The notes under the pieces are model-generated. The model saw only the letters and a program-made list of their open reading frames with translations. It was not told the origin of the DNA and did not search any database. This document shows, piece by piece, positions 1 through 37,755 of a DNA stretch of 37,755 nt (the first letter of the stretch is position 1; the number at the start of each line of letters is the position of its first letter). Position numbers and translations under genes: made by a program. Source of the DNA: Prochloron sp. SulCav_FS08_3_32_3330 (GTDB taxonomy: Bacteria > Cyanobacteriota > Cyanobacteriia > Cyanobacteriales > DYNF01); the NCBI GenBank assembly GCA_020721205.1, contig DYNF01000037.1, forward strand, positions 1 through 37,755. The letters run 5' to 3'.

Positions 1-1
1 G

Positions 2-169
2 GTTCGCCCGAAAGTTACGGCTAAATCTGAATCAACAGATTTGAGAAATCAGGATCAATCAGTTTCGTTGGAAATTGAGCCTAGCAACCCTCTGCAATTA
101 AATTTGTTTGAGTGGAGAAATGGTCAGGTAACTGACTATTCAGAATCCCCCGTTACAGCGTCAGCTTAA
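2..169 (+). pseudogene. tnpB: TnpB-type protein of an IS200/IS605 element, 3' end only
   Basis: An open frame enters from outside the window and gives 55 residues ending ...ESPVTASA before TAA at 167-169. The polar, variable tail is of the kind seen at the C-terminus of cyanobacterial IS200/IS605 OrfB (TnpB), the RNA-guided nuclease of these elements. None of the catalytic RuvC or zinc-finger part lies in the window. The identification rests mainly on the right-end hairpin that overlaps the stop codon, which is the arrangement expected for this family. Whether the rest of the gene is intact cannot be judged here. Confidence 0.5.
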
Positions 170-184
170 CGGGGGAGTATGTCA
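143..184 (+). mobile_element. Right end of IS200/IS605-type element, probable 3' end of omega RNA
   Basis: A perfect 10-bp stem (146-155 with 167-176, arms TCCCCCGTTA and TAACGGGGGA, 11-nt loop) overlaps the tnpB stop codon and is followed by GTATGTCA, similar to the GGATGTCA end common in cyanobacterial IS605-type elements. In this family the right end doubles as the 3' part of the omega RNA, and the bases just outside the element act as the guide. The element ends only a few bases after the stop codon of the neighbouring reductase gene (189-191), so the insertion spared that gene. Confidence 0.55.
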
Positions 185-188
185 ATTC

Positions 189-1352
189 TTAGACAATATG
201 ACTCCATAAAGGTTGATTTGTTTCATCTTCCCATAAACGACGACGAGGTTTTCCATTTAATCTTTGATGAGTGTCTTCTAATAGTTTTGGAATATCTAAT
301 TTTTCTGGACAACGAGGTAAACATTCCCCACAACTGGTACATTTGTTCCCTTTATTTCCCCAAAACCAATGACCCGCATTTTCAAACATTCGATAACGAT
401 ATTGTCCATAGTCTGTCATATCATAACCTACAGCTAAATTTCTTAATCTTAAAACTTCGGGAATATTAATAACTTCGGGGCAGGGTAAACATTGATAACA
501 TTGACTACATAAATCGGTTTTCAGAGTTTTATGAAGATAATTTTCGAGTTTTTGGAAAACTTTTATTTCTGAGTTTGTCAGAGGATAATCCTTGTCAGCG
601 ACGGCAAGAGGATTTTTTAATTCATCGGGATTACTAGCACCTAAACTTAAGGTAGTGATGCGGCGATCGCCGAGTAAAAAACGGTAATTAAGTTCAAGGG
701 GGGAAAAAGGATAACATAAATGTTCGAGACTAGGGGGGGGATTATATAAACGTCCACCTTTATCAGCAGGGGAAATAATAAAAATTCCTAAATCTTTTTG
801 TGAGGCTAATTGAATAGCAGGTTGATTTCTTTGAAAAAAGTAATAATAGTGTAAATTAATAAATTCAAAAATATCCGTATTAATTGCTCCTAAAATTACA
901 TCTAAAGTGCCATGAGTAGAAAATCCTAAATGTTTAATTCGCCCATCATCTAAAGCTTCGATCACCGCTTTTAAATAGTCAGAAGAAGTTTGAAAAAGGG
1001 CTAGATGATCGGGGGTATTGATGCCATGAATAGCGACACAATCTAAATAATCTAACTGTAATTCTGTCAAAGATTCATCTAATTTTCGGCGAAAAGTATC
1101 ACCCTTAAGATCAGGAGTAAATTTCGTAGTAATATATATTTTATCTCTAGGAATAGCTAAATTTTTCAGTGCCGTGCCTAAATAAAGTTGACTTTTACCA
1201 TAAGCTCTTGCTGTTTCAAGATGATTTATTCCTTGATTAATTGCTTGTTCAATTGTTTTTAAAGCTTGGGCTTCTGATGCTAAACAACGCATCAAACCAA
1301 GAGAAAAAACCGACAACAATAACTCCGTTTTGCCAAACCTTCGATAACGCAT
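189..1352 (-). CDS. Aldo/keto reductase with C-terminal 4Fe-4S ferredoxin domain (COG1453 type)
   Basis: The protein has 387 residues. The N-terminal two thirds is an aldo/keto reductase barrel, with the tetrad region visible as E46-T-A-R-A-Y51, K77 in ITTKF and H109 in VAIHG; the usual aspartate of the tetrad is replaced by glutamate. The C-terminal third has two cysteine clusters, C282-C285-C288-C291 and C338-C341-C344-C348, the second being a classic CxxCxxCxxxC ferredoxin motif. This fits the COG1453 family of predicted Fe-S oxidoreductases, whose substrates are largely unknown. It is transcribed away from the nuclease gene upstream and ends next to an IS right end. Confidence 0.88.
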   Translation of the reverse strand: MRYRRFGKTELLLSVFSLGLMRCLASEAQALKTIEQAINQGINHLETARAYGKSQLYLGTALKNLAIPRDKIYITTKFTPDLKGDTFRRKLDESLTELQLDYLDCVAIHGINTPDHLALFQTSSDYLKAVIEALDDGRIKHLGFSTHGTLDVILGAINTDIFEFINLHYYYFFQRNQPAIQLASQKDLGIFIISPADKGGRLYNPPPSLEHLCYPFSPLELNYRFLLGDRRITTLSLGASNPDELKNPLAVADKDYPLTNSEIKVFQKLENYLHKTLKTDLCSQCYQCLPCPEVINIPEVLRLRNLAVGYDMTDYGQYRYRMFENAGHWFWGNKGNKCTSCGECLPRCPEKLDIPKLLEDTHQRLNGKPRRRLWEDETNQPLWSHIV

Positions 1353-1468
1353 TATAAATTCAAAATTCTTAATTCTTAATTCAAAAATAAATTGTAATTA
1401 GTTATTCGTAAATATTTACTAATTATCATTAACCTGCTATAACTTAATGGTCAAATAAAACTTATACT

Positions 1469-1496
1469 AATAACAAATAACAAATAACAAATAACC
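1469..1496. repeat. 7-nt tandem repeat (AATAACA)
   Basis: Four consecutive units of AATAACA, the last ending in C, lie just downstream of the stop codon of the nuclease gene. Heptanucleotide repeats between genes are a known class in filamentous cyanobacteria. A second array with a different unit lies at 7247-7283. Confidence 0.75.
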
Positions 1497-1498
1497 AA

Positions 1499-1999
1499 TT
1501 ATTCATTAGTAGTTAATCCTCCCTTTTTAATTAGATCTTCTGGACGAAGATTAGAAATAAAATCTCGAAAAGCACGTCTTTCCTTTTCATCCGCTTCTCG
1601 ATCTACAGGAATCGAGGCATCAGCTACCACTTCTTCCATTACCCAGATGGGAGTATTCATGCGTAAAGCAATAGCGATCGCATCGGAAGGGCGACAATCT
1701 AATTCCTTTTTAATTTCCCCTTTACTCATACATAAAACAGCATAAAAAGTATTATCCTGTAGGGCATGAATTAAAATGCGATCGAGAGACATTTCCCAAA
1801 TTTCCAAAATATTAGCAATTAAATCATGAGTTAAGGGTCGAGGAGGTTTTTGTAATTCTAAAGCATTAATAATCGCCCTTGCTTGTTCTTGTCCAATATA
1901 AATGGGTAAAGCACGGCGATCGCCGCTATCTTTTAATAACACAATCGGAGTGCGACTAACCGCATCTAAGGCAATTCCAGCAACTTTCATTTCAATCAT
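1499..1999 (-). CDS. Bifunctional nuclease family protein (DUF151)
   Basis: The protein has 166 residues. It starts MIEMKVAGIALDA and carries the family's typical patches LPIYIGQEQA (about 31-40) and DCRPSDAIAIALRM (about 101-114), seen in DUF151 bifunctional nucleases, which were described as RNase/DNase in plants and are conserved in cyanobacteria. The length is normal. The ATG at 1990 (MKVAGI) is an alternative start. The gene diverges from the RemA-like gene across a 346-bp gap. The cellular substrate is not known. Confidence 0.9.
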   Translation of the reverse strand: MIEMKVAGIALDAVSRTPIVLLKDSGDRRALPIYIGQEQARAIINALELQKPPRPLTHDLIANILEIWEMSLDRILIHALQDNTFYAVLCMSKGEIKKELDCRPSDAIAIALRMNTPIWVMEEVVADASIPVDREADEKERRAFRDFISNLRPEDLIKKGGLTTNE

Positions 2000-2345
2000 A
2001 ATTCATTCGCCTCTATAATAGAGTCTTAAATGTAGCAATTTAACACGACCATGAGCATTTTACCAATTCGGATCTATTTTAACAGAAATGAGTAGGTACT
2101 TACATACGTTCATTGAAAAGTTAAAAAAAACTAAAAAAATGGAGAAAATGGGCAAAATTAGAGCAAAATTAGAGCAAATATTGATTAGATTAATGAAATG
2201 GGTAACTTTAATAGACATCTTCAACAATTAATTTTTGATCGTCTAAAATCCTTGTAGAGACGTAAAATTTTACGTCTCTACAAGGATTATTACAAGATGT
2301 CTAATGACAATGATCAAATCTCTTAAATTAGAAATTTTATAAATT
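2000..2345. other. Divergent intergenic region between nuclease and remA-like gene
   Basis: The 346 bp must hold the promoters of both flanking genes, but no promoter stands out. It contains two direct copies of GCAAAATTAGA near 2152-2174 and the palindromic element at 2212-2303. No further gene is seen. Confidence 0.6.
2212..2303. repeat. Palindromic MITE-like element of the GTAGAGACGT family
   Basis: The outer arms TAGACATCTT (2212-2221) and AAGATGTCTA (2294-2303) enclose a perfect 36-bp palindrome at 2250-2285 with core GTAGAGACGTAAAA and its complement. The same core returns at 4879-4952 and, with a changed centre, at 8610-8643. The right flank TTATTAC..ATGTCTA is shared with the copy at 4879, so the repeat unit is larger than the palindrome. 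Confidence 0.8.
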
Positions 2346-2600
2346 ATGGATATTCAACTTGTTAATATTGGTTTTGGGAATATTGTCTGTGCCAATCGAA
2401 TTATTGCTATTGTTAGTCCAGAATCAGCACCGATTAAACGTATTATTAATGAAGCAAAAGAAAATAATCGTTTAGTTGATGCTACCTACGGAAGACGCAC
2501 TAGGGCTGTGATTATTACTGATTCTACTCATGTTATTTTATCAGCAATTCAACCGGAAACCGTTGCTCACAGATTTATGACCAAAACTCCTAATCTTTAA
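2346..2600 (+). CDS. RemA-like regulator (DUF370)
   Basis: The protein has 84 residues, the normal size of DUF370/RemA proteins. The start [12 protein letters not shown], the central [15 protein letters not shown] and the segment [16 protein letters not shown] (about 45-60) are family signatures. In Bacillus, RemA is a DNA-binding activator of biofilm matrix genes; the cyanobacterial homologues are less well understood. The gene stands alone and converges with the kinase gene, with 14 bases between the two stop codons. Confidence 0.88.
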
Positions 2601-2614
2601 TACTTTACTCTTAA

Positions 2615-4096
2615 TTAAATTCCACATTCTTCTAGCTTTTTAGTTAATATTTGAGCGTGTTTCCACCAAGAATAACCGCCTACCCACCGACGAGAAGGGA
2701 GATTTCCCCTAGGAGATCTGAGACTAAAACTTAAATCTGAATCCTCACTTGAAGAACGAAAAGACTGCCAACCAATGCGCTCACAAAATTTAGGATAATC
2801 TCCTTCTACTTCTTGATAAATTTGTTTTTGTACGGAAAAACCAAAATGTCCGTTACTATATTCTACCCATAATTGATCAATTAATTTTAACGGTTCACAG
2901 GGGAGGTTTTCTATATCACTATTAAATAAATATTTGCCCATTTTTTTCTCTTTTAATTGAGATAATAATTCAGCCGTTTCTTCATCAGCTTTTTTCCAGT
3001 TATGATATCTCAAAAATTTGGTTAAATTATCCAAGTTAAGGATAATATTTTCCCGATTAGGATTAAGATTAACTGAAGCTAAATTATTACTTTTTGAGGA
3101 AATTTCAGTCGGATTTGAACGAAGAAACGCTAATTTTTCTTGAGCAGTCGAGGTTTTTTTCTGAGTAACATTAGTCGAAATTTGAAACTCCATTTTAATA
3201 AAATCATAATCCAGATCTTCTAAAACTTCATTAGCAGATTGATAACGGAAACGTAAAGAAGGATTAATTAATTTATCAAGGATTTTCTTTAAACTATAAG
3301 TGAGATAAATTCCCGCCGGAATAGCCTCACGCCAATGCCATTTTTCTTCCACCACATCAAATAATTCCGTCGTAGATTCTTGAGTTAATAAATGTAAACA
3401 AGTAACGCCTAAACTGTATAAATCACTAGCAGGAAGTACCTTTCCTCTTGTAGATTCAGGAGACATAAATTCCGGTGTGCCAATAATAGTCGCACCGCCG
3501 ATCATCGCTGTTTCTGTGAATACACGAGATACACCAAAATCAATTAAAAATAACTTTTGATCTTCCCCCCGTCGCATAATATTATCAGGTTTAATATCTC
3601 GATGAATAATCTGATGATCATGAATATATTGTAAGACAGGTAAAATCTCGATTAAAACTTGCCAAATTTTTTTTTCTGGTTCTTTTCCTCTTTTCCAAAT
3701 TTCTTCACTTAAACTTGTTCCGGCGATATATTCTTGAACTAAATAAAGTAAATTTTGCTGTTCAAAATGTGCCAAAAAATCGGGAATTTGAGGATGTATT
3801 CCTAACCTTTCTAACTGTTGTGCTTCCTGTTCAAAAAGTTGAATAATTTTTTGATTAGTTTCTGCATTTTGACTTTGAAAATAAAGCTGTTTAATCACAC
3901 AATAAGGATGAGAAGGTAATAACTGATCAATCCCTAAAAAAGTCTTACCAAAACCTCCTTGACCTAAAGGTTTTATACTACGATATCTTTGTGCTAAAAC
4001 TAAAGGAAAACCACAGGTTAAACAATAATTATCATTACCTTTATTTTGAGGAGAACGACAATCAGGATTAACACAATAACTGGCTGTAATTTTCAT
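2615..4096 (-). CDS. Serine/threonine protein kinase with N-terminal zinc ribbon and C-terminal GUN4 domain
   Basis: The frame could start at 4168, but the ATG at 4096 (MKITASYCVN) is preferred because the extra 24 codons run through a 25-bp palindrome. From there the protein has 493 residues. It has a zinc ribbon (C8, C13, C25, C28), a glycine loop GQGGFG (45-50), K69, catalytic HRD (165-167) and DFG (186-188), so the kinase looks active. The GUN4-like domain covers about 352-490. GUN4 binds porphyrins and assists Mg-chelatase, so a link between tetrapyrrole sensing and phosphorylation is plausible but unproven. The PPC-domain gene lies upstream on the same strand. Confidence 0.9.
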   Translation of the reverse strand: MKITASYCVNPDCRSPQNKGNDNYCLTCGFPLVLAQRYRSIKPLGQGGFGKTFLGIDQLLPSHPYCVIKQLYFQSQNAETNQKIIQLFEQEAQQLERLGIHPQIPDFLAHFEQQNLLYLVQEYIAGTSLSEEIWKRGKEPEKKIWQVLIEILPVLQYIHDHQIIHRDIKPDNIMRRGEDQKLFLIDFGVSRVFTETAMIGGATIIGTPEFMSPESTRGKVLPASDLYSLGVTCLHLLTQESTTELFDVVEEKWHWREAIPAGIYLTYSLKKILDKLINPSLRFRYQSANEVLEDLDYDFIKMEFQISTNVTQKKTSTAQEKLAFLRSNPTEISSKSNNLASVNLNPNRENIILNLDNLTKFLRYHNWKKADEETAELLSQLKEKKMGKYLFNSDIENLPCEPLKLIDQLWVEYSNGHFGFSVQKQIYQEVEGDYPKFCERIGWQSFRSSSEDSDLSFSLRSPRGNLPSRRWVGGYSWWKHAQILTKKLEECGI

Positions 4097-4121
4097 GGTT
4101 AAAAAATTTTTTTTGAATGGT

Positions 4122-4146
4122 ACGGACATAATATTATTATGTCCGT
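4122..4146. repeat. 25-bp palindrome upstream of the kinase gene
   Basis: The arms ACGGACATAAT and ATTATGTCCGT surround a 3-base centre. It lies between the PPC-protein gene and the kinase start at 4096, where it could form an RNA hairpin in the leader or bind a dimeric protein. No T-run follows directly on the minus strand, so it is a poor terminator candidate. Confidence 0.7.
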
Positions 4147-4189
4147 AGGGTTTATGATCAATTGTCAATTCTCAATTTTTTTTTGAAAA

Positions 4190-4654
4190 TTAACCGCATT
4201 CACATAAACGAGAAACTTTTAAGATAAAATCACCGCTACCCGTTTCCCCAAAAGCCCGAACTCGAATAATATAATCCCCCGCCTGTTCTTCCTTAATCCG
4301 CATAAATAAGAGAGAATTAGTTGTACCATCGGGGGCATCATCATTTTCTGCGATCGTCATACCATCAGCACCGATTAAAGTAATAATAGAATCAAATTCA
4401 TCAGAAGTTAAATCAATCGCTACTTGATCACCCGCTTGAAGACTGATCCGATAATCCCTAGCAAAACCTCCCATTCCCGTAGGAATATCTTGATCTGATA
4501 AAGTATCGTTAATCTCATCACTAGAAGTAATTTCTATAGGATTATACATTTGTGCCTGTGCCTGAAGGGGGGCGACTACTTCTAAACCGAATAAGGTAGC
4601 CCCGATCATTAAACTAGAACTCCAGACTTTGACAAAAGTTTTGATCTTTTTCAT
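4190..4654 (-). CDS. Exported protein with bacterial pre-peptidase C-terminal (PPC) domain
   Basis: The protein has 154 residues. The basic start MKKIKTFVKVW, a hydrophobic stretch and a site near AQAQ at about 35 form a signal peptide. The rest is a single PPC-type beta domain: AGDQVAIDLTSDEFDSI, then NDDAPDGTTNS and AGDYIIRVRAFG. PPC domains usually accompany secreted proteases or stand alone in the periplasm. No enzymatic domain is present. The C-terminus ends CECG. The gene lies 93 bp upstream of the kinase start and may share its transcript. Confidence 0.8.
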   Translation of the reverse strand: MKKIKTFVKVWSSSLMIGATLFGLEVVAPLQAQAQMYNPIEITSSDEINDTLSDQDIPTGMGGFARDYRISLQAGDQVAIDLTSDEFDSIITLIGADGMTIAENDDAPDGTTNSLLFMRIKEEQAGDYIIRVRAFGETGSGDFILKVSRLCECG

Positions 4655-4969
4655 AAAAATCTCTCAATAATAACCTTTATGGTGTTGATTTTTTGATTAA
4701 ACGTCAAATTGACTAAGGGAAGGCTTGAAACCTTATTTTTTGGTTAGTACCAAAAAATAAGATTGCTTTTGTGTTAAAAAACCGAATAAGACAAATTTGA
4801 CTATATTTAATAGTAATTGCAAATCAGATATTTTGAGAATTTTTGCAAAATTACTTAACTTAATCAATATTTTAACCACTGTAGAGACGTAAAATTTTAC
4901 GTCTCTACAGTAAAATTTTACGTCTCTACCGTAAAATTTTACGTCTCTACAGTTGTTATTACCAAATGT
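4655..4969. other. Leader of the PPC-protein gene and repeat region
   Basis: The 315 bp contain a 13-bp inverted repeat with a 4-nt spacer (4732-4744 and 4749-4761, arms CTTATTTTTTGGT and its complement) upstream of the PPC-protein start, which could be an operator or leader hairpin, and the tandem palindrome at 4879-4952. No gene is seen. Confidence 0.6.
4879..4952. repeat. GTAGAGACGT palindrome with two extra tandem half-units
   Basis: A perfect 32-bp palindrome (4879-4910) is followed by two further 21-bp half-units (4911-4931 and 4932-4952) differing at one base. The right flank resembles that of the element at 2212-2303. Confidence 0.85.
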
Positions 4970-5131
4970 CTAGCCTTTAATCCATTGACAATAAAGACGA
5001 CCTTGATCATCTAATAACCATTTTGCGACTAAACGATTTTTACCCGATCGCAAAGATGAACTGGCATGATCAGAGTTTGTAGAGAATTTTGCCGAAGATT
5101 TAGAATTTTTTACCGTAATTAAACCAATCAT
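4970..5131 (-). CDS. Conserved small cyanobacterial protein, 53 residues
   Basis: An ATG at 5131 preceded by a strong AGGAGG site, 8 bases upstream, opens a 53-codon frame ending TAG at 4970. The N-terminal half is serine-rich and probably flexible. The C-terminal half, KNRLVAKWLLDDQGRLYCQW (31-50), reads like a small beta-hairpin domain that I recognise from other cyanobacterial small proteins without a known function. A Pho-box-like triple repeat 65-94 bp upstream and the neighbouring pst genes suggest a role under phosphate limitation. That role is inferred from position only. Confidence 0.75.
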   Translation of the reverse strand: MIGLITVKNSKSSAKFSTNSDHASSSLRSGKNRLVAKWLLDDQGRLYCQWIKG

Positions 5132-5195
5132 AATAGACCTCCTAGACGCTTATTTTTTTTGTATTTTTACTTTTTTGCGTCCTTTATTAAAGTGT

Positions 5196-5225
5196 GTTAA
5201 CTTTCTCTTAACCTTTTCTTTACCT
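5196..5225. promoter_or_regulatory. Pho-box-like triple direct repeat
   Basis: The segment reads GTTAACTT, 3 bases, CTTAACCT, 3 bases, CTTTACCT: three 8-mers spaced exactly 11 bp apart. This matches the known cyanobacterial SphR/PhoB box (PyTTAAPyPyT/A, 3-bp gaps). It sits 65-94 bp before the start of the 53-residue protein gene on the minus strand, with TTTAAT just downstream on that strand as a possible -10. It also lies behind the 3' end of pstB. Confidence 0.6.
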
Positions 5226-5295
5226 TAAATTATAGTCTAATAGCAAAAAAAAAATTGTGATTTTGATCACAATTTTACAAAAAGTTACATTTTTC

Positions 5296-5322
5296 TTTGC
5301 GCCTTTGCGCCTTTGCGAGAAA
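5296..5322. repeat. TTTGCGCC dispersed repeat
   Basis: The sequence TTTGCGCCTTTGCGCCTTTG followed by CGAGA is a tandem octamer repeat. It occurs again, inverted, near 31781-31806 inside a larger inverted repeat. The element is common in cyanobacterial intergenic DNA. Confidence 0.75.
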
Positions 5323-5342
5323 CAATCAGCCCACGTTAAAAT

Positions 5343-6164
5343 TTAGCCAAAACGACCACTAACATATTCTTGAGTTGCCTGTTGTTGGGGAGATTGGAAA
5401 ATAGTTTCGGTGTCATCATATTCCACTAGATAACCAATTTTATCTCCATCATCAGTCGCCTCCGCATTATAAAAAGCGGTATAATCAGAAACCCTTGAAG
5501 CCTGTTGCATATTGTGAGTAACAATAATAATCGTATATTGTAACTTCAATTCTTGGATTAATTCCTCAATTTTTAAAGTAGAAATAGGATCTAAAGCCGA
5601 ACAAGGTTCATCCATTAAGATCACTTCCGGCGCTACGGCGATCGCCCTAGCAATACATAATCTTTGTTGTTGACCACCGGATAAAGCTAAACCACTTTGT
5701 TTAAGTTTATCTTTGACTTCATCCCATAAAGCCGCTTTTTTGAGAGATTCTTCGATTAATTGATCCATATCGCCTTTATAGCCATTAATCCTAGCACCAA
5801 AAGCAATATTTTCATAAATAGATTTAGGGAAAGGATTAGGTTTTTGAAATACCATTCCAATCTGCGATCGTAACTCCACCGGATCAACTTTTGGCGCATA
5901 AATATCCTTCCCTTTAAAAGTAATTTCTCCCTTAACTTTAGCAGAGGGAACTAAATCATTCATGCGATTAAAACACCTTAAAATTGTACTTTTACCACAA
6001 CCAGAAGGTCCAATAAAAGCAATTACTTTATGTTGAAAAATATCAAGGGAAACTTCCCTCACCGCTAGATTATTTCCATAATAAACATCAACTCTTTTCG
6101 CCCTTAAAACAGGCTTTTCCGTATCAGTTAAAGAAGCTTGTTCTGTGGTTTTATGGGTCACCAT
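5343..6164 (-). CDS. pstB: Phosphate ABC transporter ATP-binding protein PstB
   Basis: The 273-residue ATPase has Walker [10 protein letters not shown] (52-60), the Q-loop region [10 protein letters not shown], the ABC signature LSGGQQQR (161-168) and Walker B VILMDEP (181-187), with the PstB-typical CSALDP after it. It powers high-affinity phosphate import together with PstA and PstC. It is the last gene of pstC-pstA-pstB on the minus strand; 137 bp separate it from pstA. No phoU or pstS follows it. Confidence 0.97.
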
Positions 6165-6301
6165 AATTTTAGTACCTCTAAATAGTTCAAAATTTAAAAA
6201 TAGATTGTTAGTTGTTATTTGTTAAGCATAGCAATATTTTTTATTTAATTATTAATAATTGGTTGAATCCGAATAACCAATTATCAATAACTAATAACTA
6301 A

Positions 6302-7213
6302 TTAAAACTTTTTCTGGAATTTATTGCGTAAAATAATAGCCCCGGCATTCATTACCATTAACACCACCATTAAAACAATAATTCCGGCGGCGGCAAGATC
6401 ATGAAATTCTGGTTGGGGGCGCGATACCCAGTTAAAAATTTGAATCGGTAAAACAGTAAAAGCACTTTGTAAATTTTCAGGTAAAAAAGAAATAAATGTT
6501 AACGCACCAATGGTAATCAGAGGGGCAGTTTCCCCAATCCCACGAGAAAGTGCTAAAATTGTTCCCGTTAGAATGCCCGGGATTGCAAGGGGGAAAATAT
6601 GTTCCCAAATAATTTGCCATTTCGTTGCCCCTAAAGCGTAACCTGCTAATCTTAAACTATCAGGAATTGATCTTAAAGCTTCCCTTGTGGAAACAATAAT
6701 TACGGGTAAAATCAATAAAGCGATCGTTAAAGACCCGGATAAAATGCTTCTACCTCCGGTCATCGGTTCAAATAATCTCACAAATACTTGTAAACCTAAT
6801 AAACCGTAAATAATAGAGGGAACTCCGGCTAAATTATTAATATTAATTTCTACCAGACGGTTAAACCAGTTATCAGAGGCAAATTCTTCGAGATAAATCC
6901 CCGCGCCCACGCCGAGGGGAAAAGATACGGCGGCAACGGTGATCATCATCCAGATTGTGCCTACTAAAGCGGATAATAAACCCGCTTCTTCGGGGTTACG
7001 GGAGGGAAAACTGGTTAAAAAATTCCAATTAAGTTTGGGAATACCATCTATACAAACATCTATTAATAAAACTGCTAAAACTATGACAGAAATGGAGATT
7101 GCGCTCCATGTTGCCACAGCAAAAATATTATCTATACCATAGCGTTTTTTGAGAGCAGTGTCATATAAATTTGAGCGATCATGATTAGAATTTTGGGCAG
7201 TTTTTTCGATCAT
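6302..7213 (-). CDS. pstA: Phosphate ABC transporter permease PstA
   Basis: The 303-residue membrane protein has about six hydrophobic segments. The ABC-permease EAA-type loop [20 protein letters not shown] lies near 187-206 and is followed by [21 protein letters not shown], typical of PstA. The start at [10 protein letters not shown] is preceded by a cytoplasmic tail of about 30 residues. It pairs with PstC to form the phosphate channel. Confidence 0.95.
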
Positions 7214-7246
7214 AAAAATTTAGATTATTAATTAATAATTAATAGC

Positions 7247-7283
7247 TTTTGAATTTTGAATTTTGAATTTTGAATTTTGAATT
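7247..7283. repeat. 7-nt tandem repeat (GAATTTT)
   Basis: Four exact GAATTTT units plus partial units lie in the 71-bp gap between pstC and pstA. This is a second heptanucleotide array with a unit unlike that at 1469-1496. It falls within the probable pst transcript. Confidence 0.8.
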
Positions 7284-7284
7284 A

Positions 7285-8262
7285 TTAATCGTATTTTTCC
7301 CGGAAACGACGTACAAACCAAAAACTAAAAATATTTAAAACAAGGGTAATTAAAAATAAAGTCATACCCACAGCATAAATGGTTTTATAAGCAATAGATC
7401 CGGCGGGAGTATCTCCTAAACTTACTTGGACAATAAACGCCGTCATCGTCATTACAGGGACAAAAGGATTAAGTCCTAAACGGGGATTTTGTCCGGCGGC
7501 TAAAGCCACAATCATGGTTTCACCGATCGCCCTTGAGATCGCTAAAATTAAAGAAGAAACAATACCCGATAAAGCCGCAGGTAAAACCACAGAAATAATA
7601 ACTTCTCTTTTAGTAGCGCCTAAAGCATAAGCGCCATCTCTTAAACTTTGAGGTACAGCATAAATCGCATCTTCACTTAAAGAAGCCACTAAAGGCATAA
7701 TCATAATACCTAAAACAATCCCCGCACTTAAAGAGTTAAAACCTTGTAATCCGGGGATAAATTGATCCCAAGCCGGGATAATATTTTGTACCCATTCAGG
7801 CATAGGTAAACGCAATAAAGGAGTTAAGAAAAGTAGGGCAAAATACCCATAGACAACGGTGGGAACTCCGGCTAAAATTTCTAAAATAGGTTTTAAGATT
7901 TTACGGGTTCTTTCTGTCGCATATTCACTTAAACAAATAGCAGATAATAAACCTAAAGGTAAAGCTACAACAATCGCAATTACTGAAGATAAAACCGTAG
8001 CACTAATTAACACAAAAATGCCAAAGTTAGCACTACTAAAAAGAGGAGTCCATTTAGTATCGGTAAGATAATGCAAAAAAGAAACCTCTTTAAAAAAATC
8101 TACAGTATTGAAAATAAGTGTTAAAACAATACCCATAGTTGTGGCAATAGAAACAAAAGCAAAAGAGCCAAAAATTATTTTAATAATCAACTCAATTAAT
8201 TTACTTTTAGGACGATTAGGTTGCCACAAAGAAACTTTTTTATTTGACTGATCAAGAGTCAT
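7285..8262 (-). CDS. pstC: Phosphate ABC transporter permease PstC
   Basis: From the ATG at 8262 ([13 protein letters not shown]) the protein has 325 residues; the frame stays open for 13 more codons, but that extension reads as hydrophobic noise. It has six predicted membrane segments and the permease loop [20 protein letters not shown], followed by [15 protein letters not shown], typical of PstC. It is the first pst gene of the cluster. A perfect 16-bp-arm palindrome lies upstream at 8312-8344. Confidence 0.94.
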
Positions 8263-8311
8263 GAGAAAATAATAATCAAATAGGAGAAAATAATGAAGCA
8301 ATATTAATTAT

Positions 8312-8344
8312 AAACTTCCGAAATCTTGAAGATTTCGGAAGTTT
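8312..8344. repeat. 33-bp palindrome in the pstC leader
   Basis: The arms AAACTTCCGAAATCTT and AAGATTTCGGAAGTTT flank a single central G. It lies 50-82 bp upstream of the pstC start. It could act as a leader hairpin or be a dispersed repeat. There is no T-run on either side that would make it a clear terminator. Confidence 0.75.
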
Positions 8345-8515
8345 AGCTTATATAGAAAATTAGAATAATCAATTCTAAATTTAGTATACAATGATACAGA
8401 ATTATTATTGGTTATTTTAGATATTAATTCAATCTTCCCATAAAAATATAATTAAATGGTTATCAATAGCTTAAGATTCGTTAAACGATTTGTTAAATAA
8501 AAAATAAAGACATAA

Positions 8516-8607
8516 TATTAAAAAAATCAACCTGCGTATGCCTGTTTTGCTTATGTAGCAACAGGTTTGTTTCAACCTGTTGCTTTTTGGAGAATGAAAA
8601 CACCATG
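8516..8607 (-). repeat. Three-copy hairpin repeat, copy 1 (truncated, inverted)
   Basis: Read on the minus strand it starts at GGTGTTTTCATTCTCC, has the hairpin GCAACAGGTT/AACCTGTTGC (8558-8583) and then the conserved single-stranded stretch ACATAAGCAAAACAGGCATA. It ends soon after CGCAGGTT, lacking the later hairpins of the copies at 25436 and 37590. One stem pair is changed on both sides relative to the other copies. Confidence 0.85.
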
Positions 8608-8609
8608 CT

Positions 8610-8643
8610 ACAGTAGAGACGTAATATATTACGTCTCTACTGT
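8610..8643. repeat. 34-bp perfect palindrome of the GTAGAGACGT family, variant centre
   Basis: The half ACAGTAGAGACGTAATA is followed by its exact complement. The centre reads AATATATT instead of the AAAATTTT seen at 2250 and 4879, so both halves changed together. It lies just behind the stop codon of nfu and could serve as its transcript end. Confidence 0.85.
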
Positions 8644-8651
8644 CTAAAACT

Positions 8652-8888
8652 TTATAATACTTGTTCAACTTCAGCGATTTCAGGGATCATTTCTTTTAAA
8701 CGACGTTCAATACCCATTCTTAAAGTCATAGTAGAACTGGGACAAGAACCACAAGCCCCTTGTAATCTTAATTTTACAATAGGACCGTCAATATCTACTA
8801 ATTCTACATTACCTCCATCTGCGATTAAATAGGGACGTAGTTCATCTAAAGTGGTTTCTACGTTTTCCGGTGTTAATGCCAATGTCAT
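8652..8888 (-). CDS. nfu: Fe-S cluster scaffold, Nfu/NifU C-terminal domain protein
   Basis: The 78-residue protein is a stand-alone Nfu domain with DGGNVELV (24-31) and the cluster-binding motif C46-G-S-C49-PSS. Such proteins carry a 4Fe-4S cluster between two subunits and deliver it to targets, including photosystem I in cyanobacteria. The length is normal for the cyanobacterial form. It diverges from murD. Confidence 0.95.
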
Positions 8889-9064
8889 AAAATACCTCGT
8901 GCAAAAATGATTAAATGTATCAATCTGGATTTATTACAAGTTTAGTTTAACAGATAATTAGGTGACACAACATAACCATTTAGTGTAAAACTTGATCTAG
9001 TGTAAGTTTTATATGATAAATTTTAACTTTGATCCTCCATTAAAATTTTAAATTAATAAAAATT

Positions 9065-10411
9065 ATGCTTAAAGCTGAAGTTATTGGACTTGGTAGATCA
9101 GGTATTTCTGCCGCTAGATTACTCAAAAAACAAGGTTATTCTGTCACCCTCAGCGATCGCGCTACAGGGGAAAATTTACAAGATGCTCAATTAGAATTAG
9201 AAAAAGAAGATATTACGGTTAAATTAGGGCATAGTTTCACATTAGAATCTGATAAATTACCAGATTTAATTATAATTAGTCCGGGAGTTCCTTGGGATTT
9301 ACCTGTATTAATAGAGGCTAGGAGTAAAGGAATTGAAACGATAGGAGAAATAGAATTAGCATGGCGATCGCTGTATGATGTGCCTTGGGTAGCTATTACA
9401 GGCACAAATGGAAAAACCACCACTACCGCTTTAATCGGGTCAATTTTTCAGACTTCCGGCTTAAATGCTCCCACTTGTGGGAATATTGGTTATGCGGCTT
9501 GTGAGTTAGCACTGAAAGAAGATAAACCTGATTGGATCATTGCGGAGTTAAGTAGTTATCAAATAGAGGCTTCTTCCACTTTAACTCCAAAAATCGGAGT
9601 ATTTACTACCTTTACACCGGATCATTTAGCTAGACATAAGACTTTAGAAAATTATTATCAGATAAAAGCCTCTTTATTAAAAAGATGTGAAGCTCAAATT
9701 TTTAATGGAGATGATCCCTATTTAAACAGTGTAGGGAATGAATGGAGTGAAGCTTATTGGACAACAGTAAAAGGGAAAGATCATTTATTAGGAGAAATCA
9801 AAAAAGGGGCATATTTAGAAGATAGTTTTATTACAGTTTTTGGAGAATTAATAATGCCCGTTGCCCTCTTTAAAATGGGAGGAAAACATAACCAACAAAA
9901 CTTATTAATGGCAAGTGCCACCGCTAGACTTGCGAATATTGAAAAGAAATATATTAGTCAAGCAATGACAGCATTTACAGGGGTTTCTCACAGATTAGAA
10001 TTAATTTGTAAAAAGGATGGAATTGAATATATTAATGATAGTAAAGCCACTAATTATGATGCGGCAGAAGTAGGTTTATCTTCGGTAAAATTCCCCGTAA
10101 TTTTAATAGCAGGAGGGGAAGCAAAAGAAGGAGATGATACAAAATGGTTAAAACAAATTGAAGAAAAAACTGTTATGGTTTTATTAATAGGTGATGCTAG
10201 TAAGGCTTTTGCTAAAAGATTAAAAGAGATTAATTATCTTAATTATGAAATAGTAGAAACGATGGAAAAAGCCGTTAATAAAAGTTTAGAAATAGGGAAA
10301 AAATATCAAGCAAAAGTAGTATTATTATCACCAGCTTGTGCAAGTTTTGATCAATATCAAAGTTTTGAACACAGGGGAGATCATTTTCGAGAATTGGCAT
10401 TAAAATTGTAA
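9065..10411 (+). CDS. murD: UDP-N-acetylmuramoylalanine--D-glutamate ligase
   Basis: The 448-residue protein adds D-glutamate to UDP-MurNAc-L-Ala in the cytoplasm. The N-terminal Rossmann part has VIGLGRSGISAARLL, the ATP site is GTNGKTTT (113-120), and the C-terminal domain shows HRLELI, INDSKATN and SPACASFDQY, all MurD signatures. The length is normal. It is a single gene convergent with xisI, with a hairpin between them. Confidence 0.97.
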   Translation: MLKAEVIGLGRSGISAARLLKKQGYSVTLSDRATGENLQDAQLELEKEDITVKLGHSFTLESDKLPDLIIISPGVPWDLPVLIEARSKGIETIGEIELAWRSLYDVPWVAITGTNGKTTTTALIGSIFQTSGLNAPTCGNIGYAACELALKEDKPDWIIAELSSYQIEASSTLTPKIGVFTTFTPDHLARHKTLENYYQIKASLLKRCEAQIFNGDDPYLNSVGNEWSEAYWTTVKGKDHLLGEIKKGAYLEDSFITVFGELIMPVALFKMGGKHNQQNLLMASATARLANIEKKYISQAMTAFTGVSHRLELICKKDGIEYINDSKATNYDAAEVGLSSVKFPVILIAGGEAKEGDDTKWLKQIEEKTVMVLLIGDASKAFAKRLKEINYLNYEIVETMEKAVNKSLEIGKKYQAKVVLLSPACASFDQYQSFEHRGDHFRELALKL

Positions 10412-10423
10412 CCTATTGTTATA

Positions 10424-10486
10424 AAAAGTCGGGGATTTTCCTTAACCTATCTTCATAAATTAACTTTTATAAAATCCCCGACTTTT
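10424..10486. terminator. Inverted repeat between convergent murD and xisI
   Basis: The 16-bp arms AAAAGTCGGGGATTTT (10424-10439) and its exact complement (10471-10486) have a 31-base spacer. The placement between two converging genes and the A/T-rich outer ends fit a bidirectional transcript end, although the loop is long for a terminator. Confidence 0.6.
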
Positions 10487-10553
10487 GGATTAGTAAAGAT
10501 ATTTTTAAGATTAACTTAATTTATCAAAAATAAACCCTAAAAAAAATTAAAAT

Positions 10554-10883
10554 TTAAGCAACTCCATAATCAGTATAAGGTCGTTTATAGGGTGGATGCA
10601 AACCTAAAATAATATCTGAAGATGGCACACCTCTAGCCACTAATTCTTTACCTAAATCATTTTCAGTCATATTATGTTGAATCCAAATTTTACCATCTTT
10701 AAGATCAAAATGAATATAACAGGCATAAATGCGATTTAAACCTTGCCAACCAATATCTAAAATTTGATAGTGATCATGTTCAGTATCAAAAATAATTTGA
10801 CATTCAATTTCGGGATCATTTGTGATAGCATGATCTGTTAATATCTCTCTAATAATTTGACGATATTTTTCTAGTTTTTCCAT
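10554..10883 (-). CDS. xisI: XisI family protein
   Basis: The 109-residue protein matches XisI, named as a controlling factor for excision of the fdxN element in heterocystous Anabaena: MEKLEKYRQIIREIL, QILDIGWQGLNRIYACYIHF and GVPSSDIILGLHPPYKR are family signatures. The XisH gene upstream overlaps it by 13 bases, so the two are translationally coupled. XisHI pairs are widespread in cyanobacteria that lack the fdxN element and no XisF recombinase is seen here, so the actual role is open. Confidence 0.92.
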   Translation of the reverse strand: MEKLEKYRQIIREILTDHAITNDPEIECQIIFDTEHDHYQILDIGWQGLNRIYACYIHFDLKDGKIWIQHNMTENDLGKELVARGVPSSDIILGLHPPYKRPYTDYGVA

Positions 10884-11284
10884 TGTACAATCACCTCTAA
10901 ATTAGGATCATAAACTAAAATTTTAAGATTATATTCTTGAATAACAGCTTGAGTAAAACGCTCTTGAAAAAATGTATTAAAAATATCAATAGGAACTGCT
11001 AAATAAAGGATGCGTAATGGTTCAGTTATTTTCAACGCAAGACGATAATTCAAGAATTGTCCTAAAGCACCATGAAAATCATTAATCGCAGAAGGATTAA
11101 GAAAACTTTTAATTTCCACAGCGATTTTTTGTTGATCTTTTTGTGCCGCAAATACTTTTTCCGCACCAAGATCAATTTCTAGTTTAATTCGATCAATACG
11201 AAGGATCAAGGGATCCCTTGTAATAGTCCATCCATCTTTAACTAAGGCTGTTTTTACAGCTTGGTGAAATAGGTCTTTAGCCAT
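10871..11284 (-). CDS. xisH: XisH family protein, PD-(D/E)xK nuclease fold
   Basis: The 137-residue protein starts MAKDLFHQAVKTALVKDGW and has the nuclease-like pattern EIDLGAEK followed by IAVEIKSF (about 55-79), the D..ExK signature of the PD-(D/E)xK superfamily. XisH and XisI always travel together. The intact motif suggests that DNA or RNA cleavage is possible, but this has not been established for the family as far as I know. Confidence 0.92.
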   Translation of the reverse strand: MAKDLFHQAVKTALVKDGWTITRDPLILRIDRIKLEIDLGAEKVFAAQKDQQKIAVEIKSFLNPSAINDFHGALGQFLNYRLALKITEPLRILYLAVPIDIFNTFFQERFTQAVIQEYNLKILVYDPNLEVIVQWKN

Positions 11285-11400
11285 AGTAATTTATCTATTT
11301 TTAAGATAATGTTATTTCTTTAACTTCCTCTAAATTTTAATTCTAGCATTTCAATAATTTTTAAGTTTTTTACGCACAAGTGAGGGACGATTTTTCCTGA

Positions 11401-12624
11401 TTAGATATTAGACTGTTTAACATATTCTCTTAATACAGGTATTAAATCATAAAAATTATCTTTTTGTTCAATTAAACAACGTCGCTTTAAAGATGTTAAA
11501 ATATTTAATAAATCTCCTACTGAATTTTGACTTTTTTCGCTTAAACTTAATAAATTAACAGGTTTATTTTCCTGAGCTAATAATTTTAAAACTTGTTTTT
11601 CGATGGCTGTTAAACGGTTAATTTGTTGTTGTAAATTGTCTTTTAAATCTTCTGGTAATAAAATAACATCTTTTGTTAATAAATCTGTCATATTTACATC
11701 TAATTCTTGAATTAAATTAGCTACAGATTTTAAATATAAAGGATTACCTTGATAATAGTTAATTAAAGTTTCTAAATTATTAATATTTTCTATGCCATAA
11801 TCCTTAAATATTAACCTAATTGCATCAATATCTAAACCAGTTAATGGGAAATTACAAATATAATTATTTTTAGGTTTAAATTGAGTAAATTCTCTAGGTG
11901 CTTTCCCACCAATTAAAATTAAACAACTTTGATGAACTAATTTTGCCCCATCTTGAAAAAATGAGCAATATTCTTCACAATGATTTTGATATTTTCCAGC
12001 TAATTCACCTTTACAAAAAAGATAATTAACATTATCTAAAACGATTAAACAGCGATATTTTTGTAAATATTTAGTTAAGGATAAAACCTTTTGATTATTG
12101 TTAGGAAAATTAAGGTTTTCTGACTCTAAGAAAAACTCTTGTAAATGCTCTTTAAAATCTGTAAAATTCTGATAATTAGCTAAATTTAACCAGATAAATG
12201 ATTGAAAATGATGATTAATTTCTGATACTAATTTAACAGCTAAACTGGTTTTACCAATACCACTAATACCCGTAATTGTAATTAACCGACATTTATTTTC
12301 TAGGATTAAATTATTAAGATTTTCTAATTCATTATTTCGATTATAAAAAAGATCAAGATCAGGCATTTCACTTAAATCTTGATGAGATATTTTCGGAGAT
12401 TTTGAGTTAGAAATATTCTCATTTGTCAAGTTTGAATTAGGAAGATCAGGAGGATGTCTAGCTTTTTCACAAAAGTTAATATTACTAATATTTACAGAAT
12501 CTTGTGTAATTTGTGCGAAATTTTGAGAAAATAAAGAAATTTGTAACCTCTGTATTGCTGATCTAAAATTCGATTTACTAACTTTTTCTCCTAATTCTTG
12601 TGAAAGAGTTTGCCATAATTCCAT
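11401..12624 (-). CDS. STAND/NB-ARC-type ATPase with vMAP-like N-terminus, probably 5'-truncated
   Basis: From the first ATG the protein has 407 residues. An N-terminal helical region typical of cyanobacterial NB-ARC proteins (MELWQTLSQELGEKVSK) is followed by a linker and an ATPase core with Walker A GISGIGKTSL and Walker B CLIVLDNV, and a winged-helix-like tail. It lacks WD40 or TPR effector repeats. The conserved N-terminal domain clearly continues upstream of this ATG in the same frame (see 12625-12748) back to a TGA, with no ATG, GTG or TTG, so the gene has probably lost its start. Such proteins are usually NTP-driven switches in signalling or defence. Confidence 0.75.
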   Translation of the reverse strand: MELWQTLSQELGEKVSKSNFRSAIQRLQISLFSQNFAQITQDSVNISNINFCEKARHPPDLPNSNLTNENISNSKSPKISHQDLSEMPDLDLFYNRNNELENLNNLILENKCRLITITGISGIGKTSLAVKLVSEINHHFQSFIWLNLANYQNFTDFKEHLQEFFLESENLNFPNNNQKVLSLTKYLQKYRCLIVLDNVNYLFCKGELAGKYQNHCEEYCSFFQDGAKLVHQSCLILIGGKAPREFTQFKPKNNYICNFPLTGLDIDAIRLIFKDYGIENINNLETLINYYQGNPLYLKSVANLIQELDVNMTDLLTKDVILLPEDLKDNLQQQINRLTAIEKQVLKLLAQENKPVNLLSLSEKSQNSVGDLLNILTSLKRRCLIEQKDNFYDLIPVLREYVKQSNI

Positions 12625-12748
12625 TCCTACTTCTCTAACTCGATCTTCCGATCTGTGAGCTACTTCAGCAATTTTCTCATAATCCTCATCATTCCAAGTT
12701 CCTTTGACAATACTCTCTTGTAAATCATTAAGGTGCTTACCATAGTGG
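12625..12748 (-). pseudogene. Untranslated remainder of the vMAP-type N-terminal domain
   Basis: Reading the minus strand in frame with the ATPase gene gives GKHLNDLQESIVKGTW and then EKIAEVAHRSEDRVREVG, which joins directly to MELWQTLS. This is the usual N-terminal helix-turn-helix-like domain of cyanobacterial NB-ARC proteins. A TGA lies directly upstream and the segment has no standard start codon, so the 5' end, with about 15-20 residues, seems to have been replaced by unrelated DNA. Confidence 0.7.
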
Positions 12749-12830
12749 CAAAATCAAAGTGGATATTTGGCGATTTTAATTGATCTCTTTAAAAAGTTGG
12801 ACAATTGTGATTGCTAATCTCAATAAGTTA

Positions 12831-12895
12831 GTAGGGTGGGCAACAAAATTAATCAAAACAATTAATTATTAATTTTGAAATGTTGCCCACCTTAC
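12831..12895 (+). repeat. Island hairpin repeat R1
   Basis: Founder example of the 64-65 bp repeat: left arm GTAGGGTGGGCAACA, an A/T-rich middle, right arm TGTTGCCCACCTTAC. The arms are near-complementary and would form a long hairpin. It is upstream of the relE/phd module. Confidence 0.85.
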
Positions 12896-12907
12896 AATTT
12901 TTAGGTA

Positions 12908-12916
12908 TGTTATAAT
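12908..12916 (+). promoter_or_regulatory. Extended -10 promoter after R1
   Basis: TGTTATAAT, an extended -10 (TGnTATAAT), lies 13 bases after repeat R1 and 47 bases before the relE start. The same GGTATGTTATAAT string follows R3. Confidence 0.6.
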
Positions 12917-12963
12917 TTATATTTAATAATATTAAAATAAACTAATTTAAGGAGAATTGAGTT

Positions 12964-13260
12964 TTGTCATATCGTATTGCTCTTTCTAAAAATAGTTTAG
13001 CTCACTTTCAAAGTTTTACTAAAAGAGAGCAAAACATAATTAAAGATGCTATGATTGAACAATTAACCTTTGAGCCAAATTTACCTACTAGAAACCGTAA
13101 AGAAATGCGTCCTAATTTACTTGCAGTTTGGGAATTGAGAATAGGAAACTTCCGAGTATATTATGATATAGATGAGGAAGAATCTATTGTAGATATTCGT
13201 GCAATTGGTATTAAAAAAGGTAATCAAATTTGTATTAATCAGGAGATTATTGATTTATGA
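12964..13260 (+). CDS. RelE/ParE-type toxin
   Basis: The 98-residue protein starts at TTG (MSYRIALSKNSLAHF) with AAGGAG upstream. It has the RelE/ParE layout: a basic helical part (TKREQNIIKDAM) followed by strands LLAVWELRIGNFRVYYDID and a final VDIRAIGIKKGN. RelE-like toxins cut mRNA on the ribosome; ParE-like ones poison gyrase; the choice cannot be made here. The antitoxin gene follows with a 4-base ATGA overlap, toxin first as in higBA-type pairs. Confidence 0.85.
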   Translation: MSYRIALSKNSLAHFQSFTKREQNIIKDAMIEQLTFEPNLPTRNRKEMRPNLLAVWELRIGNFRVYYDIDEEESIVDIRAIGIKKGNQICINQEIIDL

Positions 13261-13490
13261 ATAAAGTTGAAATCAATCAAATTAGTTCAGTTTTAGAAAA
13301 ATATAATACAAAAGAAAAACCCGTTATTATAACTCGAAATGGACAACCTGTAGCGGCAATGTTTCCCCTCGAAGAAAATATTGATTTAGAAACATTTAGT
13401 TTGAGTATTGATCAGAAATTTATTGAGATTATTGAACAATCAAGAAAAAGTCAACAAGAAGAAGGGAGAATTTTTCTTGATGAGATTTAA
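13257..13490 (+). CDS. Phd/YefM-type antitoxin
   Basis: The 77-residue protein has the Phd/YefM fold: MNKVEINQISSVLEKY followed by KPVIITRNGQPVAAMFPLEE (about 20-39), then a helical, acidic toxin-binding tail. It overlaps the toxin gene by four bases. The repeat R2 begins nine bases after its stop codon. Confidence 0.85.
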   Translation: MNKVEINQISSVLEKYNTKEKPVIITRNGQPVAAMFPLEENIDLETFSLSIDQKFIEIIEQSRKSQQEEGRIFLDEI

Positions 13491-13498
13491 GTTATTTT

Positions 13499-13562
13499 GT
13501 AGGATGAGGACTAAATTAATCAAAACAATTAATCTTTGATTTTGAAATGTTGTCCACCTTAC
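13499..13562 (+). repeat. Island hairpin repeat R2
   Basis: A copy of the 64-bp repeat with a diverged left arm (GTAGGATGAGGACTA) and right arm TGTTGTCCACCTTAC. The arms pair less well than in R1. Confidence 0.85.
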
Positions 13563-13653
13563 AATAATTTTTAGAAAATAAGTTAAAGTAATCTTGTGAA
13601 TTTTTAAATGATCATTTATAATAAAAAAATCTATTTAGATTGAGTAAGTAACT

Positions 13654-13866
13654 ATGACGAATAATCTTAAAGAAGAAGCAAAAGAATTAATTAAAAATCT
13701 CCCTGACAATTTCACTTGGGATGATTTAATGTATCAAATTTATGTGAGACAAGCGATTGAATCTGGTTTACAAGATAGTAAAGAAGGTAAAGTTATTTCT
13801 GTAGACAAAGTAAAAGAAAAATTAGGATTGTCCCTGAATTTCAAAATCAAGAAATTCGAGAAATAA
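13654..13866 (+). CDS. RelB/ParD-like antitoxin with scrambled C-terminus
   Basis: The 70-residue protein starts MTNNLKEEAKELIKNLPD and has DDLMYQIYVRQAIESGLQD and VISVDKVKEKLG, the layout of small cyanobacterial antitoxins that partner RelE/ParE toxins. After about residue 58 the frame leaves the family and reads through a toxin remnant in another frame (see 13821-13883). The antitoxin is probably still made, with an altered tail and without its original partner. Confidence 0.65.
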   Translation: MTNNLKEEAKELIKNLPDNFTWDDLMYQIYVRQAIESGLQDSKEGKVISVDKVKEKLGLSLNFKIKKFEK

Positions 13867-13883
13867 TTGATGTGGAAGGATGA
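13821..13883 (+). pseudogene. Remnant of a RelE/ParE toxin
   Basis: In a different frame from the antitoxin the bases encode RIVPEFQNQEIREI and then run into a stop. RelE/ParE toxins carry a core of the form GRIVPE..N..IREI just before their last strands, so this is the middle of a lost toxin. Its start and its catalytic end are missing, which points to a deletion that joined antitoxin and toxin. Confidence 0.6.
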
Positions 13884-14031
13884 AATCGTGGAGGAAATTC
13901 ACAAAATTAGAGAAGCTCATGCTCAAGCTTTTAATTATGATTTAAAAGCGATGTTTGCGGATTGGCAAAAAAAACAAGATGCTAGGGGTAGAAAAGTTAT
14001 TAAACTTCCAATTAAGCAAATTACAAATTAA
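13870..14031 (+). CDS. Small conserved cyanobacterial protein, 53 residues
   Basis: An ATG at 13870 opens a 53-codon frame: it starts MWKDEIVEEIHKIREAHAQA and continues with FNYDLKAMFADWQKK and RGRKVIKLP. I recognise this as a recurring cyanobacterial small-protein family found next to toxin-antitoxin genes, function unknown, perhaps an antitoxin-like partner. GGTAGAAAAG-type basic residues near the end give a charged tail. It overlaps the toxin remnant and is followed by repeat R3 after 14 bases. Confidence 0.7.
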   Translation: MWKDEIVEEIHKIREAHAQAFNYDLKAMFADWQKKQDARGRKVIKLPIKQITN

Positions 14032-14045
14032 GTAATAAATAGTTA

Positions 14046-14110
14046 GTAGGGTGAGGCAACAAAATTAATCAAAAGATTAATCTTTGATTTTGAAGTGTTG
14101 CTCACCTTAC
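14046..14110 (+). repeat. Island hairpin repeat R3
   Basis: Left arm GTAGGGTGAGGCAACA, inner stem ATTAATC/GATTAAT, right arm TGTTGCTCACCTTAC. The change GTGAG/CTCAC is matched on both arms relative to R1 (GTGGG/CCCAC), that is, a compensatory pair. Confidence 0.85.
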
Positions 14111-14122
14111 AATTTTTAGGTA

Positions 14123-14131
14123 TGTTATAAT
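14123..14131 (+). promoter_or_regulatory. Extended -10 promoter after R3
   Basis: TGTTATAAT, identical to the one after R1 and at the same distance from the repeat, 52 bases before the antitoxin start at 14183. Confidence 0.6.
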
Positions 14132-14182
14132 ATCAAGCAGTAATTTTAAGTAACCTATAATAAAAAGTCACTAAAAAAATCA

Positions 14183-14425
14183 ATGAAAACCAAAGAAATA
14201 AAAGTAACTATCACTAATCAGGGTGAATTATTACTAAAATCACCTCTAAATTTACCAAAAGGAAATTATGATGCAGTGTTAATTTTTAATGAACAATCTG
14301 TTGATAATGATAGACAATTATCCATTGAAAAAGCTCAGGCACTGATTAGAAAATATATTCCCGAAACTAGAAATTTAGCACAGGAATTAATTGAAGAACG
14401 AAGATTAGAGGCTTTAAATGAATAA
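14183..14425 (+). CDS. Antitoxin of a PIN-domain module
   Basis: The 80-residue protein has an N-terminal beta-rich half (IKVTITNQGELLLKSPLNLP) and a helical, charged C-terminal half (LSIEKAQALIRKYIPE, LAQELIEERRLEALNE). It fits the VapB-like antitoxins that precede PIN toxins in cyanobacteria, though the family name is uncertain. Its end overlaps the toxin start by eight bases. Confidence 0.75.
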   Translation: MKTKEIKVTITNQGELLLKSPLNLPKGNYDAVLIFNEQSVDNDRQLSIEKAQALIRKYIPETRNLAQELIEERRLEALNE

Positions 14426-14801
14426 AGTTGTGATAGATGCTTCTGCAATTTTAGCTTTACTTAATCAAGAAAAAGGAAGTGAAGAAATTGCCAAATATAT
14501 TGATCAAGCTGTTATTAGTACAGTCAATTTATCAGAAGTAATTGCAAAATTAGCAGAGGCAGGAATACCAGAGAATACAATTAAAGAAATTCTCTCCTAT
14601 CTTAATCTTGAAGTAATACCTTTTAATGAAGATCAAGCCTTTAAAGCAGGAACACTTCGCCCTCTAACAAAATCAATTGGACTTTCACTCGGTGATCGTG
14701 CTTGTCTTGCGTTAGGTATTGCTCTTAATTTACCTGTTATTACTACTGATCGTTTATGGAGTAGTCTTAATCTTGAAATTGAAGTGCGAGTTTTGCGTTA
14801 A
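14418..14801 (+). CDS. vapC: PIN-domain ribonuclease toxin (VapC type)
   Basis: The 127-residue PIN protein has the acidic residues in place: D7 in VVIDASA, E in NLSEVIAKL, D in LSLGDRACLALG and D in VITTDRLW. VapC toxins cleave specific RNAs with bound magnesium or manganese. It looks complete. It overlaps its antitoxin gene, and repeat R4 starts 19 bases after its stop. Confidence 0.9.
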   Translation: MNKVVIDASAILALLNQEKGSEEIAKYIDQAVISTVNLSEVIAKLAEAGIPENTIKEILSYLNLEVIPFNEDQAFKAGTLRPLTKSIGLSLGDRACLALGIALNLPVITTDRLWSSLNLEIEVRVLR

Positions 14802-14820
14802 TATTAATATATAAAAGTTA

Positions 14821-14885
14821 GTAGGGTGAGGCAACAAAATTAATTACAAGATTAATCTTTGATTTTGAAATGTTGCCCACCTTAC
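14821..14885 (+). repeat. Island hairpin repeat R4
   Basis: Left arm GTAGGGTGAGGCAACA, right arm TGTTGCCCACCTTAC. It lies between the tail ends of two convergent modules: the PIN module on the plus strand and the RelE-like module on the minus strand. Confidence 0.85.
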
Positions 14886-14893
14886 AATTATTA

Positions 14894-15184
14894 TTAGGGA
14901 TGGGGTGTAATAGCAATAATTGTAATTATGCCTTGAGTGGGTCCATAATACCAAAAAACTCGAAAGGCACCGGGTGTTTTATTTTCCACATAAGCCTCAA
15001 AGACTTCTTCATTATTAGGTCCAGATAAAGAATTATATTTATGAGTATGTAAACTGTGATGACGTAAATTAGTAGATATTAAGCCTAAAGTTTTCAAAAC
15101 TTTCTTATATTTTTGCGGATCAATTTCTTCAAGATTTGTTAAAATATTTTTAGCTTCTGTAGAAAATTCAAGACGAAAATTCAT
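14894..15184 (-). CDS. RelE/ParE-like toxin
   Basis: The 96-residue protein reads MNFRLEFSTEAKNILTNLEE, then a helical part, then GAFRVFWYYGP and GIITIIAITPHP, the strand layout of RelE/ParE-like proteins with a final ITPHP. Its start overlaps the antitoxin stop (TAATG). This is the only module of the island on the minus strand. Confidence 0.75.
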   Translation of the reverse strand: MNFRLEFSTEAKNILTNLEEIDPQKYKKVLKTLGLISTNLRHHSLHTHKYNSLSGPNNEEVFEAYVENKTPGAFRVFWYYGPTQGIITIIAITPHP

Positions 15185-15474
15185 TAGTCATCAATCTCCA
15201 AGTCTTGATATTGGGAAAAATCTCCTAAATAATGAATTTCTCCTTTAGATGCCTGTTCAATTCCTTTTTTGACAGAAGCGATCACCTCTGAATTTTGCCA
15301 TAACCATTGTTCTTCTTGAGGTATATTAGTAATTGGCTCTAATAAAATTTGTCCTGAATTATTAGTAAAAATACGATATTCTGTTAACTTATTTTCTAAT
15401 TGTAAATTAAGACATCCTTTTTCATCTGTATGAATAGAATCTTTGATTAACCAAATTTGTTCTTTTGCTATCAT
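15184..15474 (-). CDS. Antitoxin partner of the RelE-like toxin
   Basis: The ATG at 15474 (MIAKEQIWLIKDSIHTD) is preferred; the frame stays open further upstream, but that part runs toward repeat R5. From 15474 the protein has 96 residues, with a beta-rich start, an NSEVIASVKKGIEQASKGEI helix and an acidic tail ending LEIDD. This layout is common in cyanobacterial antitoxins whose C-terminus wraps the toxin. The gene precedes the toxin and overlaps it at TAATG. Confidence 0.72.
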   Translation of the reverse strand: MIAKEQIWLIKDSIHTDEKGCLNLQLENKLTEYRIFTNNSGQILLEPITNIPQEEQWLWQNSEVIASVKKGIEQASKGEIHYLGDFSQYQDLEIDD

Positions 15475-15545
15475 AAAATTATTGCCTTTATTAGATAAAA
15501 GTTGATTTATACAGTTGTTTAGATTATAACATAAGTTATTAGTTA

Positions 15546-15609
15546 GTAGGGTGGGTAACAAAATTAATCAAAAGATTAATTTTTGATTTTGAAGTGTTGC
15601 CCACCTTAC
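15546..15609 (+). repeat. Island hairpin repeat R5
   Basis: Left arm GTAGGGTGGGTAACA, inner stem ATTAATC/GATTAAT, right arm TGTTGCCCACCTTAC. Although the module before it is on the minus strand, the repeat keeps the same orientation as R1-R4. Confidence 0.85.
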
Positions 15610-15637
15610 AATTATTATTAGAAAAGTATGTTTTTGA

Positions 15638-15646
15638 TGATATAAT
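15638..15646 (+). promoter_or_regulatory. Extended -10 promoter after R5
   Basis: TGATATAAT, within GAAAAGTATGTTTTTGATGA, a string also found after R7 with one change. The downstream DUF433 gene starts 34 bases later. Confidence 0.6.
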
Positions 15647-15679
15647 TAATAAATATTAATAACCCAATCTTGATTGATT

Positions 15680-15970
15680 ATGTTGACACAAACTGTCTCT
15701 CATTATGTTACCCGTAATTCTGAAATTTTAGGCTCAGAGCCAATTATTACAGGTACTAGGACTTCTGTTCGTGCGATCGTTGGTCTTTGGCGTTTAGGTA
15801 TTATGCCGGAAGAAATCCTCAATCATTTACCACATTTAACTTTAGCACAAATATTTGATGCTTTAAGTTTTTATTTAGATCATCAAACGGAAATTAATGA
15901 GTATATTGAGAATAATCAAGTTCCTGATGAGTTAGTTCATCCCTGTGTTAAAGCTTTTTTAAATCAATGA
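15680..15970 (+). CDS. DUF433 antitoxin
   Basis: From the ATG at 15680 the protein has 96 residues. The segment SEPIITGTRTSVRAIVGLWR and the helix-turn-helix-like tail HLPHLTLAQIFDALSFYL are DUF433 signatures. DUF433 proteins are the antitoxins of DUF5615 PIN-like toxins. Its stop overlaps the ATG of the partner by four bases (ATGA), but that partner is cut short. Confidence 0.88.
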   Translation: MLTQTVSHYVTRNSEILGSEPIITGTRTSVRAIVGLWRLGIMPEEILNHLPHLTLAQIFDALSFYLDHQTEINEYIENNQVPDELVHPCVKAFLNQ

Positions 15971-16119
15971 AAAATTTTGCTAAACTTTACACTGATGAGG
16001 ATATGTCCGCATTAGTGGCAACATTTTTGCGTTCTCGTGGTTTGGATATTACCACTGTACCAGAACAATCAAAAATTGGTAAAGTCAGCAACAAAATTAA
16101 TCAAAAGATTAATCATTAA
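15967..16119 (+). pseudogene. DUF5615 PIN-like toxin, truncated by a repeat
   Basis: The frame starts MKNFAKLYTDEDMSALVATF and continues as DUF5615 to about residue 38 (VPEQSKIG). It then runs into repeat R6, which supplies the last dozen codons (KVSNKINQKINH) and the stop. The normal protein is about twice as long or more; the missing part includes the later acidic residues of the PIN-like site. It is very likely inactive. Confidence 0.8.
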
Positions 16120-16142
16120 TTTTGAAATGTTGCCCACCTTAC
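16079..16142 (+). repeat. Island hairpin repeat R6
   Basis: This copy starts GTAAAGTCAGCAACA rather than GTAGGGTGGGCAACA and is nearly identical to R8 over its whole length. It directly cuts the DUF5615 frame. The right arm TGTTGCCCACCTTAC is intact. Confidence 0.85.
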
Positions 16143-16164
16143 TACTTTTAATCCTAATTTAAGC

Positions 16165-16170
16165 TATAAT
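16165..16170 (+). promoter_or_regulatory. -10 promoter after R6
   Basis: TATAAT within AATCCTAATTTAAGCTATAA, a second promoter type of the island. Closely related strings lie at 17358-17383 and upstream of thiO/G at 18385-18390. Confidence 0.5.
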
Positions 16171-16215
16171 CAATTTAAAAATTAATTATTAATTACTAAT
16201 TACCCAAAAATTAAG

Positions 16216-16578
16216 ATGATCAACTTAACATTATCAAAAGCTGATTTATTTCCTAATCTTAAAGTAACACTTTTATTAGAATCACTCACATCAGGACAAT
16301 TTATCGCATCTATTCGAGAATTTCCTGACTGTCGAATACAAGCAGAAACAAAAGAAATAGCGATCGCCCAATTACAAGCTACTTTTTTAGAAAGATTGCC
16401 AAAAATCGAGGCTATTGCTTGGGAAATACCACTTCAAACAATAGAGCCACCTTGGCAGGAATATGTAGGAATTTTTCAAGATGATCCAGATTTTACTGCT
16501 GTTATGGAGTCAATTAATGCTAAAAAAAACTCAGATGATGACTCAGAAGTTGATTCTTCTTATTATTTAGAGAGGTAA
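16216..16578 (+). CDS. HicB-like antitoxin of a PIN toxin
   Basis: The 120-residue protein has a HicB-like beta-sheet part, GQFIASIREFPDCRIQAET followed by the helix KEIAIAQLQATFLERL, and an acidic C-terminal arm with PPWQEYVGIFQDDPDF that probably binds the toxin. The fold assignment is by pattern only. The PIN toxin gene follows after four bases. Confidence 0.7.
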   Translation: MINLTLSKADLFPNLKVTLLLESLTSGQFIASIREFPDCRIQAETKEIAIAQLQATFLERLPKIEAIAWEIPLQTIEPPWQEYVGIFQDDPDFTAVMESINAKKNSDDDSEVDSSYYLER

Positions 16579-16582
16579 ATAA

Positions 16583-17002
16583 GTGTTATATATTCTTGAT
16601 ACAGATTGTGTTTCTCTAATACTTTATAATCATCCTCAAATAGTAGCTAAAGCGAAAAATAATCAAATTGCAATTACAATTATTACAGTTCAAGAATTAT
16701 TTAATGGTTGGATTGGAAGAATTAACGATCCATCTCAAATCAATAACCTTAATCCACTTTATTCAAAACTTTGGATAACAGTAAAATATATTCAAACAAT
16801 TGATGTTTTAAATTTGACAAATGAAGCTGAACTTTGTTTAAAAAATTTATTAAAAAATAATCCTCCTCTAAGAAAAAATCGTCTGCAAAAAGATTTAAGA
16901 ATTGGGGCTATTGCGTTATCTCTTGGTGCTACAATTGTTACTCGTAATCAAAGAGATTTTAGTCAAATTCCCGGACTTTTGATTGAAGATTGGACTATTT
17001 AG
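16583..17002 (+). CDS. vapC: PIN-domain ribonuclease toxin (VapC type)
   Basis: The start is GTG (LYILDTDCVSLI follows) with AGAGG upstream. The 139-residue protein keeps the acidic residues of the PIN site: D6 in LDTD, E in VQELFNGW, D in KDLRIGAIAL, and the RNQRDF end. It closes with LLIEDWTI, the same last residues as the fusion gene at 17143. Repeat R7 starts seven bases after its stop codon. Confidence 0.9.
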   Translation: MLYILDTDCVSLILYNHPQIVAKAKNNQIAITIITVQELFNGWIGRINDPSQINNLNPLYSKLWITVKYIQTIDVLNLTNEAELCLKNLLKNNPPLRKNRLQKDLRIGAIALSLGATIVTRNQRDFSQIPGLLIEDWTI

Positions 17003-17008
17003 TAGTTT

Positions 17009-17072
17009 GTAGAGAGAGGCACAAAATTAATCAAAAGATTAATCTTTGATTTTTAAGTGTTGCTCACCTTAC
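17009..17072 (+). repeat. Island hairpin repeat R7
   Basis: The left arm is diverged (GTAGAGAGAGGCACA), the right arm is TGTTGCTCACCTTAC. It is followed by the same promoter block as R5. Confidence 0.85.
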
Positions 17073-17097
17073 AATTATTAGAAAAGTATGTTTTTGA

Positions 17098-17106
17098 TGG
17101 TATAAT
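17098..17106 (+). promoter_or_regulatory. Extended -10 promoter after R7
   Basis: TGGTATAAT, in a block that matches the one after R5 over more than 30 bases. The fusion gene starts 37 bases downstream. Confidence 0.6.
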
Positions 17107-17142
17107 TAATATATATTAATAACTAATTTAAGGAAAATAACA

Positions 17143-17349
17143 ATGACAATTAATATTATAGAAACAAGACTTTCCGCAGTGGAAGAAGCGATCACTCAAT
17201 TACAAAAACAAGTAGCTACCCATCAAATTAATTGGCTAGAACAAATTACAGGCTCTTTTGAAAATGAACCAGCTTTTGAGGAGGTACTTGCTTATGGAAA
17301 AGCTATTCGTCAGGGAAATGAATCAATTATCGAAGATTGGACAATTTAA
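17143..17349 (+). pseudogene. Antitoxin fused to the last residues of a PIN toxin
   Basis: The 68-residue frame starts as a coiled-coil antitoxin (TRLSAVEEAITQLQKQVATH, then WLEQITGSFENEPAFEEVLA) but ends ESIIEDWTI. These last residues, IEDWTI, are the C-terminus of the PIN toxin at 16583-17002. The simplest reading is a deletion that joined the antitoxin tail to the final codons of its own toxin and removed the toxin body. The antitoxin part might still be made. Confidence 0.7.
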
Positions 17350-17518
17350 GTTATTAAATTTTAATCCTAATTTAAGGTATAATCATAATAAATATTACAA
17401 TATTGGGATTAATTATGACGATCAAAGAACAGTCTGTTTGCTCACCGTTTAATAGTTACAAAATCATTAAATTATGATATAATCAAGATAAGTTTCAATT
17501 TTAATAAATGTAATAACA
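17350..17518 (+). other. Scar of a lost module, with promoters
   Basis: The segment starts with a promoter block like that after R6 (TATAAT at 17378-17383), then an ATG with MTIKEQ codons (17415), which soon runs into TGTTTGCTCACCGTTTAATA. That string resembles the right arm of the island repeat (TGTTGCTCACCTTACAATTA). A further extended -10, TGATATAAT at 17475-17483, serves the next module. Confidence 0.55.
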
Positions 17519-17749
17519 ATGCTGACAACTAATATTAACAATAAAAAACAATATTTAACAGACGAACAAGATAATAAAATTGCAGTAGTAATTGACATTG
17601 ATAGCTATCAGCAATTTTTAAAAGAACCGTCTAAATTAACAGAGTCGGAAACAAAATTAGAAGAACTATTAGAATTTGCTGGAACTTGGCAAGGAGATGA
17701 TTTAGCAGAATGTTTAGATTTAGTTTATCAAAGTCGTTCTCGTTTTTAA
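17519..17749 (+). CDS. Phd-like antitoxin
   Basis: The 76-residue protein reads NKKQYLTDEQDNKIAVVIDI, then DSYQQFLKEPSKL, then an acidic tail with ELLEFAGTWQGDDLAECLDL. The LTDE..KIAVVI..YQQFL pattern is that of Phd/YefM-related antitoxins that partner PIN toxins. The toxin follows after three bases. Confidence 0.75.
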   Translation: MLTTNINNKKQYLTDEQDNKIAVVIDIDSYQQFLKEPSKLTESETKLEELLEFAGTWQGDDLAECLDLVYQSRSRF

Positions 17750-17752
17750 ATT

Positions 17753-18196
17753 ATGTATTTATTAGACACTAATCATTGTAGTTTGATTTTACAAGGTGAT
17801 TCTAATTTACTTACCCAGTTACAAGTCAAAGTTAATGCTAGTGTTGCTATATCTAGTATTGTGGCAGGTGAATTATTATTTATGGCACAAAAATCCGAAC
17901 AAAAAATTAATAATTTAATCCAAGTAAGAGCTTTTTTAAACAAGATTAGAATTTATCCAGTTAACTTAGAAATTGCTGAAATTTATGGAGAATTTAAAAC
18001 AGAATTAATCAATAAATTTGGGGCAAAAGATAAACAAAAACGTCGTAAAATGAAAATAGAACAACTTGGGTTTAGTGATCATGATGTTTGGATTGCTTCA
18101 ACAGCAATTTATTATTCTTTGATCGTTGTTTCTTGTGATAGTGATTTCCAGAGGATGAGACAGGTAAAAATATTTGATTTAGAATCATGGATTTAG
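17753..18196 (+). CDS. vapC: PIN-domain ribonuclease toxin (VapC type)
   Basis: The 147-residue PIN protein has D5 in LLDTNHCS, E in IVAGELLFMA, D in FSDHDVWIASTA and D in VSCDSDF, so the active site looks whole. Its stop codon touches the first base of repeat R8. This is the last module of the array. Confidence 0.92.
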   Translation: MYLLDTNHCSLILQGDSNLLTQLQVKVNASVAISSIVAGELLFMAQKSEQKINNLIQVRAFLNKIRIYPVNLEIAEIYGEFKTELINKFGAKDKQKRRKMKIEQLGFSDHDVWIASTAIYYSLIVVSCDSDFQRMRQVKIFDLESWI

Positions 18197-18259
18197 TAAA
18201 GTCAGCAACAAAATTAATCAAAAGATTAATCATTAATTTTGAAATATTGTCCACCTTAC
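18196..18259 (+). repeat. Island hairpin repeat R8
   Basis: Nearly identical to R6 (GTAAAGTCAGCAACA... start), with two changes in the right arm. It begins at the last base of the vapC stop codon. It closes the array. Confidence 0.85.
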
Positions 18260-18384
18260 AAATTTTTTAATCCGAATTTAAAATAGAACAAAACTAACTT
18301 TAATATTTGCTTTATTCACTTTAATTATTAGAGAATTTGTTAAAATTCTTATCATTGATCAAGTTTTTGATCGGTCATTTAAGC

Positions 18385-18390
18385 TATAAT
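18385..18390 (+). promoter_or_regulatory. -10 promoter of thiO/G
   Basis: TATAAT within CATTTAAGCTATAATGA, 31 bases before the start codon. No TPP riboswitch is visible in the leader. Confidence 0.5.
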
Positions 18391-18421
18391 GAAAAATTGA
18401 TCTTCAAGGAATAAATCAGCA

Positions 18422-20359
18422 ATGAATCAAAATCAAAGTGAAATTATTGTGATCGGTGGGGGTATTATTGGACTGGCGATCGCTGTGGAGCTTCAGTTAC
18501 GAGGCACGAGTGTCACCCTCCTGAGTCGAAATTTTCAAGATGCGGCGGCACTGGCGGCGGCGGGAATGTTAGCTCCCAATGCTGAACAATTGACCTCCCA
18601 ACCTCTGTTAGAATTATGTTTAAAATCTCTACATTTATATTCTGATTGGATTGGTAAAATTGAAGAATTAAGCGGTTTAAAAACGGGTTATCTTCCTACA
18701 GGTATAATTGCTCCTATTTACTCAAAACATAATCTTAATAATTCTCTATCTCAAGGACAATGGTTAGATAAAAATAATCTTAATTTTTATCAACCGGATT
18801 TAGGAGAAGACGTGATCGGCGGTTGGTGGTATCCTGAAGATGGTCAGGTGGATACTCTGCTTTTAAGTAAGGCTTTATTACAAACGGCTCAATCTTTAGG
18901 AGTTAATGTTAAAGAGGGTGTTTCTGTTCAAACTTTGGCACAAAATAAGGGTAAAATTACCGCAATTCAGACTAATCAAGGCATATTTTCCGCACAAAAA
19001 TATGTTTTAGCTACGGGGGCATGGTCTCATCAATTATTACCGATTCCTGTACATCCTGTTAAAGGGCAAATGTTAGCTTTACAAATGCCGAAAATCAATG
19101 GTCAATATCCTCTGAAAAGGGTGATTTATGGTGAACAAACTTATTTAGTACCCCGTCAAACGGGACAGTTAATCATTGGTGCAACGACGGAAAATGTGGG
19201 TTTTGAGCCTCATAATACTTCTGAGGGAGTACAAACTTTATTAAATCGAGCAATTAGACTATATCCTCAGTTAAAAGACTGGAAAATTGAGCGTTTTTGG
19301 TCTGGTTATCGTCCGGGAACTCCTGATGAATTACCAATTTTAGGACAAGGTTTTGCTGATAATTTAACTTTGGCAACGGGTCATTATCGTAATGGAATTT
19401 TACTTGCTCCTGTAACATCCTCTTTATTAGCTGATCAAATTTTACAAAATAAAACTGATTCTTTACTTAATAATTTTACTTTTGAACGCTTCTTAAACTT
19501 AAATAAAACTATGAATTTAACAATTACTAACCCTATTTCAACGAATAATCCTGATATTATTGCCGATCCTAAACCCTTAATTATTGGGGGTAAACAATTT
19601 AACTCTCGTTTAATGACAGGGACGGGTAAATATCCCAATATGAAAGTGATGCAAGATACTGTGATCAGTTGCGGTTGCGAAATTGTGACGGTAGCGGTGC
19701 GTCGGGTACAAACGAACGCTCCCGGACATGAGGGACTTGCTGAGGCTTTAGACTGGAGTAAAATTTGGATGTTACCTAATACTGCCGGATGTAAAACAGC
19801 CGAGGAAGCTATCAGGGTGGCACGTTTAGGGCGTGAAATGGCGAAATTATTAGGACAAGAGGATAATAATTTTATTAAATTAGAGGTTATACCGGATAGT
19901 AAATATTTATTACCAGATCCCATTGGTACGTTAGAAGCGGCAGAAAAACTCGTAAAAGAAGGTTTTGTGGTTTTACCCTACATAAACGCTGATCCTCTTT
20001 TAGCAAAGCGTTTAGAGGAGGTAGGTTGTGCGACGGTGATGCCTTTGGGGTCTCCGATTGGCTCTGGACAAGGGATACAAACCTCAGCTAATATTCGCAT
20101 TATTATTGAACAAGCAAAAATTCCCGTGGTCGTTGATGCGGGGATTGGCACACCCTCAGAAGCCTCATTAGCGATGGAAATGGGGGCAGATGCTTTACTG
20201 GTTAATAGTGCGATCGCCATGGCAAAAAACCCTGTCGCAATGGGTAAAGCGATGAAACTAGCAACAGAAGCGGGGCGTTTAGGTTATTTAGCAGGGCGTA
20301 TTCCGGTTAAAGAATATGCAGATGCTAGTTCACCTTTAACGGGAATTATTAATAGTTAA
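18422..20359 (+). CDS. thiO/thiG: ThiO-ThiG fusion: glycine oxidase and thiazole synthase
   Basis: The 645-residue protein joins two enzymes of thiazole synthesis. Residues 1 to about 350 are a FAD-dependent glycine oxidase ([15 protein letters not shown] dinucleotide site, [21 protein letters not shown]), making the glycine imine. From about 380 on it is ThiG ([20 protein letters not shown], then the active lysine in FIKLEVIPD, and [20 protein letters not shown]), forming the thiazole ring. The fusion is known in cyanobacteria. A likely gain is channelling of the unstable imine. Confidence 0.97.
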
Positions 20360-20401
20360 TCTTGATAAATCTTAGTTAAAGAGATAAAAAATGTATCAAT
20401 T

Positions 20402-20653
20402 ATGAAAACAATAAATTTATCTAATCTTGATCTTAATATTAGCAGTTTTATTGAACAAGCAAAACAAGAAGATTTATTACTTAAATTAAATGATGGTAGT
20501 GAATTTATGTTGTGTATTGTTGATGATTTTGATTTAGAAATTATCCAAACTCGTAAAAATGAAAAGTTAATGCAATATTTAGATCAATTATCTGAAGAAG
20601 AAGCGGTTTTTTCTTTAGATGATGTAAAAAAAGAGTTAGGTTTAGATGAATAA
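20402..20653 (+). CDS. Orphan antitoxin-like protein
   Basis: The 83-residue protein starts MKTINLSNLDLNISSFIEQA and goes on with LLLKLNDGSEFMLCIVDDFD and an acidic end (SLDDVKKELGLDE). This type is frequent in cyanobacterial toxin-antitoxin loci as an antitoxin, often without a neighbouring toxin. None is adjacent here: the next gene is DUF4926. Confidence 0.65.
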   Translation: MKTINLSNLDLNISSFIEQAKQEDLLLKLNDGSEFMLCIVDDFDLEIIQTRKNEKLMQYLDQLSEEEAVFSLDDVKKELGLDE

Positions 20654-20703
20654 ATTTAATAACAAGATTTGTGACATTATTTCCTTATTTTGGGGGTTAA
20701 ATT

Positions 20704-20937
20704 ATGAAATTTAATTTATTTACTCAAGTCCGTTTAAATCAAGATTTACCTGAATATAATTTAAAAAGAGGTGAAATTGCTACAATTGTTGAATATTATC
20801 ATCATCCTGAAGGGGAAGATGGTTATAGTTTAGAAGGTTTAATTCCTTTAGATACGGTGGAAGTTTGGGAATCACAAATTGAGTTAATTTGTAATGAAAT
20901 TAAGGAAAAACTAATTAAAGAGGTGAATTTATGTTAG
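20704..20937 (+). CDS. DUF4926 protein
   Basis: The 77-residue protein matches DUF4926: FTQVRLNQDLPEYNLKRGEI, then ATIVEYYHHPEGEDGYSLEG and a conserved tryptophan-containing end. DUF4926 usually sits beside DUF6883-like proteins in module pairs of unproven function; no such partner is here. Its stop overlaps the next antitoxin gene by seven bases. Confidence 0.85.
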   Translation: MKFNLFTQVRLNQDLPEYNLKRGEIATIVEYYHHPEGEDGYSLEGLIPLDTVEVWESQIELICNEIKEKLIKEVNLC

Positions 20938-21146
20938 TTAAAGGAATAAAAAAAGGTAACACAATTGAATTATTAGAAAAGATTGATCTTCCTGATAATC
21001 AAGAAGTATTAATTGAAATAAAAGAAACTGATGATTTTTGGTCAGCTTTACAAGACTTTAGAAAAAGGGTAGATTTAGAATCTCTTGATGATGATTCTTT
21101 TGACAATTTACGAGATAAATCAACAGGGAGAGATGTTATTTTATGA
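20931..21146 (+). CDS. VapB-like antitoxin
   Basis: The 71-residue protein has a short beta-rich N-terminus (VKGIKKGNTIELLEKIDLPD) like the DUF104/AF2212 antitoxin group and an acidic C-terminal part (FRKRVDLESLDDDSFDNLRD) that fits VapB toxin-binding tails. Its stop overlaps the toxin ATG by four bases. Confidence 0.75.
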   Translation: MLVKGIKKGNTIELLEKIDLPDNQEVLIEIKETDDFWSALQDFRKRVDLESLDDDSFDNLRDKSTGRDVIL

Positions 21147-21349
21147 CTATAAAATATTTACTAGATACGAATATTTTATCAGAAGCTAAACGTCCTCAAC
21201 CTAATCAAAAGGTAATGGAAAATTTACATTTATCTAAACAAGAAATCTCAACTATTGCTGTGACTAATAATTTAATATTAGTTACTAATAATGTTAATGA
21301 TTTTATTAATTTTGATGGTTTAATTATTGAAAATTGGTTTGAAAAATAA
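21143..21349 (+). pseudogene. vapC: VapC toxin with internal deletion
   Basis: The 68-residue frame starts as a PIN toxin (YLLDTNILSEAKRPQPNQKV) and ends as one (VTNNLILVTNNVNDF, then IENWF), but the middle of about 60 residues is missing, including the glutamate and the third aspartate of the site. The junction STIA/VTNN falls where intact proteins have similar words (ISTIA and a later IAAIA-like stretch), which suggests recombination at microhomology. It should be inactive. Confidence 0.8.
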
Positions 21350-21385
21350 TATTTATTCTTTATTTATCTATTTTTGATTAAAAAA

Positions 21386-21976
21386 ATGAAATTACAAAAA
21401 ACGACTTTAATTTTATTCGTAACTGCCCTATTTTTAGGGGGATTTGTTTATCTTTATGAAATCAAAGGTAAGGAAAAACAAGCACTGATTGAGGCAAAAT
21501 CTCAAAAAATCTTTAATTTTACTGAAACTGAGATTAAAAGTTTTAAAATTGAAAGAGAAAAGGAAATTTTAGAGTTTGAAAAAACTACAGATGAATTATT
21601 ACCTTGGTCTATGATTAAACCTGATAAAATTAAAGCTGAAGCTGGGGCAATTTCCTTTTTAATTAATCCTTTAGTGGGGGAAGATATTAAAAGTTCTTTT
21701 CGCATTTCTGCTAAGGAAAAAGCTGATTATGGTTTAGATAAACCGATTGCTAAATTAACGATAATTCTTAAAAATAATGAAACTCATCAATTAATTTTCG
21801 GAAAACCTAATTTTGATGAACAGTTTATTTATACTTTAATTGATCCGGTGGAAACTTCAGAATTAACGATTAATTTATTACCTATTTCTTTAAAATATGC
21901 TGTGGAAAGACCTTTAAAAGAATGGAAAAAACAGGAGGATCAAGATGATCAAAATTCAGAAACTAATCAAGACTAA
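21386..21976 (+). CDS. DUF4340 membrane-anchored protein
   Basis: From the ATG at 21386 the protein has 196 residues. One N-terminal membrane segment (TTLILFVTALFLGGFVYLY) is followed by a periplasmic-side domain with GLDKPIAKLTIILKNNETHQ and LIFGKPNFDEQFIYTLID, the DUF4340 pattern. DUF4340 proteins are often linked to gliding or ABC-type envelope systems; the role here is unknown. It is the first of three envelope genes in a row. Confidence 0.85.
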   Translation: MKLQKTTLILFVTALFLGGFVYLYEIKGKEKQALIEAKSQKIFNFTETEIKSFKIEREKEILEFEKTTDELLPWSMIKPDKIKAEAGAISFLINPLVGEDIKSSFRISAKEKADYGLDKPIAKLTIILKNNETHQLIFGKPNFDEQFIYTLIDPVETSELTINLLPISLKYAVERPLKEWKKQEDQDDQNSETNQD

Positions 21977-21990
21977 CTAATCAATAATAA

Positions 21991-22677
21991 GTGAATTATT
22001 TTAGGCTATTTTTAACTAAAAAAAGATATCAAATTATTTTTTTGATGTCCCTTATTACTATGATTTTTATTTCCTATAGTTTAATTCGTTTAAAAGAATA
22101 TAAAGAAAATATTAATAATTTTCAATATATTAAAACGGTAGATTATAATTTATTTAAGTCAGGAGATATTATTTTTAGACGGGGACAAGGTATCTTAGGT
22201 CAAGCTTTATTTCAAGTTGATAAAACTTCCGAATATTCTCATGTTGGTATTATTAAAATGATTAATAATCGTCCTTTTGTGATTCATGCTTCCACAGGAG
22301 AAAATTTTGGTCAAGATGCTATTGTGATTATCGAAGATTTAGAAACTTTTTTAAAAACAGAATTGACTCAGGCGATCTCAATTTACCGTTTAAAAAATAT
22401 TGATGATATAATAGGAAGTAAAGTGGCGAATATTGCGGATCAATATGCACAAAAAAAGATTCCTTTTGATTCAGAATTTAATCTTAAAACAAAAGATCGT
22501 CTTTATTGTACAGAATTAGTCTGGAGAGCCTATTTAGCCATAGAAATTGACTTAGTAGATAGTGAATTTTCTCATTTATCTATTCCCCTTGGTCAAGATG
22601 AATATCTGTTACCTAGTGGATTATTAAATAGTCATTATCTTTACCAAATTTATCAACTTGAATTAAAGGAAAATTAA
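21991..22677 (+). CDS. YiiX-like permuted papain-fold hydrolase, membrane anchored
   Basis: The start is GTG at 21991. The 228-residue protein has one N-terminal membrane segment (IIFLMSLITMIFISYSLI) and a permuted NlpC/P60-like domain: FKSGDIIFRRG, the catalytic histidine region EYSHVGIIK, and the cysteine in RLYCTELVWRAY. YiiX-type proteins are predicted amidases or thiol hydrolases of the envelope. Three bases separate it from the lipoprotein gene after it. Confidence 0.85.
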   Translation: MNYFRLFLTKKRYQIIFLMSLITMIFISYSLIRLKEYKENINNFQYIKTVDYNLFKSGDIIFRRGQGILGQALFQVDKTSEYSHVGIIKMINNRPFVIHASTGENFGQDAIVIIEDLETFLKTELTQAISIYRLKNIDDIIGSKVANIADQYAQKKIPFDSEFNLKTKDRLYCTELVWRAYLAIEIDLVDSEFSHLSIPLGQDEYLLPSGLLNSHYLYQIYQLELKEN

Positions 22678-22679
22678 TT

Positions 22680-23069
22680 ATGAAACGCAGACATTTTCTT
22701 ACTTTAACATTATTAACAGCTTCATCAATTGTTGTTTCTAGTTGTTTTAAATCAGGTCCCGGAAAAACAGTAGAAAAATTCCATCGTGCTTTGGAAAAAG
22801 GTGAAATTGAAAATGCTAAAATGTTAATTTCTTCCTCGGCAGAAAGCACTTTACCCGATGATAAAATGAATTTATTAATGAATGAAGCTGTTAAACAAAT
22901 GAAAGCAAAACAGGGGATTAAATCTTTTAAAATAGATAAGGAAGAAATTACTGGAGAAACAGCTACAGTTAGTTATACAATTGAATATGGGGATGCTACA
23001 GTGGAAAGTGATGTAGCTGAGTTAATTCAAGAAAATGGAGAATGGAAACTTAGTCCGACGGGGAAATAG
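22680..23069 (+). CDS. DUF4878 lipoprotein
   Basis: The 129-residue protein has a lipoprotein signal: MKRRHFLTLTLLTASSIVVS, then SC with the cysteine as the lipid site. The mature part (KTVEKFHRALEKGEIENAKM, ATVSYTIEYGD, ENGEWKLSP) is a DUF4878/NTF2-like domain. It closes the DUF4340-YiiX-DUF4878 group, ahead of a hairpin terminator. Confidence 0.85.
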   Translation: MKRRHFLTLTLLTASSIVVSSCFKSGPGKTVEKFHRALEKGEIENAKMLISSSAESTLPDDKMNLLMNEAVKQMKAKQGIKSFKIDKEEITGETATVSYTIEYGDATVESDVAELIQENGEWKLSPTGK

Positions 23070-23075
23070 AAATTC

Positions 23076-23113
23076 AAAAAGTAGAGATGTTTCATGAAAC
23101 TTCTCTACTTTTT
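23076..23113. terminator. Hairpin terminator, GTAGAGA palindrome variant
   Basis: AAAAAGTAGAGATGTTTCAT is followed by its complement with one mismatch and TTTTT. It lies between the convergent DUF4878 and Usp genes, a fitting bidirectional terminator. The half GTAGAGATGTTTC looks like a relative of the GTAGAGACGT palindromes. Confidence 0.8.
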
Positions 23114-23145
23114 AAAGAAATAAGGGCAATTTAAGGTCATTATTT

Positions 23146-24021
23146 CTATTTTTCTACGGGAAATAATAACACAGGAAACCAACTATTAAGAAGAATATCT
23201 TGCGCTAAATTAGATACGGTTAATTGTAACAAATTTCTTTTATAATTTAAAGAAATTGCAATGGCACTAATATCATATTCCATCGCAACTTGTAAAATTT
23301 CATGATTAGGATTTCCTTGTCTAATTAAAGTTAAAACTTCTAAGCCACAATCTTCTAATTCTTGTTTGGCTTGTGCCAATTTTTCTGTTGCTTCCTGTTG
23401 ATGATAGTCGGAAATTTCTTTACTTCCTCCTTCATCAATTACCCAACATAATAAACATTTTTTGAGGGTATTTATTGAATTTTCTTTAACTATTTTTTTG
23501 ATATTTTCGATTAAATAACTAGCGGTTTTTTGTCCGTTATAAGGTATTAATAAATATTGCAAAAGATGTTGACAACGTAAGCTTAATTCTTCAGAAGTAA
23601 AGGTAGAAATTAATTGAGGACGTAAGATCATTAAAGGTGTTTTTGTTGCTTTTTCTACCGCCATACTGATACTACCAAATATTTTTTCTTGTAGTAAACT
23701 ACGCATGGGAGTCCCCATAAAAACTACATCACTTTGATATTGTTTAATTAACTTAGGAATATTATCCACAGGACGACCAGAAATTACTTCTATTTTAACT
23801 TCAATATTGGGATAAGTTACTGATAGAATCGGGGCAAAAAAAACTTGGGCTTTTTTTATTTTTTCCTGATCAATTCTCGGAATAGATCCTTCTTCCCAGA
23901 GGGGGACATTATGGACAAAAACAATTTGTTTAAAGCCACTTTGAGCGAGTTGAGGAATAAAATCTTTAAGACGAGTTAAGCCATCAGCTAAATCTGTACA
24001 AATTAAACAGCGTTGAAACAT
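23146..24021 (-). CDS. Universal stress protein with two UspA domains
   Basis: The 291-residue protein has a first Usp domain (residues 1 to about 136: LICTDLADG, SDVVFMGTPMRS, KIFGSISMAVEKATKTPLMI, the nucleotide-site G..S...K pattern) and a second one (about 155-290: LLIPYNGQKTAS, then IAISLNYKR and ILLNSWFPVLLFP) that has lost the clean nucleotide-binding motif. Tandem Usp proteins are common in cyanobacteria. The target is unknown. Confidence 0.87.
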   Translation of the reverse strand: MFQRCLICTDLADGLTRLKDFIPQLAQSGFKQIVFVHNVPLWEEGSIPRIDQEKIKKAQVFFAPILSVTYPNIEVKIEVISGRPVDNIPKLIKQYQSDVVFMGTPMRSLLQEKIFGSISMAVEKATKTPLMILRPQLISTFTSEELSLRCQHLLQYLLIPYNGQKTASYLIENIKKIVKENSINTLKKCLLCWVIDEGGSKEISDYHQQEATEKLAQAKQELEDCGLEVLTLIRQGNPNHEILQVAMEYDISAIAISLNYKRNLLQLTVSNLAQDILLNSWFPVLLFPVEK

Positions 24022-24144
24022 ATATTTAAAAATTAGAGAATTTATAGAATAATTAATATATTTCTATATTAACATTAATTGCAAAAATTGTGATCAATTT
24101 AGTCTAAAAAAAAATTATAATTTAATTTATTAGCTTAAATAAAG

Positions 24145-25407
24145 TTAATAATTCAAGGCTTTTAAAATTAAATTAGCAAATTTTTGACCTGCCCCACTTT
24201 CTCCCCTAATTTTGAGTAAGTTTTGCCTAATTTCTGTTAATTTTTGAGGATTTTCTAGGTAATCTAATACCTGTTTTGCTATGGGATCAGCTTGTAAATT
24301 TCCGACTAATTCGGGTACAATTTCTTGATGCGCATAAATATTGGGCCAAGCATAAAGTTTTTTATTTTTAATTACATATTGTAAGACAAACCAATTAATA
24401 ATTTTAGCGAAAATTGTACCGATTAAAGGTAAATTTGCTAATAGCCCCGGAAGCCCATCCCATGAGCGCATAGCGTCTAATTGTTGAGTAGGAAGTAAAA
24501 CGATCATTGGAATACCTAAAGAGCCTAATTGTGCCGTATTTGCTCCTACTGTAGTTAAACAAATTTTAGATTTTATTAATTCATGATAAGGGGGAAATTT
24601 GGTAATTAATTCTACTCTTAAATTATGAGTAGTTTCTAAATAATAGTTATTATTAATTTTAACTAATTTAGCAGAAATCTGATCAAATTTTTCGATTATT
24701 TTATTGTAGTGTGGATCTGCCCATTTTGCTAATTCTTCTATGTTTAAAGTGGGGGCAACGGGTAAAATAAAACGAGTTTGAGGACGATAATTTTTAATTT
24801 TTTCAGCAATACTTAACATTAAAGGTACACCTTGAGCTAATTTTGCAGGTTTTGATCCGGGTAAAATACCGATAATTTCTACTTCTTGATCTTCTTTATT
24901 TTCCTGATTATTATTAATAGTAATATCCGCCATTAAATCTCCGACTACTGTAAATTTATGGTGATATTTTTCGGGAATTTTGTTAATAATGTCTGGTTTT
25001 GTAACGCCAAAATAATCAAGCCATTGATACCATCTTGCTTCCCATTCTCCATAAATAACGGTTTTATATCCTAATTTTTTACCAATAATTAAGGGAAAAA
25101 TTTGATCTCCTCCTAAAAAAATGACCACCCCTTCCTCATACCAATCCCAATTTTCTTGAGTTTTTCCCCATAATAAAAAATCGAAAAAATGATCAGCATT
25201 TTGGACTCGATCTATTTCTTTAAAACTGGTTAAAATTTCTTTTTCTGTACCCATACTATGAGGACAAGGTGATAAAATTACAGAAATTCTAACTTGTTCA
25301 TTTTTCTCTTTTAATTCTTCTCTTAATGCTTTAACGACAGGATGCACCCAAGTGGTAATTTCTCCGGGTCCATTGGCTAAAATTAAAATATCTTTTGATT
25401 TTGACAT
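24145..25407 (-). CDS. Lipid-A-disaccharide synthase-like glycosyltransferase
   Basis: The 420-residue protein starts MSKSKDILILANGPGEITTW and has the two-Rossmann glycosyltransferase-B layout, with VVGDLMADI, IGILPGSKPAKLA and CLTTVGANTAQLGSLGIPMI. This is the cyanobacterial LpxB-related family. Most cyanobacteria lack lipid A, so the donor and acceptor are not known, and calling it lpxB would be misleading. No other lipid-A gene is in the window. Confidence 0.82.
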   Translation of the reverse strand: MSKSKDILILANGPGEITTWVHPVVKALREELKEKNEQVRISVILSPCPHSMGTEKEILTSFKEIDRVQNADHFFDFLLWGKTQENWDWYEEGVVIFLGGDQIFPLIIGKKLGYKTVIYGEWEARWYQWLDYFGVTKPDIINKIPEKYHHKFTVVGDLMADITINNNQENKEDQEVEIIGILPGSKPAKLAQGVPLMLSIAEKIKNYRPQTRFILPVAPTLNIEELAKWADPHYNKIIEKFDQISAKLVKINNNYYLETTHNLRVELITKFPPYHELIKSKICLTTVGANTAQLGSLGIPMIVLLPTQQLDAMRSWDGLPGLLANLPLIGTIFAKIINWFVLQYVIKNKKLYAWPNIYAHQEIVPELVGNLQADPIAKQVLDYLENPQKLTEIRQNLLKIRGESGAGQKFANLILKALNY

Positions 25408-25435
25408 ATAAATAATTTATGTATTAATATTAATG

Positions 25436-25632
25436 GGAGGCAACGGGTTGAAACCCGTTGCGACAGAAGCAGGGCGTTTTCATTCTCCAAAAAGCAACGG
25501 GTTGAAACCCGTTGCTACATAAGCAAAACAGGCATACGCAGGTTTAAATTTTTAATCTTAGTTAATATTTAATCATAAAACCCGTAAAGACGGGTTTTGT
25601 TTGGGTAGCAACGGGTTTTAACCCGTTGCTTT
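25436..25632 (+). repeat. Three-copy hairpin repeat, copy 2 (longest)
   Basis: The copy has four hairpins: GCAACGGGTT/AACCCGTTGC at 25440-25461 and again at 25494-25515, AAAACCCGT/ACGGGTTTT at 25577-25598, and GCAACGGGTTTTAACCCGTT closing at 25629. The stretch GCAAAACAGGCATACGCAGG between them is conserved in the other copies. It lies between two minus-strand genes. Confidence 0.88.
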
Positions 25633-25652
25633 ATTTATGATTATTAATCATT

Positions 25653-26306
25653 TTAAATTGGACTAACTTTAGCACGATAAAGTAATTTTTCCCCCTGAAT
25701 ATAACCCACATATCTAACTTTTACTTGATCTCCTATTTCCGCTTTACCCTCCATTAATTGATGAATTTGAGGATTATAATTAACTTGATCTCCTACGCTT
25801 TCTATGGCTTGAATATTCCATTTTTCTAGGAGTTTTTCTATTTGTTTAATCACAGGAATTAGATTTTTTGCGGGTAAATCTGGTTTTTTTTCAATCGTAG
25901 CTATTACCGTCGGAAATTGAATTAAATAAGATTCTAATATCTGTAAAGTTTGTTGTTGAAATTGATTTTCTAAAATTTCTTTTTGGTTTTCTAATTGTTG
26001 TTGAATGTTTAAATATTCTTGTTTAATATTTGGGCTTTGATCTGAAATATAATTAGATTTTAAAATTTCATCTTTTAATAAAGATTCTGGATAAAATTTT
26101 TCAATAATTTCTATTACCGAAATTTGCAATATTTGAGACAATTTTAATAATAATTGTACTTCAATTCTCGGTAATAATCCTGCTTCTAAACGCCAAAGTT
26201 GCCACTCGGAAATACCAGATAATTTACTCAATTCTGATAAACTGAAAATACCAACTTTTGCCATTAATTCTTGTAAATAATTAGAATAAGTAGAGGGATT
26301 TTTCAT
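25653..26306 (-). CDS. Helix-turn-helix protein with coiled coil and small C-terminal beta domain
   Basis: The 217-residue protein has an XRE-type helix-turn-helix (about 17-65: SLSELSKLSGISEWQLWRLE), a glutamine-rich coiled coil (about 95-125), and a C-terminal part NYNPQIHQLMEGKAEIGDQV followed by VRYVGYIQGEKLLYRAKVSP, which resembles the end of GrpE-like proteins. I have seen this combination only in cyanobacteria. A DNA-binding regulator with a chaperone-cofactor-like tail is possible; the function is not known. Confidence 0.75.
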   Translation of the reverse strand: MKNPSTYSNYLQELMAKVGIFSLSELSKLSGISEWQLWRLEAGLLPRIEVQLLLKLSQILQISVIEIIEKFYPESLLKDEILKSNYISDQSPNIKQEYLNIQQQLENQKEILENQFQQQTLQILESYLIQFPTVIATIEKKPDLPAKNLIPVIKQIEKLLEKWNIQAIESVGDQVNYNPQIHQLMEGKAEIGDQVKVRYVGYIQGEKLLYRAKVSPI

Positions 26307-26344
26307 TTTTTTGAATCATTTAATCAATATCAATAAATATAATT

Positions 26345-26410
26345 GTTAGGTTAGCAACAATCAGAATTAATTTTTTATCTAATTGATTCAATTTTGTTGC
26401 CCACCCTACT
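26345..26410 (-). repeat. Outlying copy of the island repeat, inverted
   Basis: On the minus strand the arms are GTAGGGTGGGCAACA and TGTTGCTAACCTAAC with a diverged middle. It lies upstream of the carotenoid oxygenase gene, far from the island. Confidence 0.75.
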
Positions 26411-26511
26411 CAAATCATTATCAATTTTTAATTATCAATTTTGAATTTTTCTTAATATTCCTTTACAATATGTAACGATAATTAATATTTAACATTAAGT
26501 AACACAATTTT

Positions 26512-28005
26512 ATGGTAACAATTTCCCAACCTTCTACAAACGAAAAATCCTATAGTCAAGAGGACTGGAAACGGGGCTATGAGTCCCAAAAAGGCGAATA
26601 TTCCTACTGGATTGAGAAGATTGAGGGTCATATTCCCCTTGACTTAGAAGGGACTTTATTTCGCAATGGACCCGGTGCTTTAGATGTACATGGTACACCT
26701 GTACGCCATCCTTTTGATGGAGATGGTATGATCACGGCGATCGCATTCAGGGGGGGAAAGGCTTATTTTCAAAATAGTTTTGTGAAAACAAAAGAATTTA
26801 TGGAAGAACAAAAAGCAGGAAAAATGCTTTATCGAGGAGTATTTGGCTCACAAAAACCGGGGGGTTTATTCAAAAATATCTTTGATTTGCGTCTGAAAAA
26901 TATCGCTAATACCAATGTTATTTATTGGGGAAATAAACTGTTAGCTTTATGGGAAGCGGCAGAGCCTTATCGCCTTGATCCTTATACTTTAGAGACGTTA
27001 GGAATAGATTATTTGGATGATACTTTAAAGCCGGGGGAATCTTTTAGCGCCCATCCTTGGATAGATCCTCATTGTAAAATGGATAATAATGAGCCTTGTT
27101 TAGTTAATTTTGCGATTCAACCCGGTCCTAAAACGAAGATTAATATTTTTGAAATGTCCCCTAGTGGTAAGCTTTTACGTCGTCACAGTCATGATGTAAA
27201 AGGCTTTGCTTTTATTCATGATTTTGCTATTACTCCTAACTATTGTATCTTTTTTCAAAACCCTGTAACTTATAATCCTTTTCCTTTTTTATTCGGTTTA
27301 AAAGGGGCAGGAGAATGTATGAGTTTTGAGAAAGATCAACCTACTTCTATTATTATTATACCTCGCAAAGCACCCTATCAGAATGTTAAGGTATTTCAAG
27401 CAAAAGCTGGATTTATTTTTCATCACGCTAACGCTTTTGAGAAGGATGATCAGACTCTTTGTATTGATTCTGTTTGTTATGGAGAATTGAGTCAACTTAA
27501 TAACGAAGGAAGTTTTAAAGATGTAGATTTTTCTAGTATATCTCCCGGACAATTATGGCGTTTTACGGTAGACTTGAAAGAGGAAAATGTTGAGAAAGAA
27601 ATGCTTGATCCTTGGGTGGTAGAATTTCCGGTAATTCATCCTCAGAAAGTGGGACGAGATTACCGTTATGTCTATCTAGGAGCTACTCATAATCCTGAGA
27701 TTAATGCTCCTTTACAGGGACTCCTAAAACTCGATTTACAGACAAAAGAGCGTCAATTTTACTCTTTCGCACCGAGGGGTTTTGCCGGAGAACCCATATT
27801 TGTCCCTAAACCGAATGCTCAGAAAGAAGATGAGGGTTATGTGTTAGTCTTAACTTATAATTCTGCTTCTCATACCTCAGAATTAGTGATTTTTGATGCT
27901 CAGAATATTCCTCAAGGGGCGATCGCCACTTTAAAACTTAATCACCATATACCTTACGGGCTTCATGGTAGTTGGGCTGATCAAATTTTTATTCCTGAAA
28001 GTTAG
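26512..28005 (+). CDS. Carotenoid cleavage oxygenase (apocarotenoid type)
   Basis: The 497-residue protein is of the RPE65/CCD family, close in layout to cyanobacterial apocarotenoid 15,15'-oxygenase. The four iron ligands sit in FSAHPWIDPH, FAFIHDFAITP, FIFHHANAF and the C-terminal YGLHGSW. The N-terminal LEGTLFRNGPGALDVHG and HPFDGDGMI are family marks. It cleaves carotenoid or apocarotenoid chains to aldehydes such as retinal; the exact substrate cannot be read from the sequence. Confidence 0.93.
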   Translation: MVTISQPSTNEKSYSQEDWKRGYESQKGEYSYWIEKIEGHIPLDLEGTLFRNGPGALDVHGTPVRHPFDGDGMITAIAFRGGKAYFQNSFVKTKEFMEEQKAGKMLYRGVFGSQKPGGLFKNIFDLRLKNIANTNVIYWGNKLLALWEAAEPYRLDPYTLETLGIDYLDDTLKPGESFSAHPWIDPHCKMDNNEPCLVNFAIQPGPKTKINIFEMSPSGKLLRRHSHDVKGFAFIHDFAITPNYCIFFQNPVTYNPFPFLFGLKGAGECMSFEKDQPTSIIIIPRKAPYQNVKVFQAKAGFIFHHANAFEKDDQTLCIDSVCYGELSQLNNEGSFKDVDFSSISPGQLWRFTVDLKEENVEKEMLDPWVVEFPVIHPQKVGRDYRYVYLGATHNPEINAPLQGLLKLDLQTKERQFYSFAPRGFAGEPIFVPKPNAQKEDEGYVLVLTYNSASHTSELVIFDAQNIPQGAIATLKLNHHIPYGLHGSWADQIFIPES

Positions 28006-28018
28006 GAAAAAAGAAACA

Positions 28019-28156
28019 TATAGCAATCCTAAATAGATTATGGACCAAAAGTTAAGGTTTTTGTCATTTGTCATTGGTCATTGGTCATTTGTATCAGTAT
28101 TTAGACCATGTTTTTTATAGTAATTGATCTGTTACATCCTATTTAGGATTGCTATA
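28019..28156. mobile_element. MITE-like element with 18-bp terminal inverted repeats
   Basis: Exact terminal arms TATAGCAATCCTAAATAG (28019-28036) and complement (28139-28156) enclose a middle with repeated TCATTTGTCATTGG and TCATTGGTCATTTG words. At 138 bp and without a gene it fits a non-autonomous element. The TA at both ends fits a TA target duplication. Confidence 0.75.
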
Positions 28157-28179
28157 GACTTCTTATTACAAGAAGTCTA
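28155..28179. terminator. Hairpin between carotenoid oxygenase and vapC
   Basis: TAGACTTCTT, ATTAC, AAGAAGTCTA, followed by AATATTTTTT. It fits a terminator for the plus-strand oxygenase gene. Confidence 0.65.
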
Positions 28180-28218
28180 ATATTTTTTCTAATAAAATTA
28201 GAAAATACTAGGTCAAAA

Positions 28219-28617
28219 TTAGCCCCAATTTTCTAATTTTAAGCCTTCAACTCTTGTTAAATCACTATCATTAGAAACCACAATTAAATCTTTAATTATC
28301 GCAGTTGCCGCAATTAAAATATCTTCAGTTTGAATAGGTAAACCCCTTAATCTGAGATTAGCATGAATTTCGGCGGCTTTTTCTAAGATTGCTAGATCAT
28401 CTAATAAAATGATTTCATAATCTTGACAAATTTGGTTAAATCTTTCTCTTTGTTTAGGAGCATCAACTGCTAAAAAACCTCGCCTAATTTCAAAATAAGT
28501 GATACAACTAATATAAATTTTGATTCTTTGGAATTTTATTGCTTCTAGCTTTCGCTTAATTTTTAGATTATCTTTAATTGCAAAAGAAACAATGTTAGTA
28601 TCTAATAAATAACTCAT
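28219..28617 (-). CDS. vapC: PIN-domain ribonuclease toxin (VapC type)
   Basis: The 132-residue PIN protein has D6 in YLLDTNIVSF, E in TYFEIRRGFL, D in IQTEDILIAATA and D in VSNDSDL, so the site looks whole. It belongs to the FitB/VapC type with an EIRRG motif. The antitoxin gene precedes it by 11 bases. No island repeat flanks this pair. Confidence 0.92.
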   Translation of the reverse strand: MSYLLDTNIVSFAIKDNLKIKRKLEAIKFQRIKIYISCITYFEIRRGFLAVDAPKQRERFNQICQDYEIILLDDLAILEKAAEIHANLRLRGLPIQTEDILIAATAIIKDLIVVSNDSDLTRVEGLKLENWG

Positions 28618-28628
28618 CGTTTAATCCT

Positions 28629-28925
28629 CTATTTCCGTTTAATTGCTTCATCAAAAATTGCCATTTGTTCTGGTGTAAAATCTGCACCAATTTTTGATAA
28701 AATTTCTGTAGCCATCACAAAACTACAATGTTCTTTTAATTCTGCATCTGGCATAGAATTAAATTCTTCAACAGGCAAATTTTCTTGAGCAAGTTTAACT
28801 AAATGTTGTACCATTTCTGTATAATTCAGATCTTCCTTAAATAAAGGACGTTCTTCCATTAAAATAGATACAACATCTTCAATTCTCTTAACCATTGATT
28901 CTTGTTTAATTTCCATTGATAACAT
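28629..28925 (-). CDS. Antitoxin partner of VapC
   Basis: The ATG at 28925 (MLSMEIKQESMVKRI) is the most likely start, with GGGGG 8-12 bases upstream; a TTG further up keeps the frame open. The protein has 98 residues, almost entirely helical and charged (VVSILMEERPLFKEDLNYTE, SKIGADFTPEQMAIFDEAIK). I do not recognise the family beyond its place before vapC. Confidence 0.7.
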   Translation of the reverse strand: MLSMEIKQESMVKRIEDVVSILMEERPLFKEDLNYTEMVQHLVKLAQENLPVEEFNSMPDAELKEHCSFVMATEILSKIGADFTPEQMAIFDEAIKRK

Positions 28926-28977
28926 AATACTTACCCCCAGTATTAACAATATTTATTAATATTATATCAATTTTTTT

Positions 28978-29886
28978 CTAACTAAATTGATACATTCCAA
29001 AACCAACGGCACGATCGGGATTTGAAAGATCAGAAGCTAATTTTATTACCGCATTTCTGCCTACTTCTGTCTCAAAAACTGAGGAAAAAACTACGTCTAT
29101 TTTTGCTTGATAAAGAAAATGTCTTAAAGATCGAGGTGAGCCGATAATCGCCGCTTTAACTACATATATTCCCCGCCATCCCCGACGGTAACAATCCTCT
29201 AATAACTGTAAATTCGCAATAGACTCATCCAGAGCGATCGGAGTGCGATAATATTGACTAAATCCTAACATTTCATCCAATTGATGAGGGGGTAAAGGTT
29301 GCTCAAAAAACTCGACTCGTCCCGTCTTATCAGCAATTTCTAGCCACTTAATCACCTCGTCATGAGTTTTTAAGCCTCCATTAGCATCAATGCGTAATTT
29401 AGCCTCATAAGGTAACATCGAAATTAAACGCTCAAATAACTTTAATTCTGTGTCAATATCCCTGATCCCAATTTTCCATTTAAAAGTTTTATACCTTTTT
29501 TCCCACCCTTTTGTCCATGCTCTTAAAGCTTCTTCTCCCGAGGGTAAAAGGTAGGTATAATCCATAATCCGATATTGGACGTAAGGGTGAAATAAAGCAT
29601 CTAAAGCCGACTCAAAAGCAAACTGACAAGCGGGAAAACGGTTAGTAATTTTAGCGATTTGTTCCCTTGTGATAAAATTACCCTGTTGTTGACAAAATCT
29701 CAACGCTTGTTCAAAAGTTTCCGATCCAAACCATGAAATAGGCGCTATCTCTCCCTTTCCAATTTTTCCTGTTTTATCCGTTAGTTGAATAATAATTCCT
29801 TCTCTTGTATTCCAGATGCCGTGATAAGTCTCGATCGGTTTACGGAATTTAGTTTGATACGGGAAGAATTGAAAACGATAGGTCAT
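28978..29886 (-). CDS. menC: o-Succinylbenzoate synthase
   Basis: The 302-residue enolase-superfamily enzyme has the lysine pair in FKWKIGIRD, metal ligands in LRIDANGG, FFEQPLP and ALDESIANL, and the second lysine in VVKAAIIG. It dehydrates SHCHC to o-succinylbenzoate in phylloquinone synthesis, needed for photosystem I in cyanobacteria. No other men gene is in the window. The protein is of normal cyanobacterial length. Confidence 0.93.
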   Translation of the reverse strand: MTYRFQFFPYQTKFRKPIETYHGIWNTREGIIIQLTDKTGKIGKGEIAPISWFGSETFEQALRFCQQQGNFITREQIAKITNRFPACQFAFESALDALFHPYVQYRIMDYTYLLPSGEEALRAWTKGWEKRYKTFKWKIGIRDIDTELKLFERLISMLPYEAKLRIDANGGLKTHDEVIKWLEIADKTGRVEFFEQPLPPHQLDEMLGFSQYYRTPIALDESIANLQLLEDCYRRGWRGIYVVKAAIIGSPRSLRHFLYQAKIDVVFSSVFETEVGRNAVIKLASDLSNPDRAVGFGMYQFS

Positions 29887-30007
29887 ATTTAAGAGTAGTT
29901 AGGTAAATGATGGATTAACAATTAAGCCGTAGAATCTTCTGTTATTTATTATTCCACAGGATACGAATAATTGCAGAATTTTTTTTAAAATACAAGGATC
30001 AAAGTTG

Positions 30008-30057
30008 GTTGTTGTGCTTTAGCACCCCAACAGATCGTGCGCTCATCACAACAACAA
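30008..30057. repeat. Inverted repeat upstream of the first radical SAM gene
   Basis: The arms GTTGTTGTG (about 30012) and CACAACAAC (about 30049) flank a GC-richer 30-base middle with CTTTAGCACCCCAACAGATC. The base composition differs from the surrounding DNA. It might be the trace of a mobile element; no name can be given. Confidence 0.45.
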
Positions 30058-30155
30058 GCCTATTTTTAAATTTAGGTGTTAAGATAAACAAAACCTTCAA
30101 TTTACAACATTTTCCAGATTTTTTATTAAATATATAAAGATTTTTTTGATAAATT

Positions 30156-31745
30156 ATGACTAAAGCACTGTTAATTTACCCAATTTTTCCTCCTACTTTC
30201 TGGTCTTATGACAAAATTTTAGAGTTAGTAAATCGTAAGGTTTTATTACCACCTTTAGGCTTAATTACTGTAGCAGGTATTTTACCACAATCATGGGAAT
30301 TTAAGTTAGTAGATCGCAATATTCGCCCCGCTACGGAAGCTGAATGGGCATGGGCTGATCTTGTCATAATTTCTGGTATGATTGTGCAAAAAAATGACAT
30401 GATTGATCAAATTAAAGAGGCAAAAAAAAGAAATAAATTAGTAGCTGTAGGTGGACCTTATGCTACTTCTGTACCCCATGAATTACAAAATTCTGGCGTA
30501 GATTTTTTAATCTTAGATGAGGGTGAAATTACTTTACCCATGTTTGTGTCTGCCTTTGAAAATGGGGATACTAGCGGTGTTTTTCGTACTACTGAAAAAC
30601 CGGATGTTACTATTACCCCTGTTCCCCGTTATGATTTATTAGAATTATCTGCTTATGATTCTATGTCGGTACAATTTTCGAGGGGTTGTCCTTTTCAATG
30701 TGAATTTTGCGATATTATTGTGCTTTATGGACGTAAACCTCGCACTAAAAATCCTGAACAATTATTAAAAGAATTAGATTGTCTTTATGATTTAGGTTGG
30801 AGGCGATCGGTGTTTATGGTAGATGATAATTTCATTGGCAATAAACGCAATGTGAAACTGTTATTAAAAGAGTTAAAAATATGGCAAGAAAATCATCAAT
30901 ATCCTTTTGATTTTAACACAGAAGCTTCCATAGATTTAGCCTCTGATCAAGAATTAATGGATATGATGGTAGAATGTAATTTTAATGGAGTATTTTTAGG
31001 GATTGAAACACCTGATGAAGATAGTTTACAATTAACTAAAAAATTCCAAAATACCAGAAGTTCTTTAAGTGAATCTGTCGAAAAAATTATTAAAACTGGT
31101 TTACGTCCGATGGCTGGTTTTATTATTGGTTTTGATAACGAGAAAAAAGGCGCGGCAACCAGAATTATTAATTTTGTAGAGGAATCTGCTATACCTACCG
31201 CTATGTTTGGGATGTTACAAGCATTACCTAATACTGCTTTATGGCATCGTTTAATTAAGGAAGAAAGATTATTAGATCCTGATAAAGATCAAGACGGAAA
31301 TCAAACTACTTTAATGAATTTTATTCCTACTCGTCCAGTGGAAGATATAGCCCAAGAATATATCGAAACTTTTTGGACTTTATATGATCCAAATCAATAT
31401 TTAGATCGGGTTTATCGTTGTTTTTTAAAATTAGGTAGTCATAAATTTAAAACCGATTCTCAACTCCCAAGTTGGACTGATTTAAAAGCATTAGGAATTG
31501 TGATTTGGCGACAAGGTTTTAAACGTAATACCCGTTGGAAATTTTGGCATCATTTATTTAGTATTATCAAAAATAATCCGGCAGTTTGGGATCATTATTT
31601 AACGATTTGTGCGCATAATGAACACTTTTTAGAATATCGTGAAATTGTTAAACAACAAATTGAAGATCAACTGGCTGAATATTTAAAACGGGAGGCTTTA
31701 ATTAAAGAAAATCAAGTTAATGTAGGGTGGGCAGTTTTGAAATAA
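30156..31745 (+). CDS. B12-binding radical SAM protein (DUF4070), paralogue 1
   Basis: The 529-residue protein has an N-terminal B12-binding-like domain (about 1-150, PPLGLITVAGILPQSWEFKL; no classic DxHxxG seen) and a radical SAM core with C178-P-F-Q-C182-E-F-C185. The C-terminal DUF4070 part has WRQGFKRNTRWKFWHHLF. The family includes HpnP-type hopanoid methylases, but many members have no known substrate. The second copy at 34184 shares FSRGCPFQCEFCDIIVLYGR exactly. Confidence 0.88.
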   Translation: MTKALLIYPIFPPTFWSYDKILELVNRKVLLPPLGLITVAGILPQSWEFKLVDRNIRPATEAEWAWADLVIISGMIVQKNDMIDQIKEAKKRNKLVAVGGPYATSVPHELQNSGVDFLILDEGEITLPMFVSAFENGDTSGVFRTTEKPDVTITPVPRYDLLELSAYDSMSVQFSRGCPFQCEFCDIIVLYGRKPRTKNPEQLLKELDCLYDLGWRRSVFMVDDNFIGNKRNVKLLLKELKIWQENHQYPFDFNTEASIDLASDQELMDMMVECNFNGVFLGIETPDEDSLQLTKKFQNTRSSLSESVEKIIKTGLRPMAGFIIGFDNEKKGAATRIINFVEESAIPTAMFGMLQALPNTALWHRLIKEERLLDPDKDQDGNQTTLMNFIPTRPVEDIAQEYIETFWTLYDPNQYLDRVYRCFLKLGSHKFKTDSQLPSWTDLKALGIVIWRQGFKRNTRWKFWHHLFSIIKNNPAVWDHYLTICAHNEHFLEYREIVKQQIEDQLAEYLKREALIKENQVNVGWAVLK

Positions 31746-31851
31746 ATTTTAGGCGTTGCATAATTAAGGTATGATAAAATCTCGCAAAGGCGCAAAGGCG
31801 CAAAGAAATATTTTTAAATCATACCTTCATTTAGCAACGCTAAATTTTATT
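31741..31851. repeat. Large imperfect inverted repeat with TTTGCGCC core
   Basis: The left arm AATTTTAGGCGTTGC...AAGGTATGAT and the right arm ATCATACCTT...GCAACGCTAAATTTTA pair imperfectly over about 30 bases each. Between them lies CGCAAAGGCGCAAAGGCGCA, the complement of the repeat at 5296-5322. It fills most of the gap between the radical SAM and methyltransferase genes. Confidence 0.7.
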
Positions 31852-31906
31852 GTTATGAAAATCTACGAATTTTAAAATTTTCAAATTAATCCTAGGAGAA
31901 ACAATT

Positions 31907-33409
31907 ATGAATAAGTTATTTTATGGTGATAATTTAGAGGTTTTAAGAAAGTATATTAAGGATGAAACTGTGGATCTTTGTTATATTGATCCCCCCTTCA
32001 ACTCAAAACGTAATTATAACCAAATTTATAATAATATTGGTAAGGAAGATACGGCACAATCTCAAGCTTTTCTTGATACTTGGACTTGGGATGATTATGC
32101 TAATCTTGGTTTAAGGGAAATTCAAGAGAATTATTTAGGACATTTTACTACTCAATCAATTGATTTAATTAACGGTTTAACTAAAGTTTTAGGTAAGGGA
32201 AGTTTACTTGCTTATTTAGTAAATATGACCTTAAGAATAGCAGAAATTTATCGAGTTTTAAAGTCTACGGGTAGCTTTTATTTACATTGTGATCCTACAG
32301 CTAGTCATTATTTAAAATTAATTATAGATGGCATTTTTTGTAGTCAAGGTGGCAATTTTCAAAATGAAATAATTTGGAGTTATAAAAAATGGGCGGTTGC
32401 TGAAAAAAGTTTTTCCAGAAATCATGATATAATTTTGTTTTACAGTAAAAATGAAAAAAAATCTTTATTTAATGTTCTTTTACAAGAACGTGCGGCATCA
32501 ACTTTAAAAAGATTTGGCAATAAAAAGATCGTTTCTGGACATAATGAAAACGGGAAAAGAGTACCATCACAAACTACAGATGAAGACTCTAAAGGTGTTA
32601 AGATGTCAGATGTTTGGGAAATTCCGATTATTGCACCTTCTTCTAAAGAAAGATTAGGTTATCCAACGCAAAAACCGGAGGCATTATTAGAAAGAATTAT
32701 TAAAGCTAGTAGCAATGAAAATGATCTTATTTTAGACGCTTTTTGTGGTTGTGGGACAAGTATTGCAGTGGCACAAAGATTAAATCGAAAATGGATCGGT
32801 ATTGATATAACTTATCAAAGTATAAGTTTAATATTAAAGAGATTAGAAGATAGTTTCGGTAAAGAAATATTAGATATAATTGAATTAAATGGTATTCCTA
32901 AAGATATAAATTCAGCCATAGCTTTAGCAAATAAAAAAGATGATCGGACTAGAAAAGAATTTGAAAAATGGGCAGTTTTAACCTATAGTAATAACAGAGC
33001 AGTTATTAATAATAAAAAAGGGAAAGATCAAGGAATTGATGGGATCGCTTATTTTCAAGGGGATAATGATGAGCCTGAAAAAATTATTTTACAAGTAAAA
33101 TCGGGTAAAGTTAAATCAGGAGATATTCGAGATTTACAAGGTACATTAACCTTACAAAATGGGGAAATTGGTATTTTTATTACCTTACAAGAACCCACAA
33201 AAGACATGATTCAAACAGCAAAAATGGCGGGAATTTATCAAAGTAAATTTATGGCTCAACCCTGTGATAAAATTCAGATTATTACAGTTAAAGATATAAT
33301 TGAAAATCAAAAAAGATTAGATATAAGATTAAGTTTTGAAGTGTTAAAATCTGCGGAAAAACAACAACAAATTAAATCTAATCAAATGAAATTAGAAATT
33401 GAAATTTGA
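31907..33409 (+). CDS. DNA methyltransferase fused to an Mrr-like nuclease domain
   Basis: The 500-residue protein has an amino-methyltransferase of the beta layout: motif IV DPPF (28-31) precedes motif I DAFCGCG (277-283). From about 345 a second domain shows the pattern GKDQGIDG (372-379) and QVKSG (396-400), a D..QxK site of Mrr-type nucleases. One chain could thus methylate and cleave. The start has GGAGAAAC upstream. There is no separate restriction gene beside it. Either a self-contained restriction-modification enzyme or a methylase with a DNA-binding tail is possible. Confidence 0.85.
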   Translation: MNKLFYGDNLEVLRKYIKDETVDLCYIDPPFNSKRNYNQIYNNIGKEDTAQSQAFLDTWTWDDYANLGLREIQENYLGHFTTQSIDLINGLTKVLGKGSLLAYLVNMTLRIAEIYRVLKSTGSFYLHCDPTASHYLKLIIDGIFCSQGGNFQNEIIWSYKKWAVAEKSFSRNHDIILFYSKNEKKSLFNVLLQERAASTLKRFGNKKIVSGHNENGKRVPSQTTDEDSKGVKMSDVWEIPIIAPSSKERLGYPTQKPEALLERIIKASSNENDLILDAFCGCGTSIAVAQRLNRKWIGIDITYQSISLILKRLEDSFGKEILDIIELNGIPKDINSAIALANKKDDRTRKEFEKWAVLTYSNNRAVINNKKGKDQGIDGIAYFQGDNDEPEKIILQVKSGKVKSGDIRDLQGTLTLQNGEIGIFITLQEPTKDMIQTAKMAGIYQSKFMAQPCDKIQIITVKDIIENQKRLDIRLSFEVLKSAEKQQQIKSNQMKLEIEI

Positions 33410-33435
33410 TTAGATTTACCTATCCTCACTTTTTA

Positions 33436-33444
33436 TGTTATAAT
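33436..33444 (+). promoter_or_regulatory. Extended -10 promoter before the toxin remnant
   Basis: TGTTATAAT, preceded by CTCACTTTTTA, which looks like a shortened version of the CTCACCTTACAATTTTTAGG block that precedes the island promoters at 12908 and 14123. Confidence 0.5.
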
Positions 33445-33454
33445 GATTATTTAA

Positions 33455-33541
33455 TTTCCTGATGGAAAAGGTTATCCTGTAACATCAAGATCAATGACAA
33501 AATCTGAAAAACAAAAATATAATAAATGGAGGAATTACTAA
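33455..33541 (+). pseudogene. 3' remnant of a BrnT-like toxin
   Basis: Twenty-eight codons without a start read FPDGKGYPVTSRSMTKSEKQ and end KYNKWRNY before TAA, which overlaps the next ATG (TAATG). The TSRSMTKSEKQKY run is like the end of BrnT-type toxins (T.R.MT..EK..Y). The 5' part is gone and a promoter stands directly in front, so a deletion is likely. Confidence 0.6.
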
Positions 33542-33792
33542 TGAATAATAAAGCTATTCCTACAACTAATTCCATAGAAGAATTAGCTAACTTTTGGGAT
33601 AATCATGAACTAACAGACTTTGAAGATCAAATAGAAATAGTTACTGAATCTATCTTTGAAAAAAATACTATAGTGGAAATTGCGCTACAATCTAAAGAGA
33701 TTGAAAAAGTTAAACAAATCGCTCAATTAAAGGGAATTAATTATTCTGATTTAATTCGGGAATGGGTTTTAGAAAAAGTCAAAACTGCCTGA
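33541..33792 (+). CDS. CopG/BrnA-like antitoxin, orphan
   Basis: The ATG at 33541 is chosen over the upstream ATG at 33526, as GGAGG (33528-33532) is placed for it. The 83-residue protein has the ELANFWDNHELTDF start and a C-terminal ribbon-helix-helix-like part (EIEKVKQIAQLKGINYSDLI). Such antitoxins pair with BrnT-type toxins; here only the toxin's tail remains upstream. Confidence 0.75.
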   Translation: MNNKAIPTTNSIEELANFWDNHELTDFEDQIEIVTESIFEKNTIVEIALQSKEIEKVKQIAQLKGINYSDLIREWVLEKVKTA

Positions 33793-33876
33793 ATTAATTA
33801 TCAGCGATTATTTTAACACTTTAACTATACTATAAAATCATTTTTTCTATTTTACATAAAAAATCAATCAAAAATT

Positions 33877-34080
33877 ATGAATGGTAAATATGATGCTGAA
33901 GTTGATGTTTTAAGAATTAATTGGAGTAATGCTCCCATAGAAGAAAGTGACTCTATTAGTCCGGGTGTCATTCTCGATTATGATTTAGAAGGTAATGTCA
34001 TTGGCATTGAAATTCTTAATGTCTCTAAAAAAATAGAACATTTAAAACCTTTATTAAAGGAGAAAATTTTAAGTCATTAA
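33877..34080 (+). CDS. DUF2283 protein
   Basis: The 67-residue protein matches DUF2283: YDAEVDVLRINWSNAPIEES, then PGVILDYDLEGNVIGIEILN. The family is small, widespread near toxin-antitoxin genes, and without an established function. It stands alone here. Confidence 0.85.
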   Translation: MNGKYDAEVDVLRINWSNAPIEESDSISPGVILDYDLEGNVIGIEILNVSKKIEHLKPLLKEKILSH

Positions 34081-34183
34081 TTTACTATTTGATCAAATCA
34101 TAAGATTCTTAAAAATGAAACTTACTCAAACTTATTTCCGTCATTAATATCACTTTTTACAACATTTATACCCCAAAAAAAAC

Positions 34184-35803
34184 ATGAAAGTTCTACTGAT
34201 TTATCCTCTATTTCCTAAAAGTTTTTGGTCTTTTGAAAAAACCCTCGAATTGGTAGGGCGAAAAGCGATGTTACCTCCCCTCGGTTTAATTACCGTCGCC
34301 GGAATATTACCCTCACAATGGGAATTGAAGTTAGTCGATCGCAACGTGGAAGATATCACCGAAGCACAATGGGAATGGGCGCAAATCGTGATTTTATCCG
34401 GCATGATCGTGCAAAAACAAGATTTATTAGATCAAGTTACCGAAGCAAAACGACGGGGTAAAAAGGTTGCTGTGGGCGGACCCTACGCTACTGCTTTACA
34501 TGAGGAAGTGGAAGCTGTGGGTGCTGATTACCTCATTTTAGATGAGGGAGAAATTACTATTCCTCTGTTTGTGTCTGCGGTAGAAAACGGAGTAACCTCT
34601 GGTATTTTTCGTTCTAATGGGGAAAGACCTGATGTTACCACAACTCCGATCGCCCGTTTTGACCTCTTAAAATTTGATGCTTATTCGGAAATGGCGGTAC
34701 AATTTTCCCGAGGTTGTCCTTTTCAATGTGAGTTTTGTGATATAATTGTACTTTATGGACGGAAACCTCGGACAAAATCCCCGGAACAAATGATCGCTGA
34801 ATTAGAGCGACTTTATGAGTTAGGATGGCGACGGAGTATTTTTATGGTAGATGATAATTTTATTGGTAATAAACGTAATGTGAAATTATTACTGAAAGAA
34901 TTAGCACCTTGGATGAAAGAAAAGGGATATCCTTTCACTTTTGCCACTGAAGCATCGGTGGATTTAGCAAATGATCAAGAATTGATGGACTTAATGACGG
35001 AGTGTAATTTTGGGGCGGTTTTCCTCGGTATTGAAACTCCCGATACTGATAGTTTAACGGTGACTCAGAAATATCAGAATACAAGGGATCCTTTAAGTGA
35101 GTCTGTCCAGAAAATTATTAAATCAGGATTGCGAGTAATGGCAGGATTTATCGTCGGTTTTGATGGGGAAAAATCCGGCGCAGGCGATCGCATCGTTAAT
35201 TTTGTGGAAAAAACCACCATTCCGATCGCCTTATTTAGTATGTTACAGGCGTTACCTGATACGGCTTTATGGCATCGTTTGAAAAAAGAAGGGCGTTTAC
35301 AAGCTGAATCTGCTAACATTAATCAGACCACTTTAATGAATTTTATTCCTACTCGTCCGATAGAAGAAATTGCCTTAGAATTTGTTAATAGTTTTTGGGA
35401 ATTATACGATCCAGAAAAGTTTTTAGATCGCACTTATCGTCATTATCGGATCTTAGGAGAAGCCCCTTGTCATAATGACCCGAATAAGAAGAAAAAACGC
35501 AAAGAGAAAAAGCCTTTAGAGTGGATAACAATTCGGGCATTTTTAACGATTTGTTGGCGACAAGGTTTCATCAGAAAAACACGCTGGAAATTCTGGGTAT
35601 ATTTATTAGAAATGTATCGTTATAATCGTGGTGGTATTCCTAGTTATTTATCAGTTTGTGCGCAGATTGAACACTTTTTAGAATATCGTCAAATAGTTAA
35701 AGATGAAATTTCTGCACAAATTGATGAATATTTAAAACAAGAAGCTTTACTAAAGGAAAATCAAGCAAAAGTTAAGCAAGAAATTACGGCGATCGCTAGT
35801 TAA
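34184..35803 (+). CDS. B12-binding radical SAM protein (DUF4070), paralogue 2
   Basis: The 539-residue protein has the same layout as paralogue 1: B12-binding-like start (LPPLGLITVAGILPSQWELK), SRGCPFQCEFC cluster site, DUF4070 tail. It carries a lysine-rich insert (NKKKKRKEKKP) near residue 440 that the other copy lacks. HIP1 octamers lie inside the gene and it is somewhat richer in G+C than paralogue 1, which suggests it is the older resident. Confidence 0.88.
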   Translation: MKVLLIYPLFPKSFWSFEKTLELVGRKAMLPPLGLITVAGILPSQWELKLVDRNVEDITEAQWEWAQIVILSGMIVQKQDLLDQVTEAKRRGKKVAVGGPYATALHEEVEAVGADYLILDEGEITIPLFVSAVENGVTSGIFRSNGERPDVTTTPIARFDLLKFDAYSEMAVQFSRGCPFQCEFCDIIVLYGRKPRTKSPEQMIAELERLYELGWRRSIFMVDDNFIGNKRNVKLLLKELAPWMKEKGYPFTFATEASVDLANDQELMDLMTECNFGAVFLGIETPDTDSLTVTQKYQNTRDPLSESVQKIIKSGLRVMAGFIVGFDGEKSGAGDRIVNFVEKTTIPIALFSMLQALPDTALWHRLKKEGRLQAESANINQTTLMNFIPTRPIEEIALEFVNSFWELYDPEKFLDRTYRHYRILGEAPCHNDPNKKKKRKEKKPLEWITIRAFLTICWRQGFIRKTRWKFWVYLLEMYRYNRGGIPSYLSVCAQIEHFLEYRQIVKDEISAQIDEYLKQEALLKENQAKVKQEITAIAS

Positions 35804-35822
35804 ATATTCGTAATTAGGGTAC

Positions 35823-35962
35823 TACCGGATCTGTTATGCTAAATTAGCACGAAAGTCTGACAAAATGGAAAATTAAGTGATTAATAGATCATAAAAGCTC
35901 AAATTTTTAGATTGTAAGGCTTTGAGATATTAAAAATTATTTTTAGCATAACAAGTCCGGTA
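35823..35962. mobile_element. MITE-like element with 21-bp terminal inverted repeats
   Basis: The ends TACCGGATCTGTTATGCTAA (from 35823) and the complement of TACCGGACTTGTTATGCTAA (to 35962) differ at two places. The element is 140 bp, has no gene, and its ends include TA, as for Tc1/IS630-type target sites. It lies between the radical SAM gene and the SPFH gene. Confidence 0.75.
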
Positions 35963-36010
35963 AAACCATTATTTAATAAAATATAAAATATTTTAAACGA
36001 GGACAAAACA

Positions 36011-37465
36011 ATGGATAAAAAACCTGCTCAAAATACCTATTTACAACAAGTTTTACAGGAACAAGAAGAAGTTAATCTAAAATTACAAAAAAGACGGGCT
36101 TTCCCACAGCCAACTAATGCTCCGGCTATGGTACAGAGTAATTTTCAAGCAATGAGTGATAGTTTTGCTAATAATGAGATTAGTTCACCTCCTCATATTG
36201 GTAAAGCGGTAGAATATCGAATAACAGGTTTTTGGTTGTGGAAAACGGTGGTTGTTCCTCCTAATGTTTATGTAGTTCATACTCGTAGAGGACAGGATCA
36301 ACCTATTCATATTGGGAGAGGAATTTCTTTTCCTTTTAACCCTTTAACTGATGCTTTTTTAGTTATACCTTCTGCTGTTCAAACTATCTTAATTAATGCT
36401 AATTGTATTTGTATTGAACGTCAAGGAATTTTAGTTCAAGCTTATGTACAATGGATTATTGATGACATTAAAACTGCTTATTGGAAATTAGATTTTTCTG
36501 ACCCGGAAGATCAAATGGGTATTGTTAATCTTCAATTAAGAGAACAGGCTGAAGCGGCTATTAAAGATAAGGTAGCTACGATGAGTATTGATGAAGTTTT
36601 AAGCGATAAACAACCAATAATTGAAGAATTAACTCATCGTTTACAAAATGTAGCTGAAGGTAACAAAGATAATCAGGGAACTTATGAAGGTTTAGGCTTA
36701 AAAATTGTTACTGTACAGATAAAAGAAGCGGTAGTTAGTTCAGCCCAATTATGGCAAAATTTACAAATTCCTTTTCGAGTTGAAAGGGAAAAATTGGCAC
36801 GTTTAGCTGAGTTACAAAATAGTGAAGAAATTAAGAAAAGGGAGTTAGAAAATAGAGTAATTCAAGAAAGAGCAGAATTAAATGCTCAAAGTGAATTAGA
36901 TATTTTAAAAGCTACTCAAGAAAAGACGAAATATGATCGAGAATATAGTGAAATGTTACGTCGTCACACTTTGAATGAAGAAGCGATCAGACAAAAATTA
37001 ATCGAAGAAAATGCAACTTTTCAAGCTAAAAATGAGGCAAAATTAGAGTTAGTTTTACAGGAATTAGAGTTAGAAAAAAGACGGATTACTGTGGAAAAAG
37101 AAAAAGTTACAGAACAAATACTTTTAGATGAAATTCAAAGACAAAAAGTGAAAGCAGAGGTAACAGGAACTTTAGATCTTCAACAATTACAAAATCTTGC
37201 TGATTTTGAACAAAAACAACGGGAATTAAATTTAGAAAAAGAAAGAAAAGACCTTGAAAATAATATTTCTGAAAGTAATCTTCAAGGTCAATTAATTACA
37301 CAATTACCGGAAATTGCGAAAAATTTACCGATGCCGGATCAACAAAATACGACAATTATTACTACAGATAATCAAGAGGGAAATCTTAATACTTTATTAG
37401 GTTTTATTAGTAGTATTTTAAGTTTATTAAAATCAGAAAAAAAGGAGCTTGAAAATAAATTGTAG
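36011..37465 (+). CDS. SPFH (band 7/flotillin-like) protein with long coiled coil
   Basis: The 484-residue protein has an SPFH domain (about 70-260: VVVPPNVYVVHTRRGQDQPI, then AYVQWIIDDIKTAYWKLDF) and a charged coiled coil (about 265-420, EKLARLAELQNSEEIKKREL). There is no clear N-terminal membrane segment; a short hydrophobic stretch, LLGFISSILSLL, lies at the C-terminus. SPFH proteins form large membrane-bound rings. The partner is unknown. The stop codon lies inside the start of the repeat at 37462. Confidence 0.85.
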   Translation: MDKKPAQNTYLQQVLQEQEEVNLKLQKRRAFPQPTNAPAMVQSNFQAMSDSFANNEISSPPHIGKAVEYRITGFWLWKTVVVPPNVYVVHTRRGQDQPIHIGRGISFPFNPLTDAFLVIPSAVQTILINANCICIERQGILVQAYVQWIIDDIKTAYWKLDFSDPEDQMGIVNLQLREQAEAAIKDKVATMSIDEVLSDKQPIIEELTHRLQNVAEGNKDNQGTYEGLGLKIVTVQIKEAVVSSAQLWQNLQIPFRVEREKLARLAELQNSEEIKKRELENRVIQERAELNAQSELDILKATQEKTKYDREYSEMLRRHTLNEEAIRQKLIEENATFQAKNEAKLELVLQELELEKRRITVEKEKVTEQILLDEIQRQKVKAEVTGTLDLQQLQNLADFEQKQRELNLEKERKDLENNISESNLQGQLITQLPEIAKNLPMPDQQNTTIITTDNQEGNLNTLLGFISSILSLLKSEKKELENKL

Positions 37466-37526
37466 GGGGCAACTTTTTAAAAAGAAACAATTAATATTTT
37501 AATAAATAATAAGTTGCCAACCTTAC
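37462..37526 (+). repeat. Outlying copy of the island repeat
   Basis: Left arm GTAGGGGGCAACTTT, right arm AAGTTGCCAACCTTAC. The SPFH stop codon TAG (37463-37465) is formed by the repeat's own second to fourth bases. Confidence 0.7.
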
Positions 37527-37589
37527 AATTTTTTATGATCTAAAAAAGTTCGTAGTTGGGCTTCGGTTTCCCAATCTAGTTAGGGCTAA

Positions 37590-37755
37590 AGCAGGGTGTT
37601 TTCATTCTTCTGAATGCAACGGGTTGAAACCCGTTGCTACATAAGCAAAACAGGCATACGCAGGTTGAATTTTTTTAATATTAGTTAATATTTAATTTTA
37701 AAACCCGGGTCGCCCGTGGTTTTGTTTGAGTAGCAACGGGTTTTAACCCGTTGAA
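37590..37755 (+). repeat. Three-copy hairpin repeat, copy 3 (cut by window end)
   Basis: Starts GCAGGGTGTTTTCATTCT, then GCAACGGGTT/AACCCGTTGC (37616-37637), the conserved GCAAAACAGGCATACGCAGG, a hairpin AAAACCCGGG..CCCGTGGTTTT, and a last hairpin that the window cuts. The second hairpin has a different sequence from copy 2 but the same shape. Confidence 0.85.

Follow-up and report, generated by a model that had tools for sequence, protein, structure and literature searches.

The repeat found at three sites of the window (the whole stretch of DNA analysed, 37,755 nucleotides of a Prochloron sp. assembly) is probably a nested non-autonomous mobile element, in which an ISAs1-type MITE forms the outside and a tnpA-less form of a subclass 1.2 element the inside. 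A preliminary description, made from the letters of the window, had offered two alternatives, a structured RNA and a non-autonomous mobile element with folded ends; the latter is retained here, with two layers, and the former gained no support.

The three copies lie where they had been described (8516-8607 inverted, 25436-25632 and 37590-37755) and are intergenic in position. They have in common GCAAAACAGGCATACGCAGG and the GCAAC(G/A)GGTT hairpin; copy 1, on the minus strand, does carry an A-T pair on both hairpin arms, and the second hairpin, though altered in sequence (AAACCCGTAAAGACGGGTTT in copy 2, AAAACCCGGGTCGCCCGTGGTTTT in copy 3), retains its shape. Two points of the description are amended. 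Copy 2 was correctly placed but not correctly delimited: the element begins at 25470, and 25440-25461 is a separate lone hairpin. The set of three is real but forms part of a far larger family, for which a search of the genome from which the window comes (the own genome hereafter) returned around 60 near-full-length matches at 88-100% identity. All three window copies are parts of a single ~184-bp element, shortened by truncation or by the end of the contig: the right terminal repeat that the family consensus places after hpA' is missing from copy 2, and copy 3 is cut at the contig end, the window being the entire contig C92. The features are as follows, with their basis in brackets where one applies.

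25440..25461, plus strand: isolated hairpin of hpA sequence, lying upstream of copy 2 and outside the element (sequence)
25470..25486, plus strand: copy 2, left terminal inverted repeat CAGGGCGTTTTCATTCT, ISAs1 type (sequence; family of 428 ends; paired ends and duplications)
25494..25515, plus strand: copy 2, outer hairpin hpA, GCAACGGGTTGAAACCCGTTGC (sequence; pair counts)
25515..25529, plus strand: copy 2, CTAC foot plus linker CTACATAAGCAAAAC, for the most part complementary to 25594-25608 (sequence; pair counts)
25527..25544, plus strand: copy 2, inner hairpin hpB, variant AACAGGCATACGCAGGTT, in which two positions do not pair, a feature of 15 of the 72 copies (sequence; pair counts)
25578..25597, plus strand: copy 2, inner hairpin hpB', AAACCCGTAAAGACGGGTTT (sequence; pair counts)
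25594..25608, plus strand: copy 2, linker' GTTTTGTTTGGGTAG, with the GTAG foot at its end (sequence; pair counts)
25608..25629, plus strand: copy 2, outer hairpin hpA', GCAACGGGTTTTAACCCGTTGC (sequence against the consensus of genome copies)
8514..8607, minus strand: copy 1, left half only
8591-8607, minus strand: copy 1, decayed terminal repeat
8558-8583, minus strand: copy 1, hpA with the A-T pair and an enlarged loop
8529-8546, minus strand: copy 1, hpB
37592..37755, plus strand: copy 3 (the contig stops short of the right terminal repeat)
37592-37608, plus strand: copy 3, terminal repeat
37616-37637 and 37649-37666, plus strand: copy 3, hpA and hpB
37700-37723 and 37733-37753, plus strand: copy 3, hpB' and hpA'

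Other repeats accompany these copies in the window. A second palindromic repeat of ~70 nt (GTAGGGTGGGCAACAAAATTAATC...TGTTGCCCACCTTAC) is present in eight copies between small genes at 12829-18313, spaced 533-1187 bp apart in the manner of a cassette array, with an inverted copy at 26341-26410 and a similar palindrome near 37462-37530. Two of the small genes among them are PIN-domain genes (14418-14801 and 17753-18196), and a gene for an NB-ARC/STAND-type NTPase (11404-12624) adjoins this island. The short palindrome family GTAGAGACGTAAAATTTTACGTCTCTAC occupies 2253-2282, 4880-4909, 4922-4951 and 8612-8641, one of its members abutting the decayed end of copy 1. The repeat TCTCGCAAAGGCGCAAAGGCGCAAAGAAAAAT forms an inverted pair (5289-5320 and 31780-31811) that is 97% complementary, and two tandem similar genes (30156-31745 and 34184-35803) have 69-79% DNA identity over matching stretches.

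When copies are aligned with their flanks, the whole element has an AT-rich centre set among four hairpins, is bounded by a terminal repeat and its mirrored counterpart, and is flanked by a short direct target duplication. The terminal inverted repeats are CAGGGYGTTTTCATTCT, and the own genome holds 428 such ends at no more than one mismatch, as compared with a single one for the reversed control. This corresponds to roughly 200 copies, an estimate obtained by halving the number of ends, some of which come from other, longer elements. In 1.02 Mb of the own genome, made up of 61 stretches picked for holding repeat ends, so that their copy density does not stand for that of the genome, 78 end pairs were delimited, 72 of them being whole copies of ~184 bp. 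Direct duplications of at least 8 bp (at most one mismatch) border 49 of the 78 end pairs, where shuffled flanks averaged 2.0 and never exceeded 6. These target duplications are mostly 9-10 bp long, up to 11, and the ISAs1 family typically produces duplications of ~8-10 bp. The target pattern is weak, with CT at the start and AG at the end. A preference for insertion into hairpins was considered and is unsupported, a stem of at least 6 being present at 14% of 21 solo sites, 7.5% of random sites and 11% of nearby ones.

To judge from sequence, the outer layer is an ISAs1-type MITE, because its ends are those of ISAs1 elements. The sole ISAs1-type gene fragment of the own genome, which is decayed, starts ~97 bp inside such an end; ISAs1 genes with the same end are found in the relative G006; and relatives such as G012 carry intact 1.2-kb ISAs1 copies with a similar end (CAGGGCTGTTTCATTCT), coding for a 363-aa transposase that scores 257.9 bits against the NCBIfam ISAs1 model. 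In G006 we also observed a different MITE set (L094-L099), with the same CAGGGTGTTTTCATTCT ends and other interiors. No intact ISAs1 is present in the own assembly, and many of its contigs are interrupted within longer elements that bear the MITE end; the autonomous partner is therefore probably unassembled. Some copies of the MITE are organised in head-to-tail arrays with a period of ~192-195 bp. All arrays have this orientation, and the closest relative of a copy in an array is often not its array mate; duplication and repeated independent insertion cannot be separated as their origin.

The interior is organised as a module in the order hpA-CTAC-linker-hpB-spacer-hpB'-linker-GTAG-hpA', the two linkers being complementary. 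It occurs in 39 of 292 cyanobacterial genomes, with no match for reversed controls. Its core, AAAACMKGCMTACGCAGGTT, was found in at least 62 stretches of public genomes, mostly from Nostocales and other cyanobacteria. The few matches from other phyla include, among those listed, two Anaerolineales loci (L114 and L148) with module-like flanks; others look like chance matches. In cyanobacteria the core sits in the same module, either within MITEs that have different terminal repeats (TTAGAGGATGTTTGAAAAGT, TTGGTGTCAACTTAA and ACATCTTGCACC) or free-standing, with no detected terminal repeats. Among 100 distinct external left halves, 78 have a hairpin with a stem of at least 5 next to CTAC, built from 14 stem sequences; the corresponding frequencies are 3.4% in shuffled flanks and 5 of 100 in upstream windows. 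Because many cyanobacteria have it within different terminal repeats or without any, we regard the interior, on sequence grounds, as a module separate from the ISAs1 shell.

The own genome, from an organism that is the sole representative of its family in the genome set compared, contains 275 module halves, the most of all these genomes. Where both sides of a module could be read (119 cases), 67 lie between two ISAs1 ends, 25 have one and 27 have none. Tandem module arrays with a period of ~148-152 bp and without ISAs1 ends were observed at two places (L182, 12104-12407; L209, 11062-11358), which suggests that the module also multiplies locally outside the MITE shell. Within one genus, the presence of free-standing modules differs at syntenic sites. 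The empty sites that mobility would leave in relatives were found at one clean locus (L318 against L333) but not at the others. At that locus the boundary falls at the module edge with no duplication, and the difference could be a deletion rather than an insertion; L320 against L326 shows an interior deletion, and the remaining loci are replaced by unrelated intergenic sequence. A precise, duplication-free insertion of a free module was thus not proved among the syntenic loci compared.

A candidate for the enzyme that recognises the module comes from its genomic neighbourhood. In a search of the Y1 genes of module-bearing genomes, one Y1 gene (PF01797; locus L241) proved to have the left half of the module directly upstream. 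Its relatives with at least 70% identity occupy ten loci in the draw of 292 cyanobacterial genomes, all ten with module halves or whole modules on their flanks. In this group, clade A, a module half is nearby at 11 of 11 loci (10 by script and L241 by eye), as against 0 of 20 for the more distant relatives of clade B (~38-42% identity) and 0 of 29 for other Y1 genes of module-bearing genomes. Modules are present in all nine genomes that have a clade A gene, at 7 to 92 half-sites per genome, and in 30 of the 283 without one; this association (Fisher p ~6e-9) is confounded by kinship, and the comparison of module counts within one family gives p = 0.007. In three clade A genomes most of the modules inspected are free-standing, and their flanks vary between copies. 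The DH[VI]H, WQ and YIRNQxxHH motifs (the Y---Q--HH pattern) are present in all 11 clade A proteins, and by these motifs alone clade A is assigned, putatively, to TnpA-Y1 subclass 1.2. The nearest solved structure by sequence is that of the ISHp608 transposase. The own genome contains no clade A transposase.

Most clade B proteins have the same motif set. The module is absent from their loci, most of which are flanked by paired hairpins of other sequence, such as CAGGGAATAAATTCCCTG and AGTCGGTTAAAACCGACT upstream, mirrored downstream in L282. Under a common definition (two stems of at least 6, 22-38 nt apart and within 180 bp of the gene), clade A shows paired hairpins upstream in 10 and downstream in 8 of 11 genes, and clade B upstream in 9 and downstream in 11 of 14; the controls yielded 0 of 13 on either side of other Y1 genes and 5-7% of random windows in clade A and B loci. 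These 25 loci suggest that cyanobacterial members of subclass 1.2 commonly have paired-hairpin ends.

The GTAG foot raises the question of a classical GTAG-tagged REP doublet (BIME or REPIN) moved by a canonical RAYT (TnpA-REP). The foot beside each outer hairpin, the inverted doublet and the structured spacer are all as in Di Nocera 2013, and canonical RAYTs with flanking GTAG hairpins do exist in Tildeniella. In Tildeniella nuda, RAYT-like genes with GTAG-tagged hairpins on both sides were observed at L252, a canonical REP-associated tyrosine transposase at 209 bits, and at L259. The hairpins at these loci are, however, other than those of the module, and the transposase that does flank the module (L241) is above the NCBIfam cut-off for IS200/IS605 (69.5 bits against 55) and below that for REP_Tyr_transpos, the RAYT model (29 bits against 80). 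Hairpins next to a GTAG foot in inverted pairs are hence present, and a cognate canonical RAYT is absent by NCBIfam score. The own genome is itself without a RAYT: both of its Y1 genes score as IS200, and no GTAG hairpins lie beside them. We consider movement by a canonical RAYT very unlikely.

The hairpins themselves were studied by direct pair counts over 72 own-genome copies, with pairs of the terminal inverted repeats (TIRs) as internal control, and the covariation described from three copies holds in this larger set. In hpA', the pair 144/155 is GC in 44 copies, AT in 27 and broken in 1, and the pair 146/153 is GC in 56, AT in 16 and broken in none; in hpB', 116/121 is TA in 62, GC in 9 and broken in 1. 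Changes were placed on a tree built from other columns, which is weakly resolved and on which recombination between copies would inflate the counts. Those affecting both sides, from Watson-Crick to Watson-Crick, amount to 16 of 17, 9 of 9 and 6 of 7 for these three pairs; in hpA they reach 7 of 12 at one pair and only 3 of 19 at another. For the TIR pair 6/179 (CG 40, TA 5, TG 14 and CA 12) both sides changed in 4 of 29 cases, and for three other TIR pairs in 0 of 14. The GTAG/CTAC foot pairs are nearly invariant. Most hairpin pairs vary in a coupled manner, and the TIRs independently. Double changes also occur at the non-partner hpA' columns 144/153 (7 of 20), which implies that the stems partly move as units, and in 15 of the 72 copies two positions of hpB do not pair. 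Selection on folding and template switching in short palindromes both fit these data. The absence of clade A from the own genome leaves template switching as a possible source, and the coupling is not to be credited with certainty to the transposase.

It could accordingly be supposed that the element is an ordinary ISAs1 MITE, the inner hairpins having no working link to a second transposase and their arms being matched by template switching. The missing clade A gene, the imperfect hpB of those 15 copies, tolerated without loss, and the 67 of 119 classified modules that lie between two ISAs1 ends are in line with this supposition. It sits poorly with the free-standing modules, and those in other MITEs, of many cyanobacteria, and with the specific association of the module with one transposase clade. 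It seems to us unlikely as a full explanation, although it may account for the coupling inside the own genome. The coupled stems and uncoupled TIRs also fit a module recognised by its fold that hitchhikes in a DDE-type MITE.

Coupled changes, together with a strong fold on either strand and the intergenic position of the window copies, would also fit a structured RNA (a small RNA, a terminator or a 3'-UTR element) selected for its fold. This reading is extremely improbable. The window gave no Rfam match at gathering score, the sub-threshold hits being mostly to miRNA-type models, as expected for a palindrome. The preferred strand of the fold is inconsistent across genomes, the plus strand folding better in 15 of 37 external copies and in 68 of 72 own copies, where two nearly fixed linker columns form G-T in that orientation. 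Moreover, the module is common to several mobile elements and flanks a transposase.

For the nested element we propose the following mechanism. The outer MITE would be copied in trans by an ISAs1 (DDE) transposase, which would read the MITE ends as double-stranded DNA and make target duplications of 9-11 bp. The inner module would be recognised through its folded ends by a single-strand (HUH, Y1) subclass 1.2 TnpA and, since it flanks a Y1 transposase of that type in relatives, it is most plausibly that element's tnpA-less form. In the own genome it would now spread mainly as cargo of the MITE. Movement of the MITE by the ISAs1 transposase is deduced from its ends; cutting and movement of the module by the subclass 1.2 TnpA is the likeliest reading of the neighbouring genes; and capture of the module by the MITE, and not the reverse, is what we infer. 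More broadly, and with a confidence only slightly better than even, it can be hypothesised that the cyanobacterial subclass 1.2 TnpA is the mover of the four-hairpin module class, with sequence families that follow the branches of the transposase, and that unrelated DDE-type MITEs repeatedly capture and amplify modules in genomes that lack it. The 184-bp element points to two modes of recognition in one unit, double-stranded TIRs and folded stems. It also suggests that a palindromic repeat can persist after the loss of its own transposase, as a passenger of an unrelated MITE.

The outer layer resembles IS-derived MITEs, in this case derived from ISAs1, in being short and non-coding, with terminal inverted repeats of an IS family, target duplications and many copies. 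It differs from them in carrying a four-hairpin module that is common to MITEs with other TIRs and to a Y1 transposase, and in forming head-to-tail arrays with one copy of the target duplication between units. Nezha and other MITEs of cyanobacteria are comparable as such, the match being by name and not by sequence. PATEs (palindrome-associated transposable elements) and other tnpA-less IS200/IS605 derivatives are likewise non-autonomous, with palindromic ends and a presumed single-strand transposase acting in trans; by description, not sequence, the module is set apart from PATEs by its two hairpins per end and its presence inside DDE-type MITEs as well. GTAG-tagged REP dimers and REPINs with their RAYT (Di Nocera 2013, PMC3733652; Bertels and Rainey 2011, PMC3116915) have in common with the module the GTAG foot and hairpin, the inverted doublets and the structured spacer, but here NCBIfam scores do not class the flanking transposase as a RAYT. 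GTAG-12, -15 and -16 of PMC3733652 were compared by description rather than by sequence, and the module may equal one of them; the same paper reports A. variabilis GTAG-15 dimers inside long palindromes, a precedent for nesting (Di Nocera 2013). A further likeness is to TnpA-Y1 subclass 1.2 as set out by Quentin et al. 2018 (PMC6006769), with which clade A has in common the DH[VI]H, WQ and Y---Q--HH motifs and a home in Cyanobacteria. There the subclass is listed as lacking REP and, in general, secondary structures at its termini, whereas most of the genes examined here are flanked by paired hairpins. The module is thereby a candidate substrate for an HUH transposase subclass listed there without one, the activity of which is testable in vitro.
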